Shown here: piece after piece, positions 1-64,000 of the stretch | Layout of the letters: each line of letters starts with the position of its first letter | Position numbering within the stretch: position 1 is the stretch's first letter | NCBI GenBank assembly: GCA_018645405.1 | Contig: JABGOQ010000166.1 | Location: forward strand, 1-64,000 | Length of the DNA: 64,000 nucleotides | Source: Anaerolineae bacterium | GTDB lineage: Bacteria; Chloroflexota; Anaerolineae; Anaerolineales; Villigracilaceae | Reading direction: 5' to 3' | Notes under the pieces: model-generated | The model's database searches: none | What the model was told of the DNA's origin: nothing | Seen by the model: only the letters and a program-made list of their open reading frames with translations | Program-made: the position numbers and the translations under genes

Positions 1-50
1 GCAAACGACTCATAATCGTTGGGTCGCTGGTTCGAATCCAGCCGGGCCCA
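1..50 (+). tRNA. tRNA-Met (CAT), 3' part only
   Basis: The window opens inside a tRNA. Visible are an anticodon stem AACGA/TCGTT (4-8/16-20) around a loop with anticodon CAT at 11-13, a T arm GCTGG-TTCGAAT-CCAGC (26-42), and the 3' acceptor strand CGGGCCC plus discriminator A at 50. CCA is not encoded. The 5' half lies outside the window, so initiator, elongator or lysidine-type Ile cannot be told apart. Confidence 0.9.
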
Positions 51-100
51 CTTTTCATTTTATTCTCTATCGGGTACTCATTTCTCACTGGGAGGGGTTG

Positions 101-1993
101 ATGCAGGCAAATATCTCTGCTCGAGGCTATACCAATGTTGTTTTAGTACTAAATATGAAGCGTTTTATTCATCCTGAAGATCAGGAACGCTTTGAAACAG
201 TACGAGGCACCCCAGAATTTGCAAATATCTTGCGCAAGAATTGGCCCATTCAAGCCAATGCGCAGGATATTTTTGTTTTACAGCAAAAATATAAAAAACG
301 TCTCGCGAATGGAGAATTATCGCTTGAAGACAGAATGTCAACGGAAGAAATCGGTTTTGCCACAGGTATTTTCCGTAATCTAATGTTGGAAGAATATGCT
401 TTTCCCGTTTATGTGTTGGATAAGGAAAAGATTCGTTTCACAAAATCTCTAGAGAGCAATTTTCAATTTAAAACGCTTTTTAAACGTGCCTGGAATCGTT
501 GGGATATTTGTGTTCATCCGACTTATACAGGCTTCTTTGTTATTCGTCTTACTCAAAAATACAAGCACCGCCCTCGGTCTGTGCTAACTTGGGCACGGGA
601 AGTATTAAGGCTTCAAGAGTCGCTGGATGTACTCAGCGCACAACGTTGGTTGGAACATAATAAAGAGCGATACTTGAATGAGCCAGAAACTTTAAAGAAA
701 AAAGAACGTTCTGTGAAGGCTCTGCTGGAATGGATGGGGGCAGACGAAGAAGAAAACAAAACCGTATTATATGCACCTGTTCAATGGAAAATGGCGATGG
801 AAATCGCAGGTTTTTTTGTGAACGAAATTGGACAATACACATCTTTATTCGATATCGATGAAAAACCAATTCGTTTTCAGAGACCACAGACCAGCATTTC
901 TCTCCCATTGCATGATGCCTACGTTATACACCATATCGATGAAATGTTTTCTGACCCAAGAAATGTGAAAAAAGCCAAAAAATCAAAAGCACAGGGGAAT
1001 GCCCAAATCAAAGTAAGCGTGCATAATATACGCCAATCACCTCGCTTGAGACAAAGACTTGTGAACTTGATGGAAGGCACAGTTTTGCGTAAACCTGGTG
1101 GAAATGGCAAGTGCGAAGATGATGATTGCTATTTTCCTGACCCTAGTTGGACTACAACAGATTCTGTTAGTGAGATCAATCGTTCATCTTGGAATGATGA
1201 GCTATGTTTACTTTCCAGCCGTACTGCAATTCTTTTTCCATCCATGAAGTGGAGAGATTTTGAGATGGCGGTTTCTACAATGCCTGGTGCAACGCTGAAG
1301 GTAAAATATGCACGTTATTGGGGGGCAATTGAGCGAATGATTGAATTTGTTTTGGAGATACGGGTTTTAGCTCAACTGGTAGATAGCGCATCCTTTGACC
1401 TTTTAGGAGAAGTGGCCGAAAAAGTCCATAAAGTACGTGAACAGTTGATTGAAGGCGATATTATTTTGGATAAATCTTTTATCCAATTGGTGAGCAAGGC
1501 TGCCCATCTAAGACGTTTGGCGGCTCTGGCGCAGAGTATGACAAACCCACATTTATGGAGTCGCGCAGAATATGCCATTCGCAAGTCAGAATACCTTTTT
1601 GAAGAATTGGGTGTCCCAACTACACTAATGCATGTCGAGCGGAATATTGACAGTATTAACAGTGTTGTTGATCATGTTGATGAGTTATATATCGCAGACT
1701 TGTCAGAAAAGAGCAATGATCAGGCAACTTTGTTTTCGATTGGTTTGGCTGCAGGTTCATTAATCCTAACCTTTTTGGTTTTTCCCTCCTTTTTGGCTGA
1801 TACGGTATCTATATATATACGTGATACTGGTGAAACTCTCCATTGGACAGGATGGTTAATTGCTATTGCCGGTGGGGTGCTAGCGTTAAGTCTAATCTAT
1901 TTTGCAATGCGATTGTTAAAGGTGGCTTTTGTACAACGCAAGAAAGTTAATAAACTGCTAGATAAGTTTATGAATGATAGTGAAATGGAGTAA
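101..1993 (+). CDS. large hypothetical protein with two C-terminal membrane segments
   Basis: No family recognised. The start is ATG at 101, five bases after GGAGG (91-95); the TTG at 98 is too close to that site. The 630-residue product is charged and largely helical. Near the C-terminus there is a helical stretch (around 510-560) followed by two hydrophobic segments, one near LFSIGLAAGSLILTFLVF and one near GWLIAIAGGVLALSLIYFAM, joined by a short acidic loop, then a basic tail. This resembles CorA topology (long soluble domain, two terminal helices), but no GMN motif is present. An N-terminal soluble domain anchored in the inner membrane is inferred. It lies just downstream of a tRNA and no partner gene is on its strand nearby. 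Confidence 0.75.
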   Translation: MQANISARGYTNVVLVLNMKRFIHPEDQERFETVRGTPEFANILRKNWPIQANAQDIFVLQQKYKKRLANGELSLEDRMSTEEIGFATGIFRNLMLEEYAFPVYVLDKEKIRFTKSLESNFQFKTLFKRAWNRWDICVHPTYTGFFVIRLTQKYKHRPRSVLTWAREVLRLQESLDVLSAQRWLEHNKERYLNEPETLKKKERSVKALLEWMGADEEENKTVLYAPVQWKMAMEIAGFFVNEIGQYTSLFDIDEKPIRFQRPQTSISLPLHDAYVIHHIDEMFSDPRNVKKAKKSKAQGNAQIKVSVHNIRQSPRLRQRLVNLMEGTVLRKPGGNGKCEDDDCYFPDPSWTTTDSVSEINRSSWNDELCLLSSRTAILFPSMKWRDFEMAVSTMPGATLKVKYARYWGAIERMIEFVLEIRVLAQLVDSASFDLLGEVAEKVHKVREQLIEGDIILDKSFIQLVSKAAHLRRLAALAQSMTNPHLWSRAEYAIRKSEYLFEELGVPTTLMHVERNIDSINSVVDHVDELYIADLSEKSNDQATLFSIGLAAGSLILTFLVFPSFLADTVSIYIRDTGETLHWTGWLIAIAGGVLALSLIYFAMRLLKVAFVQRKKVNKLLDKFMNDSEME

Positions 1994-2004
1994 GAAGCCT
2001 TTTC

Positions 2005-2322
2005 TTAGAAAAAATACTGCAACACCAACAAGACTCCCATCCCGGCAACGATTGTCCAGACGATATTTTTTGTTTTCCATGCAACGAGCATTGCAACGAT
2101 TCCAGTTAGCAGGCGCAGATTTGTAGGTGAGATATTTAATATGCCACCAGGCATAACCAATTCAGGGACGATGATTGCCGATAATACCGCGATGGGAACA
2201 AAGCGTAGCGAACGCTGAATAATAGGTGGTGCTTGCCAACGGTCGAGAATCACGATAAAAGAGAGACGAATTCCGAAGGTCAGAATTCCGAGAATAAACA
2301 TCGTTAGCCATATAGCGTTCAT
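2005..2322 (-). CDS. azlD: AzlD-type branched-chain amino acid exporter subunit
   Basis: A 105-residue hydrophobic protein with about four membrane segments, of the size and pattern of AzlD (YgaH-like), the small partner of AzlC in branched-chain amino acid export. ATG at 2322 is chosen because its ATGA overlaps the azlC stop (2319-2322), a typical sign of translational coupling; a GTG at 2337 would lengthen it by five residues. AzlD proteins act with AzlC in the cytoplasmic membrane. The substrate range here is inferred from the family only. Confidence 0.85.
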   Translation of the reverse strand: MNAIWLTMFILGILTFGIRLSFIVILDRWQAPPIIQRSLRFVPIAVLSAIIVPELVMPGGILNISPTNLRLLTGIVAMLVAWKTKNIVWTIVAGMGVLLVLQYFF

Positions 2323-2999
2323 TTTTTCTCGCTCCACAAGCCGACGACAATCCCTATTATCGCTGCAACGATTAGATTTAGTTTATAGGGCAAGCCTGCT
2401 GTAAGGACGGCGACTGCTCCCGCAGAAATTGCTGCCAATAGACTAGGATGGTCTTTCAGTGAGGGGATAAGCAATGCGATAAATGTTAATGCAAGGGTGA
2501 AATCCAAAGACCAACTTGGCGGAACTTGCGTCCCCAAAAAAACGCCGACAGCTGTACTGATTTGCCATGACGTCCATAAAGCCAAACCTGCCCCAAGAAA
2601 ATACCAATGTTTGTATCTGCTCTTATCTTTGCGATAATAATGAGTGATGGCAACTGCGTAGGCTTCGTCGGTCAGTAGATAAGAGAGTATCGTTTTCCAG
2701 AGAGGATTTAGTTTTTGCACATGCGGTGCCACTGATGCGCTATACAAAGCATGGCGTAGATTGACCACAAAGCCAGTTATGATCATTACCAGTGCTGGTG
2801 TTCCGACAGCAGCAAGTTGTACTAGCATGAACTGGGCTGAGCCGGCAAAAACGATGACAGACATCGCTTGTGCCTCCGCCTTAGAGAGTCCTGCACTCAG
2901 TGCGAGGATGCCATATATCATCCCAAAGGGAATTACGCCAACCAGAATGGGGAGCTCGTCTTTAATACCGTGAAAGAATTCAATTTTTGCAGTTTGCAT
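2319..2999 (-). CDS. azlC: AzlC-type branched-chain amino acid exporter, large subunit
   Basis: About 226 residues with seven to eight hydrophobic segments. The N-terminal segment GVIPFGMIYGILALSAG and the later FAGSAQFMLVQLAAVGTPAL and RHALYSASVAPHV stretches match the AzlC/YgaZ family. AzlC and AzlD together export branched-chain amino acids. The start is uncertain: ATG at 2999 fits the family N-terminus, while ATG at 3029 gives ten extra residues and has GAGG directly against it. It is the first gene of the azlCD pair and is divergent from the yccF-like gene. Confidence 0.85.
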   Translation of the reverse strand: MQTAKIEFFHGIKDELPILVGVIPFGMIYGILALSAGLSKAEAQAMSVIVFAGSAQFMLVQLAAVGTPALVMIITGFVVNLRHALYSASVAPHVQKLNPLWKTILSYLLTDEAYAVAITHYYRKDKSRYKHWYFLGAGLALWTSWQISTAVGVFLGTQVPPSWSLDFTLALTFIALLIPSLKDHPSLLAAISAGAVAVLTAGLPYKLNLIVAAIIGIVVGLWSEKK

Positions 3000-3119
3000 A
3001 GGTTTATCCAGAATTCGGCAATTATACATCCTCTACTAATCTCTTACAAAAAGGAAGTTTCTCGTATACAATTCATGTATATTGATCTTTGGTACAAAAT
3101 CTTATAAAGGAGATATGCG

Positions 3120-3488
3120 ATGAACTTTCTTGGTAATCTAATTTGGCTAATTTTTGGCGGTTTTATCTCAGGTATGGGATATATCCTCGGCGGTTTGTTG
3201 ACCTTGCTCACAATTATTGGAATCCCATTTGGGACGCAAGCAATGAAGTTGGGTGCCGCAACAATGACGCCTTTTGGGCGTGAGATCGTTGAATCTGATG
3301 ATGCAGACAATCCGCTTAATATGCTCTTCAATATTATCTGGGCGATTCTTTTTGGTTGGGAAATTGCCGTTTCGCATCTGGCGCATGGAGTAATTCTAGC
3401 AATTACTATTGTAGGTCTACCTTTTGCGAAACAGCATTTCAAGCTGATCCCTTTGGCTTTATTCCCCTTTGGGAAAGAATTGCGGTAG
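3120..3488 (+). CDS. yccF: YccF family membrane protein
   Basis: A 122-residue protein with two copies of the YccF domain (DUF307). The first half contains IIGIPFGTQAMKLGAATMTPFG and the second IVGLPFAKQHFKLIPLALFPFG, each after a hydrophobic hairpin. This tandem arrangement is diagnostic of YccF proteins, inner-membrane proteins of unknown biochemical role. A strong ribosome site AAAGGAG (3107-3112) precedes ATG 3120. The gene is followed directly by a copy of a dispersed palindromic repeat. Confidence 0.9.
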   Translation: MNFLGNLIWLIFGGFISGMGYILGGLLTLLTIIGIPFGTQAMKLGAATMTPFGREIVESDDADNPLNMLFNIIWAILFGWEIAVSHLAHGVILAITIVGLPFAKQHFKLIPLALFPFGKELR

Positions 3489-3545
3489 CTCCCTCTGTCC
3501 TACGGACATCTCCCCCAAATTCTAAGTACGGAATTTAGGAGAGAA
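3489..3545. repeat. dispersed palindromic repeat, copy 1
   Basis: It begins right after the yccF stop. It contains CTCCCTCTGTCC-TAC-GGAC and then CTCCCCCAAATTC followed by a partial inverse GAATTTAGGAG. The same element occurs in opposite orientation at 15721-15774. It can fold into adjacent hairpins and may also stop transcription. Confidence 0.8.
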
Positions 3546-3568
3546 ATCAAGAATAATAAGGAAACTAT

Positions 3569-4270
3569 ATGAATAACTGGATTGCGCTCACTATTACCTT
3601 TGCCGCCGCGCTTGGATTTTTACGCATAATGGATTTTTTCGCGCATCGTGGATGGATTGAATCACGTTTGAGTCGAAAGATTATCCATATTGGTACAGGT
3701 CCCATTTTTGTCTTGTGTTGGCTGCTCTTTGACGATGCGTCTGCTGCGCGTTGGATGGCTACTCTTGTTCCCTTTGCGATTACTGTACAATTTGCGTTGA
3801 TTGGACTTGGTGTTCTCAAAGATGAAGCCTCTGTAAAAGCCATGTCTCGTACGGGTGACCCGAAAGAAATCTTACGGGGTCCGCTTTTTTACGGAATCGT
3901 CTTTGTGCTGATGACAATCATTTTTTGGAAAGATTCCCCGATTGGCATCATCGCATTAATGCTGATGTGCGGCGGTGATGGGATTGCAGATGTGGTTGGA
4001 CGGCGTGTCAAATCAGCAAAGTTGCCATGGAGCAAAGAGAAATCAGTTGCTGGGTCTTTGGCGGTATTTGTGGGGGGATGGGTACTCGCTCTTTTGGTGG
4101 TAGCAATTTATGGGTATGCGGGCGTTTCCGGTTTTACATCCGCCAATTTTGTCTTGCCTATTGTAATCATTGCTTTTGGCGGGATGTTGGTCGAATCCCT
4201 CCCTTTTAAGGATATTGACAATCTTACAATTACGATAGCTGCCGTGTTTTTAGGGCGTTTTTTCTTTTGA
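3569..4270 (+). CDS. dolichol/phytol kinase-like membrane protein
   Basis: A 233-residue protein with about six to seven membrane helices. The N-terminal SRKIIHIGTGPIFVL and the central CGGDGIADVVGRR followed by LPWSKEKSVAGSLA are the conserved cytosolic motifs of the polyprenol kinase group (phytol kinase VTE5, dolichol kinase SEC59), which is related to CDP-diacylglycerol synthases. The expected reaction is CTP-dependent phosphorylation of an isoprenoid or lipid alcohol in the membrane. The two following genes also look lipid-related, so a lipid-alcohol substrate is a reasonable guess, but it is not shown. ATG 3569 follows AAGGAAAC. Confidence 0.8.
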   Translation: MNNWIALTITFAAALGFLRIMDFFAHRGWIESRLSRKIIHIGTGPIFVLCWLLFDDASAARWMATLVPFAITVQFALIGLGVLKDEASVKAMSRTGDPKEILRGPLFYGIVFVLMTIIFWKDSPIGIIALMLMCGGDGIADVVGRRVKSAKLPWSKEKSVAGSLAVFVGGWVLALLVVAIYGYAGVSGFTSANFVLPIVIIAFGGMLVESLPFKDIDNLTITIAAVFLGRFFF

Positions 4271-4365
4271 GTTTGGCATTTATGAGGAGAAGTAATGGTA
4301 AGATACTCTATTGTAAAGAGCTTTTCTTTTTAGCTGAAAAATTAGATTAAGGTTTTCAATTTTCT

Positions 4366-5634
4366 ATGCGAAGAGTTATTTTGCCAGCCCCTAAACCCAT
4401 TCATCCCTTTGGAGAGCCTGCGCGGGATTTGCGCGTCCATAATAAGCCTTTGTGGACTCTACAGCGAGATGTTCTTGATAAATATACAACCAGCACCAGC
4501 GAGTTGCCTTCTGGCGCACATATGCCACAAACGCGTGAGGAGATGATTGCTTATCGGAACAATCTCTTTTTCGATCAGGGTTATATTGATGCCTTTATTA
4601 CAGCGGCAAGAAAGCATGGACGTGCGTGTCGGGCAGCTTTTAGTGCCGAAGCCCCTGCTTTTAAAGAACATGCCTTGCCTCTCTCAACTTCTTATACGCC
4701 AGCCGGAAACTTATATCTCGCAGACCTTTGGTATTATCCACGCGGACCTGTTGCAGATGCGCGCCCACTGATTATTGATATGAAACCTAAAGAGGTTGGC
4801 TATTATAGTGTTCCGACTTATATGGCAAGTGATGAAGGGGATTTGGTCTTTCAAGTTCCTGAGCGTTCTTTGTTGGCGATTGATTCGTGGGTGCATATTT
4901 TTATTGCGGATGTAGTTTTTGGCGTTTTTTCGAGCGGGGTGAAAGTTGAGAAAAAACTCAAAGAAGATTTGAAATTTAAGGTTAAAGTTTTAGGCAAAGC
5001 TCTTTTTGAAGGACGGCAAGTTTTGGAATGTTCTGAATTAGTTCAGATCGGAGAAAATTGTGTGATCGATCCTCAAGCCGTTATTCATGGCCCAACAATT
5101 ATTGGGAATAATGTTACGATTGGCGCAGGTGCGGTCGTAGAAAATTGTATTATCGGTAATAATGTTAATATCTCACAAGATGTTCAGTTAATGCTTTCTG
5201 TTGTAGGCGATGGCACTTTTTTGCCTTTTAAAGCGGCTTTATTCATGACAACTATTATGGATAATAGCATGGTTGCGCAAAACACCTGTTTACAGATGTG
5301 TGTGATCGGAAAAAATACCTTTATCGGTGCTGGCTCAACTTTTACCGACTATAATTTGATTCCTGCCCCAATTCGAGCGATGGATGGAAATAACGAACTA
5401 AAAGATGCAAATCGCCCTGTGATAGGGGGGTGTGTGGGGCATAATTGTCGCATTGGTTCTGGGATGATTATCTATCCAGCCCGAACAATAGAATCGGATG
5501 TTATTTTAGCCGCCACAAAAAATCGCCGTGTGATTGATCGGAATATATCTTTTGAAGATAGCGATCATCATGGCTTGCGTTTAGGGAAAAAACACGTTAC
5601 AAAATACCATCAAGAAGAAGAGGAATCCTGGTAA
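4366..5634 (+). CDS. hexapeptide-repeat (left-handed beta-helix) transferase-like protein
   Basis: 422 residues. The N-terminal 220 residues are not recognised. From about residue 225 to 390 there are hexapeptide repeats ([IV]-G-x-x-x-x), for example GPTIIGNNVTIGAGAVVENCIIG and later VIGKNTFIGAGSTF and CRIGSGMIIYPARTI, forming a left-handed beta-helix as in GlmU-type acyl/nucleotidyl transferases. Such proteins act as trimers on acyl-CoA, acyl-ACP or nucleotide sugars. The next gene, an acyl-ACP-reductase-like enzyme, starts 3 bases after this stop, so they are probably one operon. Function otherwise unknown. Confidence 0.75.
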   Translation: MRRVILPAPKPIHPFGEPARDLRVHNKPLWTLQRDVLDKYTTSTSELPSGAHMPQTREEMIAYRNNLFFDQGYIDAFITAARKHGRACRAAFSAEAPAFKEHALPLSTSYTPAGNLYLADLWYYPRGPVADARPLIIDMKPKEVGYYSVPTYMASDEGDLVFQVPERSLLAIDSWVHIFIADVVFGVFSSGVKVEKKLKEDLKFKVKVLGKALFEGRQVLECSELVQIGENCVIDPQAVIHGPTIIGNNVTIGAGAVVENCIIGNNVNISQDVQLMLSVVGDGTFLPFKAALFMTTIMDNSMVAQNTCLQMCVIGKNTFIGAGSTFTDYNLIPAPIRAMDGNNELKDANRPVIGGCVGHNCRIGSGMIIYPARTIESDVILAATKNRRVIDRNISFEDSDHHGLRLGKKHVTKYHQEEEESW

Positions 5635-5637
5635 TAC

Positions 5638-6729
5638 ATGGACAGTTTCGCATTCATCATTCATCCCATTGACCCCAAACGCGATGTCAGCCGAAAATAC
5701 CCCTTCTTGGGGCGTATCCTTAGCGCAGAGCAAATTGATTTTTTTTCAACATTTTTCCCACCAGTTTATCTCTCAGAGATTGAAGGCATTCGCTCAGAAG
5801 CAACAGGCAAAGAAATAAAAGGCTGGTTTATTGCCTGCCCTTATACGCCTCGTCGCATGTTGAGTTTGCCAGAGAAGACAGTCTATCGTAAAATTATACA
5901 GACGGGCCGCATGGCTGAAAAGCTCGGCGCAAAAATGCTTGGGCTGGGCGCCTTCACCTCGGTTGTTGGCGATGCCGGTATTACTATCGCCAAAGGGTTA
6001 GACGTTCCCGTCACAACGGGAGATGCCTATACAATCTCCATCGCAGTCGAAGCTCTCCGTGAAGCGGCAAAACTGATGAATATAGACCTTGCCCAATCAA
6101 CGGCAGCAGTTGTAGGCGCGGGCGGTACGATCGGCCGAGTTTGTGCAGAACTTTTAGCAGAAGATGTCTCAAAGCTTTGTTTGCTCGGAAGGCATATCGA
6201 ACCTTTAGAAAAACTAAAAGCTAAATTGGATGTCTCATCTCAAGCAGATTTGCAGTCTAGTACAGACCTCTCCCTTTTAGCAGATGCCGATCTAATTTTA
6301 ACGGTAACGAGCGCGGTCAATGAAGATGTGATTCGCCCCGAACATCTTCGGGCTGGAAGCGTGGTTTGCGACGTTGCCAGACCTCGTGATGTTTCTGCAA
6401 TGGTAGCAGCGGCAAGAGATGATATATTAGTGATAGACGGCGGGATGGTTGACATCCCCGGTCTGGTTGATTTTCATTTTGACTTTGGCTTTCCCGAAGG
6501 CAAGGCTTATGCTTGTATGGCAGAAACAATGGCTTTGGCTTTAGAAGGTCGTTTTGAAGATTACACTTTAGGTAAAGAAATTACGCGCACGCGCGTAGAT
6601 GAAATCACAGAAATTGCAAAGAAGCACGGTTTTTGTTTGAGCGGTTTTCGCTCTTTTGAAAAAGAAATAACGTCAGCGCAAATTGAAGCTGTGCGTCGGA
6701 GTGCTGTGAAGAGAAATGCAAAAACCTGA
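5638..6729 (+). CDS. acyl-ACP reductase-like enzyme (AAR family)
   Basis: 363 residues, against about 340 in cyanobacterial AAR. A GLGAFTSVVGDAGI segment, TTGDAYTISIAVEALREA, and then a Rossmann glycine motif VVGAGGTIGRVCAELL (about 158-173) follow the AAR order. The C-terminal YACMAET contains Cys293 at the place of the catalytic Cys of AAR (FACFAES in cyanobacteria, Cys294 by family knowledge). AAR reduces long-chain acyl-ACP with NADPH to fatty aldehyde via an acyl-enzyme thioester. No aldehyde-deformylating oxygenase is nearby, so alkane synthesis is not indicated; fatty aldehyde or alcohol production for lipids is inferred. Shikimate-dehydrogenase-like folds are the alternative. Confidence 0.75.
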   Translation: MDSFAFIIHPIDPKRDVSRKYPFLGRILSAEQIDFFSTFFPPVYLSEIEGIRSEATGKEIKGWFIACPYTPRRMLSLPEKTVYRKIIQTGRMAEKLGAKMLGLGAFTSVVGDAGITIAKGLDVPVTTGDAYTISIAVEALREAAKLMNIDLAQSTAAVVGAGGTIGRVCAELLAEDVSKLCLLGRHIEPLEKLKAKLDVSSQADLQSSTDLSLLADADLILTVTSAVNEDVIRPEHLRAGSVVCDVARPRDVSAMVAAARDDILVIDGGMVDIPGLVDFHFDFGFPEGKAYACMAETMALALEGRFEDYTLGKEITRTRVDEITEIAKKHGFCLSGFRSFEKEITSAQIEAVRRSAVKRNAKT

Positions 6730-6771
6730 TAGGTTTTTGCAACATTATTCCAATCTTTTTGGAGGTTCCAA

Positions 6772-7671
6772 ATGGGAAAAGCCCGCCTTTTGGTTGTAGA
6801 AGACGATCCTGATATCTCTAATATGCTGAAAATTTATTTCAGTGGCTTAGATTATGATGTCGATGTTGCCCTTCGGGGGAACGACGCGTTGGAAAAAACC
6901 CGGCAAGTTCTACCTCACCTTATTATCTTGGACATTATGCTTCCAGATATTGATGGTTATGAAGTTTGTCGTAATTTACGTACAAGTACGCGTACAAGCC
7001 ATATCCCTGTTATCTTTCTCACTCAGAAAGATGAACGCAGCGACAAGTTGCAAGGGTTAGAGCTAGGTGCAGATGATTACATCACTAAACCCTTCGATAT
7101 AGAAGAGCTTAAGTTGCGCGTTAATGGTGCAATTCGTCGTTCAGAGCGTGAGAGTCTTACTGATCCCCGCTCAGGTTTGCCAGCTGGACGTTTGATCGAG
7201 GAACAACTTCGCCGCATTATCCGCGAGGAAAATTGGGCGTTGATTGATTTGCGCATTAACTACTTCTCAGCGTTCAATGATGTCTATGGCTTTGTAGCAG
7301 GGGATGATGTTTTACGTTTCTCCGCAATGCTACTGGGTGAAATTGTAGATGAGCTTGGCACACCAAATGATTTTATTGGCCATGCGGGCGGGGATAATTT
7401 CATCATCATTTCTACAGATGAAGCTACGCCAAAAGTTATAGAGACGCTCAAAGAACGTTTTGATACAGAAGTACAAACACACTATAATTTTATGGATCGA
7501 GAGCAGGGATTTGTGCAGATCACAAATGCTGAGGGAGGAGTAGATAAATCGCCTCTAATGATAATGAAAGCTGGTACGGTTTCTCCCAAGGAACATCGTT
7601 TTTCAGATATTCGGGAAATTACTGAAATGGCGGCAGAAGCCCGTCGTAAAGATACAGTTGTTGAGGCATAA
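6772..7671 (+). CDS. response regulator with degenerate GGDEF domain
   Basis: 299 residues. Residues 4-120 form a receiver with the acidic pair EDD, the phospho-acceptor Asp in LIILDIMLPDIDGYEV and the Lys in DYITKPF. Residues about 130-290 resemble a diguanylate cyclase domain (DPRSGLPAGRLIEEQL opening), but the signature is GGDNF at 206-210 with Asn209 in place of the metal-binding Glu, so cyclase activity is probably lost. It starts 15 bases before the giant kinase gene ends its leader region and is likely its partner. ATG 6772 follows TTGGAGG. Confidence 0.85.
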   Translation: MGKARLLVVEDDPDISNMLKIYFSGLDYDVDVALRGNDALEKTRQVLPHLIILDIMLPDIDGYEVCRNLRTSTRTSHIPVIFLTQKDERSDKLQGLELGADDYITKPFDIEELKLRVNGAIRRSERESLTDPRSGLPAGRLIEEQLRRIIREENWALIDLRINYFSAFNDVYGFVAGDDVLRFSAMLLGEIVDELGTPNDFIGHAGGDNFIIISTDEATPKVIETLKERFDTEVQTHYNFMDREQGFVQITNAEGGVDKSPLMIMKAGTVSPKEHRFSDIREITEMAAEARRKDTVVEA

Positions 7672-7686
7672 AGGTTTTAATCCATT

Positions 7687-10600
7687 ATGGAAGTAAGGAT
7701 TGAATCTGGGCTTGTTCTTATTGTGATTGGGCTGGCATTAATTGTGCTGGTCTGGGTTTTAACGCGCTGGGCTTTGCGCTTACAACCATCTTTACAAGCT
7801 GCGATCAAAACCTCCTCACCAGAAAACCCAGAACATAATGATGCTGTTTTATTGGTCTATCCCGGGGGAAGAGTAGAGTACGTAAATACCGTAGCACAAA
7901 AACTATTTGGCCTAACAGAAGGTGAAGCACCAAACCTTGAACGCTTTGCTCGTCGAGTACGCCCTAGCGACATGTTTTGGAAGTTATGTGCTTCTGAAGG
8001 ACAAGCGCGTCTTTCAGTTGGGGGGAGAATGGTCGAAGGGGTTTCCTATCAAATATCAGGGCCAGATTCAGCTATATTGCTTTCGTTACGTCAACCGGAA
8101 TTAGCTTCAGGACTTACAGATACACAAGATGTTTCTGGTTCGGTCTTGAGAATCATTACAGATTTTGGGCAGGCAATTGCTGAAAACCTGAAATTAGATG
8201 CCACTCTTAGTGCAGTAATTGAGAATGTGGAAAAACTTGTTCCATCTGATATTCTGGAAGTTAAGGTCAAGAAACCAGGGAGTCAGGTTTTTACATCATA
8301 TCGTTTTGGAATGGTCGATGGGAAGCCTCGCCTGGAACAGAGCAGAAATACTCGTTTTGGTAATTATTCAGCATATATTATTGAGCAGGAAGAGCTTTTA
8401 TTTGTATCAGATACCGAATCGTATAAAGAATTTCCTTTTCTTGAAGAGACGGATCAATATTCTATCCGTTCTTATATTGGTGTCCCTCTTCAAGCAGGTG
8501 GGGAATTGGTAGGGATGTTAGAAGTGGGGCAAATTGCGGCAGATGTCTATTCTTTGGAAGATCAAGATATTCTTCAATTGATCGCAGGACAGGCTGCTGT
8601 TGCTATTCGAAATGCATTGCTTTATGAAAACGAGCAACGGCAAGCGATGGAAATGTCTAGTTTAGCTAAATTGGCACAATCCGTTGGCTCCTTGCAGGAT
8701 AGAGAAGATTTTTTCTCCGCTTTAGTACATAGCATTCAGCCACTTTTTGATGTCGATATACTTGGTTTCTTGCTCTATGATGAAGAGCGCCGCACATTAG
8801 AGGGGCAAGTCCCCTTTGAAGGGATACCTGAGCATGTTGTCAATATCTACCGTACTGAAATACCAGTCGATAGTTTAGCTGACGACATTATCACCTCACA
8901 CCAAACCTTGCTTACACAAGATGCAAAAACGGATGAGCGTTGGGAAAAACTTCGTATCCATAATATTGCTCAAGCCGCAAGCTTAAGAGAAACAGCTCTT
9001 GTTCCTCTTGTTTCTAGTGGACGATTTTTAGGCTATTTACAACTTTCAAATCACTATCAGGCAGTGCGGGAATTTACCGAGAGTGAAGAACACTTAATGA
9101 GTGTTGTTGCTAATCAGACAGCAACCATTATTGATAATGCCAATCTCGTGCAGCAAACGCAAAGACGCGCTCGTCGTGCTGAAACCTTGCGGCGGGTTGC
9201 CAGTTTGGTTTCTTCATCAGCAACTGTGGAAGAGACAACCCGCTTCTCAATTCGGGAGTTGGTGCAACTTCTTGGTGCAGACTCAGCTGTTGTCTTTTTA
9301 TATGATGAAGAGCAAGGCACCCTAAAAGCACAAGAATCATCTTTCTATGGTCTTTCGAGTGAAATAATAGAGAAGTTTTCCCAACTCTATCTTGGTGACT
9401 TGCAGTATCGTCTTACAGTAACAGGCAGCCAGCGTTCTTTCATATCTGGTGATTTGCAAACAGATCAACGTCTTTCGGATTACTATCGTCCGTTGGTACA
9501 AGCTTCGGAAATGAAATCTGCGCTGGTAGTTCCTTTAGTAGTTCGCGAGCGCGGTATTGGTGAAATGATGTTAGCTAGTGCTTCGCCTAATTTCTTTACA
9601 CGCTATGATCTTCAAGCTGCAATCACTGTAGCCGAGCAATTGGCTCTTGTCTTGGAAACCTCAAGAGCTTCAGCACAAACGGATGAGAGTTTACGTTTGC
9701 GTGTAGATCAGTTAACGGCTCTTTCTCGCGTAAGCCGAGAGTTGAATAGCAATCTCAACCTAAAGCATTTGTTGCAGGTTGTTTATGATGAAGGTTTGCG
9801 AACAACCAAAGCCGATTGCGGCACGATCACGATTTTTGATCAGGATTCTGTTGATGAAGATGCGCCTAAGAGTATTCTGGCCTTAGGATGTGCACACGAT
9901 ATGCCGTTAACGGAACTTGAACAGGAAGTGGCACGTAATGGCAATGCGCTCCTCATCGGAGATGTTGTCGAAGGGGAGTATCCAGCCAATCACGAGGGCG
10001 TTCGCTCCGCTTTGGTCGCCCCAATTGCCTATCAAGGGAAAACTGTTGGATTATTCCATCTGCACTCAATGTCTCCCCATCATTTTGATAAAGAAACTTT
10101 AGATGTTGTCCAGACTTTGGCGATTCAGGCAGCAATCGCGATGGGAAATGCATACCGTTACGAGGAGCAGGTTCGGCATGGAAGCTTGCTCGAACGACGA
10201 GCGGATACACTCTCAAGTATTTTGGATACAACCACAGAGCTTGAATTGGAGCAACCACTTACAGTTTCGTTGAAGGCGATTTCTCAGGGTATTTCTGATG
10301 CAACGCCTTTTAAAGTAGTGCTGGTAAGTGTCTATAATGCTGAGACAGGAATGATGCGGCGTGTGACAGGTGTGGGGATTTCTGATGAGAATTTAGCCGC
10401 GCTTCAAGAACGAGAACAACCTTTTCTCAGCGTTCAAGAGTTGTTGAAACCCGAGTTTGAAATTGGAAAAGCATATTATATCCCTGCTAATAAGGCCCCG
10501 GTTGTGCCAAGCGATCTTCATATACTAAATTTGGATAAAGAAAATGGGACTGAAAAGCAAGGAGATTGGCACTCAGATGATTTATTCTTATTCTTGCTTA

Positions 10601-13600
10601 TGGATCAGAATGAAAATCCGCTAGGAATGATTAGCCTTGACCAACCGAATAATGGTATGTCCCCAGATCGGACAACGGTTGAAGCAGTTGAAGTCTTTGC
10701 AGCACAATCAGAATTGATTATTAGCAGTCAAACGCGTTTGGTAGAGTTTCAAGATAGGGTCGAAGCGTTATCTTCTGGGCTTGACCGCCAGCAACGTCTA
10801 TTACAAATTAGCCAGAATGACCTCCCGATTTTTTTACATAAAGATTTAGAACAAACCATTACCATTCAAAATCTTGACCGAGTTGAACAGCGTATTCGGG
10901 CGGGGTTGCAAATTACAGAATCAGTAAGTAGGCAGCTAGATGCCTCATCTGCTCTACAGACTTTAGGACGTGAAATTCTAACGCATATGGGCATGATGAC
11001 AGCTTTCGTGGCAGAAGACACATTGGAAGGCCCTCATCTAATGCATATGATGGGTGATATACCTGGCACGATCAATCCAGATGCTTTGTTTGGACAGAGA
11101 AACCCTCTGCGTGCTTGTTTGCAAACAGGCGAGACAATGCTTGTTATGAATCTGGATGAGAACGATGAATGGCGAGAGAGTCCCTTGTTAAGTGCGTTAC
11201 AAAGCAAGAGCTTTATCACATTGCCGATTAAAGTAGAAGGGAAAACGGTAGCAGCGGTTTTGGCTGTTAGCCGAGAGCCTTTGGCTACACTTACTGAGGA
11301 AGATGAACAGATTTATTACCAAATTGCTCGCCAAACTTCGGTTATTTTCCAAAACATTCATTTGCTTACATCTGTTCGTAGGCGTTTGAACGAAGTAAAT
11401 CTTTTACTCGATTTCAGCCGAACATTGAGCGACATGGGACCAGCGAGCATGATGGATGCCCTTCTTAAGAGCGCATTGCAAGTAATTTCTTCCGCTCATG
11501 CAGGTATTGTGTTGATGTGGAATGAAGTTACTGAGCGTCTTGAGCCAAAAGCTGTGGAGAGTTATGCAAATAATAATAGTATGGAGCAAATTACTTATCG
11601 TCTAGATGAGGCTTTACCTGGAAAGGTTTTTGCAAAAGGGCGATCTCGTAATGTAGATGAAGTTAGTTTGTCGCGAGACTATGCTCTTTCTGCTTCTCAA
11701 CTTCTTCTCTACCGTCAGGCGACTGGCGGCAGGCTGCCGATATCCAGTTTGTTAGTCCCAATCCAAACAGGTGATTATTCTTTAGGGGTATTGGTACTAG
11801 ACAATTTTAATAAAGCGAATGCCTTCCAGAAAGAAGACGAAGCCTTGCTTCTCTCCCTTGCACAACAAGTTGCTCTTTCGCTCCAGAATTTACGTCTATT
11901 GCAGTCCACTGAGGAGCGAGCCAAACAGCTTGAATCTCTGACCGAGGTTACTGCTACGATCAGCTCAAGCTTGCAAAGTGAAGAACTAATCCCATCTTTG
12001 TTGAGGCAGATTGAGAGTGTTATTCCCTACGATAGGGCAACGCTTTGGTTAGAAAAAGAAGATGAAATGCAAGCAGTAGCGGCACACGGCTTTACAGATA
12101 ATCACTCTCGTATTGGAATGAAGCCATCTTTAGATGAAGGTGTGCTCTTAGATGAATTGCTTCGTTCAGGAAAAGCGATTTCTATCCAGGATGAACGATT
12201 CCAAATTTTGAGCGAATCTGAATATTTGTCTTGGCTAGGGATTCCGCTTCTCTCTAAAGGGGAAGTGATTGGCGTTATGATGTTGGAGAAGAAAGAATCC
12301 AGTTTCTATTCTTTGACACATATCCAGATTGGGGCAACCTTCGCTGGTCAGGCTGCGGTTGCTCTTGAAAACGCTCGTCTTTTTGAAGATAGCCAGGAAC
12401 GCACAGTTGAGTTGAACCAACTTACAGAGAATTTGGAACAACACGTTGTTGAACGTACTGCTGAACTTGAAAAAGAGCAGAGCAACACAAAAACTTTGTT
12501 GGATATTCTTACTGAAGTTTCTTCCAGCCTCGATCTGGATTTGGCTCTTAACCAGACTCTTGCTTTACTTAATAAAACGGTGGGAGCAGAGCAAGGAACA
12601 GTTATGCTCCTTAATCCTGAAGACAATTTGCTCCATTATCGTGCGGGATATGGATATCTTTCCAAAGAAAAAATAGGCAAGCAGGAGGGCTTCACGCTTA
12701 AAATTGGTGAAGGGTTGGCCGGTTGGGTTGTTAAGCATCGAGATGCTATCCTGATAGATGATCTTGATCAGGACGAGCGTTGGGTACAGCGAAAAACTAA
12801 TTTTCAACGACATCGCAGTGCAGTTGCTGCCCCTTTGATGGTTGGAGAGGATGTTATTGGTGTTTTGTTGGTTTTTAATCGCAATGTTAATTTCTTTAGC
12901 TCTGAGCAACTTAAATTGATTAATGTTATCGCTGGGCAGGTTGCAGTAGCAATTAATAATGCCAATCTATATAAATTGATTCGTGAGCAAGCTGAACGTC
13001 TGGGGAGTATGTTGCGCAGCGAACAAGAAGAAGCCTCTCGTTCGCAAGCAATCCTTGAGGCAGTTGCCGATGGAGTTCTTGTTACGGATTCTGAAAATCG
13101 AATCGGCTTCTTAAATGCCTCAGCTGAACATATTCTTGGCATTGATGCTGAAAAAGTAATCACTCAAACATTAAAAGAATTTAGCGGACTCTTTGGAAAG
13201 GCTGCGACCATCTGGCACGAAATCATTCGCGAATGGTCTGAAAATTCCTCTGCATATCAAGAAGGTAATACCTATGCCGAACAATTGGAATTAGAAGACG
13301 GACGAATTATTTTGGTCCACTTGGCACCAGTAATGCTTGTAAATAAAGAATTTCTTGGTACGGTTTCTATATTTAGAGATATTACCCACGAAGTTGAAGT
13401 AGATCGTATGAAATCAGAATTTGTGGCAACTGTAAGCCACGAATTGCGTACGCCAATGACCTCAATTCGTGGCTATGTAGATATTCTCCTGATGGGTGCG
13501 GCTGGCAAATTAACTGAAGACCAAACCCATTTCCTCGATATTATCCGAAATAATACAGAGCGATTGAATATCTTGGTAACAGACTTGCTTGATGTTTCCC

Positions 13601-14118
13601 GTCTTGAATCAGGTCGAATTACACTTACCCCTCAACCCACAGCCTTGAAAGAAATTGCTGAAGATGTGATCTCTAATATCCTGAACCGATCTAAAAACGA
13701 AGAGAAACCCATGAGTGTCTCTCTTGATATCGACCCTGATTTACCATCAGTATACGCCGACCCTGATAGACTTCGACAAATCATCAGCAATCTTGCTGAG
13801 AATGCTTATCATTACACACCTGAAAATGGACAAATTACGATTTCACTTCATCTGTTAAACGGAGGTGGTGAGGTACAAATCGATATTCAGGATAATGGTG
13901 TAGGAATCGCAGCAGAAGATCAAGGACAGGTCTTTGAGCGTTTTTATCGCGGAGATGACCCCTTAGTCCTCGCTACACCTGGAACAGGATTGGGGTTACC
14001 AATCGTTAAACAATTGGTAGAAATGCACGAGGGGGAAATATGGGTAGAAAGTTCTGGGAAGGCTGGAGAAGGAAGCTCATTTTCCTTTACCCTTCCTGTT
14101 TATAAAGAGACTGAGTGA
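7687..14118 (+). CDS. giant multi-GAF sensor histidine kinase
   Basis: 2143 residues. One N-terminal membrane helix (about 9-28) is followed by a PAS-like domain (about 50-140) and roughly nine successive GAF domains (near 165-315, 335-490, 500-660, 675-820, 845-1010, 1060-1225, 1230-1400, 1410-1560, 1600-1760). They are linked by coiled coils, including QHVVERTAELEKEQ. A second PAS (about 1785-1890), a HisKA domain with SHELRTP (His1918) and an HATPase domain with NLAENAYHYT, DNGVGI and GTGLGLPIVKQL complete the protein. It should autophosphorylate His1918 in response to cytosolic ligands or redox/light signals sensed by the GAF array. Flanking receiver genes are the likely targets. Membrane-anchored with all sensors in the cytoplasm (inferred). 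Confidence 0.93.
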   Translation: MEVRIESGLVLIVIGLALIVLVWVLTRWALRLQPSLQAAIKTSSPENPEHNDAVLLVYPGGRVEYVNTVAQKLFGLTEGEAPNLERFARRVRPSDMFWKLCASEGQARLSVGGRMVEGVSYQISGPDSAILLSLRQPELASGLTDTQDVSGSVLRIITDFGQAIAENLKLDATLSAVIENVEKLVPSDILEVKVKKPGSQVFTSYRFGMVDGKPRLEQSRNTRFGNYSAYIIEQEELLFVSDTESYKEFPFLEETDQYSIRSYIGVPLQAGGELVGMLEVGQIAADVYSLEDQDILQLIAGQAAVAIRNALLYENEQRQAMEMSSLAKLAQSVGSLQDREDFFSALVHSIQPLFDVDILGFLLYDEERRTLEGQVPFEGIPEHVVNIYRTEIPVDSLADDIITSHQTLLTQDAKTDERWEKLRIHNIAQAASLRETALVPLVSSGRFLGYLQLSNHYQAVREFTESEEHLMSVVANQTATIIDNANLVQQTQRRARRAETLRRVASLVSSSATVEETTRFSIRELVQLLGADSAVVFLYDEEQGTLKAQESSFYGLSSEIIEKFSQLYLGDLQYRLTVTGSQRSFISGDLQTDQRLSDYYRPLVQASEMKSALVVPLVVRERGIGEMMLASASPNFFTRYDLQAAITVAEQLALVLETSRASAQTDESLRLRVDQLTALSRVSRELNSNLNLKHLLQVVYDEGLRTTKADCGTITIFDQDSVDEDAPKSILALGCAHDMPLTELEQEVARNGNALLIGDVVEGEYPANHEGVRSALVAPIAYQGKTVGLFHLHSMSPHHFDKETLDVVQTLAIQAAIAMGNAYRYEEQVRHGSLLERRADTLSSILDTTTELELEQPLTVSLKAISQGISDATPFKVVLVSVYNAETGMMRRVTGVGISDENLAALQEREQPFLSVQELLKPEFEIGKAYYIPANKAPVVPSDLHILNLDKENGTEKQGDWHSDDLFLFLLMDQNENPLGMISLDQPNNGMSPDRTTVEAVEVFAAQSELIISSQTRLVEFQDRVEALSSGLDRQQRLLQISQNDLPIFLHKDLEQTITIQNLDRVEQRIRAGLQITESVSRQLDASSALQTLGREILTHMGMMTAFVAEDTLEGPHLMHMMGDIPGTINPDALFGQRNPLRACLQTGETMLVMNLDENDEWRESPLLSALQSKSFITLPIKVEGKTVAAVLAVSREPLATLTEEDEQIYYQIARQTSVIFQNIHLLTSVRRRLNEVNLLLDFSRTLSDMGPASMMDALLKSALQVISSAHAGIVLMWNEVTERLEPKAVESYANNNSMEQITYRLDEALPGKVFAKGRSRNVDEVSLSRDYALSASQLLLYRQATGGRLPISSLLVPIQTGDYSLGVLVLDNFNKANAFQKEDEALLLSLAQQVALSLQNLRLLQSTEERAKQLESLTEVTATISSSLQSEELIPSLLRQIESVIPYDRATLWLEKEDEMQAVAAHGFTDNHSRIGMKPSLDEGVLLDELLRSGKAISIQDERFQILSESEYLSWLGIPLLSKGEVIGVMMLEKKESSFYSLTHIQIGATFAGQAAVALENARLFEDSQERTVELNQLTENLEQHVVERTAELEKEQSNTKTLLDILTEVSSSLDLDLALNQTLALLNKTVGAEQGTVMLLNPEDNLLHYRAGYGYLSKEKIGKQEGFTLKIGEGLAGWVVKHRDAILIDDLDQDERWVQRKTNFQRHRSAVAAPLMVGEDVIGVLLVFNRNVNFFSSEQLKLINVIAGQVAVAINNANLYKLIREQAERLGSMLRSEQEEASRSQAILEAVADGVLVTDSENRIGFLNASAEHILGIDAEKVITQTLKEFSGLFGKAATIWHEIIREWSENSSAYQEGNTYAEQLELEDGRIILVHLAPVMLVNKEFLGTVSIFRDITHEVEVDRMKSEFVATVSHELRTPMTSIRGYVDILLMGAAGKLTEDQTHFLDIIRNNTERLNILVTDLLDVSRLESGRITLTPQPTALKEIAEDVISNILNRSKNEEKPMSVSLDIDPDLPSVYADPDRLRQIISNLAENAYHYTPENGQITISLHLLNGGGEVQIDIQDNGVGIAAEDQGQVFERFYRGDDPLVLATPGTGLGLPIVKQLVEMHEGEIWVESSGKAGEGSSFSFTLPVYKETE

Positions 14119-14125
14119 GGCATTC

Positions 14126-14500
14126 ATGGCAAAAATAGTCATAGCAGAAGATGAACGCGATATTCGAGATTTAATAGCCTTTACCCTGCGTTTTGCTGGG
14201 CATGAGGTTTCTACAGCCTCTAATGGAGAAGAAGCAGTTGAATTAGCAGAAAGAGAAAACCCTGATCTGATTTTACTGGATGTGCGGATGCCACGTATGA
14301 CAGGCTACGATGCCTGCCGAGCAATTAAAACGAAACCAGCATTAGTAGATACCCCCGTTGTTTTTCTTTCAGCAAAAGGACAAGAAACAGAGATTGAAAC
14401 AGGAATAGAAGCAGGCGCAGAAGAATATTTACTTAAGCCTTTTGCGCCAGATGAACTAACCTTACGCGTACAAGACATTTTGGCCAAATTCGGAAAATAA
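14126..14500 (+). CDS. single-domain response regulator (CheY-like)
   Basis: 124 residues, a lone receiver. The acidic pair EDE (8-10), the phospho-acceptor in LILLDVRMPRMTGYDA and the Lys in YLLKPFAPDEL are all present. There is no output domain. It begins 7 bases after the stop of the giant kinase, so it is almost certainly co-transcribed and phosphorylated by it, possibly as a phosphorelay intermediate or diffusible regulator. Confidence 0.92.
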   Translation: MAKIVIAEDERDIRDLIAFTLRFAGHEVSTASNGEEAVELAERENPDLILLDVRMPRMTGYDACRAIKTKPALVDTPVVFLSAKGQETEIETGIEAGAEEYLLKPFAPDELTLRVQDILAKFGK

Positions 14501-14528
14501 CCAGAATAGGTATAGGAACTAAAAAAGA

Positions 14529-15317
14529 ATGAGCGTTGTATTATTGGACGATGCGATTGTGCATTATGAGGTGCTTGGGCGAGGGCGTCCGGTCATCTTT
14601 TTGCATGGTTGGGTTGGCTCATGGAGATATTGGATATCCTCCATGCAAGTCACCTCAACCTCGTTTCGCGCCTATGCGCTTGATCTCTGGGGGTTTGGAG
14701 ATACGGCACAAAGAAAAGAAAGATATAGTCTCGAAAGACAAACCGCGTTAATTAGCTCCTTTGTTGACGAAATGGGAATCGGAAAAGTTGCTCTAGTAGG
14801 GCATGGGTGGGGAGCATTGATTGCGCTCAATTTTGCTGCCGCTGACGCCAGTAAAGTAGATCGGCTCATGATCGTTAATTGCCCTCTCGAAATGAAAAGC
14901 ATTAATGCTCGCCTATTTACAGATTCAACTGAGAGTTTGGCAAATTGGCTTTCCAATGATTTGCCCGATGTCCAAACTGCACTAACTGACGCAAAAAAAG
15001 CAGATCCTGTTGCCGTGGAAAACTCTCGTAACGGATTTTTAGCAAGCGAACTCTTTAATAATGTTAATCGACAACATACGCCCTGTCTTTTGGTTAGCGG
15101 CGATCAAGACCCGCTTGTCGCCCCTCCCAGTATTCACAAATTGAGTCTTTTATCTGATTTTGGACAGCATATTAGTCTCGAGGGAGCTGGCTATTTCCCC
15201 ATGCTCGATTCTAAAGTAAAGTTCAATCGCTTACTAACCGACTTCCTCGCACTGGATTCTGGTCTTAGCATCAAAGAATTGGGATTGAAAGAAGAATGGC
15301 GACGGCGCGTGCGCTAA
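14529..15317 (+). CDS. alpha/beta-hydrolase fold protein lacking catalytic Ser and His
   Basis: 262 residues with a clear alpha/beta-hydrolase fold: oxyanion segment FLHGWVGSWRYW, nucleophile elbow LVGHGWGALIAL, late SGDQDPLVAP and C-terminal EGAGYFPMLD. In active enzymes the elbow reads G-H-S-x-G and the last motif G-H-F/Y. Here the nucleophile position is Gly93 (codon GGG) and the His position is Tyr222 (codon TAT), while the Asp-type loop remains. It is therefore probably not a Ser hydrolase. It lies 28 bases after the receiver gene in the sensor operon, so a ligand-binding or signalling role, as in RsbQ- or KAI2-type systems, is a guess. Confidence 0.85.
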   Translation: MSVVLLDDAIVHYEVLGRGRPVIFLHGWVGSWRYWISSMQVTSTSFRAYALDLWGFGDTAQRKERYSLERQTALISSFVDEMGIGKVALVGHGWGALIALNFAAADASKVDRLMIVNCPLEMKSINARLFTDSTESLANWLSNDLPDVQTALTDAKKADPVAVENSRNGFLASELFNNVNRQHTPCLLVSGDQDPLVAPPSIHKLSLLSDFGQHISLEGAGYFPMLDSKVKFNRLLTDFLALDSGLSIKELGLKEEWRRRVR

Positions 15318-15422
15318 AATAAAAAAGGGGGATGCCAGGAATCGCTCCTGATTTTGACTTGCTACCGTTTAAAACTCATTTTCTATGAAAGAAAGAAATT
15401 CCCTTTAACCTGACCCCCAAAA

Positions 15423-15704
15423 ATGCTCGGACTCCTCACTCTTCATCTCCACATCCCCGGCTGTAAATCGCTCAAAGAAAAGCGAAGCCGACTAAAACCC
15501 CTCCTCACACGCTTGCGCAAAGAATTCAACATCTCCGTCGCCGAAATGGATTTGCATGATGTTTGGCAAAGTACCATTATCAGTTGTGCGGTAGTCAGCA
15601 ATGATGGGGCACAATCCCAACGAACATTACAAGGTGTCGTAAAATGGATAGATGAAAACTGGTACGATATGACATTGGTGAATGAAGAAATTGAGATAAT
15701 TTAA
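15423..15704 (+). CDS. DUF503 family protein (YlxP-like)
   Basis: 93 residues that match DUF503 over the full length: LTLHLHIPGCKSLKEKRSRLKPL at the N-terminus and a C-terminal half ending in NEEIEII. YlxP-like proteins are small and usually sit near ribosome-binding factor or infB genes; here that context is missing. No Shine-Dalgarno is seen before ATG 15423 (the preceding bases are CCTGACCCCCAAAA). The biochemical role is unknown. Confidence 0.85.
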   Translation: MLGLLTLHLHIPGCKSLKEKRSRLKPLLTRLRKEFNISVAEMDLHDVWQSTIISCAVVSNDGAQSQRTLQGVVKWIDENWYDMTLVNEEIEII

Positions 15705-15720
15705 TTACTATAAAGATTTT

Positions 15721-15774
15721 CTCCCCCAAATTAGCTTTTAGAATTTGGGGGAGATGTCCGAAGGACAGAGAGGG
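15721..15774. repeat. dispersed palindromic repeat, copy 2
   Basis: A perfect 12-bp stem CTCCCCCAAATT (15721-15732) / AATTTGGGGGAG (15742-15753) is followed by GTCC-GAA-GGAC and AGAGAGGG. It is the inverse orientation of the element at 3489-3545. It sits between the DUF503 gene and the SDR gene and could also end transcription. Confidence 0.8.
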
Positions 15775-15813
15775 CATCTTGCTCGGAAAACCGTGATAAC
15801 AAGGAGAAATAAA

Positions 15814-16605
15814 ATGGACTTACAGTTAAAAGGAAAACGCGCTCTCGTCATCGGTGCCTCCCGCGGACTTGGATACGCAGTTGCTAACACCCTCGCCGCA
15901 GAAGGATGTCGTGTGGCCATTAATAGCCGTAACGCAGAAAAACTTTCTGCTTCGGCGAAAAAAATTGCAGATTTGCACGATATTCCCGTCGTGGTGTTAC
16001 CAGCAGATATTGGCGATGTAGATGCTCCTGCAGGGCTAATCTCCAAAGCTGTCGATGCCCTCGGTGGGTTGGATTTGCTCGTCACCAACGCAGGCGGACC
16101 TCCTCCTGGAGCCTTCGAATCTTTCAGCGATGAGGACTGGGCAAAGGGAGTTGATCTATCGTTGATGAGCCATGTTCGCTTGATAAAGGCAGCTTTACCC
16201 CATCTTCGCGAATCAGATTCGGCTAGTGTTTTGACTATCACATCCTATTCTGTCAAACAACCCATCCCCAATTTGGTGCTATCAAATAGTATCCGCGCTG
16301 CAACGGTCGGATTGACAAAGACTCTCGCCCTTGAGCTGGGCGGGGATGGAATCCGTTTCAACTCGATTCTGCCGGGTTGGACAAAAACAGAACGGGTTGC
16401 CGAGCTGATGGGGGCACGAGCGCAAGCTAGCGACACGAGCGTCGCGGAAGAATTATCCAAACAGATGAAAGAATGTCCATTGGGAAGAATGGCTGAACCC
16501 CAAGAATTTGCCAATCCCGCTGTGTTTTTGCTTTCACCTGCTGCATCTTATATCACTGGTGTGATGTTGACGGTGGATGGCGGAATGTATAAAGGAACAC
16601 TCTAA
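15814..16605 (+). CDS. SDR family oxidoreductase with altered active-site motif
   Basis: 263 residues from ATG 15814, preceded by AAGGAG at 15801-15806; an upstream in-frame ATG at 15745 lies in the repeat and is less likely. The nucleotide-binding motif GASRGLGYAVANTLA and NAGGPPPGAFE are typical of classical short-chain dehydrogenases. The usual YxxxK is replaced: after TSYSVKQPIPN the equivalent place reads SNSIR, so the Tyr and Lys are Ser and Arg. This variant is known as a subfamily often named 3-oxoacyl-ACP reductase. Substrate unknown. Confidence 0.85.
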   Translation: MDLQLKGKRALVIGASRGLGYAVANTLAAEGCRVAINSRNAEKLSASAKKIADLHDIPVVVLPADIGDVDAPAGLISKAVDALGGLDLLVTNAGGPPPGAFESFSDEDWAKGVDLSLMSHVRLIKAALPHLRESDSASVLTITSYSVKQPIPNLVLSNSIRAATVGLTKTLALELGGDGIRFNSILPGWTKTERVAELMGARAQASDTSVAEELSKQMKECPLGRMAEPQEFANPAVFLLSPAASYITGVMLTVDGGMYKGTL

Positions 16606-16625
16606 GGGCAGGCTTGAGTATTTAT

Positions 16626-16685
16626 AATCATTCACTAATTTTGACATCCTAAAACAGGATATCAAATTCAGTGAATGATTGTTTT
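16626..16685. terminator. bidirectional hairpin terminator
   Basis: A long inverted repeat, AATCATTCACT to AGTGAATGATT (16626-16680) with inner TGACATCCT-AAAAC-AGGATATCA, lies between the convergent SDR and glycosyltransferase genes. It is followed by GTTTTT on the plus strand. Confidence 0.8.
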
Positions 16686-18220
16686 TAAGGAGACATATCG
16701 TAGAGATAAGCGTTTGCTCCATTTGAGGCTGCACCGCCAGTACTATCAATAAGAATGCCTTGTTCGTTAATAAAGTTTACATAATAGGATTGCGTATCCT
16801 CTGGTTCACAATTAGGACAATCGGCAAATCCTGTAAGGATATACCAAACCCTGTCTTTCCCGGCAAGACTAGATATGTCATTTTTATAATTTTCAAGAAA
16901 AATATGTTTATACGGAGTAGAAACCCCGACCACAACATTATCAGTATCTAGGTCATATAGTGGTGCGTAATATCTAAAAACAGTTTCTGTTCCAGGGAAA
17001 ACATAAATTATATCGTCTGGCTCTATATTTTCGGATATGTATTGATAAACAGGACGAATATCTACTTTCCTTATAGAAAACACGTTAACGTATGTGCCCG
17101 GAACTATTTGCAAAATAACCCAAAAAGCAAGCCCCCCGGTTAGCATTGCGGCAAAAACGTGATTCCATTTCGAAAGCATCCAATATATACCTTGAAATCC
17201 TTTAGCTATTAAAATAAATGTAAATGGCATAAGAAATAACAAGAATCTGCCCTTTAGAGGGTATAGGTGCAATGCGGATGCTATAAAAACAACAGCAAAA
17301 GGAAAAGTAACCACCAATGCATTTTTTTTGTCTTTTACGAAAAAATATAAGACTCCAAGAGGTAAAAGCATCAATGTAACTAATGCCATTCTGCTATCGG
17401 TTCTTGAATAAGCACTCTCTAAAAAATTAAAAAAGGTTTTATAATACCAAGCCTTATTGCTCCAAGGTGGAGATGGAACATAAGCCTTTTTCCAATATTC
17501 AGTCATATACCCATCATCAATAATATGACGTAAAGAAACAAAATATTCTATTCCAAAACTAAGTAACCATACGAGCCCAAGACTAAGTATCCAAGCCCAG
17601 GGCACAGATTCTGTCTGCTCCATTTTTTTGATTAATAGTGCTATTCCAATACCTACTAATACAAATACTGTCGGATGAGATATCCATATCGCGATAGAAC
17701 CAACAATACCAAGTAAGATGAAATCTTTAGCACTTGCATTTTTCTTAAGGCAGTTCCCAGAGAGAAAAAGTAACATAGACATTACCATGACATCACTGGA
17801 ATATTGTTTGAGTTCTGATGAATAATACACAAAAAACCATGTAAAAGAAGACATTGCAAGTGCTATTATTCCCACTGGCCCCAGATATATTCGCGCAAAA
17901 CGATAAATAAAATACAGGGTTAGAACACCTGAGATAAAAGGGAAAATTCGCATGACGTAGTCATAATTACCCAAGATAATAGTGAATAATTTCTCAACGA
18001 ACAAAAATCCAATAGGTGCTGCTTGGTGATAATCTAATAAACGCGTTAGTTCACTAAAATTTTTATAGACTATGTTCAGTGCCAAAGAAGCTTCATCTCC
18101 CCACAAAGAACGATTTTCTATATATATATACAAGCGCAAGAACACACCGATAAAGGATATTCCCCACCATAAAAACTTGGACATCATAATTTGTTGTATA
18201 GATTCCCATATTTTTGGCAT
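16685..18220 (-). CDS. GT39/ArnT-type integral membrane glycosyltransferase
   Basis: 511 residues with about ten to twelve membrane helices. The first extracytoplasmic loop carries RSLWGDEASLALN, the Asp-Glu motif of the GT-C fold PMT/ArnT superfamily, and DYHQAAPIGFLFVEK follows as expected. A soluble C-terminal domain (about 400-511) ends the protein. Such enzymes move a sugar from a polyprenyl-phosphate carrier to protein, lipid A or another acceptor on the outer face of the membrane; the acceptor here is unknown. A good ribosome site (AGGAGG) precedes ATG 18220. It is AT-richer than its neighbours and next to a decayed IS, which may indicate transfer. Confidence 0.85.
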   Translation of the reverse strand: MPKIWESIQQIMMSKFLWWGISFIGVFLRLYIYIENRSLWGDEASLALNIVYKNFSELTRLLDYHQAAPIGFLFVEKLFTIILGNYDYVMRIFPFISGVLTLYFIYRFARIYLGPVGIIALAMSSFTWFFVYYSSELKQYSSDVMVMSMLLFLSGNCLKKNASAKDFILLGIVGSIAIWISHPTVFVLVGIGIALLIKKMEQTESVPWAWILSLGLVWLLSFGIEYFVSLRHIIDDGYMTEYWKKAYVPSPPWSNKAWYYKTFFNFLESAYSRTDSRMALVTLMLLPLGVLYFFVKDKKNALVVTFPFAVVFIASALHLYPLKGRFLLFLMPFTFILIAKGFQGIYWMLSKWNHVFAAMLTGGLAFWVILQIVPGTYVNVFSIRKVDIRPVYQYISENIEPDDIIYVFPGTETVFRYYAPLYDLDTDNVVVGVSTPYKHIFLENYKNDISSLAGKDRVWYILTGFADCPNCEPEDTQSYYVNFINEQGILIDSTGGAASNGANAYLYDMSP

Positions 18221-18552
18221 GAGAACTCCTCCTTTGTAGAAATGTTTCTATGGTATGGTTCATTTTGGTAAAATCATCTTTACAGTTTTGTATATCAATT
18301 TGAAATTAGATTGTTAACGTAGCCGCCGATTTAGTAGTTTCGACAAGTATTATCTGTTGAAAGGTATCAAAATCAAGGCAGAACGATTTTTGTGAGAGCC
18401 CTTCTTGGTTTCGACACTTGCAGCTGCGGTGACAAGCACAGATGCACGGTGAAAATGCCACCTACTCAACAGCGAACTACGCTGAAACTGTAAAGGAAGT
18501 ATTCGACTGTTTGAACCATGTCGTTTATATTATACTCTGAACTAATTGAACC
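18221..18552. other. gene-free segment beside an IS remnant, with a tmRNA-like scrap
   Basis: No convincing reading frame is present on either strand. The segment holds GGTTTCGAC (18407-18415) and, 60 bases on, AACTACGCT (18475-18483). These resemble the 5' region and tag-coding start of tmRNA, in the right order. No tRNA-like 3' arm and no short tag ORF with a proper stop follow. It may be a truncated ssrA fragment or a chance match. Confidence 0.35.
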
Positions 18553-18969
18553 TTATTGTTGAATGACGTGGCGTAAATTAACCATAGCAAAGGCGATGAA
18601 ATATGTGCCAAGAAAATAAACATCTTTGCGACCTTGATAGGCGACTGATTCTCCACCTTTCTTGGTGATAGCATGAGTGCCATCCAAATGGAGTTTAGAT
18701 AAATTTAAGTCATCCTTGATGCTCAAAATACTGCCTCCCCAGAGATTTTCAAGGCTACCATCCTTGCTCCACTTGCGATAGTGGTGATATAAACCGCATG
18801 ATAACTGATTTCTTTTTGTCTGAAACCCTTCTCGGAAGGCTCTATTGGTAACATCTCCTATTGGCAACCTGTGTAGCTTGTAAAGAATGTAGTTGAAAAC
18901 TTTGTGTAGAGGGGTACTACATTCATATCCTCGTTTTGCTACTGAAATGTAGGGACTTAGCATGCTCAT
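18553..18969 (-). pseudogene. IS5-type transposase, internally deleted
   Basis: The 138-residue frame begins like IS5-family transposases: LSPYISVAKRGYE, then LHKVFNYILYKLHRL, YHHYRKWSKDGS and LHLDGTHAITKKGGESVAYQGRKD, the last containing the first catalytic Asp of the DDE triad. It then jumps directly to YFLGTYFIAFAMVNLRHVI, which corresponds to the extreme C-terminus of full-length proteins. The second Asp, the Glu and about half of the normal length are missing. It is a dead copy. No clear terminal inverted repeats were found. Confidence 0.8.
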
Positions 18970-19076
18970 TAAACGTTTTTTCTGTTAGACTTGTCAGTAT
19001 CGTGCTCAGGACTAAACTCCTTTTATTTTTCAAGATAAAGGACAATGCCCACTTAGACTATTTATAGGAGAAAAAA

Positions 19077-19256
19077 ATGAAAGCTTGCTTTAACTGCAAT
19101 TCTACCGAAGAACAAATTCCCCTTATTGAATTAAACTATCAAGGAAAGAAACTTTTTATCTGCCCACGCTGTTTGCCCCAACTAATCCACAAACCCACCA
19201 ACTTGGTAGGAACATTGCCTGGCGCAGAAAATATCCGAGCTGCTGACGACGTTTAA
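19077..19256 (+). CDS. 59-residue zinc-ribbon microprotein
   Basis: A short gene with a good ribosome site (ATAGGAG, 19064-19070) before ATG 19077. The product starts MKACFNCNSTEEQIPLIEL and has a CxxC pair (CFNC) and a second pair CPRC about 25 residues later, so it should bind one zinc ion. The rest is short and charged with no other domain. It stands alone between the IS remnant and murJ. The function is unknown; the conserved-looking Cys spacing and strong translation signal support a real gene. Confidence 0.75.
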   Translation: MKACFNCNSTEEQIPLIELNYQGKKLFICPRCLPQLIHKPTNLVGTLPGAENIRAADDV

Positions 19257-19341
19257 AAACAGTTTATAAGTTGAAAAGGTAGAAGGTCTGAATGTTAAAA
19301 ATTTTCAGACTTTCTAACTTTCAAACCCTTCAACCGAGCTG

Positions 19342-20883
19342 ATGAAAAAACTTTCCTTTCTCACCCGCACATCCTTCTTGATCGGAGGTTTTTTTGCTTT
19401 AGATAAAGGGCTGGCTTTTTTACGCTCGATTATCATTGCGCGACAATTTAGCCTCAGCTTTGAACTGGATGCTTTCAACGTTGCCAATAACCTGCCAGAT
19501 ATGCTCTTTGCGCTTATCTCTGGTGGAGCGATGTCGATGGCACTCATTCCCATTCTGAGCGAATATCTGGCAACGCGCGGCAGACCAGAAGCGTGGAAGC
19601 TTTTCTCGCGAATCGCCAATCTCGCTTTTACGGTGACGGCATTTGTCGCGATCATTATCGTCATCTTCGCCGAGCAAATCGTCCGCTCTGAGATCGGGAT
19701 TGCGCCCGGGTTTGGCGTTGCAGAGCAAGATGTGATCATCAAGCTGATGCGCCTAAACCTAATCGCTACGACAATTTTCTCTGTCAGTGGTTTGGTGATG
19801 GGTGGATTGCAGGCAAATCAGCATTTTCTTTTGCCTGCAATGGCACCTATGCTCTACAATGTCGGGCAAATTTTCGGTGCGCTGGTTTTCTCGCCTACTG
19901 AGCCTTATCGTATCGTGGGCATTGAATTCCCTGCATTGGGGTTGGGCATAAATGGTCTCGTTTATGGGGTTATTCTTGGCGCGATGCTCCATCTCGGTAT
20001 CCAAATTCCAGGGCTGATCAAATATAAATTCCGCTGGACACCTTCGCTCACACTTAAAGATGAAGGCGTGCGCAAAGCACTCAAAATTATGGGGCCTCGT
20101 CTGATTACCATGCTTGGTATTCAGCTTGTTTTCATCGCCCGTGATAATTTTGCCTCACGTCTCGAAGTTGGCGCAATTACCGCCCTGACCTATGGCTGGA
20201 TGATTATGCAAGTCCCCGAGACATTATTGGGAACGGCTATCGCAACAGCCATTTTACCGACTCTTTCTGAATATGCAGCGACGGATAATTGGACAAAGTT
20301 CCGCGAAGTAGTGGAGCGTGCCATCCGTGTTTTGATCGCGTTAACCTTGCCCATCGCGGCGATCTTATCCGCAGGCTTGCTACCGCTTGTCCGCTTGGTC
20401 TTCGGCTTCAACGTGGGTGGCACCGCCCTTCTAACTTGGACAGCTCGTGCCTTCCTGCTCACCTTAGTCGGATACGCCGTTCAGGAGGTTCTCTCGCGTG
20501 CGTTTTATGCGCGAAAAGAAGCTCTTATTCCTTTGGCGACGATCTTTGTCCGTTTTGGGATTTATATTCTTGTAGGAATTATCGTCCTGAATTACTTCCC
20601 TGAATTGAGTGCGGCTGGACTTGCGTTGGCAGAGTTGGCGGTAGTTGTTGAAGCTGTGATAATGCTTTATATAATGAGAGCACGTTTACCTGAGAGCGTT
20701 ACGGCACTTCCATCCCTCTTACGTGGATTAACGGCAGCCTTGCTCGGTGGCGCATCCGCTTACGCAATCGCCCTCTATCTTCCCGGTGGTGCGGTCATCA
20801 CTGCGATCATCGGGATGCTGGTCGGAGCAGGTGTCGCATTGCCGATTATATGGAAAGAAGTGCGTCTTCTTTTTAATCTCTAA
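19342..20883 (+). CDS. murJ: lipid II flippase MurJ
   Basis: 513 residues with about fourteen membrane helices, typical for MurJ/MviN of the MOP superfamily. The N-terminal RTSFLIGGFFALDKGLAFLRSIIIARQF and NNLPDMLFALISGGAMSMALIPILSEYLA segments are characteristic, including the conserved Arg residues in the central cavity loops. MurJ moves lipid II across the cytoplasmic membrane for peptidoglycan synthesis. It is followed 18 bases on by a TPR protein gene that seems to have its own promoter. Confidence 0.92.
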   Translation: MKKLSFLTRTSFLIGGFFALDKGLAFLRSIIIARQFSLSFELDAFNVANNLPDMLFALISGGAMSMALIPILSEYLATRGRPEAWKLFSRIANLAFTVTAFVAIIIVIFAEQIVRSEIGIAPGFGVAEQDVIIKLMRLNLIATTIFSVSGLVMGGLQANQHFLLPAMAPMLYNVGQIFGALVFSPTEPYRIVGIEFPALGLGINGLVYGVILGAMLHLGIQIPGLIKYKFRWTPSLTLKDEGVRKALKIMGPRLITMLGIQLVFIARDNFASRLEVGAITALTYGWMIMQVPETLLGTAIATAILPTLSEYAATDNWTKFREVVERAIRVLIALTLPIAAILSAGLLPLVRLVFGFNVGGTALLTWTARAFLLTLVGYAVQEVLSRAFYARKEALIPLATIFVRFGIYILVGIIVLNYFPELSAAGLALAELAVVVEAVIMLYIMRARLPESVTALPSLLRGLTAALLGGASAYAIALYLPGGAVITAIIGMLVGAGVALPIIWKEVRLLFNL

Positions 20884-20888
20884 ACGTG

Positions 20889-20894
20889 TATAAT
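20889..20894 (+). promoter_or_regulatory. -10-like TATAAT directly before a start codon
   Basis: TATAAT lies 7 bases upstream of ATG 20902 and no Shine-Dalgarno is present (AGCCCCC). If used, transcription would start at or next to the ATG and give a leaderless mRNA for the TPR protein. Confidence 0.5.
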
Positions 20895-20901
20895 AGCCCC
20901 C

Positions 20902-21906
20902 ATGTCTGAAATAATTGAAGAAACACAACCGATAAAAAAACAGAAAAAATCTGGCAAAAAAAGATTTTGGATCACCCTTTTGGGCTTTATTGTCATCGTC
21001 TCGTTAGGTGTCTTTGGCGGATATAATTCTGGCATTGACATTCGCACAAGCGCAGAAGCAACGCTAGTTTCTGGGAAACTTGACGAGCAATTTCAACTTG
21101 GCGCAATTGCTTTGGCAGAGGGACGTTACGACCACGCCCGCCAACATTTTGAATATATTGTGCAGCATAATGCCAGTTATCCTGGTGCAGCTGCGGGGAT
21201 GGCTGAAGCTATTTTGGGAATGAGTTTTACTGCTACGCCAGTACCAACACTAACGCCTACGCTCACACCTACGCCCGATATGCGCGGTGTGGAAGCAATT
21301 TATGCCAACGCTCAACAACTTATTAATGCTGGCGACTGGACAAATGCCCTCGCCGCGCTTGATCAACTTCGCAAAGATGACCCCAATTACCGCACCGCCG
21401 AAGTGGATGGGATGTATTATTTTGCATTGCGTTATAACGGCGCCGACAAGATTTCCAAAATAGGCGATCTCGAAGGGGGGATTTACTTCCTGACTTTGGC
21501 AGAGCGTTTTGGTCCTTTGGATAGCACGGCAAATAATCTGCGAGAAAATGCACGCCTATATATTATTGCTGCTTCTTTTTGGGAAATCAACTGGGAGCAG
21601 GCTGTGAATTATTTCGGTCAGCTTGCGACCTATGCACCGAATATCTGGGATGGTGCTTCGAATTTGACCGCTGGAGAACGCTATCGGATTGCGCTGATGC
21701 GTTATGGTGATCAGTTATATAACGGCGGTGATAATTGCGGGGCTTACGCTCAATATTCGAATGCCTTGGCTTATGGTGCGCTGGATGAAGTTGCCGCAAA
21801 AAACTCAAAGCGCGCTTATGAAGTTTGTTACCCGCCAACCGCAACGCCAGAGCCTACAGCGATTGTCATTATTGATACGCCGACAGAAACTCCTGTCACA
21901 CCGTAA
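20902..21906 (+). CDS. membrane-anchored TPR-like protein
   Basis: 334 residues: a lysine-rich cytosolic tail, one membrane helix (about 24-43), then an extracytoplasmic part with TPR-like helix pairs (for example LGAIALAEGRYDHARQHFEY and AQQLINAGDWTNALAALDQL). A Thr-Pro linker around residue 115-130 separates the first repeat from the rest, and a Thr/Pro-rich end closes it. Such linkers are common in Anaerolineae surface proteins. It probably serves as a scaffold for envelope proteins. Next to murJ, but no direct link to cell-wall synthesis is shown. Confidence 0.75.
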   Translation: MSEIIEETQPIKKQKKSGKKRFWITLLGFIVIVSLGVFGGYNSGIDIRTSAEATLVSGKLDEQFQLGAIALAEGRYDHARQHFEYIVQHNASYPGAAAGMAEAILGMSFTATPVPTLTPTLTPTPDMRGVEAIYANAQQLINAGDWTNALAALDQLRKDDPNYRTAEVDGMYYFALRYNGADKISKIGDLEGGIYFLTLAERFGPLDSTANNLRENARLYIIAASFWEINWEQAVNYFGQLATYAPNIWDGASNLTAGERYRIALMRYGDQLYNGGDNCGAYAQYSNALAYGALDEVAAKNSKRAYEVCYPPTATPEPTAIVIIDTPTETPVTP

Positions 21907-21909
21907 ACG

Positions 21910-22419
21910 ATGAACGCCATGCCTGTTTGGGCTTTAGCATTAACTTATTGGTTGCATATGCTGGCGACTGTAATTTGGCTTGGTAGCCTTTCAGCAGTCA
22001 CTCTGTTGGTTTTGCCCGCCGCACGCCGCAGCTTGGACGCAATCTCGCAAAGCAAATTGCTCGAAGCAATTCAACGTCGCTTGGATCCGCTAGGCTGGTT
22101 CAGCCTTGCGCTACTTCTCCTAACGGGCATGTTCCAGATGAGTGCCAATCCCAATTACGATGGCTTCCTTGCTTTTAGTGGGTTGTGGGCAACATCTATT
22201 CTTGTCAAGCATATCTTTTTCTTGCTGATGATTTTCGTTAGTGCCGCGCAAACTTGGTGGTTGCTACCGAATATCCAACGGGCGATGCTCAGGCAACAAA
22301 AACTTGGCGACGAGACGGAGATAGCTTCTTTGCGAAAACGCGAGACTCTATTGCTTAATCTCAATCTGATTTTGGCAATTCTTATTTTGGGGATGACGGC
22401 GTTGGCGAGGGCGGCGTAG
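21910..22419 (+). CDS. CopD-like four-helix membrane protein
   Basis: 169 residues with about four membrane helices. WLHMLATVIWLGSLSAVTLLVLP opens the protein with a conserved His and Trp, followed by RRLDPLGWFSLALLLLTGMFQM and SILVKHIFFLLMIFVSAAQTWW. The order and His positions (helices 1 and 3) match the CopD/DUF2269-like group of putative heme or copper membrane proteins. It starts 3 bases after the TPR gene. Transport of copper is only a family-level suggestion. Confidence 0.65.
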   Translation: MNAMPVWALALTYWLHMLATVIWLGSLSAVTLLVLPAARRSLDAISQSKLLEAIQRRLDPLGWFSLALLLLTGMFQMSANPNYDGFLAFSGLWATSILVKHIFFLLMIFVSAAQTWWLLPNIQRAMLRQQKLGDETEIASLRKRETLLLNLNLILAILILGMTALARAA

Positions 22420-22447
22420 ATAGAGCGTAAATAGTAGAGATTAAAGC

Positions 22448-22482
22448 AAAATGCTCAAGGATTTCTCCCTTGAGCATTTTTT
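22448..22482. terminator. intrinsic terminator
   Basis: A 13-bp stem AAAATGCTCAAGG / CCTTGAGCATTTT (22448-22460/22468-22480) with a 7-base loop and a T run lies after the CopD-like gene. Its symmetric A/T flanks would let it also work for the convergent HXXEE gene. Confidence 0.85.
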
Positions 22483-22504
22483 ATTACGAGTATGTTTTCT
22501 ATTC

Positions 22505-23116
22505 TTAGGTAGCAGCAAGCTCTCGGAGGTGTTTCTTATATTTCATGACGCCAATAACGGGCAGGGCCAAATTGAAGCCAAGACCAAGAAAGAAATGGGG
22601 GTTCAGGATAAGATTCGGGAGCAAACCCTGATTGATGAGATAAAGCACCGACCAAACCCCCACGGGGATATTCAGCAAAAGGCTAACGACCAAACCAGCG
22701 TTATAGCGTTTACGGGCTTTAATCCCCAAGGCTATATGTGAAACTCCGGCGAAAAATGAGAAGTAGGGCAGCCAAAGACCATAAACATAATCTTTAGCCG
22801 CGAGCAAGCCAAAAAATGGCAGGATGATCCAGATCAAAATGATGTTGATGGAAAAAATAAAATCTTCGTCGAGGGGCTTGTCTGGGGTATCAAATTTCAT
22901 AATGTCCATATTGAAAAACTTACCAAAACCACCGGGGAAAATATATTCTTCGGCTTCGTGAAGCATATAGAGGGGCGTTTGCAAAAGAAGCAGGAAGAGG
23001 ACGAAGTCAGTATCTTTGACGATAAAGAAAAGAAAGGCAAAAAGAAAAATGGAGATCAGGAGGCCTGCTTTTGCCCAATCTCTTTTGAACCAAGCGTAAT
23101 ATTCTTTGAGGGTCAT
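22505..23116 (-). CDS. HXXEE domain membrane protein
   Basis: 203 residues with six or so hydrophobic segments. The motif LHEAEEY (His-x-x-Glu-Glu) defines the HXXEE family, a group of integral membrane proteins with probable metal-binding His and Glu and no known activity. A second His sits in FFAGVSHIALG. It lies 11 bases downstream of a TetR gene on the same strand, so it is probably regulated by that repressor. Confidence 0.8.
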   Translation of the reverse strand: MTLKEYYAWFKRDWAKAGLLISIFLFAFLFFIVKDTDFVLFLLLLQTPLYMLHEAEEYIFPGGFGKFFNMDIMKFDTPDKPLDEDFIFSINIILIWIILPFFGLLAAKDYVYGLWLPYFSFFAGVSHIALGIKARKRYNAGLVVSLLLNIPVGVWSVLYLINQGLLPNLILNPHFFLGLGFNLALPVIGVMKYKKHLRELAAT

Positions 23117-23127
23117 TTTATTTTCCT

Positions 23128-23736
23128 TTACTGATTATTTGGTTTTAATGTTGCTAAAAAGATGTGCACAAATTCAGCGCTCATATTTTCGACGGGGATT
23201 TCAGCTGGCAATAAATCACTGATGGGGTTCATGCCGATGGCGTATCCAAAGACCATGCTCATAAATGCCTGCGCTGTAAGTTGCGGGTCGCTCACTTGCA
23301 CTTTGCTTGCGTCATGCTGTTTAGCAAAATAACGCACGAGCAATTCGATCATCCCGTTTGGGTTTTGCGCCAAAGCGACTTTCATCTCTGGGAAATGGAC
23401 AGATTCAAACATCAACATGCGGATGGCGTCTTGTTGGGTGATGAAGAAATGTAGGGCATGCTGGCTAATAGTTGTCAAGTCAGCTTCAAGGTCGCCGCTG
23501 AGTTTTTCTTCAAGTAACTCAAAATTGACGCCGCCGCCGATCTGCTGAATAATCTTCTTAAAGAGAGTCTGTTTGTCACCAAAATGACGAAAAAGAGTCA
23601 CTTCAGCAACGCCAGCTTTGTCTGCGATTGCCTGGGTGGTCGTACGGGCGTAGCCGAGGGTTTGAAAGGATTCTGCCGCCGCTTCAAGGATGCGCTGGCG
23701 GGCTTTCTTTTTTTTTGTGGGGGCTATATTTGACAT
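23128..23736 (-). CDS. TetR family transcriptional regulator
   Basis: 202 residues. The N-terminal 60 form the TetR helix-turn-helix: RILEAAAESFQTLGYARTTTQAIADKAGVAEVTLFRHFGDKQTLF. The C-terminal helices would bind an unknown effector. It is the first gene of a two-gene unit with the HXXEE protein and likely represses it and itself. ATG 23736 is the only start that includes the whole HTH. Confidence 0.9.
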   Translation of the reverse strand: MSNIAPTKKKKARQRILEAAAESFQTLGYARTTTQAIADKAGVAEVTLFRHFGDKQTLFKKIIQQIGGGVNFELLEEKLSGDLEADLTTISQHALHFFITQQDAIRMLMFESVHFPEMKVALAQNPNGMIELLVRYFAKQHDASKVQVSDPQLTAQAFMSMVFGYAIGMNPISDLLPAEIPVENMSAEFVHIFLATLKPNNQ

Positions 23737-23818
23737 AAGTTCTTAGAATGTAAGCGGTCACTTGCATTCTAGTCGTTTTTGGGATTTTGTCAAGAAATTC
23801 CCCCATTTAAACAAAAAA

Positions 23819-23855
23819 GAGACCGAGTGTTTCAAAAACACTCGGTCTCTCACTT
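23819..23855. terminator. intrinsic terminator
   Basis: A perfect 14-bp stem GAGACCGAGTGTTT / AAACACTCGGTCTC (23819-23832/23836-23849) with A and T runs on both sides. It ends the minus-strand cysQ operon (stop at 23861). Confidence 0.85.
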
Positions 23856-23860
23856 TTTTC

Positions 23861-24859
23861 TTACGCCCCAACATCCCTCAAGGCCTTCAATGCGGCTTCG
23901 TGCAACAATCCATTCGTTGCCAGCACGCCACGATTATTGATTAATTTACGCTCTACAGAGAAATCTAGCGGTTTGCCGTCAAGGTCGCTGATGCATCCAC
24001 CAGCCTCTTCCAAGACGATCGAACCAGCGGCTTGGTCCCAAATTTTTTCTTGATAATTTGGCATCTTCGGAGAAAGCAAGCGCAGAATAACTTCTCCTTT
24101 GCCTACCGCTAAAACTGCATATTTTGCCTGACTATCCATTCGAACAGGCTCAACTTCTACACCTAAAGCAGATGAGATTTCATCTATTTTGCTCACATCT
24201 GTATGGCCAGATTCAAAAGAGCGCATCAAACGGGCTTCGCTGGGGTTCGCTCGTGGGGAGGTTTGAATCCGTTGCCAATCATTTTTCTCGGCATTTGCCA
24301 TTCCCGTTAACCACGTTCCCTGACCGCGTACTGCAATCACCAGCGTCCCTGTGCCGCCTGGCTCGGAGATGTATCCGTTTGTCAGGTTAGGGCAGCCGAG
24401 TACGCCGATTTGTACTTCACCGTCTTCAACAAGTGCGAGCGCAACGGCATATTGGTCGCCGCGGATGAAGCCTTTTGTTCCATCAATGGGATCAAGTGTC
24501 CAGAAGCGTTTGGTGGCATCCGCTGCTCCTCGGTCAATCCATTCACAGACGGTATCAGGTTCACTTTCTGGGATGTATCGGGCGGTGTAGTTTGTCACCG
24601 CTTCCAAGAGATGCTCTGCGCCTTCTTCTTTGAGGGCATCTGAGGCTTCTTCTCCCACCAGCACTGCATCGGGGAACTCTTGCATGAGCATATGAGAAAC
24701 AAGTGCCTGTGATGCAAAATCTGCCACCGTAACAGGAGATTTATCGCCTTTGGTGAGAGCATTTTTAGCGGTTTCAGTTTGTACAGTTTTGACAAGTTCT
24801 GCTGCCTGACGGACAGCGTTGATGGCGAACTTTACTTCGGGGTTATTTATGTTGAACAT
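23861..24859 (-). CDS. cysQ: 3'(2'),5'-bisphosphate nucleotidase (CysQ/Hal2-like)
   Basis: 332 residues of the inositol-monophosphatase superfamily. LVGEEASDAL holds the metal-binding Glu pair, TLDPIDGTKGFIRG the second metal motif (DPIDGT), and IWDQAAGSIVLEEAGG the C-terminal WDxAAG motif. Length and the GTKGF variant fit Hal2/CysQ enzymes, which split 3'-phosphoadenosine 5'-phosphate into AMP and phosphate in sulfate metabolism and salt response. It follows rimO by 24 bases on the same strand. Confidence 0.85.
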   Translation of the reverse strand: MFNINNPEVKFAINAVRQAAELVKTVQTETAKNALTKGDKSPVTVADFASQALVSHMLMQEFPDAVLVGEEASDALKEEGAEHLLEAVTNYTARYIPESEPDTVCEWIDRGAADATKRFWTLDPIDGTKGFIRGDQYAVALALVEDGEVQIGVLGCPNLTNGYISEPGGTGTLVIAVRGQGTWLTGMANAEKNDWQRIQTSPRANPSEARLMRSFESGHTDVSKIDEISSALGVEVEPVRMDSQAKYAVLAVGKGEVILRLLSPKMPNYQEKIWDQAAGSIVLEEAGGCISDLDGKPLDFSVERKLINNRGVLATNGLLHEAALKALRDVGA

Positions 24860-24883
24860 GAGTTTCCTTTGTGATAATACGTT

Positions 24884-26245
24884 TTACGCAGTAGTTTCTT
24901 CTACTAATACTGCCGTCAAATCATACGCCATTGCGCCTGTAATTCTGGCTGGCACAATCTCGCCGACTTCGGCATCGCCTTCGATGAAGACCATGCCGTC
25001 AATTTCGGGGGCATCACGATAAGAGCGACCAATGGAGATGCCTTGCTCTTCGTCATAGCCTTCGATGAGAATATCGAGGGTTTTCCCAACATAAGATTGA
25101 TTGACTTGAAGGGAGATATTTTGTTGGATTTCCATCAGGCGTTCCCAGCGTTCTTCTTTAATTGCTGCGGAGACAGGGTCGCCGAGTGGCTCACTAGTTG
25201 TCCCCGGCTCAAAAGAGAATTGGAAAGCACCTACACGGTCGAAACGAATTTCTTCGATGAAGTCGAGCAAAGCCTGAAATTCTTCTTCGGTTTCGCCCGG
25301 ATAGCCGACGATAAAAGTGGTACGGATGGTGAGATTTTCAATTCGCTCACGCATTTTCGCAAGTGTTTTATGTACCCAGTCCATATTGGCGGGACGTTTC
25401 ATGCGTTTTAGCATTTCGGGTGAAGCATGTTGCAAGGGAATATCCAGATAAGGCAAAATTTGTGGGTTTTCTGCCATCACATCAATTAAGCGGTCGGTGA
25501 CATAACCAGGATAAGCATACATAATGCGGATCCAATCCATATCAGGGACAGCTTTGACGATTTCTTCGAGCAAAATAGCAAGACCGTCTTTCATGCCTAA
25601 GTCATGACCATAGTCAGTGCTGTCTTGAGCAATCAGAATTAACTCACGGATACCATTCTCGTAGAGAATTTCTGCTTCTTCAACAATATCTTCGAGGGGG
25701 CGACTAACTGCCGTACCCTTGATGAGCGGAATGGAGCAAAAAGCGCAAGGACGGCGACATCCATCCGCTATTTTGAGATAGGCACTAGAGCCGAAGACGT
25801 TTGCGCGCAATACATCGCCTTCATCTTTACCGACAGTTTTCGCATTTTCGGGCAAGTGGTATAGCACTTCGGGACGATAATTATTACGCATCTTGCGGAG
25901 CTTCTTCACTACGCTCACTATATCCATCCAGCGGCGGGTGCCGAGCATCCCATCTATATTAGGCACTTTTTCAGCCACATATTCGCTAAAGCGTTGAGAT
26001 AAACACCCCGCCGCGATGAGCAATTGTCCTTCAACCTTTTCTTCGGCAAGCTCATTCAAAACTTCTATTGATTCATCACGTGATGGACCAATAAATCCGC
26101 AAGTGTTGACGATGAGTATATCTGCCAGAGCAGGGTCTTCAGATGCGCTATAGCCGTCTCTTAAAAGTAGTTGAGCCATAGAATCTGAATCAACTGTATT
26201 TTTGGCGCAGCCTAATGAGACTAAGTGAAATGTGTTTTCTTTCAT
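24884..26245 (-). CDS. rimO: ribosomal protein uS12 methylthiotransferase RimO
   Basis: 453 residues. The N-terminal MTTase domain has VSLGCAKNTVDSD, VNTCGFI and AAGCLSQ (three Cys for the auxiliary cluster). The radical-SAM domain has ADGCRRPCAFCSIPLIKG (CxxxCxxC), and a TRAM domain ends the protein. RimO adds a methylthio group to Asp88 (E. coli numbering) of uS12. The LGCAKN motif separates it from MiaB. It is in a minus-strand run after bL9 and the RodZ-like gene, in line with a translation/cell-shape operon. Confidence 0.95.
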   Translation of the reverse strand: MKENTFHLVSLGCAKNTVDSDSMAQLLLRDGYSASEDPALADILIVNTCGFIGPSRDESIEVLNELAEEKVEGQLLIAAGCLSQRFSEYVAEKVPNIDGMLGTRRWMDIVSVVKKLRKMRNNYRPEVLYHLPENAKTVGKDEGDVLRANVFGSSAYLKIADGCRRPCAFCSIPLIKGTAVSRPLEDIVEEAEILYENGIRELILIAQDSTDYGHDLGMKDGLAILLEEIVKAVPDMDWIRIMYAYPGYVTDRLIDVMAENPQILPYLDIPLQHASPEMLKRMKRPANMDWVHKTLAKMRERIENLTIRTTFIVGYPGETEEEFQALLDFIEEIRFDRVGAFQFSFEPGTTSEPLGDPVSAAIKEERWERLMEIQQNISLQVNQSYVGKTLDILIEGYDEEQGISIGRSYRDAPEIDGMVFIEGDAEVGEIVPARITGAMAYDLTAVLVEETTA

Positions 26246-26300
26246 AATTATTACCAGAGATAAACAAAGATGTTTTTCTTTGTGATTTTTGTTTTAAAAT

Positions 26301-27758
26301 TTACCCACCCGTTTCTGTATTTATGGGTGTTGGTGTTTTTGTTGGCGTTAATGTAGGCGTAGTTGTTGGAGATGGTGTTGGTGTGGCATCAAGCGTTGGC
26401 GTTACCGTTGGCGTTAAGATGCCACGCGCACCGTAAAGGCGTTGTACGACTTCGCCAAATCCGCCCATTAGACCCAAATCTTGTTGATTGTAGGCAATCC
26501 GAACCCCAGCACCATTTGCGGTTAAGATTTCGACCATTTCATTGCCCTCGTAAACAAAAGAAGCATCGGGTTGAGAGCGTCCTTCAAAGACGAGTTCACC
26601 ATCCACGCTCACGCGTAGCCAGGCACGCTCCATCATTGTTACCAAAATCTGTACCCCTAAATTTTCCCCTTCGGGGAGAACTTCTTCTATTGGTACTTCC
26701 GTGCCGCCTGCGGTATCTGGCGCGGGCGTATTGACGACAACAGTTGGCGTAGGCGTGTTTTCAACAGCAATGGTTGGCGTTGACATCAAAACTTCAGCAA
26801 TTGATGGGGCGGTTGCGTCTACTTCAACATCTGCACGGGAGTTTGCGATTCGCCCCAATCCCCAAACGGAGAAAGCGATGAGTAAAGCAACCATCCCCAC
26901 GCCAAAAATCAAATCGGGTGCAACAAAACTGCCCAATGAGAATCTGCGTTTCTTTTTTGTTGTACTCGCAAATTGCTCTTCTTTGAGATGCCGTTCAACA
27001 CGTTGCGTTTGTAAACCCTCTGCAAAGCGGGTCAGTAGCGCATCGGTGTCTAAATCTAGAAAGTCGGCATAATTGCTTAACATCCCACGCGTTTGAACAG
27101 GCGAGGGTAGGGCTCCAAAATCGCCTACTTCGAGAGCGATTAAATAATGTGGGCGCAGATGGATATGCCCTTCAATTTCAGCATGCGTGAGCGAGAGCAT
27201 TTCACGTCTATCGCGCAAAGTTGCTCCAATGGATGCAAAAATTGACTGGGATTCTTCTGTGGGCTCGGATGGCTCATCTTCATCCACTTCACTGGAACTT
27301 TCGGGACGCGCCTGTTTTTGGCTTGATTCCGCTATTGGAAGAGATTCTGTCTCTTGTGCGGTATCAGCTTTGGGGCTTGCGAGCGTTTCGGCAAGGCGAT
27401 GTTGAAATCGCCCCCAAAGTGTTTCGCCCTCCGATTCGCTGGGGGTGGGCACCGAGTCTACATCTTCCTGCTTATCGTGAATGATTTCTTTTTCAACTTT
27501 GGTGAACTCTTCAAGATTTTCTTTCTTGCTTGCGCTGTGCAATTCTTCGAGGAGAGTGTCAATATCCAGATTAAGATATTGAGCATAAAGACGCAAAAAA
27601 CCACGCCCCTGCACCAGCGAGGACATGATAGAAAAATCGTCTGCTTCGAGAGCTTCGAGATATTTGATGCGGATATGGGTGTTCTCAAAGACATCTTCGA
27701 GACTGAGATTTCGGTCGAGGCGAGCGGTTTTGAGTTGCGATCCGATAGTTGAGGGCAT
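26301..27758 (-). CDS. rodZ: RodZ-like protein with duplicated HTH domain
   Basis: 485 residues. HTH domain 1 lies at about 5-70 (LKTARLDRNLSLEDVFENTHI...RLYAQYLNLD). An acidic, Ser/Glu-rich linker leads to a second, similar HTH at about 175-240 (LRDRREMLSLTHAEIEGHIHL...SNYADFLDLD). One membrane helix is near 285-305, a DUF4115-type C-terminal domain spans about 370-440, and a Thr-Pro-rich tail ends the protein. RodZ links MreB to the membrane and cell-wall machinery; a single HTH is usual, so the duplication is notable. It lies between bL9 and rimO. Confidence 0.85.
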   Translation of the reverse strand: MPSTIGSQLKTARLDRNLSLEDVFENTHIRIKYLEALEADDFSIMSSLVQGRGFLRLYAQYLNLDIDTLLEELHSASKKENLEEFTKVEKEIIHDKQEDVDSVPTPSESEGETLWGRFQHRLAETLASPKADTAQETESLPIAESSQKQARPESSSEVDEDEPSEPTEESQSIFASIGATLRDRREMLSLTHAEIEGHIHLRPHYLIALEVGDFGALPSPVQTRGMLSNYADFLDLDTDALLTRFAEGLQTQRVERHLKEEQFASTTKKKRRFSLGSFVAPDLIFGVGMVALLIAFSVWGLGRIANSRADVEVDATAPSIAEVLMSTPTIAVENTPTPTVVVNTPAPDTAGGTEVPIEEVLPEGENLGVQILVTMMERAWLRVSVDGELVFEGRSQPDASFVYEGNEMVEILTANGAGVRIAYNQQDLGLMGGFGEVVQRLYGARGILTPTVTPTLDATPTPSPTTTPTLTPTKTPTPINTETGG

Positions 27759-27765
27759 GGTTAAG

Positions 27766-27805
27766 GAAAATCACCGATTCCCCACAAATAAGGAGAATCG
27801 GTGAT
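27766..27805 (-). terminator. hairpin between rplI and rodZ
   Basis: An 11-bp stem ATCACCGATTC / GAATCGGTGAT (27770-27780/27795-27805). On the minus strand it is followed by TTTTCC, so it may partly terminate transcription from rplI before rodZ. Confidence 0.65.
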
Positions 27806-27860
27806 AGGTTTCTAATGCGTCTTGCGATATTTTGGTAAAAAACGCAATTTGCTTGGAAAT

Positions 27861-28493
27861 TTAGGCTTCGTCTTCGTCAGCTTCCGATTCTTCAGTTGCT
27901 TCTTCGGTTTCTGCTTCTTCTTCAGCTTCCGTTTCGTCTGAAGTTTCAGCTTCTTCTACAACTTCGCTTTCTTCAGCAGCTTCTGCTGCCTCTGCTTCGG
28001 CTTTTGCTGCCGCTTCTTCTTCAGCTTCTTTGCTACCGGGAACGGCTTCGCCTTCGCGGTAAACGATAACAGTGAATTCGGGGACTAAGTCCATTGTGAG
28101 ACGTGCAGCAATGGTGTGTTCGCCCAAGGTACGAATAGGTTGAGCTTCGAGTTGTTGTTTCTTGATATTGAAACCAGTTTCTTTGGCAACAGCATCGGCA
28201 ACTTGTTGGGAGGTGATAGAGCCATAGAGCTTATCCGTTTCACCAGCTTTAGCGGGAAAGATGAGACGAAGTTCTTCGATTTGTGCAGCTAAACCGCCCA
28301 ACTCTTCGTTGAGGGCTGCGCGTTGTTCGGCAGCTTTGATACGGATGCGATCAGCTTGTTTCATTGCGCCTTTGGTAGCGAGCATTGCCAAGCCTTGCGG
28401 TATCAGGAAATTGCGGCCATAGCCATCGGCGACTTTTTTAATATCGCCAGCACGACCAAGTTTGAATACGTCTTTGGTTAGTAATACTTTCAT
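27861..28493 (-). CDS. rplI: ribosomal protein bL9 with acidic C-terminal extension
   Basis: 210 residues. The first 150 are a complete bL9: MKVLLTKDVFKLGRAGDIKKVADGYGRNFLIPQGLA, then the long connecting helix and the C-terminal RNA-binding domain with GSITSQQVADAV. A tail of about 60 residues, almost only Glu, Ala, Ser and Thr, follows. bL9 binds 23S rRNA and helps keep the reading frame. Acidic extensions of this sort occur in some Chloroflexota, but their role is unknown. Confidence 0.95.
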   Translation of the reverse strand: MKVLLTKDVFKLGRAGDIKKVADGYGRNFLIPQGLAMLATKGAMKQADRIRIKAAEQRAALNEELGGLAAQIEELRLIFPAKAGETDKLYGSITSQQVADAVAKETGFNIKKQQLEAQPIRTLGEHTIAARLTMDLVPEFTVIVYREGEAVPGSKEAEEEAAAKAEAEAAEAAEESEVVEEAETSDETEAEEEAETEEATEESEADEDEA

Positions 28494-28649
28494 TTTTTTC
28501 TTTTCTCAAGCCCTTTTGAATAATAGATTTGGGAGCGAAGGGTACGACACTCCAGCGCGTTAGTATACCAGAGGGGTGGGAGAGCGTCAATTTTCTGTCA
28601 CAAATTGTTAAGAGTTTAACTTGTCAAGGCTAGAGAGCGAGAGTAAGAT

Positions 28650-29030
28650 ATGGATATGAAATCTTGGCGAAATTATATTAAAGAAGTTGTAATCATTATG
28701 GGGGTGATTTTACTTATTTTCTTGATGATGGATTATAACGCGCGTCTTGAGAAGCTGAATCAACTTAATGAGAAGGCTCTTGTAGTTCGCGCCGAAGCGA
28801 CAGCGGTCTTTGTGACTCAAGCGGCGTTGCAAACTCAGATCGCTGAAGCGACTTCGGATGCAGTAACAGAGGCGGAAGCCAGAAATAATGGCGAAATTCA
28901 GGAAGGGGATCAGCGCATTGTGCCTTTGCCTGCTGATGGCGCACCCTTGTTGGATACAGCCATGCCACCACCCGCTCCCGAACGTGTAAAGAAATGGCAA
29001 GTTTGGATGGAATTGTTTTTCGGAGAATAA
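28650..29030 (+). CDS. FtsB/DivIC-like septum formation protein
   Basis: 126 residues. A short cytosolic tail, one membrane helix (about 13-27, VVIIMGVILLIFLMMDY) and a coiled-coil segment (about 28-70) follow the FtsB/DivIC layout. After it comes ARNNGEIQEGDQRIVPLP, which corresponds to the conserved post-coiled-coil segment of septum-formation initiators. FtsB-type proteins bridge FtsL and FtsQ in the divisome. No strong ribosome site was seen before ATG 28650. Confidence 0.7.
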   Translation: MDMKSWRNYIKEVVIIMGVILLIFLMMDYNARLEKLNQLNEKALVVRAEATAVFVTQAALQTQIAEATSDAVTEAEARNNGEIQEGDQRIVPLPADGAPLLDTAMPPPAPERVKKWQVWMELFFGE

Positions 29031-29067
29031 AGCCTTCTAAAAACTTGCTTTGCTTCTTAAGGAATCA

Positions 29068-29097
29068 AAAAAACCTGTCTGAAAAGACAGGTTTTTT
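29068..29097. terminator. bidirectional intrinsic terminator
   Basis: A 13-bp stem AAAAAACCTGTCT / AGACAGGTTTTTT with a GAAA loop separates the FtsB-like gene from the convergent tRNA-Met. Confidence 0.9.
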
Positions 29098-29100
29098 CTA

Positions 29101-29176
29101 TGGTGGCGAGAGAGGGACTTGAACCCTCGACCTAAGGCTTATGAGTCCTCCGCTCTGCCAACTGAGCTACCTCGCC
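29101..29176 (-). tRNA. tRNA-Met (CAT), elongator type
   Basis: A complete 76-nt tRNA on the minus strand with encoded CCA (29103-29101). The acceptor GGCGAGG pairs with TCTCGCC, U8 and the D arm GCTCAGTTGGCAGAGC follow, the anticodon CAT is at 29143-29141, and the T arm is GAGGG-TTCAAGT-CCCTC. The G1-C72 pair indicates an elongator, since bacterial initiators have a mismatch there. Confidence 0.95.
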
Positions 29177-29233
29177 ATAGCCAAAAGATATTACTATGGT
29201 CTCTTTTTTTTGTCAAATTTTTTTTGAAGAATA

Positions 29234-29288
29234 TCACGAATACGATCGATAAAAACAAATATTCGTATCATTCGTCCTATTTGTGATT
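29234..29288. repeat. inverted 9-nt-unit repeat array
   Basis: The left arm reads ATCACGAAT-ACGATCGAT (29234-29251). The right arm, read on the minus strand from 29288, is ATCACAAAT-AGGACGAAT-GATACGAAT. Each arm is built of 9-base units with a shared ACGAAT core. Related arrays are at 35754-35839 and 63116-63142. Confidence 0.7.
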
Positions 29289-29301
29289 AAATATAATGCC
29301 A

Positions 29302-29343
29302 GAATACCAAATTTCGAATATCAAATTCCGAATACCCAATTCC
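29302..29343 (+). repeat. three tandem 14-bp repeats
   Basis: GAATACCAAATTTC, GAATATCAAATTCC and GAATACCCAATTCC follow each other without gaps, each differing by one to three bases. They lie about 30 bases before the folC start, where they overlap the probable promoter region. Confidence 0.8.
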
Positions 29344-29362
29344 CAAAACCCGCATAAAGATT

Positions 29363-29368
29363 TACAAT
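29363..29368 (+). promoter_or_regulatory. -10-like TACAAT directly before folC
   Basis: TACAAT ends 6 bases before ATG 29375, and no Shine-Dalgarno is present (TCACCT). This is consistent with a leaderless folC transcript. Confidence 0.45.
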
Positions 29369-29374
29369 TCACCT

Positions 29375-30688
29375 ATGAATAAATCTTACCAAGAAGCCCT
29401 CGACTATCTCTACTCCTTCGTCAATTATAGTTTTAAACATTCTTCTGAACTCGCCAAAGCCGAATTCAATCTCGACCGTATGCGCGACCTGATGCGCTTG
29501 CTCGGCGACCCGCAAAACGATTATCCCATTATTCATATTGCTGGCTCAAAGGGCAAAGGGTCAACGGCTGCTTTTGTTGCCAGTGCTTTGCGTGCTGCCG
29601 ATTATCGCGTTGGTCTTTATACCTCGCCCCATTTGCAGTATTTCACTGAGCGGATGCAGGTCAATGGCGTACCCATCCCACAGGATGAATTTGTTGCGCT
29701 GGTTGAGAAGCTTAAGCCAGCTATTGAGCAGGTTCCCTTTATTACCACTTTCGAGTTGGCAACCGCACTCGGATTTCTTCACTTTTCACGCCAAAAGATA
29801 ACCGTTGCGGTTGTTGAAGTTGGCCTGGGTGGACGATTGGATGCGACCAATATCATCACGCCTTTGGTTTCGGTCATCACCTCCATTTCATTGGAGCATA
29901 CCGCTGTATTAGGGGATACGCTGACAAAAATTGCCCGGGAAAAAGCGGGGATTGTGAAAACGGGATATCCCTTCGTCGCTTCGCCCCAGAAAACGGAAGT
30001 TGTTTCCGTTTTTGATCTGGTTGCCGAAGAGCACGATGTCCCATTAACCCTCGTTGGACGTGATGTTTTCTATAGAGTAAAGAAAAAATCTATAGACGGG
30101 CAAATGCTTGAAGTGTGGATGCGCAATGGTCCAAAAATGAAGCTCAGTATCCCCCTTTTAGGTGAGCATCAAGTCGAGAACGCGGTCACGGCTTATACCG
30201 TGCTTCTCACTGCGCGCCGTGAAGGACTGATCTTTAATGCCGCGCAAATCAAGCAGGGATTTGCCGACACGCAATGGGCGGGTCGCTTTGAAATTTGGCG
30301 AGAAAACCCGCCAATTGTGTTAGACTCTGCTCATAACCCAGACTCTATATCTAAACTGCGTCAAACGCTCGAAGAATACTATCCAGATGAAAAAGTTGTA
30401 TTGATTTTTGGCGTTTCTGAAGATAAGAATATCACTGAGATGTTAATGGAATTAGCCCCTCGGCTGGAAAAAGTTATCTTGACGAAATCTGAGCATCCGC
30501 GTGCGGTTGAAGCGCAGAAAATGATCGAGTTTGCCGAGCAAGCTGGGGTCGCGTACGAGGCGGTAGAACCTGTCGAAATGGCCGTTGCTCGGGCCTTAGA
30601 AATTGTCGATGAGCGGAAATTCCTCCTTCTATCCGCTGGGTCTATATTTTTGACGGCGGCTGTAAGAGCGACTTTGAGTAAAAAATAG
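29375..30688 (+). CDS. folC: folylpolyglutamate synthase / dihydrofolate synthase
   Basis: 437 residues of the Mur-ligase superfamily. The P-loop HIAGSKGKGSTAAFVAS, GLYTSPHLQYFTERMQVNG, VVEVGLGGRLDATNI and the C-terminal domain LDSAHNPDSI are all FolC hallmarks. The enzyme joins glutamate to dihydropteroate or folates with ATP in the cytosol. Length fits the family (about 420-440). The gene is followed by a palindromic repeat and lon. Confidence 0.95.
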   Translation: MNKSYQEALDYLYSFVNYSFKHSSELAKAEFNLDRMRDLMRLLGDPQNDYPIIHIAGSKGKGSTAAFVASALRAADYRVGLYTSPHLQYFTERMQVNGVPIPQDEFVALVEKLKPAIEQVPFITTFELATALGFLHFSRQKITVAVVEVGLGGRLDATNIITPLVSVITSISLEHTAVLGDTLTKIAREKAGIVKTGYPFVASPQKTEVVSVFDLVAEEHDVPLTLVGRDVFYRVKKKSIDGQMLEVWMRNGPKMKLSIPLLGEHQVENAVTAYTVLLTARREGLIFNAAQIKQGFADTQWAGRFEIWRENPPIVLDSAHNPDSISKLRQTLEEYYPDEKVVLIFGVSEDKNITEMLMELAPRLEKVILTKSEHPRAVEAQKMIEFAEQAGVAYEAVEPVEMAVARALEIVDERKFLLLSAGSIFLTAAVRATLSKK

Positions 30689-30785
30689 TGTGAGGGCGAC
30701 CCATTTGAATTATTAAATGTTCTTAGGTAATTTCTTTGCTAAACGATAATGTGTTTTTAGAAGAACAAAGGGTCGCCCCTACTAC
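30686..30785. repeat. MITE-like palindromic element
   Basis: Outer arms TAGTGTGAGGGCGACCC (30686-30702) and, inverted, GGGTCGCCCCTACTAC (30770-30785) flank inner arms TGTTCTT / AAGAACA (30718-30724/30761-30767). The element fills the folC-lon gap and holds no gene. It can fold into one long hairpin. Confidence 0.75.
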
Positions 30786-30800
30786 GATAAAAGGAAATAA

Positions 30801-33263
30801 ATGAATCAAAAAGACTGGGCATTTGAAGACGAAGAAGATTTTGGCGTTGCGCTTTCGCAGCGAACAGAAGAGCTTTATAGCGTTCCTAATCGAGACGTAG
30901 ATGATGAGGGCCTGATCGAGGCTTGGGCTGTGCCTTTGCGAGATCTGGTTATTTTTCCGCGCATGGTTTCTCCGATTTTTGTCGGGCGCGAGGCTTCGTT
31001 ATTGGCAATTCAGGAAGCGCAACTTAATAATCAAACTGTGATCGGTCTCACCCAACATGATGCTGATCTTGATACGCCAGGAATAGATGATTTTCTGCCG
31101 ATTGGCGTTGAGATGGCGGTAGGGCGTTTGCTGAGTATGCCCGAAGGCGCTAGTTCTTCGCTCGTGCAGGGACGGCGACGGGTGGAGATTGTTGAATTTA
31201 TACAGCTTGAACCTTTTTTGCGTGTTCGCGCTCGCCCGATTGCCGAGCCAAAAGATGCCGACCGTGAGACGAAAGCCTTAATGCGCTCGGTGCTGGATTC
31301 TTTTGATCGTTGTGTGCATTTGGACCGAGCCTTGCCCGACGAAGCGTATCTTTATGCCCTGAATATCAATGAGCCTGGTTGGCTGGCAGATATGATCGCC
31401 TCTACATTGGCGATTGGCTCGCTTGAAAAACAAAAATTGCTCATAATCCCAGACCCTGCTGCGCGTTTGCAGCGACTCAATTTTTTATTGGCACAAGAAG
31501 TGGATGTATTGGAATTGGAAGATAAAATCCATTCTCGTGTTCAATCTGAAATGAGCCAAAATCAACGCGATTTTTATTTGCGTGAGCAATTAAAAGCTAT
31601 CCAAACCGAGTTGGGAGAAGGCGATATTTGGACTCAGGACGTGGCTGAATTGCGTGAGAAAATTAAGAAGGCCAAACTCCCCAAAGAAGCGCAAGAAACA
31701 GCGTTGAAAGAATTGGCGCGCTTGGAGCAAATGCCACCGATGGCTCCTGAAGTGGGCATTATTCGTACATATATCGACTGGATTGTAGACCTACCCTGGA
31801 AAAAGGCGAGCAAGGATAAATTAGATGTAAGCCATGCTGCTAAGATCTTAGACCGCGACCATTATGGATTGAAAAAAGTCAAAGATCGTATTCTTGAATA
31901 TATTGCTGTACGTTCTTTGAAACCGAAGAAGGAACGCCAGCCGATTTTATGCTTTGTCGGTGCACCCGGAACAGGGAAAACATCTTTAGGGCGATCAATA
32001 GCCGAAGCGCTCGGACGTGAATTTGCTCGTGTTTCATTGGGCGGTGTGCGCGACGTAAGCGAGATACGTGGGCATCGCCGAACATACATCGGCGCGTTAC
32101 CCGGACGAATTATCCAGACCCTAAAACGTGCAGGAAAAGCCAATCCGCTTTTCATGTTGGATGAAATAGACAAGCTTGGCTCCGATTTTCGCGGCGACCC
32201 GTCATCTGCACTGCTCGAAGTACTCGACCCAGAGCAAAACCATGCTTTTAGCGATCATTATCTTGAAATCCCCTTTGATTTGTCTAAGGTAATGTTCATC
32301 ACCACTGCAAATTCGCTGCACGATATTCCAGATGCGTTGCTTGACCGCATGGAAGTGATTGAGTTCCCCGGTTATATCGAAGAAGAAAAACTGGCTATCG
32401 CAAATCAATATCTGATTTCGCGTCAAATTGATGAAAGCGGGGTGCATGATCTAGATTTACGCTTCTCCTTAGGTGCATTGCAGAGCATTATTCGACAATA
32501 TACTTATGAAGCAGGTGTTCGTAACCTGGAGCGTGAGATTGGTCGCGTTTGTCGAAAAGTAGCACGGCTCAAAGCGGAGGAAAAACGCTATCCGCAACAA
32601 ATCACCTCGCGGACGATCGAGAAATTTTTGGGACCGCCTGAATATTTCCTGCCAGAAGCAGAAGAACAAGATGAAGTTGGAGTCGCGACGGGCCTTGCCT
32701 GGACGATGAATGGTGGTGAGATTATGTCTATAGAAGTGGCTGTTCTTGAAGGCAAGGGGAATCTCCAAATCACAGGCAATATCGGCGATGTGATGCAAGA
32801 ATCTGTGCAGGCTGGGCTGACTTATATCAAATCTCGTGCGGTGGAATACGATATTCCACTTGAAGTTTTTGATCGAATGGATATCCATCTTCACTTGCCA
32901 GAAGCCGCGATCCCGAAAGATGGTCCCAGTGCGGGCATCACACTCACGAGCGCATTGCTCTCGGCGTTAACCGGTCATCCCGTTTACCGTGATGTGGCGA
33001 TGACAGGCGAGATCACGTTGAGAGGGCGTGTGCTTCCCGTCGGTGGGGTACGAGATAAAGTCCTCGCTGCGCATCGCTCAGAGATGAAAGTCGTCATGCT
33101 ACCAGAGAAAAATATGAAAGATTTGGTTGATATTCCGAAATCGGCGCGTAATGATTTGAAAATAATCCCTGTTAAGCACATGGATCAAGTTCTCGAAATT
33201 GCCCTTGCGCCAGAACAGACTCTAGACCCGCCGCGCCCGAAAGAGAAGGAAGAGGAAGAGTAA
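30801..33263 (+). CDS. lon: ATP-dependent protease La (Lon)
   Basis: 820 residues: an N-terminal substrate-binding domain, an AAA+ domain with Walker A GAPGTGKTSLGRS and Walker B LFMLDEIDKL, and a C-terminal peptidase domain. The catalytic Ser710 is in PKDGPSAGI and Lys753 in GVRDKVLAA, the Ser-Lys dyad of Lon. It degrades misfolded and regulatory proteins in the cytosol. ATG 30801 follows AAAAGGAAAT. The C-terminal tail is rich in Glu. No heat-shock CIRCE element was seen upstream. Confidence 0.97.
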   Translation: MNQKDWAFEDEEDFGVALSQRTEELYSVPNRDVDDEGLIEAWAVPLRDLVIFPRMVSPIFVGREASLLAIQEAQLNNQTVIGLTQHDADLDTPGIDDFLPIGVEMAVGRLLSMPEGASSSLVQGRRRVEIVEFIQLEPFLRVRARPIAEPKDADRETKALMRSVLDSFDRCVHLDRALPDEAYLYALNINEPGWLADMIASTLAIGSLEKQKLLIIPDPAARLQRLNFLLAQEVDVLELEDKIHSRVQSEMSQNQRDFYLREQLKAIQTELGEGDIWTQDVAELREKIKKAKLPKEAQETALKELARLEQMPPMAPEVGIIRTYIDWIVDLPWKKASKDKLDVSHAAKILDRDHYGLKKVKDRILEYIAVRSLKPKKERQPILCFVGAPGTGKTSLGRSIAEALGREFARVSLGGVRDVSEIRGHRRTYIGALPGRIIQTLKRAGKANPLFMLDEIDKLGSDFRGDPSSALLEVLDPEQNHAFSDHYLEIPFDLSKVMFITTANSLHDIPDALLDRMEVIEFPGYIEEEKLAIANQYLISRQIDESGVHDLDLRFSLGALQSIIRQYTYEAGVRNLEREIGRVCRKVARLKAEEKRYPQQITSRTIEKFLGPPEYFLPEAEEQDEVGVATGLAWTMNGGEIMSIEVAVLEGKGNLQITGNIGDVMQESVQAGLTYIKSRAVEYDIPLEVFDRMDIHLHLPEAAIPKDGPSAGITLTSALLSALTGHPVYRDVAMTGEITLRGRVLPVGGVRDKVLAAHRSEMKVVMLPEKNMKDLVDIPKSARNDLKIIPVKHMDQVLEIALAPEQTLDPPRPKEKEEEE

Positions 33264-33275
33264 AATATAAAACTA

Positions 33276-33302
33276 AACCGCCAAGAACGCCAAAAAAAGC
33301 GA
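33276..33302 (+). repeat. left inverted arm flanking the GxxExxY gene
   Basis: ACCGCCAAG-AACGCCAAA-AAAAGCGAG, 9-base units. The opposite arm is at 33742-33769, in inverse orientation. Confidence 0.75.
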
Positions 33303-33333
33303 GAGAAAATATAAAAAAGCAGAAGAGAAAAAG

Positions 33334-33730
33334 ATGAGGAGAAAAGAGCCAAGTAAAGAATTAGATGACTTGGCGTACAAAGTAATTGGCGCGGCGATGG
33401 AAGTTCACCGCACCTTTGGTCTTGGTATTTTTAGAAAGTATTTACGAAGAAGCTTTGTGCTTTGAATTAAAAAGGCGTGATATTTCTTTTGAAAAGCAAG
33501 TTGAAGTCTCTATCAAGTATAAAGGCCAAGCTGTCAGAAAAGGTAGATTGGATTTGCTGATAGACAAAAAACTGGTTGTTGAATTGAAAACTGTAGAAAA
33601 TTTTGCCCCAATACATCAAGCACAAGTTATTTCATATCTTAAAGCAACAGACTTGAATCTAGGTTTGCTGATTAATTTCAAAGTCTCTTTACTAAAAAAT
33701 GGAATCAAACGAGTGATACTCTCCTCATAA
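33334..33730 (+). pseudogene. GxxExxY protein (PD-(D/E)XK-like), frameshifted
   Basis: Starting at ATG 33334 the frame reads MRRKEPSKELDDLAYKVIG and EVHRTFGLG, the normal N-terminus of GxxExxY proteins. The rest, FLESIYEEALCFEL through GRLDLLIDKKLVVELKT, continues in the next frame. One extra base at the TATTTTTA run near 33429 causes the break. Without it the protein would be about 131 residues with intact D and ExK residues of a PD-(D/E)XK nuclease fold. It may be a real mutation, programmed slippage or a sequencing error. The gene lies between inverted repeats and between lon and an SDR. Confidence 0.8.
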
Positions 33731-33741
33731 ATTAAAAAAAC

Positions 33742-33769
33742 CTTGGCGTTCTCCGCGTCTTGGCGGTTC
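33742..33769 (-). repeat. right inverted arm flanking the GxxExxY gene
   Basis: On the minus strand it reads ACCGCCAAG-ACGCGGAGA-ACGCCAAGG, 9-base units that match the left arm at 33276-33302 with one unit replaced. Confidence 0.75.
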
Positions 33770-33801
33770 TTTTTAGCTCTTTCTAAGAAAAGGAAAAACT
33801 C

Positions 33802-34605
33802 ATGAATCTCAAAGGAAAAGTAGTCCTCATAACCGGTGCTTCCTCAGGCTTTGGTGCAGAAGCTGCAGCTCTCTTTGCGAAAGAAGGCGCAAAAGTAGTT
33901 TTGGCGGCTCGCCGACTTGATCGTTTGCAAAAATTGGTAGATGAAATTCAAGATCAAGGTGGTGAGGCACTTGCCGTGCCTGTAGATGTTGCCAATGTTG
34001 ACGAAATAGATGTAATGGTGCAAAGTACGCTCGACTTTTATGGAAAAATAGATATTCTCTTCAATAATGCTGGCTTTGGTCGCCTAGATTGGTTGGAAAA
34101 TCTCGATATAAAACGCGATATTGAAACCCAAATCGCCGTTAACCTAACGGGGTTAATCCAAGTTACGCACGCTGTTTTACCGCATATGCTCAAAGAAGGC
34201 TCTGGGCATATTATCAATATGTCTTCTGTAGCTGGCTATACTGCTCCGCCCCTATACAGCATTTATGCCGCTACGAAATTTGGTGTGCGCGGCTTTACCG
34301 ATGCCTTGCGCCGCGAAGTCCGTCATCTTGGCATTTATGTTTCCGCCATCTATCCCGGACCCGCCACAACTGAGTTTGGAGATCACACCGGCGATAATAT
34401 CATCAAGAGAAGTATGAAAACGCCTACCTGGATGCAAATGACCTCAGAATTTGTCGCAGAGCAAGTTGTCAAAATTGCCAAACGTCCGCGTCGTAAACTC
34501 GTTATTCCTTGGTCTTTCGGCGTTATTATTTGGTTCAACGACCATTTTCCACGTATTTCTGATTGGATACAATTCCAGTTTTCGAAAAAATATCATACCT
34601 TGTAG
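33802..34605 (+). CDS. short-chain dehydrogenase/reductase
   Basis: 267 residues. The coenzyme motif TGASSGFGAEAA, NNAGFGRL, the catalytic Ser in INMSSVAGY and YAATK (YxxxK) are all present, so it should be an active classical SDR. The C-terminal region, with a hydrophobic segment near VIPWSFGVIIWFND, resembles the DltE/YqjQ group of SDRs. Substrate unknown. ATG 33802 follows AAAAGGAAAA. Confidence 0.9.
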   Translation: MNLKGKVVLITGASSGFGAEAAALFAKEGAKVVLAARRLDRLQKLVDEIQDQGGEALAVPVDVANVDEIDVMVQSTLDFYGKIDILFNNAGFGRLDWLENLDIKRDIETQIAVNLTGLIQVTHAVLPHMLKEGSGHIINMSSVAGYTAPPLYSIYAATKFGVRGFTDALRREVRHLGIYVSAIYPGPATTEFGDHTGDNIIKRSMKTPTWMQMTSEFVAEQVVKIAKRPRRKLVIPWSFGVIIWFNDHFPRISDWIQFQFSKKYHTL

Positions 34606-34623
34606 TAAGGGCTTTAGCCCTTA
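34606..34623. repeat. perfect 18-bp palindrome
   Basis: TAAGGGCT-TT-AGCCCTTA directly follows the SDR stop codon and precedes the M24 peptidase gene. There is no T run, so termination is doubtful; it resembles short dispersed palindromes. Confidence 0.7.
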
Positions 34624-34638
34624 TTCGATGGAGGACAA

Positions 34639-35745
34639 ATGAACATCTCTCGTTTAAAAAAGATCTCAAATGCCTTAGCAGAATCTGGTTTGGACGCGCT
34701 TGCGCTCAACCCTGGTTTTAGCTTGCTCTTTGCAAGTGGACTTCACTTCCACCTGATGGAGCGTCCCACCGTAGCCCTTTTTGCGGCAGATGGTCAGATT
34801 GCCATCGTTTTGCCTGAACTTGAAATGGCAAAATTAGCCAATCTACCTTACGAAGTAAAAGCCTTCCCCTATGGAGAAAACCCCAAAACCTGGACAGAAG
34901 TCTTCCGCAACGCTATCAAACATCTCGACCTGGATGGGAAAAAAATCGGCGTAGAACCCCTCGCCATGCGGATTTTTGAATACCACTACCTCCAAGCTGC
35001 CGCGCCCCTTACCACATTCCCTGATGCAACCGAAACCATAGCCTCTCTGAGAATGATTAAGGGCGAGAAAGAAATTAATGCCCTCCGTAAAGCCGCAGAA
35101 ATTGCTCAAAACGCACTCACAGCAACATTACCGATGATTAAGATCGGTGTCGACGAGAAAACGATTGCTTCAGAATTAGTCAGCCAATTACTCAAAAATG
35201 GATCAGAAACGCCCCTTCCATTTCAACCGATTGTATCTGGCGGACCTAATTCGGCAAACCCGCACGCCACTCCTACCGAGCGCAAACTCCAAGAAGGCGA
35301 TCTCCTTGTCATAGATTGGGGTGCACGCTACGAAGATTATGTCTCCGACATCACCCGCACCTTTGCGATTGGTGAGATTGATGCCGAATATCGCAAAATC
35401 CACGAGATTGTGCAAGAAGCGAACGCCGCTGGGCGTGCCGCCGCAAAGCCCGGACTTCCTGCCAAAGTGGTGGATATTGCCGCACGCAAAGTAATTGATG
35501 ATGCGGGCTATGGCGAATACTTCACCCACCGCACAGGACACGGAATCGGCATGGAAGGCCATGAAGCCCCCTATATGCGCGCCGATAATGAACGCATCCT
35601 GGAAGTTGGCATGGCATTCACCGTTGAGCCAGGGATTTATCTCCCCAACCGTAATGGTGTCCGCGTAGAAGATGATATGGTCATTACCGAAAATGGGGCA
35701 GAAAGTTTGTCCACATTGTCACGAAAAATAGTTGTGTTGGGATAG
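34639..35745 (+). CDS. M24 family metallopeptidase (Xaa-Pro aminopeptidase-like)
   Basis: 368 residues with an N-terminal creatinase-type domain (1-130) and a pita-bread catalytic domain. The metal ligands are visible: Asp in VIDWGARYEDY and SDITRTFAIG, His in HRTGHGIGMEGHE, Glu in FTVEPGIYLP and VEDDMVIT. Such enzymes release N-terminal residues before proline using two Mn or Co ions in the cytosol. ATG 34639 follows GGAGGACAA. Confidence 0.92.
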   Translation: MNISRLKKISNALAESGLDALALNPGFSLLFASGLHFHLMERPTVALFAADGQIAIVLPELEMAKLANLPYEVKAFPYGENPKTWTEVFRNAIKHLDLDGKKIGVEPLAMRIFEYHYLQAAAPLTTFPDATETIASLRMIKGEKEINALRKAAEIAQNALTATLPMIKIGVDEKTIASELVSQLLKNGSETPLPFQPIVSGGPNSANPHATPTERKLQEGDLLVIDWGARYEDYVSDITRTFAIGEIDAEYRKIHEIVQEANAAGRAAAKPGLPAKVVDIAARKVIDDAGYGEYFTHRTGHGIGMEGHEAPYMRADNERILEVGMAFTVEPGIYLPNRNGVRVEDDMVITENGAESLSTLSRKIVVLG

Positions 35746-35753
35746 AAAAACAT

Positions 35754-35839
35754 AACACGAATTGCACGAATTGTGCGAACAGCACGATTTTTTCGCTTTT
35801 TATTCGCGCTATTCGCACAATTCGCCTTATTCGTGATAA
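35754..35839. repeat. inverted 9-nt-unit repeat array
   Basis: The left arm is CACGAATTG-CACGAATTG-TGCGAACAG-CACGA (from 35756). The right arm, read on the minus strand from about 35835, is CACGAATAA-GGCGAATTG-TGCGAATAG-CGCGAA. The spacer is T-rich. It fills the gap between the M24 peptidase and esterase genes. Confidence 0.8.
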
Positions 35840-35862
35840 ATTCTGACCGTCCCTAAAACGTT

Positions 35863-35868
35863 TAGACT
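35863..35868 (+). promoter_or_regulatory. -10-like TAGACT directly before the esterase gene
   Basis: TAGACT ends 7 bases before ATG 35876; the spacer AAAAACA has no Shine-Dalgarno. Consistent with a leaderless transcript. Confidence 0.4.
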
Positions 35869-35875
35869 AAAAACA

Positions 35876-36637
35876 ATGATAATCCCCTCCGCAGAACCTT
35901 TCTACTTTCCCGGCAATAAAACGGGATGCCTCCTCGTTCACGGATTCACTGGCGCGCCCAAAGAGATGCGCTGGATGGGGGAGTATTTAGCGGAAGAAGG
36001 TTTCAGTGTGCTTGGTGTTCGTCTTGCGGGGCATGCCACAAAGCCAGAAGATATGATTAGAACGCGCTACACAGATTGGATGCACTCCGTTGAAGATGGC
36101 TACCATCTTCTTAAAGGCACAGTCGATCGGGTCTTTTTAATTGGGCTTTCGATGGGGGGCGCACTATCGCTTTTAATGGCAAGCAAGTTAGATGTCTCGG
36201 GCGTTTTCGTGATGTCCGCACCTTATGGGCTAAATGATTCGCGCATCAAATACACGAAATTTCTCTCTAAATTTATATCCTATATCCCCAAAAGAAAGGG
36301 AGAGCCAGGTGCAACCTGGGTGGATAAAGAAGCTTGGCGAACGCAAATTTCCTATCCTGAAAATCCCTTACGCTCCGTAACCGAACTGGCAAAAATGTTG
36401 AAAGAGATGCAGGCCGTATTGCCGAAAATTGATGTGCCTGTGCAACTTGTTCACTCGCGCAACGATACTTATGTGTTGGGCGAAAATATGGAAAAGATTT
36501 ACGCCGATTTAGGCACAGAAGATAAAGAAATGATCTGGGTCACTGAGAGCGGGCACGTTATCCCACGTGAGCCGGCAAAAACAGAAGTTTCCAAAGCCGC
36601 TGCCGATTTTATGCGCCGCATAGAATCTGAAAAATGA
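35876..36637 (+). CDS. carboxylesterase (Est30-like alpha/beta hydrolase)
   Basis: 253 residues. LLVHGFTGAPKEMRWMGEYLAEEGF holds the oxyanion region, IGLSMGGALSLL the nucleophile Ser, SRNDTYV the Asp and ESGHVIPRE the His, so the triad is complete. This order and size match the Geobacillus Est30 / monoglyceride lipase group, which cleaves short-chain esters or monoacylglycerols. The last four bases overlap the start of the MFS gene (ATGA, 36634), so the two are coupled. Confidence 0.88.
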   Translation: MIIPSAEPFYFPGNKTGCLLVHGFTGAPKEMRWMGEYLAEEGFSVLGVRLAGHATKPEDMIRTRYTDWMHSVEDGYHLLKGTVDRVFLIGLSMGGALSLLMASKLDVSGVFVMSAPYGLNDSRIKYTKFLSKFISYIPKRKGEPGATWVDKEAWRTQISYPENPLRSVTELAKMLKEMQAVLPKIDVPVQLVHSRNDTYVLGENMEKIYADLGTEDKEMIWVTESGHVIPREPAKTEVSKAAADFMRRIESEK

Positions 36638-37764
36638 ACTCAGCTCTCTTAGCACTTGCCGCCGCCCTCTTCACTTGGGGGCTTGGCGAAGGGATATTTT
36701 TCTTCTTTCAGCCGCTTTATTTGGCAGAATTGGGTGCAGACCCACTCCAAATTGGGGCGATTTTGGGCGGTGCTGGGATGGCGATGACGCTCGTTCACAT
36801 CCCTGCTGGCTATCTTGCAGATAGATTTGGACGTCGCCCTCTCTTGCGCGTTGCCTGGGCAGGCGGTTTGGTCTTTAGCCTCATCATGGCATCTGCCAGC
36901 ACCTTGCCCGTTTTTGTTACCGGGCTGATTTTGTATAGCTTCACCACATTTGTGATCGCTCCTTTAAATAGCTATGTCACGGCAGCGCGTGGCAAATTGA
37001 GCGTTGAGCGTGTAATCACATTCGTTTCGGCGGTATTTAGTCTTGGGATGGTGCTAGGCCCCCTACTTGGTGGCTGGCTCGGCGACCGTTTTGGCTTGCG
37101 TTCGCTCTATATTGCCGCATCAGGTATTTTTGTCATCTCTACAGTGTTCATGTTTTCGTTGCCTCCTCAACCCATCCACGATTCTGCCTCAGATTTTTCG
37201 TCAAAAAAACTGCTCAAAAATAAGCAGTATCTTGGGTTTCTCGCCCTCCTTTTCTTCATCATTTTTGCCCTTTATCTGCCTCAGCCGCTCACGCAAAATT
37301 TCCTCCAGGAAGAGCGCAGACTTTCTCTTGGGCAAATCGGCTCACTTGGGTCATTGAGTGCGTTGGGAAACGTGGTGCTCAATCTCTTTTTAGGGCAATT
37401 GGGAGCACGCACAGGATTTTTGCTTGGGCAGTTTTCTGTTGCCCTTTTTGCCTTCCTGATTTGGCATGGCTCGGGGATGGAACTCTTCGGTCTTGGCTAT
37501 TTCTTACTCGGTGGATTTCGCTCTGCTCGATCTTTAGCAGCGGCGCACGTCAACAGTCTTGTTAATGATGCCCAAATGGGATTGGCTTATGGATTGACTG
37601 AAACCGTGAGCGCGTTTCCTCTGATTCTTGCCCCGCCTCTGGCAGGATACCTCTATTCGACAGACCCCGCATCGCCCTACCCCTTTAGCTTGCTTCTGAT
37701 ATTCGTAGGCATTATACTGACCCTAATCTTTTTCCCGCGTTCAACAACTCAACTACCCAACTAA
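36634..37764 (+). CDS. MFS transporter
   Basis: 376 residues with about eleven to twelve membrane helices. GYLADRFGRRPLLRVAW after helix 2 is the MFS signature motif A. GGWLGDRFGLRSLYI is the related stretch in the first half, and the second half starts after the SSKKLLKNKQYLG loop. It is slightly short for the family. Substrate unknown; an exporter of small molecules is a family-level guess. It overlaps the esterase stop and precedes an MBL hydrolase by 5 bases. Confidence 0.88.
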   Translation: MNSALLALAAALFTWGLGEGIFFFFQPLYLAELGADPLQIGAILGGAGMAMTLVHIPAGYLADRFGRRPLLRVAWAGGLVFSLIMASASTLPVFVTGLILYSFTTFVIAPLNSYVTAARGKLSVERVITFVSAVFSLGMVLGPLLGGWLGDRFGLRSLYIAASGIFVISTVFMFSLPPQPIHDSASDFSSKKLLKNKQYLGFLALLFFIIFALYLPQPLTQNFLQEERRLSLGQIGSLGSLSALGNVVLNLFLGQLGARTGFLLGQFSVALFAFLIWHGSGMELFGLGYFLLGGFRSARSLAAAHVNSLVNDAQMGLAYGLTETVSAFPLILAPPLAGYLYSTDPASPYPFSLLLIFVGIILTLIFFPRSTTQLPN

Positions 37765-37769
37765 AAATT

Positions 37770-38402
37770 ATGCTAAAAATTAAATCGCTTACTCTCGGAC
37801 CCGTCCAAACCAATACCTATATTCTTGCCGATACTGAAAGCAACGAAGCCATTGTTGTTGACCCTTCATGGGATGGTGCAGAAATCGCCAAAGCCGCTGA
37901 AAAAGAAGGCTGGCATATCAAAGAGATTTGGCTGACCCATGCCCACTTCGACCACATCGGCGGGATCGCGGAACTTGTGAAATCCCTCCCTGAAACCCCT
38001 CCTATTTATCTCCATACCGATGATTATGATCTATGGAAGGATGGCGGCGGTGCTAAAAGATTTGGCTTTAGCATTGACCCTGGTCCTAAACCTGAAGCTC
38101 TCACACATGGGCAATTTCTCCGTGTTGGCAACTTCACCTTTGAAGCACGCCATACCCCCGGTCATCGCCCCGGTCATTGTGTTTTCTTCTGTGCTGATAC
38201 TGGCATTCTCTTTAGTGGTGATCTTATTTTTTATCGCTCTGTAGGGCGTACCGACCTCCCTGGCGGGAATTGGGCAACGCTAGAAAAAAGCATCCGCGAA
38301 CAAATCTACACTCTCCCTAATAATATTCGTATCTTTTCTGGGCATGGTGATGAAACGAGTGTGGGTGATGAGAAAGAAAACAATCACTTTATAAAAGGCT
38401 AA
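37770..38402 (+). CDS. MBL-fold metallo-hydrolase (glyoxalase II-like)
   Basis: 210 residues. LTHAHFDHIGG is the HxHxDH zinc motif, HTPGHRPGH supplies the next His, SGDLIFYRSVGRTDLPGG the bridging Asp, and IFSGHGDETSVGDEKENNHF the final His. The pattern matches small hydroxyacylglutathione-hydrolase-like proteins (YcbL type), which cleave thioesters. It is the third gene of a close-packed run (esterase, MFS, MBL, membrane protein). Confidence 0.9.
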   Translation: MLKIKSLTLGPVQTNTYILADTESNEAIVVDPSWDGAEIAKAAEKEGWHIKEIWLTHAHFDHIGGIAELVKSLPETPPIYLHTDDYDLWKDGGGAKRFGFSIDPGPKPEALTHGQFLRVGNFTFEARHTPGHRPGHCVFFCADTGILFSGDLIFYRSVGRTDLPGGNWATLEKSIREQIYTLPNNIRIFSGHGDETSVGDEKENNHFIKG

Positions 38403-38404
38403 AT

Positions 38405-39496
38405 ATGTTTACAAAACCTTCCCAACGTTTTCCCTTGCTATTTTTATCCGTTGTTACCCTCCTCGTTGCAATGTGGAGCGGTCTCTTGCGCGTTGGTTGG
38501 GCTTGGCCTACTCTATCCCCATGGCCAATGGCGCATGGGCCTCTAATGATTTCAGGTTTTCTCGGTACGCTGATCAGTATTGAGCGCGCCGTTGCGCTAA
38601 ATAAATCATGGCTCTATACAGGGCCAGTCTTGAGCGCGGCAGGCGGCATTTATTATGTACTAGGTGGTAACGATATTATCGGGCCATTATTAATGCTTGC
38701 AGGGAGTTTCGGACTCGTCATCATTTTCGCTGTCATCCTGAAGCAACATCGCGCCGACTATACAATCGTCATGGCTTTAGGGGCAGTCTCCTTTTTTATT
38801 GGCATGTTGCTCTGGGTGCTAGGGAAGCCTATTTACAGTATCGTTCTTTGGTGGAGCGGGTTTCTCGTCCTCACCATTGTTGGCGAACGCTTGGAATTAA
38901 GCCGTCTTATACGCCCCTCTAAAACTCGAACAAATACTGGGCGGATAGCTATCGGTGTTTATTCGTTTGGCTTGGTCTTTACTTTATTTTCGTTAGATAT
39001 AGGCACGCGTATTGCATCAGCTGGGATGCTACTCATGGCATTTTGGCTCTTACGCTTTGACATTGCCCGCTTCACTGTCCGCAAAACGGACTTGGTACGC
39101 TTCGTTGCCGTTTGTCTCCTGAGTGGTTATGTTTGGCTGGGCATTGGCGGTGCCATCGGCTTATACTCTGGGGCAACATTTGCTGGTCCGCTATATGATG
39201 CTTTTTTGCATACAGTCTTTGTTGGTTTCACCTTCTCTATGATCTTTGGTCACGCCGCAATTATCTTCCCTTCTATTTTGATGTTACCCGTAAAATATAG
39301 CCCGAAATTCTACGGTCCCCTCATTTTGCTACATATCTCCCTCATCATGCGCATTACAGGAGATTTGGTGTTTATCCATTCGATTCGCTTGTGGGGGAGT
39401 CTCCTTAATGCAATTGCGATACTGCTTTTCTTGGGGATTATGGGTGGGACGATTTTGAAGGGGAGGAAAGAAGAAATCGAAGCCGAAAAAGCGTAA
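38405..39496 (+). CDS. multi-pass membrane protein, NnrS-like
   Basis: 363 residues with about twelve hydrophobic segments. Conserved-looking His residues occur in WPMAHGPLMISGFLGTLISIERAVAL (helix 2) and in DAFLHTVFVGFTFSMIFGHAAIIFPSIL. That pattern, with the His in late helices, recalls NnrS and other heme-copper membrane proteins. The function is not known. It starts 2 bases after the MBL gene. Confidence 0.6.
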   Translation: MFTKPSQRFPLLFLSVVTLLVAMWSGLLRVGWAWPTLSPWPMAHGPLMISGFLGTLISIERAVALNKSWLYTGPVLSAAGGIYYVLGGNDIIGPLLMLAGSFGLVIIFAVILKQHRADYTIVMALGAVSFFIGMLLWVLGKPIYSIVLWWSGFLVLTIVGERLELSRLIRPSKTRTNTGRIAIGVYSFGLVFTLFSLDIGTRIASAGMLLMAFWLLRFDIARFTVRKTDLVRFVAVCLLSGYVWLGIGGAIGLYSGATFAGPLYDAFLHTVFVGFTFSMIFGHAAIIFPSILMLPVKYSPKFYGPLILLHISLIMRITGDLVFIHSIRLWGSLLNAIAILLFLGIMGGTILKGRKEEIEAEKA

Positions 39497-39516
39497 CTCA
39501 TCAGTGTTTTTAGAAT

Positions 39517-39546
39517 AAAAAGCCTTGTAAAAATGCGAGGCTTTTT
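39517..39546. terminator. intrinsic terminator
   Basis: AAAAAGCCT (39517-39525) pairs with AGGCTTTTT (39538-39546) at the end of the plus-strand operon. Confidence 0.8.
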
Positions 39547-39607
39547 AATTTAAAATCATTTGCGCAATTCGTCAAATTGCGATACTTAGTCTTTCAAACG
39601 TTGTCTT

Positions 39608-40540
39608 TTAGTGTAAGTCACGCCCCTGCCCACAATTTCCTTCCTCGAACTGGATTGTTGTATGTTCAATTCCAAAGTCGTGGAGGAGGCATTCTTTTAG
39701 CGCGGACATCGTTTTTCCATATTCAGCGTTTTCTTCTAAAACGGCGTGTGCGCTGAGGGCAATATGACCGGAGCAGATGCTCCAGACGTGCAGATCGTGG
39801 ATTTCTTTTACGGAGGGGTGTACTTGGAGAGCTTCACTAATTTCATTAACAGACATGCCTTCAGGAACGCCTTCAATGAGAATATGCAATGAGCCTTTGA
39901 GCAGACGCCATGAGCTGAAGAGAATCAGAATACCAATAATTATACTCATGAGCGGATCGATCCAACTCCAATTAGTGAAGTAGATAATGACGCCAGCGAC
40001 TACCACGCCGACAGAGGCGAGCGCATCGCCGATGACGTGGAGATAGGCAGATTTTATATTCAAGTCTTCCTGTTCGTGAGCGTGTCCCTCTTCCCCGTGG
40101 TCGTGGTCATCGTGATTGTGTGAGTGAGCGTGTCCGCCAAGTACGAAGGCGACGAAGAGATTGGCAACCAAGCCAATGCTGGCGATAATCATTAATTCTA
40201 CGCTTTTGATGGCTTGGGGTTCTTGCCAGCGGAGCCATGATTCGTGAAAAATTTCAAAGGAGATATAAACTAGCGTCAGTCCGTTGATGAGTGCTGCTAA
40301 AACTTCGAGTCGATGATAGCCGTAGCTATGTTTATCGTCGGCGGGACGAGCGGAGAGCTTTAGGGCTACAAAGCTCAAGATGAGGGCGAAAACGTCCATG
40401 AAGACGTGTGCCGCATCGGAGAGGAGGGCGAGGCTGCCTGTCCAGAATCCACCGATGACTTCGGCGAGGAGGATGAGGAGGGTGACAAAGATTGAGATCA
40501 GAAAACGTTTTTCTATACCGGTATCAGGATGAGGTCGCAT
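39608..40540 (-). CDS. CDF family zinc/cation exporter (CzcD/ZitB-like)
   Basis: 310 residues, six membrane helices. LLSDAAHVFMDVFALILS holds the HxxxD pair of helix 2 and SAYLHVIGDALASVGVVVAG that of helix 5, the transport site of Zn-CDF proteins. Between helices 4 and 5 is a His-rich loop (GGHAHSHNHDDHDHGEEGHAH). The cytosolic C-terminal domain has LHVWSICSGHIALSAH. It should exchange Zn2+ (or Co2+/Cd2+) for protons to keep cytosolic metal low. Confidence 0.93.
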   Translation of the reverse strand: MRPHPDTGIEKRFLISIFVTLLILLAEVIGGFWTGSLALLSDAAHVFMDVFALILSFVALKLSARPADDKHSYGYHRLEVLAALINGLTLVYISFEIFHESWLRWQEPQAIKSVELMIIASIGLVANLFVAFVLGGHAHSHNHDDHDHGEEGHAHEQEDLNIKSAYLHVIGDALASVGVVVAGVIIYFTNWSWIDPLMSIIIGILILFSSWRLLKGSLHILIEGVPEGMSVNEISEALQVHPSVKEIHDLHVWSICSGHIALSAHAVLEENAEYGKTMSALKECLLHDFGIEHTTIQFEEGNCGQGRDLH

Positions 40541-40646
40541 GTGATTCGCCTTGTTTGGAATGAGTAGATGTTGAATAATGGAAAAGGTTCAAGAGAGCAT
40601 CCGCTATTCTAGCAGAAATTCATCCAAAATACATAAAATCACAGGG

Positions 40647-40652
40647 TATAAT
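40647..40652 (+). promoter_or_regulatory. probable -10 element of the corrinoid operon
   Basis: TATAAT upstream of the riboswitch in GGGTATAATATGC. A good -35 at the usual distance is not seen. Confidence 0.45.
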
Positions 40653-40669
40653 ATGCTTACATTAACAAC

Positions 40670-40885
40670 TTATGTATTGATCAAGGTACCTCTCCCCCCG
40701 GACGGGAAGGTTTAATGGCGAAGTCGGTTTAAGTCCGACGCTGTTGCGCAACTGTAAATTAGTCTGATAGTCTATTTGTCTGATGGTCTTGAAGTCAAAG
40801 AAATTTATTTGACCAAGCAAACAGATGAGAAAATGACCAAAAGACCAATAAGCCAGGTCGCCCGCCCTGATTATTTTCCACAGAC
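40670..40885 (+). ncRNA. cobalamin riboswitch
   Basis: The conserved order is present: GGGAAGG near 40704, AAGTCGG...AAGTCCGACGCTGTTGCGCAACTGTAAAT (40721-40759, core J6/3 region), then after a variable arm the B12 box ATAAGCCAGGTCGCCCGCC (40848-40866). It lies just before btuF and a terminator, so bound adenosyl- or methylcobalamin probably lowers expression of the whole import and salvage operon. The variable arm is long and contains nested inverted repeats. The ends are approximate. Confidence 0.93.
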
Positions 40886-40931
40886 CTCGCAGAAAGGAGG
40901 TGGAACTTTGAGTCTTTGATTCTCAGCCCCT

Positions 40932-40957
40932 CCCCTGTCTCTATGGCAGGGGTTTTT
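40932..40957 (+). terminator. riboswitch-controlled terminator
   Basis: CCCCTG / CAGGGG with a 9-base loop and TTTTT. GGAGG at 40897-40901 could instead pair with CCTCC (40929-40933), which overlaps the terminator stem, giving an antiterminator. This is an inferred switch. Confidence 0.8.
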
Positions 40958-41000
40958 GATTCTTATAATAAAACTATCGAATTATCTAGTAGGAGTACCA

Positions 41001-41984
41001 ATGAAAAAACTGTTTGCACTCATCTTTATTCTCAGCATTTTGCTGGGAGCTTGCACGCCTGCCGCACCCCAAACCGCGGAACCAATTGTTGAGGAAGTTG
41101 TCCCAACCAAAGCCCTACCACCCGAGCCGACTGAAGAGCCACAGCCAGAGGTAATGACTTTTGTTGATGGCTTAGGGAATACACTTGAGTTTACTGAATA
41201 CCCACAGGCTATTGTTTCGATCTCTGCTTCGACAACAGAGGTATTATTTGCTATTGGCGCAGGGGATCAGGTTGTTGGGCGCGATGAATACTCTTTGTAT
41301 CCCGAAGAAGCTCTCGAAGTGACCAGTATAGGTGCTTTGTGGGAAGAATTGCCAGCAGAAGCTATTTTGGCTTTGGAGCCGGACTTGATTGTTGCCGCCG
41401 AAATCATCTCTGAAGAACAGGTTTTGGCTCTGCAAGAGTTGGGATTGAATGTTTACTGGCAGGCAAACCCCACTGATTATGAAGGTTTATGGCAAAATTT
41501 GCGCAACTTTGGAATGCTCACAGGTCATGAGGAAGAAACGGAAACCTTGATTGTCGATTTGGAAGCACGTGTTGAGATTGTTCAGGAAAAAATTGCGACA
41601 TCATCTTTTCTTCCCTCTGTTTTTTATGAGTTGGATGCAACAGATCCCGCCAACCCCTGGACAACTGGTTCGGGCACTTTCATTGATTATATTATTACCA
41701 CAGCTGGTGGCACCAATGCCGCGAGTGAGTTGGAAGGCGACTATGCTCAGATTGGTTCAGAAGCATTGATTGCTATTAATCCGGATGTCATTTTGTTGGC
41801 AGATGCACCTTATGGCGTGACGCCAGAAGCCGTTTTAGAACGTTCTGGATGGGATGTGATTGCTGCTGTTGCTGAGAATGCGCTTTATCCCATTGACCCC
41901 AATATGATGAGCGTCCCCGGTCCGAGACTTGTGGATGCGCTAGAAGAAACTGCAAAACTCTTACATCCTGAATTGTTTGAGTAA
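41001..41984 (+). CDS. btuF: cobalamin ABC transporter substrate-binding lipoprotein
   Basis: 327 residues from ATG 41001 (AGGAG at 40991-40995). The signal peptide ends in a lipobox LLGAC, followed by a Pro/Glu linker. The rest is a class III periplasmic-binding fold (BtuF/FhuD type): TEYPQAIVSISASTTEVLFAIGAGDQVVGRDEYS, LWEELPAEAILALEPDLIVAA and the second lobe after a long helix. Its place after the cobalamin riboswitch and before btuC and btuD makes corrinoid capture outside the membrane the likely role. Confidence 0.92.
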   Translation: MKKLFALIFILSILLGACTPAAPQTAEPIVEEVVPTKALPPEPTEEPQPEVMTFVDGLGNTLEFTEYPQAIVSISASTTEVLFAIGAGDQVVGRDEYSLYPEEALEVTSIGALWEELPAEAILALEPDLIVAAEIISEEQVLALQELGLNVYWQANPTDYEGLWQNLRNFGMLTGHEEETETLIVDLEARVEIVQEKIATSSFLPSVFYELDATDPANPWTTGSGTFIDYIITTAGGTNAASELEGDYAQIGSEALIAINPDVILLADAPYGVTPEAVLERSGWDVIAAVAENALYPIDPNMMSVPGPRLVDALEETAKLLHPELFE

Positions 41985-41993
41985 ATAGATGAA

Positions 41994-42036
41994 ATGAGGC
42001 TCGATATTCTGTGTATTGAGCCTCATCTACTTTTTT
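41994..42036 (+). terminator. hairpin between btuF and btuC
   Basis: A 9-bp stem ATGAGGCTC / GAGCCTCAT (41994-42002/42018-42026) is followed by CTACTTTTTT that runs up to the btuC ATG. It can act as a partial terminator or as protection for the btuF end. Confidence 0.7.
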
Positions 42037-43062
42037 ATGATCCGACAACGACCTTTTTTAGTTAATATCATCATTCTGCTGATTGCATTTACATTTAGCA
42101 TTGCACTGGGTGCTGTTTTTATTCATCCAAGTACAATTTTGCGGATCCTTGCTGACCAGATTCCTGGAATCAATATTACTCCTGATTGGCCAAATTCCTT
42201 TTCTGCAATAATCCTTGCCGTACGGTTGCCCCGTACAGTATTGGTTCTTCTAACTGGCGCAGCACTTGCAAGTAGCGGAGCGGCGTATCAGGGCTTGTTT
42301 CGCAATCCTCTTGCTGACCCTTATCTAATTGGTGTCGCATCTGGGGCAGGTTTGGGGGCTATTTTTGCGATGTCATTACGCTGGCCAATGAACTTATTCG
42401 GATTTTATTTTATTCCTGTCGGTGCCTTTATTGGCGCAATCCTGACCGTAGTGTTGGTGTACAGCCTGGCACGTGTAAATGGACTTGTGCCATTAACAAC
42501 ACTGATTTTAGCGGGTGTGGCTGTGGGGGCATTTGCATCAGCACTGACATCTTTTCTCATGCTTCGTTCTGATCTACAGCTTCACAGAGCTATTTCATTT
42601 TTGCTTGGAGGTTCGCCGATGACTGGCTGGGATCCTGTCATTGCAGCGCTGCCTTATATGGTTATAGGTATGGGATTGTTAAGTGTCTCTGGTCATGCGC
42701 TGAATATTCTTCAATTTGGTGAAGAAGAAGCCAAACAAATGGGATTGAATGTAGGCAGAGCCAAGATTTTTATCATCATCGTTGCTTCACTTACTACAGC
42801 TGTGGCTGTTGCGTTTTCGGGAGTTATCGGATTTATAGGCTTGATCGTCCCACATACGATTCGTATTATTTGGGGGGCTGATTATCGGCGTCTTATTTCT
42901 TTGTCTATTCTTGGAGGAGGCAGTGCTTTGCTATTTGCTGATATGCTCGCACGCATTTTAATTGCACCATCATCTCTTCCAGTTGGTATTGTCACTGCTT
43001 TAGCGGGAGCACCTTTCTTTTTGTGGATTTTGCGTCAGGCAAAGCGTGAGGTCTTCTGGTAA
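42037..43062 (+). CDS. btuC: cobalamin ABC transporter permease
   Basis: 341 residues, FecCD/BtuC family, about ten helices. RLPRTVLVLLTGAALASSGAAYQGLFRNPLADPYLIGVASGAG is the family signature. GVIGFIGLIVPHTIRIIWGADYRRL is the cytosolic coupling region. ATG 42037 has no Shine-Dalgarno because a T run ends right before it. An upstream in-frame TTG (42016) lies in the hairpin and also lacks one. Confidence 0.93.
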   Translation: MIRQRPFLVNIIILLIAFTFSIALGAVFIHPSTILRILADQIPGINITPDWPNSFSAIILAVRLPRTVLVLLTGAALASSGAAYQGLFRNPLADPYLIGVASGAGLGAIFAMSLRWPMNLFGFYFIPVGAFIGAILTVVLVYSLARVNGLVPLTTLILAGVAVGAFASALTSFLMLRSDLQLHRAISFLLGGSPMTGWDPVIAALPYMVIGMGLLSVSGHALNILQFGEEEAKQMGLNVGRAKIFIIIVASLTTAVAVAFSGVIGFIGLIVPHTIRIIWGADYRRLISLSILGGGSALLFADMLARILIAPSSLPVGIVTALAGAPFFLWILRQAKREVFW

Positions 43063-43064
43063 TC

Positions 43065-43853
43065 ATGTTGAAAATAGACTCTCTCACGGTTGCTTATGAT
43101 GACAAAGTTGTTTTGCAGAATGTGTCTTTTGATGTGCAACCTGGAGAAATCCTTGCCTTGATCGGCCCAAACGGAACAGGAAAATCAACTTTGATTCGTG
43201 CCCTTAGCGGAGTTGTGCCAATTGCATCTGGACAAGTGTCTATTGATGGACAAAATCTCTCAGAGTTATCTGCCAATCAGCGTGCAAAGATCATGGCTGT
43301 CGTTCCTCAAGCGCGTCAACTGGGTGGTGCCTTTTCTGTAGAGCAGGCGGTTATGATGGGGCGCACTCCTTACCTGAATTGGATAGGGCAAGAAAGTGAA
43401 TCGGACAAGGCTGTAGTCAGGTTGGCATTGGAACAAACGAATCTGACAGGATTTGCAGACAGGCAAATCGCTCAGCTTTCTGGGGGCGAGCAGCAGCGTG
43501 TTTTGCTGGCTCGTGCTTTGTCTCAATCCACGCCAGTATTATTATTGGATGAGCCTACAAATCATCTCGATTTGCAACATCAGACTAATTTATTATCTAT
43601 CGTCAAAAGATTGGCTAAAGAAAAAGAGTTAATTGTGATCGTAGCGATGCACGATCTTAATTTAGTTTCCTTCTTTGCAGATAAAGTCGCTCTGCTGGTC
43701 AATGGAGAATTAAGGGGCTTAGGCACGCCAGAGAAGGTTATGCAGAAGGATGCTATCAGTGCTGCCTATCAAACACCTGTTGAAATTATTCAGCATCCCG
43801 TTACAGGTGCACCGATTATCTTCCCGCAAGGGATATTGGAACAATCAGAATAG
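43065..43853 (+). CDS. btuD: cobalamin ABC transporter ATP-binding protein
   Basis: 262 residues. Walker A is GPNGTGKSTLIRALSG, the signature QLSGGEQQRVLLARAL, Walker B LLLDEPTNHLD and the switch His is in AMHDLNLV. It belongs to the FecE/BtuD type and drives BtuC. It starts 2 bases after btuC. Confidence 0.95.
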   Translation: MLKIDSLTVAYDDKVVLQNVSFDVQPGEILALIGPNGTGKSTLIRALSGVVPIASGQVSIDGQNLSELSANQRAKIMAVVPQARQLGGAFSVEQAVMMGRTPYLNWIGQESESDKAVVRLALEQTNLTGFADRQIAQLSGGEQQRVLLARALSQSTPVLLLDEPTNHLDLQHQTNLLSIVKRLAKEKELIVIVAMHDLNLVSFFADKVALLVNGELRGLGTPEKVMQKDAISAAYQTPVEIIQHPVTGAPIIFPQGILEQSE

Positions 43854-43863
43854 CGAGGCTTAA

Positions 43864-44397
43864 ATGGCAAAAAAGAAAAAAGGCTTGATTATCGTCAATA
43901 CAGGAAAGGGAAAGGGGAAATCCACTGCTGCTTTTGGTGTAGTCTTGCGCGCTTGGGGCCGCGGATTACAAATTTGCGTTATTCAATTCATTAAATCAGA
44001 AAAGGGTAAATGGGGTGAAGTAAAAGCTGCCCAAAAGCTGGGCATTGATTGGCTCTCTACCGGAGATGGTTTCACCTGGCGGTCAAAGGATATGGATGAA
44101 ACGATTGCCCGCGCACAATATGGTTGGAAAATGGCTCAAGAAAAAATCACCAGCGGAAAATATGATTTGGTCGTTCTTGATGAGTTTACCTATCTCTTAG
44201 ACTTTGAATGGTTGGATGTAAATGAAGCTATCAGCTGGCTAGAAGAGAATAAGCCGCCTATGCAACATATCATTATCACAGGAAGAAATGCACCGCAGGA
44301 ATTGATAGGTTATGCTGATCTGGTAACAGAAATGAAAGAGATCAAGCATCCTTATAAAGAACAAGAAATTTCTGCACAACCGGGGATTGAATTTTAG
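43864..44397 (+). CDS. cobO: cob(I)yrinic acid a,c-diamide adenosyltransferase (CobO type)
   Basis: 177 residues. The P-loop [28 protein letters not shown] and [16 protein letters not shown] match CobO/BtuR. The enzyme moves the adenosyl group of ATP onto reduced corrinoids. It follows btuD by 10 bases, in line with adenosylation of imported corrinoid. Confidence 0.95.
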
Positions 44398-44419
44398 TTA
44401 TCCAAATATCGGAGGAATC

Positions 44420-45469
44420 ATGCTGCAAGATATCGTCACAAAAATCAAGGGGCTGGATGAAGCTGCTATGGCGGCAGCAAGAACACGTCAAGGGACGCTT
44501 ACCAAACCGCCCGGTAGCTTGGGACGACTGGAAGAACTATCCATCCAATTAGCAGGGATAATGGGCAAAGAAATCCCGGAAATCAAAGATAAAGTTATTA
44601 TCACGATGGCTGGGGATCACGGCGTGGTTGCTGAAGGCGTGAGTGCTTTTCCGCAAGAAGTTACCCCGCAGATGGTGATGAATTTTTTATATGAAGGTGC
44701 GGCGATTAACGTTTTGGCAAAGCATGTTGGCGCACGCATTACTATCGTAGATATAGGCGTTGCCACTGAAATGGAAACACACCCAGACTTGATAAATAAA
44801 AAAGTTGCGCTTGGCACAAAAAATATGACTAAAGGCCCTGCCATGACTCGCGTAGAAGCCGAACAAGCCATTATGGCGGGCGTAGAAGTTGTTGAAGCCG
44901 AAATCGCAAAAGGCCTGGACATCGTTGGCACAGGCGATATGGGCATCGGCAATACCACGCCCTCTGCCGCCATTGCCGCGGTGCTGACAGATATTGAGCC
45001 AGCAAAGCTCGCCGGACGTGGCACAGGCGTGGACGATGAAGGTTTGAAGCGAAAAATTGATGCCATCGAGCGCGCCTTAGAAGTTAACGAACCCGACGCC
45101 AAAGACGGCCTTGATGTCCTCAGCAAAGTCGGTGGTTTTGAGATTGCTGGGCTGGTCGGTGTAATTCTCGGTGCAGCAGCAAATCGCAAACCAGTTATGG
45201 TAGATGGCTTTATCTCCACTGCCGCGGCAATGATCGCTGTTGCCATTGCGCCCAATGCCCAACCCTATCTGATTTCCGCGCACCGCTCTCAAGAATATGG
45301 TCATAGCCAAATGCTTGAATGGCTGAAACTAAAACCCCTCGTAGATCTTGATTTTCGTCTCGGTGAAGGCACTGGTGCCGCACTAGGCATCTCTTTCGCC
45401 GAAGCTGCTTGCAAAATTTTGGCAGAGATGGCAACCTTTGCAGAAGCGGGCGTTTCAGACAAAGAATAA
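44420..45469 (+). CDS. cobT: nicotinate-nucleotide:dimethylbenzimidazole phosphoribosyltransferase
   Basis: 349 residues from ATG 44420 (GGAGGA at 44411-44416). RQGTLTKPPGSLGRLEELSIQLAGI, MAGDHGVVAEGVSAFPQEVT, GDMGIGNTTPSAAI and AHRSQEYGH are CobT motifs; the catalytic Glu is expected in the C-terminal LGEGTGAAL. It makes the alpha-ribazole phosphate used as lower ligand. No bza or bluB gene is visible, so the base may be scavenged. Its stop overlaps the start of cobS by one base (TAATG). Confidence 0.97.
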   Translation: MLQDIVTKIKGLDEAAMAAARTRQGTLTKPPGSLGRLEELSIQLAGIMGKEIPEIKDKVIITMAGDHGVVAEGVSAFPQEVTPQMVMNFLYEGAAINVLAKHVGARITIVDIGVATEMETHPDLINKKVALGTKNMTKGPAMTRVEAEQAIMAGVEVVEAEIAKGLDIVGTGDMGIGNTTPSAAIAAVLTDIEPAKLAGRGTGVDDEGLKRKIDAIERALEVNEPDAKDGLDVLSKVGGFEIAGLVGVILGAAANRKPVMVDGFISTAAAMIAVAIAPNAQPYLISAHRSQEYGHSQMLEWLKLKPLVDLDFRLGEGTGAALGISFAEAACKILAEMATFAEAGVSDKE

Positions 45470-46203
45470 TGATTTCTCTAATTGCCGCCTTTCAATTTCT
45501 CACTATCATTCCCACCATCATCAAGCGCCCCTTCACCTCGCAGGAGATGGGGCGTGCCGTTGGCTGGTTTCCAATGGTTGGTTTGGCATTGGGCGGAATT
45601 CTTTACGTGGTTAATGCCTTGGCGCAAAAAACTTTTTCCATTGAAATCACCGCCGCGTTGACCATCATGGCATGGGTTTTCTTCACGCGTGCTTTTCATT
45701 TGGATGGATTGATGGACACCTGCGACGGCCTTTTTGGAGGATTCACAACTGAACGTCGTTTGGAAATTATGCGGGATTCTCGAATGGGCGCCTTCGGTGT
45801 TGCCTCAGGGATTTTGGTCTTGTTGCTCAAATACACCGCTCTCATTTCCGTCCCCGCCCATGACCTTATGCCTGCTCTCGTTATGGCAACAGTTATCGGG
45901 CGTTGGACATCTCCGCTGGTCATCGTCGCCTTTCCATATGCGCGGGAGAAGGGAATGGGGAGCGCCATGAAAGAGAATGCCCGCTTCCCACAGCTTATTT
46001 TAGCGACCACCATTGCCGCATTAATAGCTTGGTTTCTTGCGCAAACATTTGGCATTCTTCTGATGCTTCTCTCTGCCTTCTTCGCCTTTTTGATTTCTCT
46101 CTACATAATACGATTATTATCTGGCCTTACTGGCGATAATTACGGCACACTAACCGAAATTACAGAAACACTGATCCTGTTAGCTTTTGCAGTCGAGTTA
46201 TAG
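45469..46203 (+). CDS. cobS: adenosylcobinamide-GDP ribazoletransferase (cobalamin synthase)
   Basis: 244 residues with about six membrane helices. AFQFLTIIP at the N-terminus, the metal-binding region AFHLDGLMDTCDGLFGG with DSRMGAFGV, and GDNYGTLTEITE near the end are CobS motifs. It joins adenosylcobinamide-GDP with alpha-ribazole (phosphate) at the membrane. The ATG overlaps the cobT stop (45469). Confidence 0.95.
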   Translation: MISLIAAFQFLTIIPTIIKRPFTSQEMGRAVGWFPMVGLALGGILYVVNALAQKTFSIEITAALTIMAWVFFTRAFHLDGLMDTCDGLFGGFTTERRLEIMRDSRMGAFGVASGILVLLLKYTALISVPAHDLMPALVMATVIGRWTSPLVIVAFPYAREKGMGSAMKENARFPQLILATTIAALIAWFLAQTFGILLMLLSAFFAFLISLYIIRLLSGLTGDNYGTLTEITETLILLAFAVEL

Positions 46204-46277
46204 GATATTGTTTTTTACTAAAATTCGCGTAGCCACAAAGAACAAGAAACAAATAATCAACTGAAAGAGATTCTAAA

Positions 46278-47783
46278 ATGAAAGCTAAAACCCTAATGAT
46301 CGTAGGCTCTAGCTCCTCAGCGGGCAAAAGCCTCCTCGTCACCGCCCTCTGTCATTATTACGCCCAGTGTGGCGTCAAGGTCGCCCCTTTTAAAGCCCAA
46401 AATATGTCCAATAACGCTGCTGTCTGCCCTAATGGGAGCGAAATTGGGCGTGCCCAAGCTGTGCAGGCAATTGCGGCTGGGCTTGAACCAGAAGTTCAAA
46501 TGAACCCTATTCTCATCAAGCCCGAAGCTGATTCCCGCGCTCAAGTTATTCTGATGGGGCGTGCCTGGCAGACTCTTGATGCTCGTGATTATTATCCACG
46601 CAAAGATGAGCTTTGGCGGCACGTTACAGAATCGCTCGATTATTTGCGTGAAAAATATGAGTTGGTCATCATCGAGGGAGCGGGCAGCCCTGCCGAGCTA
46701 AATCTCCAAGCCAGCGATATTGTCAACATGGCTGTTGCAAAATACGCTCAGTCGCCAACCCTTTTGGTGGGGGATATTGACCGTGGCGGCATTTTTGCCC
46801 AGCTTCTCGGCACTTATTGGCTTCTCCCCGAAGAGGAGCAAAATTTGATTGCGGGATTCATCGTCAATAAATTTCGTGGGGATATTACGCTTTTTGAAGA
46901 TGGAATTGAAATTTTGGAGGAGCGGAGCAGCATCCCTGTTTTGGGCATGCTTCCGTACATCAAGAATCTATACATCCCCGAAGAAGATGCCGTTTCCCTT
47001 GAAACCCCCAGCATGATTTCTTCATCCCTTTCTGCCGCGCAGATAGATATCGCCATTATTCATTTGCCCCGTATCGCGAACTTTGACGATTTTGACCCCT
47101 TAGATGCAGAAAATGGTGTATCTGTCCGCTATGTTGATTCTCTTAAAAAATTTGGAGAACCAGATATAGTCATTATCCCCGGCACCAAAAGCACCGCCCA
47201 AGATTGGGCATGGATTCGCAAAATGGGTTTGGACCGCGCTATTCAAAACCATGCCAAAAAAGGCGGCGCACTGGTTGGCATTTGCGGTGGCTACCAAATG
47301 CTCGGAGAGAGTATTTCAGACCCTTTGCAAGTTGAATCTTCAACACTAGAAATAGATGGATTAAACCTTCTCCCCATAAAAACAACATTTATCGCCAAGA
47401 AAGATACACATCAAGCAGCTGTGAAAATATCAAATGGAAAAACTTGGCTAAAAAGACTAGAAAATCAAAAGCTACGCGGCTATGAAATCCACATGGGACG
47501 CACAGAGAGCAAAAGTCACTTTTTAGAAATTATTGAACGAAATGGTAAAAAAGTGAGTGTTATAGACGGCGCAATCAGCGAAGATGGCAAAATTTGGGGA
47601 TGCTACATCCACGGCATTTTTGACAATGAAAATTTCCGCCATGCTTGGCTTACAAGTTTGGGCTGGAGTGAAACACAGGCTGGAAAAGATGACCTTTTCC
47701 AAGAATCACTATCGCGTTTGGAAAATAGCCTTGAAGAATCCCTTAATATGGATTTGTTGGAGAAAATAATATGGGAAGATTAA
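46278..47783 (+). CDS. cobQ: cobyric acid synthase
   Basis: 501 residues. The N-terminal synthetase domain has MIVGSSSSAGKSLLVTALCH, FKAQNMSNNAAVC and EGAGSPAELNL. The glutaminase-like domain has IPGTKSTAQDW and GICGGYQMLG with the catalytic Cys, and WGCYIHGIFDN with the catalytic His. CobQ amidates four side chains of adenosylcobyrinic acid a,c-diamide. Its presence suggests that the strain can also use early corrinoid intermediates. It has a 74-base leader after cobS. Confidence 0.95.
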   Translation: MKAKTLMIVGSSSSAGKSLLVTALCHYYAQCGVKVAPFKAQNMSNNAAVCPNGSEIGRAQAVQAIAAGLEPEVQMNPILIKPEADSRAQVILMGRAWQTLDARDYYPRKDELWRHVTESLDYLREKYELVIIEGAGSPAELNLQASDIVNMAVAKYAQSPTLLVGDIDRGGIFAQLLGTYWLLPEEEQNLIAGFIVNKFRGDITLFEDGIEILEERSSIPVLGMLPYIKNLYIPEEDAVSLETPSMISSSLSAAQIDIAIIHLPRIANFDDFDPLDAENGVSVRYVDSLKKFGEPDIVIIPGTKSTAQDWAWIRKMGLDRAIQNHAKKGGALVGICGGYQMLGESISDPLQVESSTLEIDGLNLLPIKTTFIAKKDTHQAAVKISNGKTWLKRLENQKLRGYEIHMGRTESKSHFLEIIERNGKKVSVIDGAISEDGKIWGCYIHGIFDNENFRHAWLTSLGWSETQAGKDDLFQESLSRLENSLEESLNMDLLEKIIWED

Positions 47784-48325
47784 CCTTATTCCTGGGCGGA
47801 GCACGAAGCGGAAAAAGTTCCCTTGCTGAAAAACGAGCATCTGAAATTGGGGGAGATTCTGTGCTTTATCTTGCGACGTCAGAAGTAAAAGATGAAGAGA
47901 TGCGAGATCGTGTAGAAAAACATCGTGCATCTCGCCCCTCTGCCTGGGTAACAATTGAAGCTCCGCGTAATATTGCGCGATCTCTTGGCAAGGGAAGAAA
48001 TGAAGAGCGCGTTATCCTGATAGATTGTATAACCTTCCTTGTATCCAATCTGCTGTTGGAAGCAGGAGGCGGCGAGGATGATAACCCCTTTGATGAGCAG
48101 ATCGAAGCTGTCATTCTCGCAGAGATCGAAGCACTGCTGGAATATATTGTCAAAACGGATGCTGATTTTCTGCTTGTCTCAAATGAAGTCGGGATGGGGC
48201 TTGTCCCGCCTTATGCATTGGGGCGGGCGTATAGAGATTTGTTAGGGCGGGCAAATCAAGTTTTAGCTGCCGCGGCAGATGACGTCTTTTTCCTCGTGGC
48301 GGGGGTTTCAATGCAGATGAAGTGA
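47771..48325 (+). CDS. cobU: adenosylcobinamide kinase / guanylyltransferase
   Basis: 184 residues. The P-loop FLGGARSGKSSLAEKRA, then LATSEVKDEEMRDRVEKHRASRPSAWVTIE (guanylyl-binding His region) and VSNEVGMGLVPPYALGRAYRDLLG are CobU hallmarks. It phosphorylates adenosylcobinamide and adds GMP. The start overlaps the cobQ end by 13 bases. cbiB/cobD is not seen in the window. Confidence 0.95.
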   Translation: MGRLTLFLGGARSGKSSLAEKRASEIGGDSVLYLATSEVKDEEMRDRVEKHRASRPSAWVTIEAPRNIARSLGKGRNEERVILIDCITFLVSNLLLEAGGGEDDNPFDEQIEAVILAEIEALLEYIVKTDADFLLVSNEVGMGLVPPYALGRAYRDLLGRANQVLAAAADDVFFLVAGVSMQMK

Positions 48326-48333
48326 ATGGGAGC

Positions 48334-48413
48334 GATGTGCATTGTATCTTCTTTTGGATGCGTTGCACATCGGGCAAATTATCTGCAACACACTTTGAAA
48401 GTGCAGATAATTT
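48334..48413. other. two hairpins in the convergent cobU/HD-gene gap
   Basis: GATGTGCA/TGCACATC (48334-48341/48364-48371) and AAATTATCTGCA/TGCAGATAATTT (48376-48387/48402-48413). They probably serve as terminators for both sides, although a long T run is missing. Confidence 0.55.
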
Positions 48414-48969
48414 ATCCAGCCAACCCCAATTCAGGTGCAACACGGCGCATAGCTTCAATCACATTGCCGACATGCTCCCAAAGTTCAACATCAAAATCTT
48501 CAGCACCGCGTTCCATTTCTTCGCGGTTGGCTCCGGCAGCAAAATGCTTGTTTTTCCATTTTTTCTTCACAGATTTCACTTTCAAATCTATGAGTGAGCG
48601 CGAAGGGCGTACTAGTGCAGTCGCGGTAATGAGACCCGTGATCTCGTCACAGGCGAAGAGTGCTTTCTCCATAAGGGAATCACGTGGAATTCCGGTGTGA
48701 TCCGCATGGCTGAGGATAGCGCGGACGATGACTTCCGGCACACCACGTTCACGCAAGATGGGCGCACCTTTGACGGGGTGTCCTTCCAGTGTGGGGTGAA
48801 TTTCCCAATCAAAATCGTGCAAAAGCCCGACCACACCCCAGAGCTCTACATCTTCCCCTAATTTTTCAGCATAAAAACGCATGGTGGCTTCAACAGCGAG
48901 CATATGTTTGACTAAATTTTCGTTCTTTATAAATTCTCGTACGATGGTGAGAGCTTCAGAGCGTTGCAT
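48412..48969 (-). CDS. HD domain phosphohydrolase
   Basis: 185 residues from ATG 48969, six bases after GGAGG. The HD motif is in VVGLLHDFDWEIHP; further metal ligands sit in EGHPVKGAPIL and ILSHADHTG, the last near the end of the HDIG core. Such proteins hydrolyse phosphoesters of nucleotides or related compounds with divalent metals. The start overlaps the stop of the SanA-like gene by one base (TAATG). Confidence 0.88.
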   Translation of the reverse strand: MQRSEALTIVREFIKNENLVKHMLAVEATMRFYAEKLGEDVELWGVVGLLHDFDWEIHPTLEGHPVKGAPILRERGVPEVIVRAILSHADHTGIPRDSLMEKALFACDEITGLITATALVRPSRSLIDLKVKSVKKKWKNKHFAAGANREEMERGAEDFDVELWEHVGNVIEAMRRVAPELGLAG

Positions 48970-49655
48970 TATTCCTCCGTAAAAATCGGTTCGAATTCGC
49001 CCAATACGGGGAAAGGGCGTGTGACGTATAAATCCCAAAACGCGGTTAAGGTAGCGAGTGTTTCGCGGGTATTCCAAAAGAAACGTGAGCGTTTGAGATA
49101 GGTGCGTCTGTCACCGTTGATGCCGGTGCTTTCTACGCCGAGCGCATCGCAGATATAGAGGGCGCGCGAAAGGTGAAATTCTTGGGTGACGAGTATAGCA
49201 GAATCTAAGCCGAAAATTTCTTTGGCACGATAGCAGGTATCGTAAGTGCGTCTACCTGCAAAGTCAAGCACAATGTCATTTTCTGGGACGCCTAACTCGA
49301 TAGCATAGTTTTTCATAGCAGTCGGTTCATCATAATCTGCAAAGCGATTATCGCCGCTCATTAGCAATTTCTCTACTTTCCCTGCAAAATATAATTCTGC
49401 CCCAGCTTGGATGCGATCTCTTAAGACAGGAGTCGGTGTGCCATCTCTCCATAAGCCTGCACCGAAGACAATGGCAGCGCGTTCTGCTGGGATGTCGTCT
49501 ATTTCATAAACGCGCCCTTTGCTGTGAATGGCGGTAGTGAGACGCGCGATGATGAGCAGAGTCGCGCCACTGATAGCAAGAATGAATAGGAGTTTGATGA
49601 GCATGATAAGAATACGTTTTATATAGGTGAATATTTTCTTGATTATATTTAACAT
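48969..49655 (-). CDS. SanA/YdcF family (DUF218) membrane protein
   Basis: 228 residues. One N-terminal membrane helix (about 16-38) leads into a DUF218 domain: AAIVFGAGLWRDGTPTPVLRDRIQAG, KLLMSGDNRF, YDEPTAMKNYAIELGVPENDI and VTQEFHLSRALYICDALGVES. The layout is that of SanA, linked in Enterobacteria to envelope barrier function. The active site is probably outside the membrane. Confidence 0.88.
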   Translation of the reverse strand: MLNIIKKIFTYIKRILIMLIKLLFILAISGATLLIIARLTTAIHSKGRVYEIDDIPAERAAIVFGAGLWRDGTPTPVLRDRIQAGAELYFAGKVEKLLMSGDNRFADYDEPTAMKNYAIELGVPENDIVLDFAGRRTYDTCYRAKEIFGLDSAILVTQEFHLSRALYICDALGVESTGINGDRRTYLKRSRFFWNTRETLATLTAFWDLYVTRPFPVLGEFEPIFTEE

Positions 49656-49807
49656 TGCGGCATTTTACCACTTAGCCCCCTCTCAGTCTCCCCCAAAAGA
49701 GAGAATGGTGCTGGCGAATTTAGTGAGGGAAATGTTCACGCCAAGAAGATGTTGATTAGTGGCAAGCAAGTTGAAATCACGCGCGACGCGGTTTTTCATC
49801 CTATTAA

Positions 49808-49845
49808 AAATAAAAACGGGCGCATTTCTAAAAATGCGCCCGTTT
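49808..49845 (-). terminator. intrinsic terminator of the phn operon
   Basis: A 14-bp perfect stem AAACGGGCGCATTT / AAATGCGCCCGTTT (49814-49827/49832-49845). On the minus strand it is followed by a T-rich tract, 22 bases after the phnE stop. Confidence 0.9.
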
Positions 49846-49866
49846 GAAAATCTGAACCATTCTCTT

Positions 49867-51681
49867 TTAGACGAATTTCTCTCGGATAACAGAGGAAATA
49901 TAATCCATTGAGGCAACAACTACGGCGATGGCGAGCATTTGCGCGCTGGCGGCACGATAGTCGAGGAGGTTGATATTTTGGCTGAGAAGGAAGCCGATAC
50001 CACCGCCACCGACAAAGCCGATGATGGTGGACATACGCACGTTGATATCCCAGCGGTACATGGTGAATGAGATATAGGGCGGGATAATTTGCGGCACAAC
50101 GGCGTAGACAATGGTCTGTAATTGATTTGCACCAGTTGCCTGTACAGCTTCGATAGGACCAGCCGAGATGCTCTCGACTTGCTCTGAGTAAAGTTTAGCA
50201 AGCGCGGCAACTGTGTGCAATGCTAAAGCCAGAGAGCCTGCGAATGGACCGATCCCGACCCAGATCACGGCGATGATTGCCATCACGAGCGGTTCAACAG
50301 AGCGTGTCCCGTTAAGGAAGGTGCGGGTGATGGTGTAGATGATTAATCCCGTTGGGAGAGGGTTCTTAGCAGTTGTCGTGATAGCTAAGATGAGCCCTAA
50401 CCCTGCGCCAACTGCGGCTGGAATATAGAGGGTCCTGACGGGATTGCCAATTTGATAGAACCACTCTACGCCTGCACCAAACAACGCGAAAATGGCTGCG
50501 CCTGCAAGTAAAGCGAGAATGATATTAATCAACTTGACTTGAGCTGCTGGCATATTATCGCTGATACGCTGGCCGATTTTGCTGAGCATACTCCCTACAA
50601 ATGCACCAATGAAGATCGCGATGATAGCAGGCGTTAGCATGACAATAATTTCGCCAAGCTGGAAGACAAAATTAGCCAGGAAGCCAAATATGCCCAGTGG
50701 CTCTATCATTGCTGCACCAATAGCTCGGAAAGAAGCACCAAAAAGGATTAAGAAGGAGATTCCAGAAATGGCGATTCCCAATGTCGTGAAGATTTCTTTT
50801 CCACTATTGGTGCTTTCTACAGCTTTAGCAGATATACTTCCACGCAAAAGAGCATATAGCAAGCCAAAGCTGAGAGCGGCCCCAATAAAAGTGAATAATA
50901 AATTCTCGTAGACGGGGTCAAATAATCTCATCAACCATTTCGTTATTTGTGAACCAAACCACATCCCAATGAGCCAACCAATGATCGAAAATGCGACGCT
51001 GGTCAACGGGCTGGTATTTTCTACCATCAAGTTACGCGCGGCGATAAAACTGGTCGGGATCGCGATCAATGTACCTATAGTGGTAGCAAGCAAGGCGATG
51101 AAAATGGTCTCGATGATTTTTTCCCAAGTAGCAATTGCGTTATCCGACCACATTGGTGAACCAACGTTAGTGCGAACTGTAGCGCGGATGGCTTGAGCTT
51201 CGGCAACGGGTTGTCTATTGGGTACCTCGATCTCGTTGATGAAGTAACCGTCTGCGTCTGCTTGGAAATTATCCAATTGCTTTTTAACGGAACTGATGGT
51301 GATAAAGTTGAGCGGTCCCTGTGAATAAGCAGGCATGTTGAAACCTTCAATTATTATCAACTCATCAGCCTCGCCACAAATTGCGCTGGCGGTGAGATAG
51401 GGGGCATCAGTTGCTGCTTCTGGCATGGCTGGTGTTTCGCCATCAGGGCAAGGCAGATAGAAGGGAATTTCAACATTTAATTCGTTGGTTTCATATTCGA
51501 CCAAATCGGGGTGTGCTAAGGCACGCAAAACACGTGTTAGGGAAGTTTGGCGTATTTCATCACGGGTGGTTCCAAAGTCGACATCGGTGACCTGGAATGC
51601 GTAAGCAAAAATGATTAACCCGAGAGCAACGGCAAGACCAACACTGATTGATTTCTTAAGTGATTTTTTGTTATTATTCAT
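49867..51681 (-). CDS. phnE: phosphonate-type ABC permease with large insertions
   Basis: 604 residues, where PhnE is usually about 260-280. After a first membrane helix (12-30) comes a soluble, probably extracytoplasmic domain (about 31-180). The PhnE core then starts, ETIFIALLATTIGTLIAIPTSFIAARNL (191-218), but is interrupted by about 225 residues with some six to seven further hydrophobic segments. The core resumes at TRTFLNGTRSVEPLVMAIIAV (452-472), with LAKLYSEQVESI, the EAVQATGAN coupling motif and FVGGGGIGF. It forms the channel for PhnD-bound substrate. The gene starts 7 bases after phnC. Confidence 0.9.
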   Translation of the reverse strand: MNNNKKSLKKSISVGLAVALGLIIFAYAFQVTDVDFGTTRDEIRQTSLTRVLRALAHPDLVEYETNELNVEIPFYLPCPDGETPAMPEAATDAPYLTASAICGEADELIIIEGFNMPAYSQGPLNFITISSVKKQLDNFQADADGYFINEIEVPNRQPVAEAQAIRATVRTNVGSPMWSDNAIATWEKIIETIFIALLATTIGTLIAIPTSFIAARNLMVENTSPLTSVAFSIIGWLIGMWFGSQITKWLMRLFDPVYENLLFTFIGAALSFGLLYALLRGSISAKAVESTNSGKEIFTTLGIAISGISFLILFGASFRAIGAAMIEPLGIFGFLANFVFQLGEIIVMLTPAIIAIFIGAFVGSMLSKIGQRISDNMPAAQVKLINIILALLAGAAIFALFGAGVEWFYQIGNPVRTLYIPAAVGAGLGLILAITTTAKNPLPTGLIIYTITRTFLNGTRSVEPLVMAIIAVIWVGIGPFAGSLALALHTVAALAKLYSEQVESISAGPIEAVQATGANQLQTIVYAVVPQIIPPYISFTMYRWDINVRMSTIIGFVGGGGIGFLLSQNINLLDYRAASAQMLAIAVVVASMDYISSVIREKFV

Positions 51682-51688
51682 TTTTTAC

Positions 51689-52441
51689 CTACCCGACCCG
51701 TTCGGCCTCTTTGCCATAGATTTCGCGGAATTTTTCATCGTCAATTTCAGCCGGAGGACCGTCGAACATTAATTTACCATCGTTGAGAGCGATGGCACGA
51801 TCAGCGTACTTATGCACCAAGTCAAGAAAGTGGAGACTACATAAAATCGTTACGCCTTGTTCCTTATTGATTTTTTCAAGATGCTGCATGATGGAATGAG
51901 CCAAGACGGGGTCAAGGCTGGCAACGGGCTCATCTGCTAGAATAATGGCTGGATTCTGCATCATTGCACGAGCGATACCGACGCGCTGTTGCTGGCCTCC
52001 GCTTAATTCATCAGCGCGCTGATGCGCTTTCTCGGCGATACCTACTCGTTCCAATTCCTTGTGGGCGTTGTCAATATCGCTTTGGGGAAATTTGTTGAAG
52101 AAGCTCATCGCGGGGTTCACGTATCCCAAGCGCCCAGAGAGGACATTGGTCAGCACCGAGGAGCGATTCACGAGGTTGAAGTGTTGGAAAACCATGCCAA
52201 TCTTACGGCGGATGGTGAGTAACTCATCGTCGGAGGCTTTTGTGACGTTGATGTCGTTCCAGATAATATCCCCTGCTGTTGGTTCAATCAGACGATTGAT
52301 ACAGCGTAGCAAGGTAGATTTTCCTGAGCCGCTTAGCCCGATGACCGCAAGAAATTCACCTTGTGGAATGTTGAAACTCACATCATCCAGAGCTAAGGGA
52401 CCACCCTCATATTTCTTTGAAAGATTTTTGATTTCTAGCAT
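51689..52441 (-). CDS. phnC: phosphonate-type ABC transporter ATP-binding protein
   Basis: 250 residues. Walker [16 protein letters not shown], signature [17 protein letters not shown], Walker [12 protein letters not shown] and the switch His in [32 protein letters not shown] is typical for PhnC. It powers the PhnE permease. A strong hairpin lies between it and phnD. Confidence 0.95.
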
Positions 52442-52470
52442 AGGTTTATTCCGTTTGTGATTTTAGTGTC

Positions 52471-52508
52471 TAAAAATACAGCCCCAGACTATTTTGTCTG
52501 GGGCTGTA
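52471..52508 (-). terminator. hairpin terminator between phnD and phnC
   Basis: A perfect 13-bp stem TACAGCCCCAGAC / GTCTGGGGCTGTA (52477-52489/52496-52508) followed on the minus strand by TTTTTA. It lies inside the operon, so some transcripts should end after phnD. Confidence 0.85.
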
Positions 52509-52528
52509 AAGGTGTTCAGATTTGGAGA

Positions 52529-53629
52529 TTACTCGCCAAGGTTCTCGAGAGTGATGCCCTGAGCTTCCATAAGCAATCGAACGCCATCAAAGTTTTCGTC
52601 AAAGATGGGACCAACAGCGGTCCAGTCGTAGAAGCTCTCATTACAAAGAGTTTCTGCACAAGCGTCGGAGGCAACATAAGCTGTTACTGCTTCGATGATA
52701 ACAGTTTGCAAGTCTGCGTCGAAATCAGGTGAGAAGGACATGGTGTCATTGGGAATCTCGCCTGAGAGGGTCAGGATGCGGACTTTCTGGACAACGTCAG
52801 GAGCCTCTTCGCGGATGGCAGCGCGAGCATCAAGCACGCGATATTCACCACAGTAGAGTTTGTCGTCTTCATTTACAGCACAGTCAGGAATGAACTCATC
52901 AGGAATATCAGGAGCGTCGCCCATTGCCCAATTGCCTTCGGGGAGAAGGGGAGCACTGAAATAAGCAGTTGCAACATCAGCTTCGCCATTGTAGACGGCT
53001 TTCACAGCTTGTGGGTGACCACCAGCTTCAACGGTGTTGCCAACGGTGATGCCGAGGTCAGCAAACATAGCAGAGGGATACAAGAAGCCTGAAGTGGAGC
53101 CAGCATCAGGATATGCCCAAGTGGCGCCTTCGAGGTCTTCAAGGGTTTGGAAATCACTGTCACGAGCAACAAGGAACTCTGCCCAATAAACATTCCAGCC
53201 ATAGCGTTCAGAAGCTAAAGCAGGTTGTACACCGCAGAGTTGGTTAGCAAGTGCGTAACCCATAGCTGGGATGAAACCAATGGTGTCTTCGGGGGAAGCG
53301 CACATTGCTTCAATTGTCGCGGCGTAAGAAGTGGGGACGCTGGCTTCAAAGTAAAGGCCAGTGGCTTCATTCAACGCGGTTTCAATCAAGTCGCCACCAG
53401 CGATCATGAAATCAACATCAACGGAAGGAACGAAAAGAACCTGAATTGGGTGTTCTTCTGAGCCGATTGCAGGGGGGGCTTCTGTGGGTTCAGGTGGTGG
53501 TGGTTCTTCTGTTGGAGGGGGAGCTTCTGGTTCGGGAGCAGGTTCAGGGGTTGCTGCGGGGGTGCAAGCAGCCAACACCAATGCACCTACAACCAAGAGG
53601 GCAAAGAGTACGTATGAAACTTTCTTCAT
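52529..53629 (-). CDS. phnD: phosphate/phosphonate-binding lipoprotein
   Basis: 366 residues. Signal peptide with lipobox VLAACTPA, a Pro/Glu linker (about 25-55), then a PhnD-type binding domain: HPIQVLFVPSVDVDF, WAYPDAGSTSGFLYPSAMF (the SGxxxP ligand loop) and GEADVATAYFSAP. It should bind a phosphonate, phosphite or a related oxyanion outside the membrane. No C-P lyase genes are in the window, so the substrate class is open. Confidence 0.92.
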   Translation of the reverse strand: MKKVSYVLFALLVVGALVLAACTPAATPEPAPEPEAPPPTEEPPPPEPTEAPPAIGSEEHPIQVLFVPSVDVDFMIAGGDLIETALNEATGLYFEASVPTSYAATIEAMCASPEDTIGFIPAMGYALANQLCGVQPALASERYGWNVYWAEFLVARDSDFQTLEDLEGATWAYPDAGSTSGFLYPSAMFADLGITVGNTVEAGGHPQAVKAVYNGEADVATAYFSAPLLPEGNWAMGDAPDIPDEFIPDCAVNEDDKLYCGEYRVLDARAAIREEAPDVVQKVRILTLSGEIPNDTMSFSPDFDADLQTVIIEAVTAYVASDACAETLCNESFYDWTAVGPIFDENFDGVRLLMEAQGITLENLGE

Positions 53630-53838
53630 TTTTTTCTCCTTTTAAGAAAAGTGAGTTAACGGTTGACTTTTCAACCTTTCAATTTTGATAATAACCTGAA
53701 ATAATAGAGAAATCAAGTGACATCTGTTTAGGAAATGCTATAATCCATCTTATATGATACTTATATGGTTGAAGTACACTAAAATTAAGTATACGATCTT
53801 ATATAACCTGTTGTTTTCCATAACCTAAGGACAAAAAA

Positions 53839-54501
53839 ATGAAAAAAAATCTGGTTCCAATCCTTCTTCTTCTCATCGTTGCCATAGGCGCGTATTTTGT
53901 TGTCCAATCAGTGCAAGAGGGCGCAGCACAAGCTCAACAAGCATTGCAGCCAATCACCCAAGCCAATAGCGCAATGCAAACACAAGTTGCAGATTTGCTC
54001 CATCCCACGCCTACCATTATTCCCGACCCTGTCACGATCATTCACGATGTGCGCTCTCTGGCACGGCTGGAGACCATCCAATATTCTGTAGAAAAAGTTA
54101 TCACCGCAGAAATTGGTCAGGGGACATTTGATTTTCTTTTTGGTGACCGTCTACTTTTTGTTGCGCATGGAATTGTGATTGCAGGGATTGATATGGAAAA
54201 GCTTGCTCCCGAAAATATGCAACTAGAAAACGGCGCGCTCTATGTTACCCTTCCCCCCGCCGAAGTCTTTATTGCCACGCTTGATAATGAGAAATCCTAT
54301 GTATATGACCGTGACACGGGCGCACTCACGCACGGTGATACAAATCTTGAAACCACAGCTCGCCAGGCAGCTGAGCAGGAAATTTACAAAGCAGCTATGG
54401 AAGATGGTATTTTAGATATTGCTCAACAAAATGCCGAAAATTATTTGGAGAAATTTTTTGATGCCCTAGGCTACGACAACGTAATTTTTCTTGCCCCATA
54501 A
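53839..54501 (+). CDS. DUF4230 family membrane-anchored protein
   Basis: 220 residues. An N-terminal membrane helix (about 5-21), a short helical linker, a Thr-Pro motif and a DUF4230 domain (about 70-215): DVRSLARLETIQYSVEKVI, DRLLFVAHGIVIAGIDMEKL, LYVTLPPAEVF and ARQAAEQEIYKAAMEDGILD. The family is common in bacteria and has no known function. AAGGAC precedes ATG 53839. Confidence 0.85.
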   Translation: MKKNLVPILLLLIVAIGAYFVVQSVQEGAAQAQQALQPITQANSAMQTQVADLLHPTPTIIPDPVTIIHDVRSLARLETIQYSVEKVITAEIGQGTFDFLFGDRLLFVAHGIVIAGIDMEKLAPENMQLENGALYVTLPPAEVFIATLDNEKSYVYDRDTGALTHGDTNLETTARQAAEQEIYKAAMEDGILDIAQQNAENYLEKFFDALGYDNVIFLAP

Positions 54502-54504
54502 ACC

Positions 54505-54540
54505 AAACTAGAAAAGTCTCTAAGACTTTTCTAGTTTTTA
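54505..54540. terminator. bidirectional intrinsic terminator
   Basis: A 15-bp stem AAACTAGAAAAGTCT / AGACTTTTCTAGTTT (54505-54519/54523-54537) between the convergent DUF4230 and lipoate ligase genes. Confidence 0.9.
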
Positions 54541-55353
54541 AATACGCTCAGTCCAATCTGGATGAGCGTATTTTTGTTGGATTAATTCACTTGCTCGGCT
54601 TCGTTCAGATTCTGACAGATCTTTGGGCATCAGCCTGATCCCCAACACCGATTCAAACGCGCGTGAGAAAGACTTGCTTGCCGCATCCCAAGCAATTTCT
54701 CGTCCCAAAGCAGATTCCAGGGTGGAGGCGCGTGCCAATAATTTTTCGGTGGCAATTTGACGAGATGCATCATCTGGGAAAGATAATGCATCGGTAACGC
54801 GCGCCAAATTCCCCGTCAAAGGAAGGGAACCGTGTTGAAGCACGCCGCCTTTTTGCCGCGCTTGTGCGCTCCCGATCAACTTTTTCCCATTTACAGTGAT
54901 CTCATAAGCCGATGGTGTTTCAAAGCAGACAGGATTCGTGCGAGTGCTTTGTTCCGCTTTTTCTTTATTCATTGCAACATCAGCTCCCAGAGATTTGAGT
55001 GCGGCGAGTAAGCCTTGTGCAAGATGACGGTAGCTATCCAGGATAGAGCCGTTGACATGAAGATTATCATTTGGTGCAATAATTGAATATGTTAGTTCAT
55101 CTGTATGCAAAATAGCCCGCCCGCCCGTCATGCGACGGACAACATCCCAGCCATTTGTTTTGAGGGCGTTCTTGTTCACATCAGAGAAAGGTTGAGAACG
55201 TCCCAGAGAAAGACAGGGAGGTTCCCAGCTATATAAGCGCAGGGTTGGGATGGCATCATCGCGTGCAACATGCTCAAGGATAGATTCGTCCACAGCCATA
55301 TTCCATGCGCCGGAAGCTAGAGGAGAGATGTATAAACGCCAGGCTTCTTTCAT
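54538..55353 (-). CDS. lipoate-protein ligase / lipoyl(octanoyl) transferase family protein
   Basis: 271 residues of the biotin/lipoate A/B protein ligase fold. GAWNMAVDESIL, PCLSLGRSQPFSDVN, VVRRMTGGRAILHTDELTYSII and GKKLIGSAQARQKGGVLQHGSLPL hold the ligand-binding motifs and the conserved Lys. It could be LplA, LipM or LipL type; these cannot be separated here. It starts 4 bases after the DHDPS family gene. Confidence 0.85.
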   Translation of the reverse strand: MKEAWRLYISPLASGAWNMAVDESILEHVARDDAIPTLRLYSWEPPCLSLGRSQPFSDVNKNALKTNGWDVVRRMTGGRAILHTDELTYSIIAPNDNLHVNGSILDSYRHLAQGLLAALKSLGADVAMNKEKAEQSTRTNPVCFETPSAYEITVNGKKLIGSAQARQKGGVLQHGSLPLTGNLARVTDALSFPDDASRQIATEKLLARASTLESALGREIAWDAASKSFSRAFESVLGIRLMPKDLSESERSRASELIQQKYAHPDWTERI

Positions 55354-55357
55354 CTTA

Positions 55358-56272
55358 TTATTCTTTCAACAGAGGGGTGAGTTCAGCGACTGCCGCATCT
55401 ACAAGAGCAGAAGGTGTTGGGAGCAGAGGCGGGCGTAAATCCCATTTAGGGAAGTTGTGCAGGCGTGCGGCAAGGGCTTTTAGAATGGAGGGGAAAGGCA
55501 TATATTTCTCTAGTATCTCACGAATGATGGTGATTTTCTCTTGAATAACTGTGCCATCTTGATCGGCAATGAGTGTATCCCATAGCAGGCGTAGCTCGGG
55601 TGAGATCAAGTTTGCCGGCGCAGTGATGCAGCCTTGTGCGTGATTTTTCATTGCATGTGAGAGATATGAATCAGTTCCTGTCAGAACGAGCAGATCGTTT
55701 CCAAAACGTGCGCCGAGGGCTTCGGCGTGAGCAAGATCATGCGATGAATCTTTGATTCCTGCAAATTTGATAGGATGAGCATCTTTTAGATGCGCGAGCA
55801 AATCAAGTGAGAGCGGCACGCCAGAAACGCCAGGAATATGGTATCCAATTAAATATTTGCCATCTGGCACAGAGTGTCGAATGAGAAGGTCGTACCATTG
55901 GAAAAGCCCCTCTTCGCTGGCATTGCGAAAGTAGAAGGGAGGCAATACGACCACCCCCTCGAAATCTGCGGCGAAGGCGGCTTTGTTGAGTTCAATACTT
56001 TCTTGCAGGCTGGGAGTCCCCGTCCCGGCGAGGAGACGAAAATGGGGGTATTCTTGGCGAGTTGCACCAGCGGCTTTGAATAAGGCGATGCGCTCAGCTG
56101 GAGAGAAAGATGTTCCCTCTCCAGTTGTGCCAAGAAGTAGTGCTCCGTGACAATTTCTTTTTGCCAGAAAGCGTAAATAAATGGAAGCAAGCTCAAGGTC
56201 AGGGGCGTATTGGTCGCCCTTAATTGGGGTGATAGATGCGGCGTAAACGCCAGCTAGGGGGTGAAGTGTCAT
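55358..56272 (-). CDS. dihydrodipicolinate synthase family aldolase
   Basis: 304 residues, TIM barrel of the DapA/NAL family. LLGTTGEGTSFSPAER is the keto-acid binding loop, YLIGYHIPGVSGVPLS contains the catalytic Tyr, and FAGIKDSSHD the Schiff-base Lys. The substrate may not be aspartate semialdehyde: no other lysine gene is nearby and the tail differs from DapA. Related aldolases act on 2-keto-3-deoxy sugars or N-acetylneuraminate. Confidence 0.85.
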   Translation of the reverse strand: MTLHPLAGVYAASITPIKGDQYAPDLELASIYLRFLAKRNCHGALLLGTTGEGTSFSPAERIALFKAAGATRQEYPHFRLLAGTGTPSLQESIELNKAAFAADFEGVVVLPPFYFRNASEEGLFQWYDLLIRHSVPDGKYLIGYHIPGVSGVPLSLDLLAHLKDAHPIKFAGIKDSSHDLAHAEALGARFGNDLLVLTGTDSYLSHAMKNHAQGCITAPANLISPELRLLWDTLIADQDGTVIQEKITIIREILEKYMPFPSILKALAARLHNFPKWDLRPPLLPTPSALVDAAVAELTPLLKE

Positions 56273-56427
56273 ATTTTAAAAATCCTTTTTTTGAATTTTG
56301 CATTAAAACAGACAAAACTGCAAGGGTCATCCTTTTTGGGGAGTTGCAAATCCAGTCAGGGCACACTATAATCAGAAAATTATTATGCGCCTAAGAGATT
56401 ATCTGGCATTTAAATAAGTGAGGAAAC

Positions 56428-58326
56428 CTGGATACTCGAAAAGTTACACGTTCTATCGCTGGTTCTGCAGACGAAAACGATGCTCGACCTGCACACCAGC
56501 AATTACAGCCGGGTGTTACGCTTTCTGAACGTTATCTGATTCAGGAAATTATTGGCATTGGTGGGATGGGGTCTGTTTATCGCGCCCGTGATTTGCATTT
56601 CCCAAATGTAGTTAAACTTGTTGCCGTTAAGGAAATGGTTAATCTTGCTCCTGATCCGCAATTACGGAAGACGGTTGTTGAAAATTTTGAGCGTGAAGCG
56701 AATATTTTGGCAACACTCACTCATCCTTCTATCCCTAGTATTTTTGATTATTTTTCTGGTGAAGATCGTTCTTATTTGGTATTGGAATATATTAATGGTA
56801 AGGATCTTGAAGCTGTAATTAGAGACACAGAGGGTTTTCTTTCTCCTGCGCAAGTGATTGCTTGGGGAATTGAGTTATGTGATGTTGTGAGCTTTTTGCA
56901 TAATCATAAGCCTGATAAGATTATCTTTAGAGATATGAAACCATCTAATGTGATGATTGATAATCGTGGGCATGTAATGTTGGTTGATTTTGGGATTGCG
57001 AAGCAATTTCAAACAGGACAAAAGGGAACCATGATTGGCACAGAGGGGTATTCTCCACCTGAGCAATATCGTGGTGAGGCAACTCATCTTGCTGATATTT
57101 ATGCATTAGGAGCTACTCTTCATCATTTGCTCACAAAAAGAGACCCGCGTTTAGAGCCGCCCTTTTCCTTTGATGAGCGTCCAATTACTGGTATCAACCA
57201 GGATATTTCATCTGAAGTTGAAGCAGTGGTTTCAAGAGCTCTTGAATACGAGCCTAAAGATCGTTTTCCAACTATTGATGATATGAAAGAGGCTTTGATG
57301 GCAGCCGCTCGCCAAACTGGGTTGCTCTCAAGAATGCCTTCTAGTGCTGCGCCGACCATCCAGACAGATGGGATCAAACCTCTCTGGAAATTTAAATGCG
57401 AAGATGAAATTCGTGGTACACCAGCTCTTTTTGACAATACGGTTTTTATTGGTTGTTACGATAATAACCTTTATGCGATTAATGCTGCCGATGGTGAATT
57501 TAAGTGGAAATACCCCACAGATGGGGGGGTTGTCTCTAGGCCCGCGATTGCAGATGGAAATGTTTTTTTTGGATCAGAAGATCAACGTTTGCATGTGATT
57601 AGCGCGCGCGCAGGCACAATCGCTTGGTCGCATTACGCTGAGGGCCCCGTTCGTTCTTCACCGCGTATTGCTGAAGGTCATGTTTTTATCGGCTCAGATG
57701 ATGGATGCCTTCATGCTGTCAACAGTACGACAGGTCGTTCAGTCTGGACCTTTTCCGCTGCCGCGCCTATTCGTTCAACGCCTTTTGTGGCGCATGATTT
57801 TATCTATGTTGGCTCTGAAAATGGAGAATTTTATTGCGTGGATTTCAAAGGGTCTGTCAAATGGCAATTTAGAGCCAAACGTGGTATCACATCTTCGCCA
57901 TTGGTTACAGAGCACGCTGTTTATTTCTCTTCACTGGACGGACATTTATACTCATTGGATCCAAAAAGCGGTTGGGTGCTCTGGAAATTCCGCCTAGGGA
58001 AAGGGTCTATCTCATCACCAGTTATCTTGGATGATCTAATCTTTACTGGCGCAGCAGATGGATATATCTATGCAATTGATTTGAAAACGTCCAAAGAAGC
58101 TTGGCGTTTTCGTACAGAGCATCAAGTTACTGGATCGCCCATTATCTACAGAGACGCATTATATTGTGCTTCTTTTGATAGTCACCTATATTGTTTGGAT
58201 GCCAAAACTGGTCAGTTGCGTTGGAAATTTGCAACCGAAGGACCAATTACAGGGTCTCCATTGGTCTATGATGATATTGTCTACATTGGATCTACAGATC
58301 ATCAAATTTATGCACTTCTAGCCTAA
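56428..58326 (+). CDS. Ser/Thr protein kinase with C-terminal PQQ-type beta-propeller
   Basis: About 632 residues. The kinase frame is open up to a TGA at 56419; the G-loop IIGIGGMGSVY (residues 41-51) would be cut by the first ATG (56566). The only start-like codon upstream is CTG 56428, with AGGA shortly before, so a CTG start is likely. Lys68 (VAVKEM), FRDMKPSN (HRD as FRD, Asp169) and DFG (187-189) indicate an active kinase. From about 345 on, eight repeats of the type IxSSPxxxxxxVYxGSxDxxLYAxD form a PQQ/BamB-like propeller. There is no membrane segment, so all of it seems cytosolic. It heads the phosphatase/VWA/FHA cluster. Confidence 0.9.
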   Translation: MDTRKVTRSIAGSADENDARPAHQQLQPGVTLSERYLIQEIIGIGGMGSVYRARDLHFPNVVKLVAVKEMVNLAPDPQLRKTVVENFEREANILATLTHPSIPSIFDYFSGEDRSYLVLEYINGKDLEAVIRDTEGFLSPAQVIAWGIELCDVVSFLHNHKPDKIIFRDMKPSNVMIDNRGHVMLVDFGIAKQFQTGQKGTMIGTEGYSPPEQYRGEATHLADIYALGATLHHLLTKRDPRLEPPFSFDERPITGINQDISSEVEAVVSRALEYEPKDRFPTIDDMKEALMAAARQTGLLSRMPSSAAPTIQTDGIKPLWKFKCEDEIRGTPALFDNTVFIGCYDNNLYAINAADGEFKWKYPTDGGVVSRPAIADGNVFFGSEDQRLHVISARAGTIAWSHYAEGPVRSSPRIAEGHVFIGSDDGCLHAVNSTTGRSVWTFSAAAPIRSTPFVAHDFIYVGSENGEFYCVDFKGSVKWQFRAKRGITSSPLVTEHAVYFSSLDGHLYSLDPKSGWVLWKFRLGKGSISSPVILDDLIFTGAADGYIYAIDLKTSKEAWRFRTEHQVTGSPIIYRDALYCASFDSHLYCLDAKTGQLRWKFATEGPITGSPLVYDDIVYIGSTDHQIYALLA

Positions 58327-58341
58327 GAAGAGGAGCTTTTT

Positions 58342-59247
58342 GTGTTCGATTTTTTAAAAAAACTATTTTCAAAAGAACCTGAGGATACCCTCCTTGCGGA
58401 TGCACCTGAGACAATTCCTCTTTCACCAGAACAGGTGGAAGATATTGTGGCAAATCAGGCGATGCAATATGAATTACAGCATTTAGTGGCTGCAAGCGGG
58501 CAATCTGTTGGAAAACAGCGTGAGCTTAACGAAGATAGCCTCATGTCTATTTCGACTACCATAGCAGGAAATGCAGGGAATACCCCCTTTGGATTGTATA
58601 TCGTTGCTGACGGCATGGGAGGTCACCAATATGGGGAAATTGCCAGTAATACTGCAATACGGACGTTTGGTGGGCATATCATGCGGAAGTTCCACCCTTA
58701 CCTTTTTACCTTACCCACAGTACCTCTGGACGAATCGCTCCAGGATTTGATGCTTGAGGGCGTTTCCCAAGCGCAGGAGGCCATTCAACGTGATGCCCCC
58801 GGTAGCGGCACCACGCTTACAGCAGCACTTGTTTTAGGGGAACAGGTTTCCATTGCGCATGTTGGTGATAGTCGTGCCTATGCTGTATATCCAGACGGGC
58901 GTTTTGATTTGATTACCCGTGACCATTCCCTTGTCGGTCGCCTTGAAGAATTGGGGCAAATCACTGCAGAAGAAGCAGAAACTCATCCCCAAAAAAATGT
59001 TTTATACCGCGCTTTGGGGCAAGGTGAAATTCTTGAACCAGATATTTTTACTGTTTCCTTCCCGAAAAAAGGAACCTTGCTGATTTGTAGCGATGGTCTT
59101 TGGGGTGTTTTGAGCAAAGAAACAATGCATCAAGCTATAAGCGATGCGGATACGCTGGAGCGCGCTTGTCAAAACCTTGTCAATGCCGCGAATGCAGCGG
59201 GCGGCCCAGATAATATTACTGTTATCCTTGCGAAAATGATTGGATAG
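58342..59247 (+). CDS. PP2C family Ser/Thr phosphatase
   Basis: 301 residues from GTG 58342, after AGAGGAG. A 55-residue N-terminal extension precedes the PP2C domain: GKQRELNEDSLM, VADGMGGHQYGE, HVGDSRAYAV, TRDHSLVGRL, CSDGLWGVLS and GPDNITVIL. All metal-binding Asp residues are there. It should remove phosphate groups set by the kinase 15 bases upstream. Confidence 0.93.
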   Translation: MFDFLKKLFSKEPEDTLLADAPETIPLSPEQVEDIVANQAMQYELQHLVAASGQSVGKQRELNEDSLMSISTTIAGNAGNTPFGLYIVADGMGGHQYGEIASNTAIRTFGGHIMRKFHPYLFTLPTVPLDESLQDLMLEGVSQAQEAIQRDAPGSGTTLTAALVLGEQVSIAHVGDSRAYAVYPDGRFDLITRDHSLVGRLEELGQITAEEAETHPQKNVLYRALGQGEILEPDIFTVSFPKKGTLLICSDGLWGVLSKETMHQAISDADTLERACQNLVNAANAAGGPDNITVILAKMIG

Positions 59248-59258
59248 AAGAGGCAATT

Positions 59259-60722
59259 TTGCCAGATTATTACGCTCTTTTAGGCATCTTTAGGGATGCA
59301 ACGCAGGAGGAAATCAAGCGAGCCTATTTCGAGGCGGCGCAGCGTTTGCATCCCGATAAAAATGAAGCACCTGGCGAAACAGAAATTTTCCTGGATGTTC
59401 AACAAGCCTATGATGTTTTATCAAATACAGAAATACGTGCCGAATATGATGCTTCATTAGCCCCGGAAGAAGAAGAACAATCGCTGATTCTTCAGCGAGT
59501 TTTTCATAGCCGAGAGAGTCTTGTTCGTATAAATGAAACACAATTGATTTATGCTCTAGTTGAGTGGAAGCCTCGTCAAAACGAGCGAGAAGTGGTTTCA
59601 CCTCCATTAAATATTTGTCTGGTTCTAGATAATTCTACATCCATGAAAGGGCAAAATGTTGAAATGGTCAAGGCGGCGGCCATTCACTTAATTCGTAGTT
59701 TAAGACAGCAAGATATTCTCAGTGTGGTTACCTTTAATGATAAAGCAGAGGTTCGAATTCCTGCTTCGTTAAATCTTGATCGCCGAAGAATGGAAACAAA
59801 AGTAAGAATGCTCCTTCCTTCTGGTGGAACAGAGATTTTTCAAGGGTTGCAGGCTGGTGTTGTTGAAGTTCGTAAAAATCTTTCAGATGAACGAGTTAAC
59901 CACATAATCTTATTAACTGATGGTCAAACTTATGGGGATGAAGAAGAATGCTTAGTATTGGCTGAAGAAGCTGAAGATATTGGTATTGGGATTAGTGGAT
60001 TAGGGATTGGCAAAGATTGGAACGATGATTTTCTTGATGAGTTAGCTGCTAAAACTGGAAGCAGTAGCCGTTATATTGCAGAGCCACAAGAAATACAGGA
60101 GTTTTTAGAAGAAAAATTTGAACAATTGGCAAAGGTGTTCGCAGAAAATGTAGAGCTGGAATTTCAAACACCCTCCGCTGTTGATCTAAGCTATATTTTT
60201 CGTTTACAACCGAACGCAGCGCATCTATCTTCGGAGAAAGAATTACAGCTTGGCGTGATTCTACGAGATCAATCTCTTAGCCTCATACTTGAATTTTCGA
60301 TAAACCCAGCTGCTGTTTTAGAAGATAAAGTAGACTTACTTACGGGTTCCCTTAAATTCGAGATCCCTTCTCAATCATTGGCAGCACAGCCTATGCGTGT
60401 GCGCATTTCTCGAAACGTGACGGAGCAGGCAAGCCTTGAGCCGCCATCGCCAACGCTTGTACACGCTCTTGCCAACCTCAATCTCTATCGGATGCAAGAA
60501 ACAGCACAAGAAGATGTTGCCTCTGGTAAATATAATGAAGCCTCACGTCGCTTGCAGCATTTGGCAACTCACCTCCTTTCAAATGGCGAGCGAAGTATGG
60601 CAAAAACGGTTTTACTTGAAGCAGAAAACCTACAGCAGCAGCAAAGCTTCTCTGAAGAAGGTCGTAAAAATATAAAATATGGTACACGGGCATTGCTTCT
60701 GCCAGCAGGAAAAGGAAAATAA
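59259..60722 (+). CDS. J-domain - VWA fusion protein
   Basis: 487 residues from TTG 59259 (AGAGG before it). Residues 1-66 are a J-domain with YYALLGIFRDATQEEIKRAY and the HPD motif (31-33), which would stimulate an Hsp70 ATPase. Residues about 115-290 are a von Willebrand A domain with a full MIDAS: D124-x-S126-x-S128 (DNSTS), Thr191 and Asp221. The C-terminal 190 residues are beta-rich, then helical. The fusion suggests that a chaperone is called to a metal-dependent binding platform. It follows the PP2C gene by 11 bases. Confidence 0.92.
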   Translation: MPDYYALLGIFRDATQEEIKRAYFEAAQRLHPDKNEAPGETEIFLDVQQAYDVLSNTEIRAEYDASLAPEEEEQSLILQRVFHSRESLVRINETQLIYALVEWKPRQNEREVVSPPLNICLVLDNSTSMKGQNVEMVKAAAIHLIRSLRQQDILSVVTFNDKAEVRIPASLNLDRRRMETKVRMLLPSGGTEIFQGLQAGVVEVRKNLSDERVNHIILLTDGQTYGDEEECLVLAEEAEDIGIGISGLGIGKDWNDDFLDELAAKTGSSSRYIAEPQEIQEFLEEKFEQLAKVFAENVELEFQTPSAVDLSYIFRLQPNAAHLSSEKELQLGVILRDQSLSLILEFSINPAAVLEDKVDLLTGSLKFEIPSQSLAAQPMRVRISRNVTEQASLEPPSPTLVHALANLNLYRMQETAQEDVASGKYNEASRRLQHLATHLLSNGERSMAKTVLLEAENLQQQQSFSEEGRKNIKYGTRALLLPAGKGK

Positions 60723-60725
60723 CTC

Positions 60726-61229
60726 ATGATTATGTGTCCAGCTTGTCAGCATCAGGAAGTTGAAGGGGCCTTATTTTGCAGTGATTGTGGTGCGCAATTG
60801 CAGAATGTAGCCTCTCTAGTAACGCAAAATATTCAGACTAACGACATAAGCCGCGAAGCATTAGACGCAATTCCTCAAGAGCAGAAGAAAGTATTAGCCT
60901 CTGGCTCTCTAACTCTTCAGCTTTTAGAGGGAGGGCAGATTCTGCCTTTAGCAGATCGAAATGAGTTTACGATGGGGCGGGCAAGTGAAGGGCAAACAGT
61001 TATGCCAGATATTGATTTCACGCCTTATCGTGCGTATGAATATGGCGTTTCACGTATACATGCTGTGTTGAAGAAAACCAAAGACAAAGTAATTGTTATG
61101 GATTTGGGGTCTTCAAATGGGACGTATGTTAATGGTGTTCGCCTGGCACCAGAGAATGAATACCCTCTTTCTCATGGCAATATTATCTCTTTGGGAAAAC
61201 TTAAAATTCAATTTCTTTTGCAAAATTAA
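60726..61229 (+). CDS. zinc-ribbon FHA domain protein
   Basis: 167 residues. Two CxxC pairs at the N-terminus (CPACQH, CSDCGAQL) form a zinc ribbon. After a linker, an FHA domain (about 75-167) has GRASEG, SRIHAVL and SSNGTYVNG, the three phosphothreonine-binding elements. It should read phospho-Thr set by the cluster's kinase. Start ATG 60726 (60732 is also possible), 3 bases after the J-VWA stop. Confidence 0.93.
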   Translation: MIMCPACQHQEVEGALFCSDCGAQLQNVASLVTQNIQTNDISREALDAIPQEQKKVLASGSLTLQLLEGGQILPLADRNEFTMGRASEGQTVMPDIDFTPYRAYEYGVSRIHAVLKKTKDKVIVMDLGSSNGTYVNGVRLAPENEYPLSHGNIISLGKLKIQFLLQN

Positions 61230-61248
61230 TCTCTAAAGGAAGGTCGCT

Positions 61249-61491
61249 ATGGCTTACGGTATTATTTTACATGTTTCAGGGGAAGTTCCTATTTTTGGTG
61301 AAATTGAAGAATTGCCAGGCCCTGCTGATACAATCGTTACTGTGAGTAATCCTCGTTCTCGAGAAGGGAAGGATTTACACTATCTTGACGCAGAAGTTGC
61401 CCAGGTTATCTGGCCTATTGAAAAACTCAATTTTATCGAAATTATGCCCAGCGAAGATGACGAACAAATTATCAGCTTTGTGAGAGAGTAA
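61249..61491 (+). CDS. 80-residue hypothetical protein in the kinase cluster
   Basis: An 80-residue acidic protein starting [20 protein letters not shown] and with [19 protein letters not shown] near the end. It is rich in predicted beta strands and has no Cys or membrane segment. Family not recognised. AAAGGAAGG precedes ATG 61249, and it lies 19 bases after the FHA gene and 2 before the response regulator, so it is part of the operon. Confidence 0.8.
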
Positions 61492-61493
61492 GG

Positions 61494-62216
61494 ATGAAAA
61501 ATGAGTTTGAGCGACGTAAAATATTAATTGTTGATGATGAAGAACGAATGGTGCGATTTATTCGTCTTAATCTTGAACACGATGGTTTTTTGGTCAACGA
61601 AGCCTTTAATGGCAAAGAAGCCCTTCAGCAATTGCGTGAGGAGTCTCCAGATTTAATCCTTCTTGATGTGATGATGCCTGGCTTGGATGGATTTGAAGTT
61701 TTGCAGATGATTCGCGAAGCAAGTAAGGTGCCCGTTTTGATGCTTACAGCTAAAGGGGAAGAAGATGATCGTGTTCGTGGACTTGAGTTGGGAGCAGACG
61801 ATTACATCACCAAGCCCTTTAGCCCGCGCGAGATGGTTAGTCGCGTAAAAGCAGTTTTGCGTCGCACTGAAACTTCGGGTGGTTCAACACACGGTCTAAT
61901 TGAAGTGGATGACCGTTTGAAGATTGACTTTGATCGACGTGAGATTTGGCTTGAAGGACAAATCGTCAAATTACGCCCGACAGAATACCGTTTACTATAT
62001 CATCTTGTCCAAAACGCAGGGTGGGTGGTTACTCACGATCAGTTATTGATTAAAGTTTGGGGATATGAATATAGGGATGAACCGCATTATGTTCGCCTTT
62101 ATATAAATTATTTGCGTAAAAAGCTTGAAGAAAATCCTTCTTCCCCTAAATATATTTTAACGGAGCGAGGCGTAGGGTATCGTTTTGTCGATTTTCGGAG
62201 AGAAAACCTTTCTTAG
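61494..62216 (+). CDS. OmpR/PhoB family response regulator
   Basis: 240 residues. The receiver (8-120) has DDEER, the acceptor in [16 protein letters not shown] and the Lys in [11 protein letters not shown]. The winged helix (about 138-235) has [26 protein letters not shown] and [14 protein letters not shown]. No histidine kinase gene is next to it. It ends the kinase/phosphatase cluster and may control it. Confidence 0.94.
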
Positions 62217-62276
62217 TATAGAGAATTTTTGGAATACCTCAGCAAACTTAAGGTCACGTATGAAGCGGAGAATCTG

Positions 62277-62313
62277 GATGACAAGGGCAGTTCGAACCTC
62301 TTGTCATCTTTTC
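62277..62313 (+). terminator. intrinsic terminator of the kinase cluster
   Basis: GATGACAAG / CTTGTCATC (62277-62285/62300-62308) followed by TTTTCTT. Confidence 0.8.
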
Positions 62314-62360
62314 TTCTCTAAACTATACTTCTGATCTATCTCGGAGTTATTGGAGAGACA

Positions 62361-63020
62361 ATGGCAAAAAAACGTATTATATTAGTAGACGACCACGAAG
62401 TTGTTCGTGTTGGCTTGAAGACTTTGCTTGACCGACATCCTGATTTTGAAGTTGTTGGAGAGGCAAGCTCGGCGCGAGAGGCGGTGGAGAAAACAGCAAG
62501 CCTTGAGCCTGATGTGGTTGTAATGGACATCCGCTTACCTGGCACTTCGGGAATTGACGCTTGCGATGAGATCGTGAAGCGTTTTCCTGATATTAGGGTA
62601 TTGATGTTGACTTCGTATGCTGAAGATGAAATGCTCTTTTCAGCGATTCGGGCTGGAGCTTCTGGGTATGTACTCAAACAAATCGGAAGCGATGGCTTGG
62701 TAAAAGCAATTGAAGCTGTGAGTAGTGGAGCAGGTTTGCTTGACCCGGCAGTAACGCAACGTGTTTTCCAGGAAGTGCGCCGTGCGGTACGCGAAGAGGA
62801 AGCCTCTGCTTTTGCAGATTTAAGCCAACAAGAGAAGCATGTCTTACAATTGGTTTCTGAAGGGAAGACAAACCGTGAGATCGCGAAGGCTCTTTTCCTT
62901 GGTGAGGGAACGGTGCGTAATTATGTGAGTAGTATTCTTTCAAAATTGGGCGTAAATAACCGCGCCGAAGCTGCAGCATATGCGGTAGAACATTCTTTGA
63001 AAGAATATATTGATATGTAG
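62361..63020 (+). CDS. NarL/FixJ family response regulator (DevR-like)
   Basis: 219 residues. The receiver has VDDHEVVR, the acceptor in [16 protein letters not shown] and the Lys in GYVLKQI. The LuxR-type HTH (about 150-212) has [40 protein letters not shown]. The [10 protein letters not shown] variant is of the DevR/DosR type. No kinase is adjacent. ATG 62361 follows TTGGAGAGACA. Confidence 0.94.
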
Positions 63021-63115
63021 AAGGTTTTGATTAAAGGTAATTATTCACTCTCCAGGTAGCACGATTCTTAATCGTGGAAACTAATTCAGTAATGAACAAT
63101 TGGAGAAATTTTTAA

Positions 63116-63142
63116 CGCGAATTGGGCGAATATCGCGAGAAT
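63116..63142 (+). repeat. tandem 9-nt-unit repeat
   Basis: CGCGAATTG-GGCGAATAT-CGCGAGAAT, three units of the family at 29234 and 35754. A clear inverse arm is missing; only GCCGAAATT (minus strand, near 63172-63180) recalls it. Confidence 0.55.
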
Positions 63143-63271
63143 AACTTAAAAATTCATGTTTTTCGCCATATAATTTCGGCTAAAACACAATCAGGGGGAG
63201 AATATTAAAAAGAGACAATAGGATATTCAATCAGGTGTATACTTCTGCTTCACTAAAGGAGATATGCATCT

Positions 63272-64000
63272 ATGAACTCTGGCATTTTCTACGCTCTCGT
63301 AACCTACATTATGTGGGGGATTCTCCCCATCTACTGGAAACAATTCCATCATATTTCATCAACTCAATTGATCGGGCATCGCATTTTATGGTCTTTTATT
63401 GTTTTGATACTGATGATTATATTCACACGACAATGGGGGAAATTTCGAAAAAAAATGGATGCTCCTACATTAAAGGTTCATGGGATATCAGCTCTGTTAC
63501 TCAGCGTTAATTGGTTGACCTACGTCTGGGCGATCAATGCCGGTTTTATTGTCGAAACCAGCCTGGGCTACTTCATCAATCCCCTTTTTAGTGTTTTGTT
63601 AGGAATGATATTCCTGAAAGAAAAACTCCGCGCCATGCAGTGGATTCCGCTCGGGCTGGCAATCCTCGGTGTTCTTTACCTGACTTTTGTATATGGTCGC
63701 CTGCCATGGATTGCGCTTCTTCTTGCGAGCACTTTTGGCATTTATGGGTTGCTAAAAAAGAAATCTGCGCTTGGCTCATTATATGGTTTGACCCTTGAAA
63801 CAGGCATTATGCTTTTGCCTGCATTGGGCTATTTGATTTATGAGATTAGTCGAGGGCAAGGTATCTTCCTGAAGATTAATCCTGCCACCGATTTTTTGCT
63901 TATTGGTGCTGGTGTTGCTACTTCTGTGCCCTTATTGCTCTTTGCTCTGGCGGCGCAACGCATCCCACTCACGATGATTGGATTGATGCAATATATTGCC
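63272..64000 (+). CDS. rarD: EamA/RarD-type transporter, cut by the window end
   Basis: The frame is open from ATG 63272 (AAAGGAG at 63255-63261) to the end, 243 residues, with about eight hydrophobic segments. It starts MNSGIFYALVTYIMWGILPI and has QLIGHRILWSF, SVNWLTYVWAINAGFIVETSLGYFINPLFSVLLGM and a final IPLTMIGLMQYIA, the RarD order. RarD proteins (about 296 residues in E. coli) belong to the drug/metabolite transporters; the link to chloramphenicol is weak. About 50 residues are missing. Confidence 0.92.
   Translation, partial: MNSGIFYALVTYIMWGILPIYWKQFHHISSTQLIGHRILWSFIVLILMIIFTRQWGKFRKKMDAPTLKVHGISALLLSVNWLTYVWAINAGFIVETSLGYFINPLFSVLLGMIFLKEKLRAMQWIPLGLAILGVLYLTFVYGRLPWIALLLASTFGIYGLLKKKSALGSLYGLTLETGIMLLPALGYLIYEISRGQGIFLKINPATDFLLIGAGVATSVPLLLFALAAQRIPLTMIGLMQYIA

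Follow-up and report, generated by a model that had tools for sequence, protein, structure and literature searches.

Modules built from FHA proteins, protein kinases and PP2C phosphatases are widespread in bacteria, and to our knowledge it is mostly unclear how their phospho-dependent complexes are reset. The closest described counterparts of the proteins analyzed here are ArnA and ArnB, which act in the repression of motility in Sulfolobus acidocaldarius. ArnB is composed of a beta-sandwich, a vWA domain and a bundle of four helices, the last being the target of the kinase ArnC, while ArnA binds phosphorylated ArnB through its FHA domain and unphosphorylated ArnB through its zinc finger (PMC12852372, PMC6509490). 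The ArnAB architecture resembles the Sec23/24 core, consisting of a vWA domain, a beta-sandwich, a helical domain and a zinc finger (PMC12852372). A second described arrangement, TerY-P, combines a VWA protein, a PP2C phosphatase and a kinase with a zinc ribbon (PMC11090510). In class C J-domain proteins, the J-domain is combined with unrelated protein-interaction domains, which typically serve to target Hsp70 (PMC8215388).

We analyzed a 64,000-nucleotide stretch of the genome of an Anaerolineae bacterium (hereafter the window), in which a single gene encodes a J-domain and a VWA domain in an ArnB-like layout. The HPD motif, the MIDAS, and the kinase, PP2C, FHA and zinc residues of this protein and its neighbors are intact, and the operon is conserved. 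The coordinates are summarized in Table 1.

Table 1. Genes of the operon and domains of the J-VWA protein, in window positions.
Feature	Position	Strand	Details
Ser/Thr kinase with PQQ/BamB-type beta-propeller	56428..58326	+	First operon gene; Pfam: Pkinase (E 5.5e-37) and propeller families
PP2C phosphatase, Stp1/IreP-like	58342..59247	+	Pfam PP2C E 3.2e-14; NCBIfam NF033484 E 1.6e-64 (217.6 bits, cut-off 230)
J-VWA protein	59259..60722	+	487 aa; TTG start to TAA 60722; 11 nt past PP2C stop
J-domain, residues 3-64	59265..59450	+	Pfam DnaJ; HPD = residues 31-33 (59349-59357)
Split beta-sandwich, first strands, residues 77-116	59487..59606	+	Model strands 77-83, 87-89, 95-105
VWA domain, residues 117-292	59607..60134	+	Pfam VWA
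VWA MIDAS	59628-59642; 59829-59831; 59919-59921	+	DNSTS 124-128; T191; D221
Split beta-sandwich, other strands, residues 293-392	60135..60434	+	Model: six longer strands within 293-388
C-terminal four-helix bundle, residues 393-480	60435..60698	+	Helices 398-421, 425-441, 445-461, 466-478
Zinc-ribbon/FHA protein (ArnA-like)	60726..61229	+	3 nt after J-VWA stop; Pfam FHA E 3.5e-17
80-aa conserved protein	61249..61491	+	Without Pfam or NCBIfam family; in operon through Chloroflexia
OmpR-type response regulator	61494..62216	+	Last gene of tight cluster; 2 nt gap; Pfam

A J-domain on an ArnB-like scaffold

The J-VWA protein is encoded by one uninterrupted open reading frame, preceded by an SD-like GAAGAGG 5 nt upstream of the TTG at 59259; the two domains are thus not separate genes. 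The Pfam DnaJ model matched residues 3-64 over its full length (E 9.7e-20) and the VWA model matched residues 118-273 (E 2.6e-20), both far above the curated cut-offs. DnaJ and VWA-type models were the only Pfam families found, and the protein lacks the G/F region, zinc finger and C-terminal domains of DnaJ. An AlphaFold2 model, calculated with 37 homologues as input (mean pLDDT 88.1, pTM 0.81), contained both folds: four J-domain helices (4-8, 16-30, 40-55 and 57-66) and a VWA alpha/beta Rossmann fold, with beta-sandwich strands on both sides of the VWA domain and four helices thereafter. The MIDAS is complete (D124/S126/S128, T191 and D221). An initial annotation had described this fusion with intact HPD and MIDAS, and Pfam, AlphaFold2 and conservation all agree with it; the residue numbers it gave for HPD (31-33), DxSxS (124-128), Thr191 and Asp221 are exact. 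It did not mention the split beta-sandwich, the four-helix tail, the zinc-ribbon/FHA partner or the resemblance to ArnA/ArnB. A terminator-like hairpin at the J/VWA junction (59481-59498) was also considered and rejected, as 7 relatives do not conserve it and shuffled sequences contain, on average, about as many such sites.

Foldseek comparison of the model with the PDB returned a VWA protein of Catenulispora (4fx5; E 2.6e-24, TMt 0.74) as the first match and ArnB (8s05_A; E 4.5e-23, TMt 0.70) as the next, followed by the ArnB paralogue 5a8j and, further down, Sec23/24. By sequence, the best PDB match of the VWA part was ArnB 8s05_A (E 5e-10). The Pfam model ArnB_C (PF18677), in contrast, gave no significant match in the window protein and was found in only 2/37 homologues (best E 0.014). 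ArnB membership is therefore assigned by fold and partner, not by the Pfam model. Based on its fold in the predicted structure, the C-terminal bundle is ArnB-like and would correspond to the regulatory helices of ArnB; its residues T437, S465 and T476 are conserved.

The adjacent gene encodes a protein with an N-terminal CxxC-x10-CxxC ribbon and a C-terminal FHA domain. Its best PDB match was ArnA (5a8i/8s05_C), over both the ribbon and the FHA domain, and the C-x2-C-x10-C-x2-C spacing is identical in the two proteins. The zinc-binding cysteines and the FHA residues that bind phosphothreonine are kept in about 124/125 homologues. Since J-VWA resembles ArnB and the next gene product resembles ArnA, the locus encodes an ArnA/ArnB-like module whose ArnB half bears an extra J-domain. 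As far as the anatomy shows, the pair may work like ArnAB.

Operon and conservation

The gaps between the genes in the window range from 2 to 19 nt, suggesting that they form one transcript. The order and strand of the genes for the kinase-propeller, PP2C, J-VWA, zinc-ribbon/FHA, 80-aa and OmpR-type proteins are the same in almost every locus of the order, including the regulator at the end, and the first five genes persist in most sampled members of the class and in Chloroflexia. The kinase motifs VAxK, RDxKPxN and DFG are invariant in homologues, and the PP2C motifs DGMGGH, GDSR, SDGLW and DN are conserved. The model of the 80-aa protein was a small five-stranded barrel (pLDDT 87.6), whose best Foldseek matches were all Sm/LSm proteins, at weak scores (best E 0.007). 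Upstream, divergent lipoate-protein ligase-like and DapA-like genes (54538-56272) adjoin the operon, as they do in several relatives of the family. No MoxR-type AAA+ gene was found by Pfam among the operon reading frames and the scanned neighbors, and a MoxR-VWA chaperone pair was rejected on this ground.

The probable start codon of the kinase gene is CTG at 56428. The first ATG (56566) falls inside the Gly-rich loop, and no ATG, GTG or TTG precedes this loop; an SD-like GAGGA lies upstream of the CTG, with an in-frame stop two codons before it. The codon at the aligned start was CTG in 49 of 71 homologous loci (e.g., L124, L126, L130, L133, L138 and L141), ATG in 15 and TTG in 5, and this prevalence suggests a conserved CTG initiation codon.

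Homologues of J-VWA were found in 100/100 relatives searched, at full or near full length in most. They share the same start point in 8/8 other genomes of the genus, which by record title takes in Candidatus Desulfolinea nitratireducens, and in most of the 100 relatives; the fusion is therefore neither a chance frame nor an assembly artefact. Class-wide, 210/396 genomes contained a match at E < 1e-40, and the best 80 loci listed in a search of genome contigs were, judging by their record titles, all from Chloroflexota, class Anaerolineae. In the order-wide alignment (85 sequences, 81 with the J-domain), HPD is kept in 79/81 J-bearing homologues, and the MIDAS residues never vary (85-86 of 85-86 homologues). 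Among the genomes of the genus, no segment of the protein is better conserved than the J-domain (mean amino acid identity 85% vs 72% for the VWA domain); dN/dS was about 0.07, with dS near saturation. A 679-aa frame that joins J-VWA to the FHA protein in one genome (L012 in G006) proved to be an artefact of an N run in the contig.

The plasmid and phage records contained separate J or VWA matches only, and no J-VWA fusion. The suggestion of the initial annotation that J-domains are rare at the N-terminus of VWA proteins fails in the protein's own lineage, where the fusion is the rule. Our literature search found no paper on a J-domain joined to a VWA domain, though an earlier survey of bacterial J-proteins might list the fusion.

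Possible DnaK coupling and history of the J-domain

Besides J-VWA, the host genome encodes just two J-proteins, alongside two full-length DnaKs. Together with the invariance of HPD and the strong constraint, this supports coupling of J-VWA to Hsp70, as judged from sequence. The net charge of J-domain helix II, however, is 0 in the window's copy, compared with a mean of +1.4 in the family and +2.3 in DnaJ/CbpA of relatives, and the basic pair at positions 24/25 is replaced by F/E. This uncharged helix suggests that the coupling to DnaK may be weak or specialized. The initial annotation proposed a kinase-controlled, metal-dependent complex to which Hsp70 is recruited. This appears plausible: a kinase gene does lie in the operon and the HPD invariance supports the Hsp70 coupling, which is qualified by the uncharged helix II and by the recurrent disappearance of HPD or of the entire J-domain described below. 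The ArnA/ArnB resemblance and the FHA partner now give that complex a concrete identity. Linkage of dnaK to the operon was considered and rejected. It adjoins the operon in 1/238 loci only (L224; 8345-10231, on the operon's strand and immediately behind the regulator gene), and this arrangement is absent from the other genomes of that family.

In a tree of the protein body without the J-domain, the operon-type proteins formed a clade of their own (SH-aLRT 99) that excluded J-less paralogues. This clade comprised 71 rows bearing a J-domain with HPD, 6 with a J-domain lacking HPD, and 15 without a J-domain. The J-less members in the same operon occur in Chloroflexia (L251, L254, L256, L258 and L262) and in several lineages of Anaerolineae (L083-L085, L244-L246, L248-L250 and L253). 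The J fold and much of the typical J-domain sequence are kept and HPD lost in several separate lineages (L087, L088, L228, L232, L233 and L240), and the starred branches of the tree force at least 4 changes to the HPD-less state. When compared with DnaJ and CbpA-like proteins, the fused J-domains grouped as one clade (88/97, not starred) and probably have a single origin. The simplest reading of the tree would be that the J-domain was acquired once, in the ancestor of the operon-type clade, and later lost repeatedly; a separate acquisition in the deep rows L242, L243 and L267 is less probable. In Chloroflexia genomes (L251-L259; G503, G591, G605 and G743), there are three or four VWA paralogues without a J-domain, one of them in a full operon and the others beside extra PP2C, kinase and FHA genes.

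Because HPD or the J-domain was lost repeatedly while the operon stayed, coupling to DnaK is not essential to the core function. Together with the less basic helix II, the dispensability of the J-domain in several lineages favors viewing it as a specialized add-on to a putative switch that can function in its absence. The HPD-less and J-less relatives provide natural controls for the role of Hsp70.

A candidate phosphorylation switch and its known relatives

We consider the chances evenly balanced that J-VWA and its operon partners constitute a phosphorylation switch in which DnaK is recruited in cis to remodel the VWA-FHA complex. From the anatomy we infer the phosphorylated residues, the VWA-FHA contact, the stimulation of DnaK and the existence of a client. 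The kinase-propeller would phosphorylate threonines of the C-terminal helical bundle and PP2C would remove these phosphates, so that the two enzymes toggle VWA-FHA binding. The zinc-ribbon/FHA protein would bind loosely through its ribbon, and tightly through its FHA domain once the bundle is phosphorylated, while the MIDAS could bind a client or partner at one of its acidic residues. Recruitment of DnaK in cis by the J-domain would serve to open, reset or disassemble the complex, or to hand over the cargo of the VWA domain. Part of this best explanation is that J-VWA is, on the predicted structure, a class C co-chaperone on an ArnB-like scaffold. We put forward the complete reading tentatively: a bacterial ArnA/ArnB-type, Sec23/24-core-like phospho-switch with a built-in Hsp70 co-chaperone, opened or reset by DnaK, ancestral to Anaerolineae and partly lost later.

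The same anatomy could be read in other ways. The J-less ArnA/ArnB-like switch may be the working unit, with the J-domain as an accessory interaction module that tunes folding, solubility or self-inhibition and has little or no Hsp70 role left. Orthologues that lack the J-domain in the same operon, the J folds without HPD and the lost charge of helix II in the window's copy are what such a module would leave behind; we nevertheless regard it as doubtful, given the near-complete retention of HPD in the order and in the tree (71 rows against 6) and the position of the J-domain as the most constrained segment within the genus. If the VWA/MIDAS instead captured a dedicated client for delivery to DnaK, regulated by the kinase and phosphatase of the operon, the likeness to ArnA/ArnB would be structural only. 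The invariant MIDAS and the usual mode of action of class C J-proteins fit such delivery, but it leaves unexplained both the constant zinc-ribbon/FHA partner with its invariant phosphothreonine-binding residues and the persistence of the operon without J, and we judge it unlikely.

A TerY-P-like or defence-type module of kinase, PP2C and VWA, active in metal sensing or against phages, could also have gained a J-domain. The three core activities are the same, and the kinase domain matches the PD-T4-6 and mad6 models. However, none of the PADLOC models fits the VWA, the fusion partner of the kinase is a propeller rather than a zinc ribbon (or OB fold), and the operon is a stable, single-copy feature of the whole class within which no mobile or nuclease genes were recognized, unlike defence cassettes. 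This origin is very improbable; assignment to a defence system was rejected, as neither VWA nor FHA matches a PADLOC model and the kinase matches reflect similarity of kinase domains.

The preferred reading, a phosphorylation switch remodeled by DnaK, places an Hsp70 handle directly on the switch protein, throughout the class and under strong constraint. ArnA/ArnB, a pair known for regulating motility in archaea, is by the same reading extended to a bacterial operon that is conserved and includes a kinase and a phosphatase, thereby making the ArnB mechanism testable outside Sulfolobus.

Compared with ArnA-ArnB of S. acidocaldarius (8s05, 5a8i and 5a8j), the window module has the same vWA domain set in a beta-sandwich, the same four-helix bundle, an intact MIDAS, a partner with ribbon and FHA, and the involvement of a kinase and a phosphatase. 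It differs in its N-terminal J-domain, in a phosphatase that is PP2C rather than PP2A, in a propeller-bearing kinase, and in having both enzymes in the operon; it is bacterial and without an archaellum target, and it includes the extra 80-aa protein and response regulator. The Catenulispora acidiphila protein 4fx5 and YfbK-type VWA proteins share a bacterial ArnB-like layout (noted in PMC12852372), with 4fx5 as the best fold match; it has no J-domain, and the comparison is one of fold. The eukaryotic Sec23/Sec24 core is alike in vWA domain, beta-sandwich, helical domain and zinc finger, as a distant fold similarity only; the window protein lacks the gelsolin domain, and no coat function is implied. 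The TerY-P triad likewise has adjacent kinase, PP2C and VWA genes and a zinc ribbon, whereas the window's ribbon is on the FHA protein, its VWA has the ArnB/YfbK layout, and a J-domain is present. Class C proteins such as DjlA and AtcJ also fuse a J-domain carrying HPD to domains unrelated to DnaJ. In J-VWA, whose helix II is less basic than that of DnaJ/CbpA, the fused partner is an ArnB-like VWA scaffold in a kinase/phosphatase/FHA operon.
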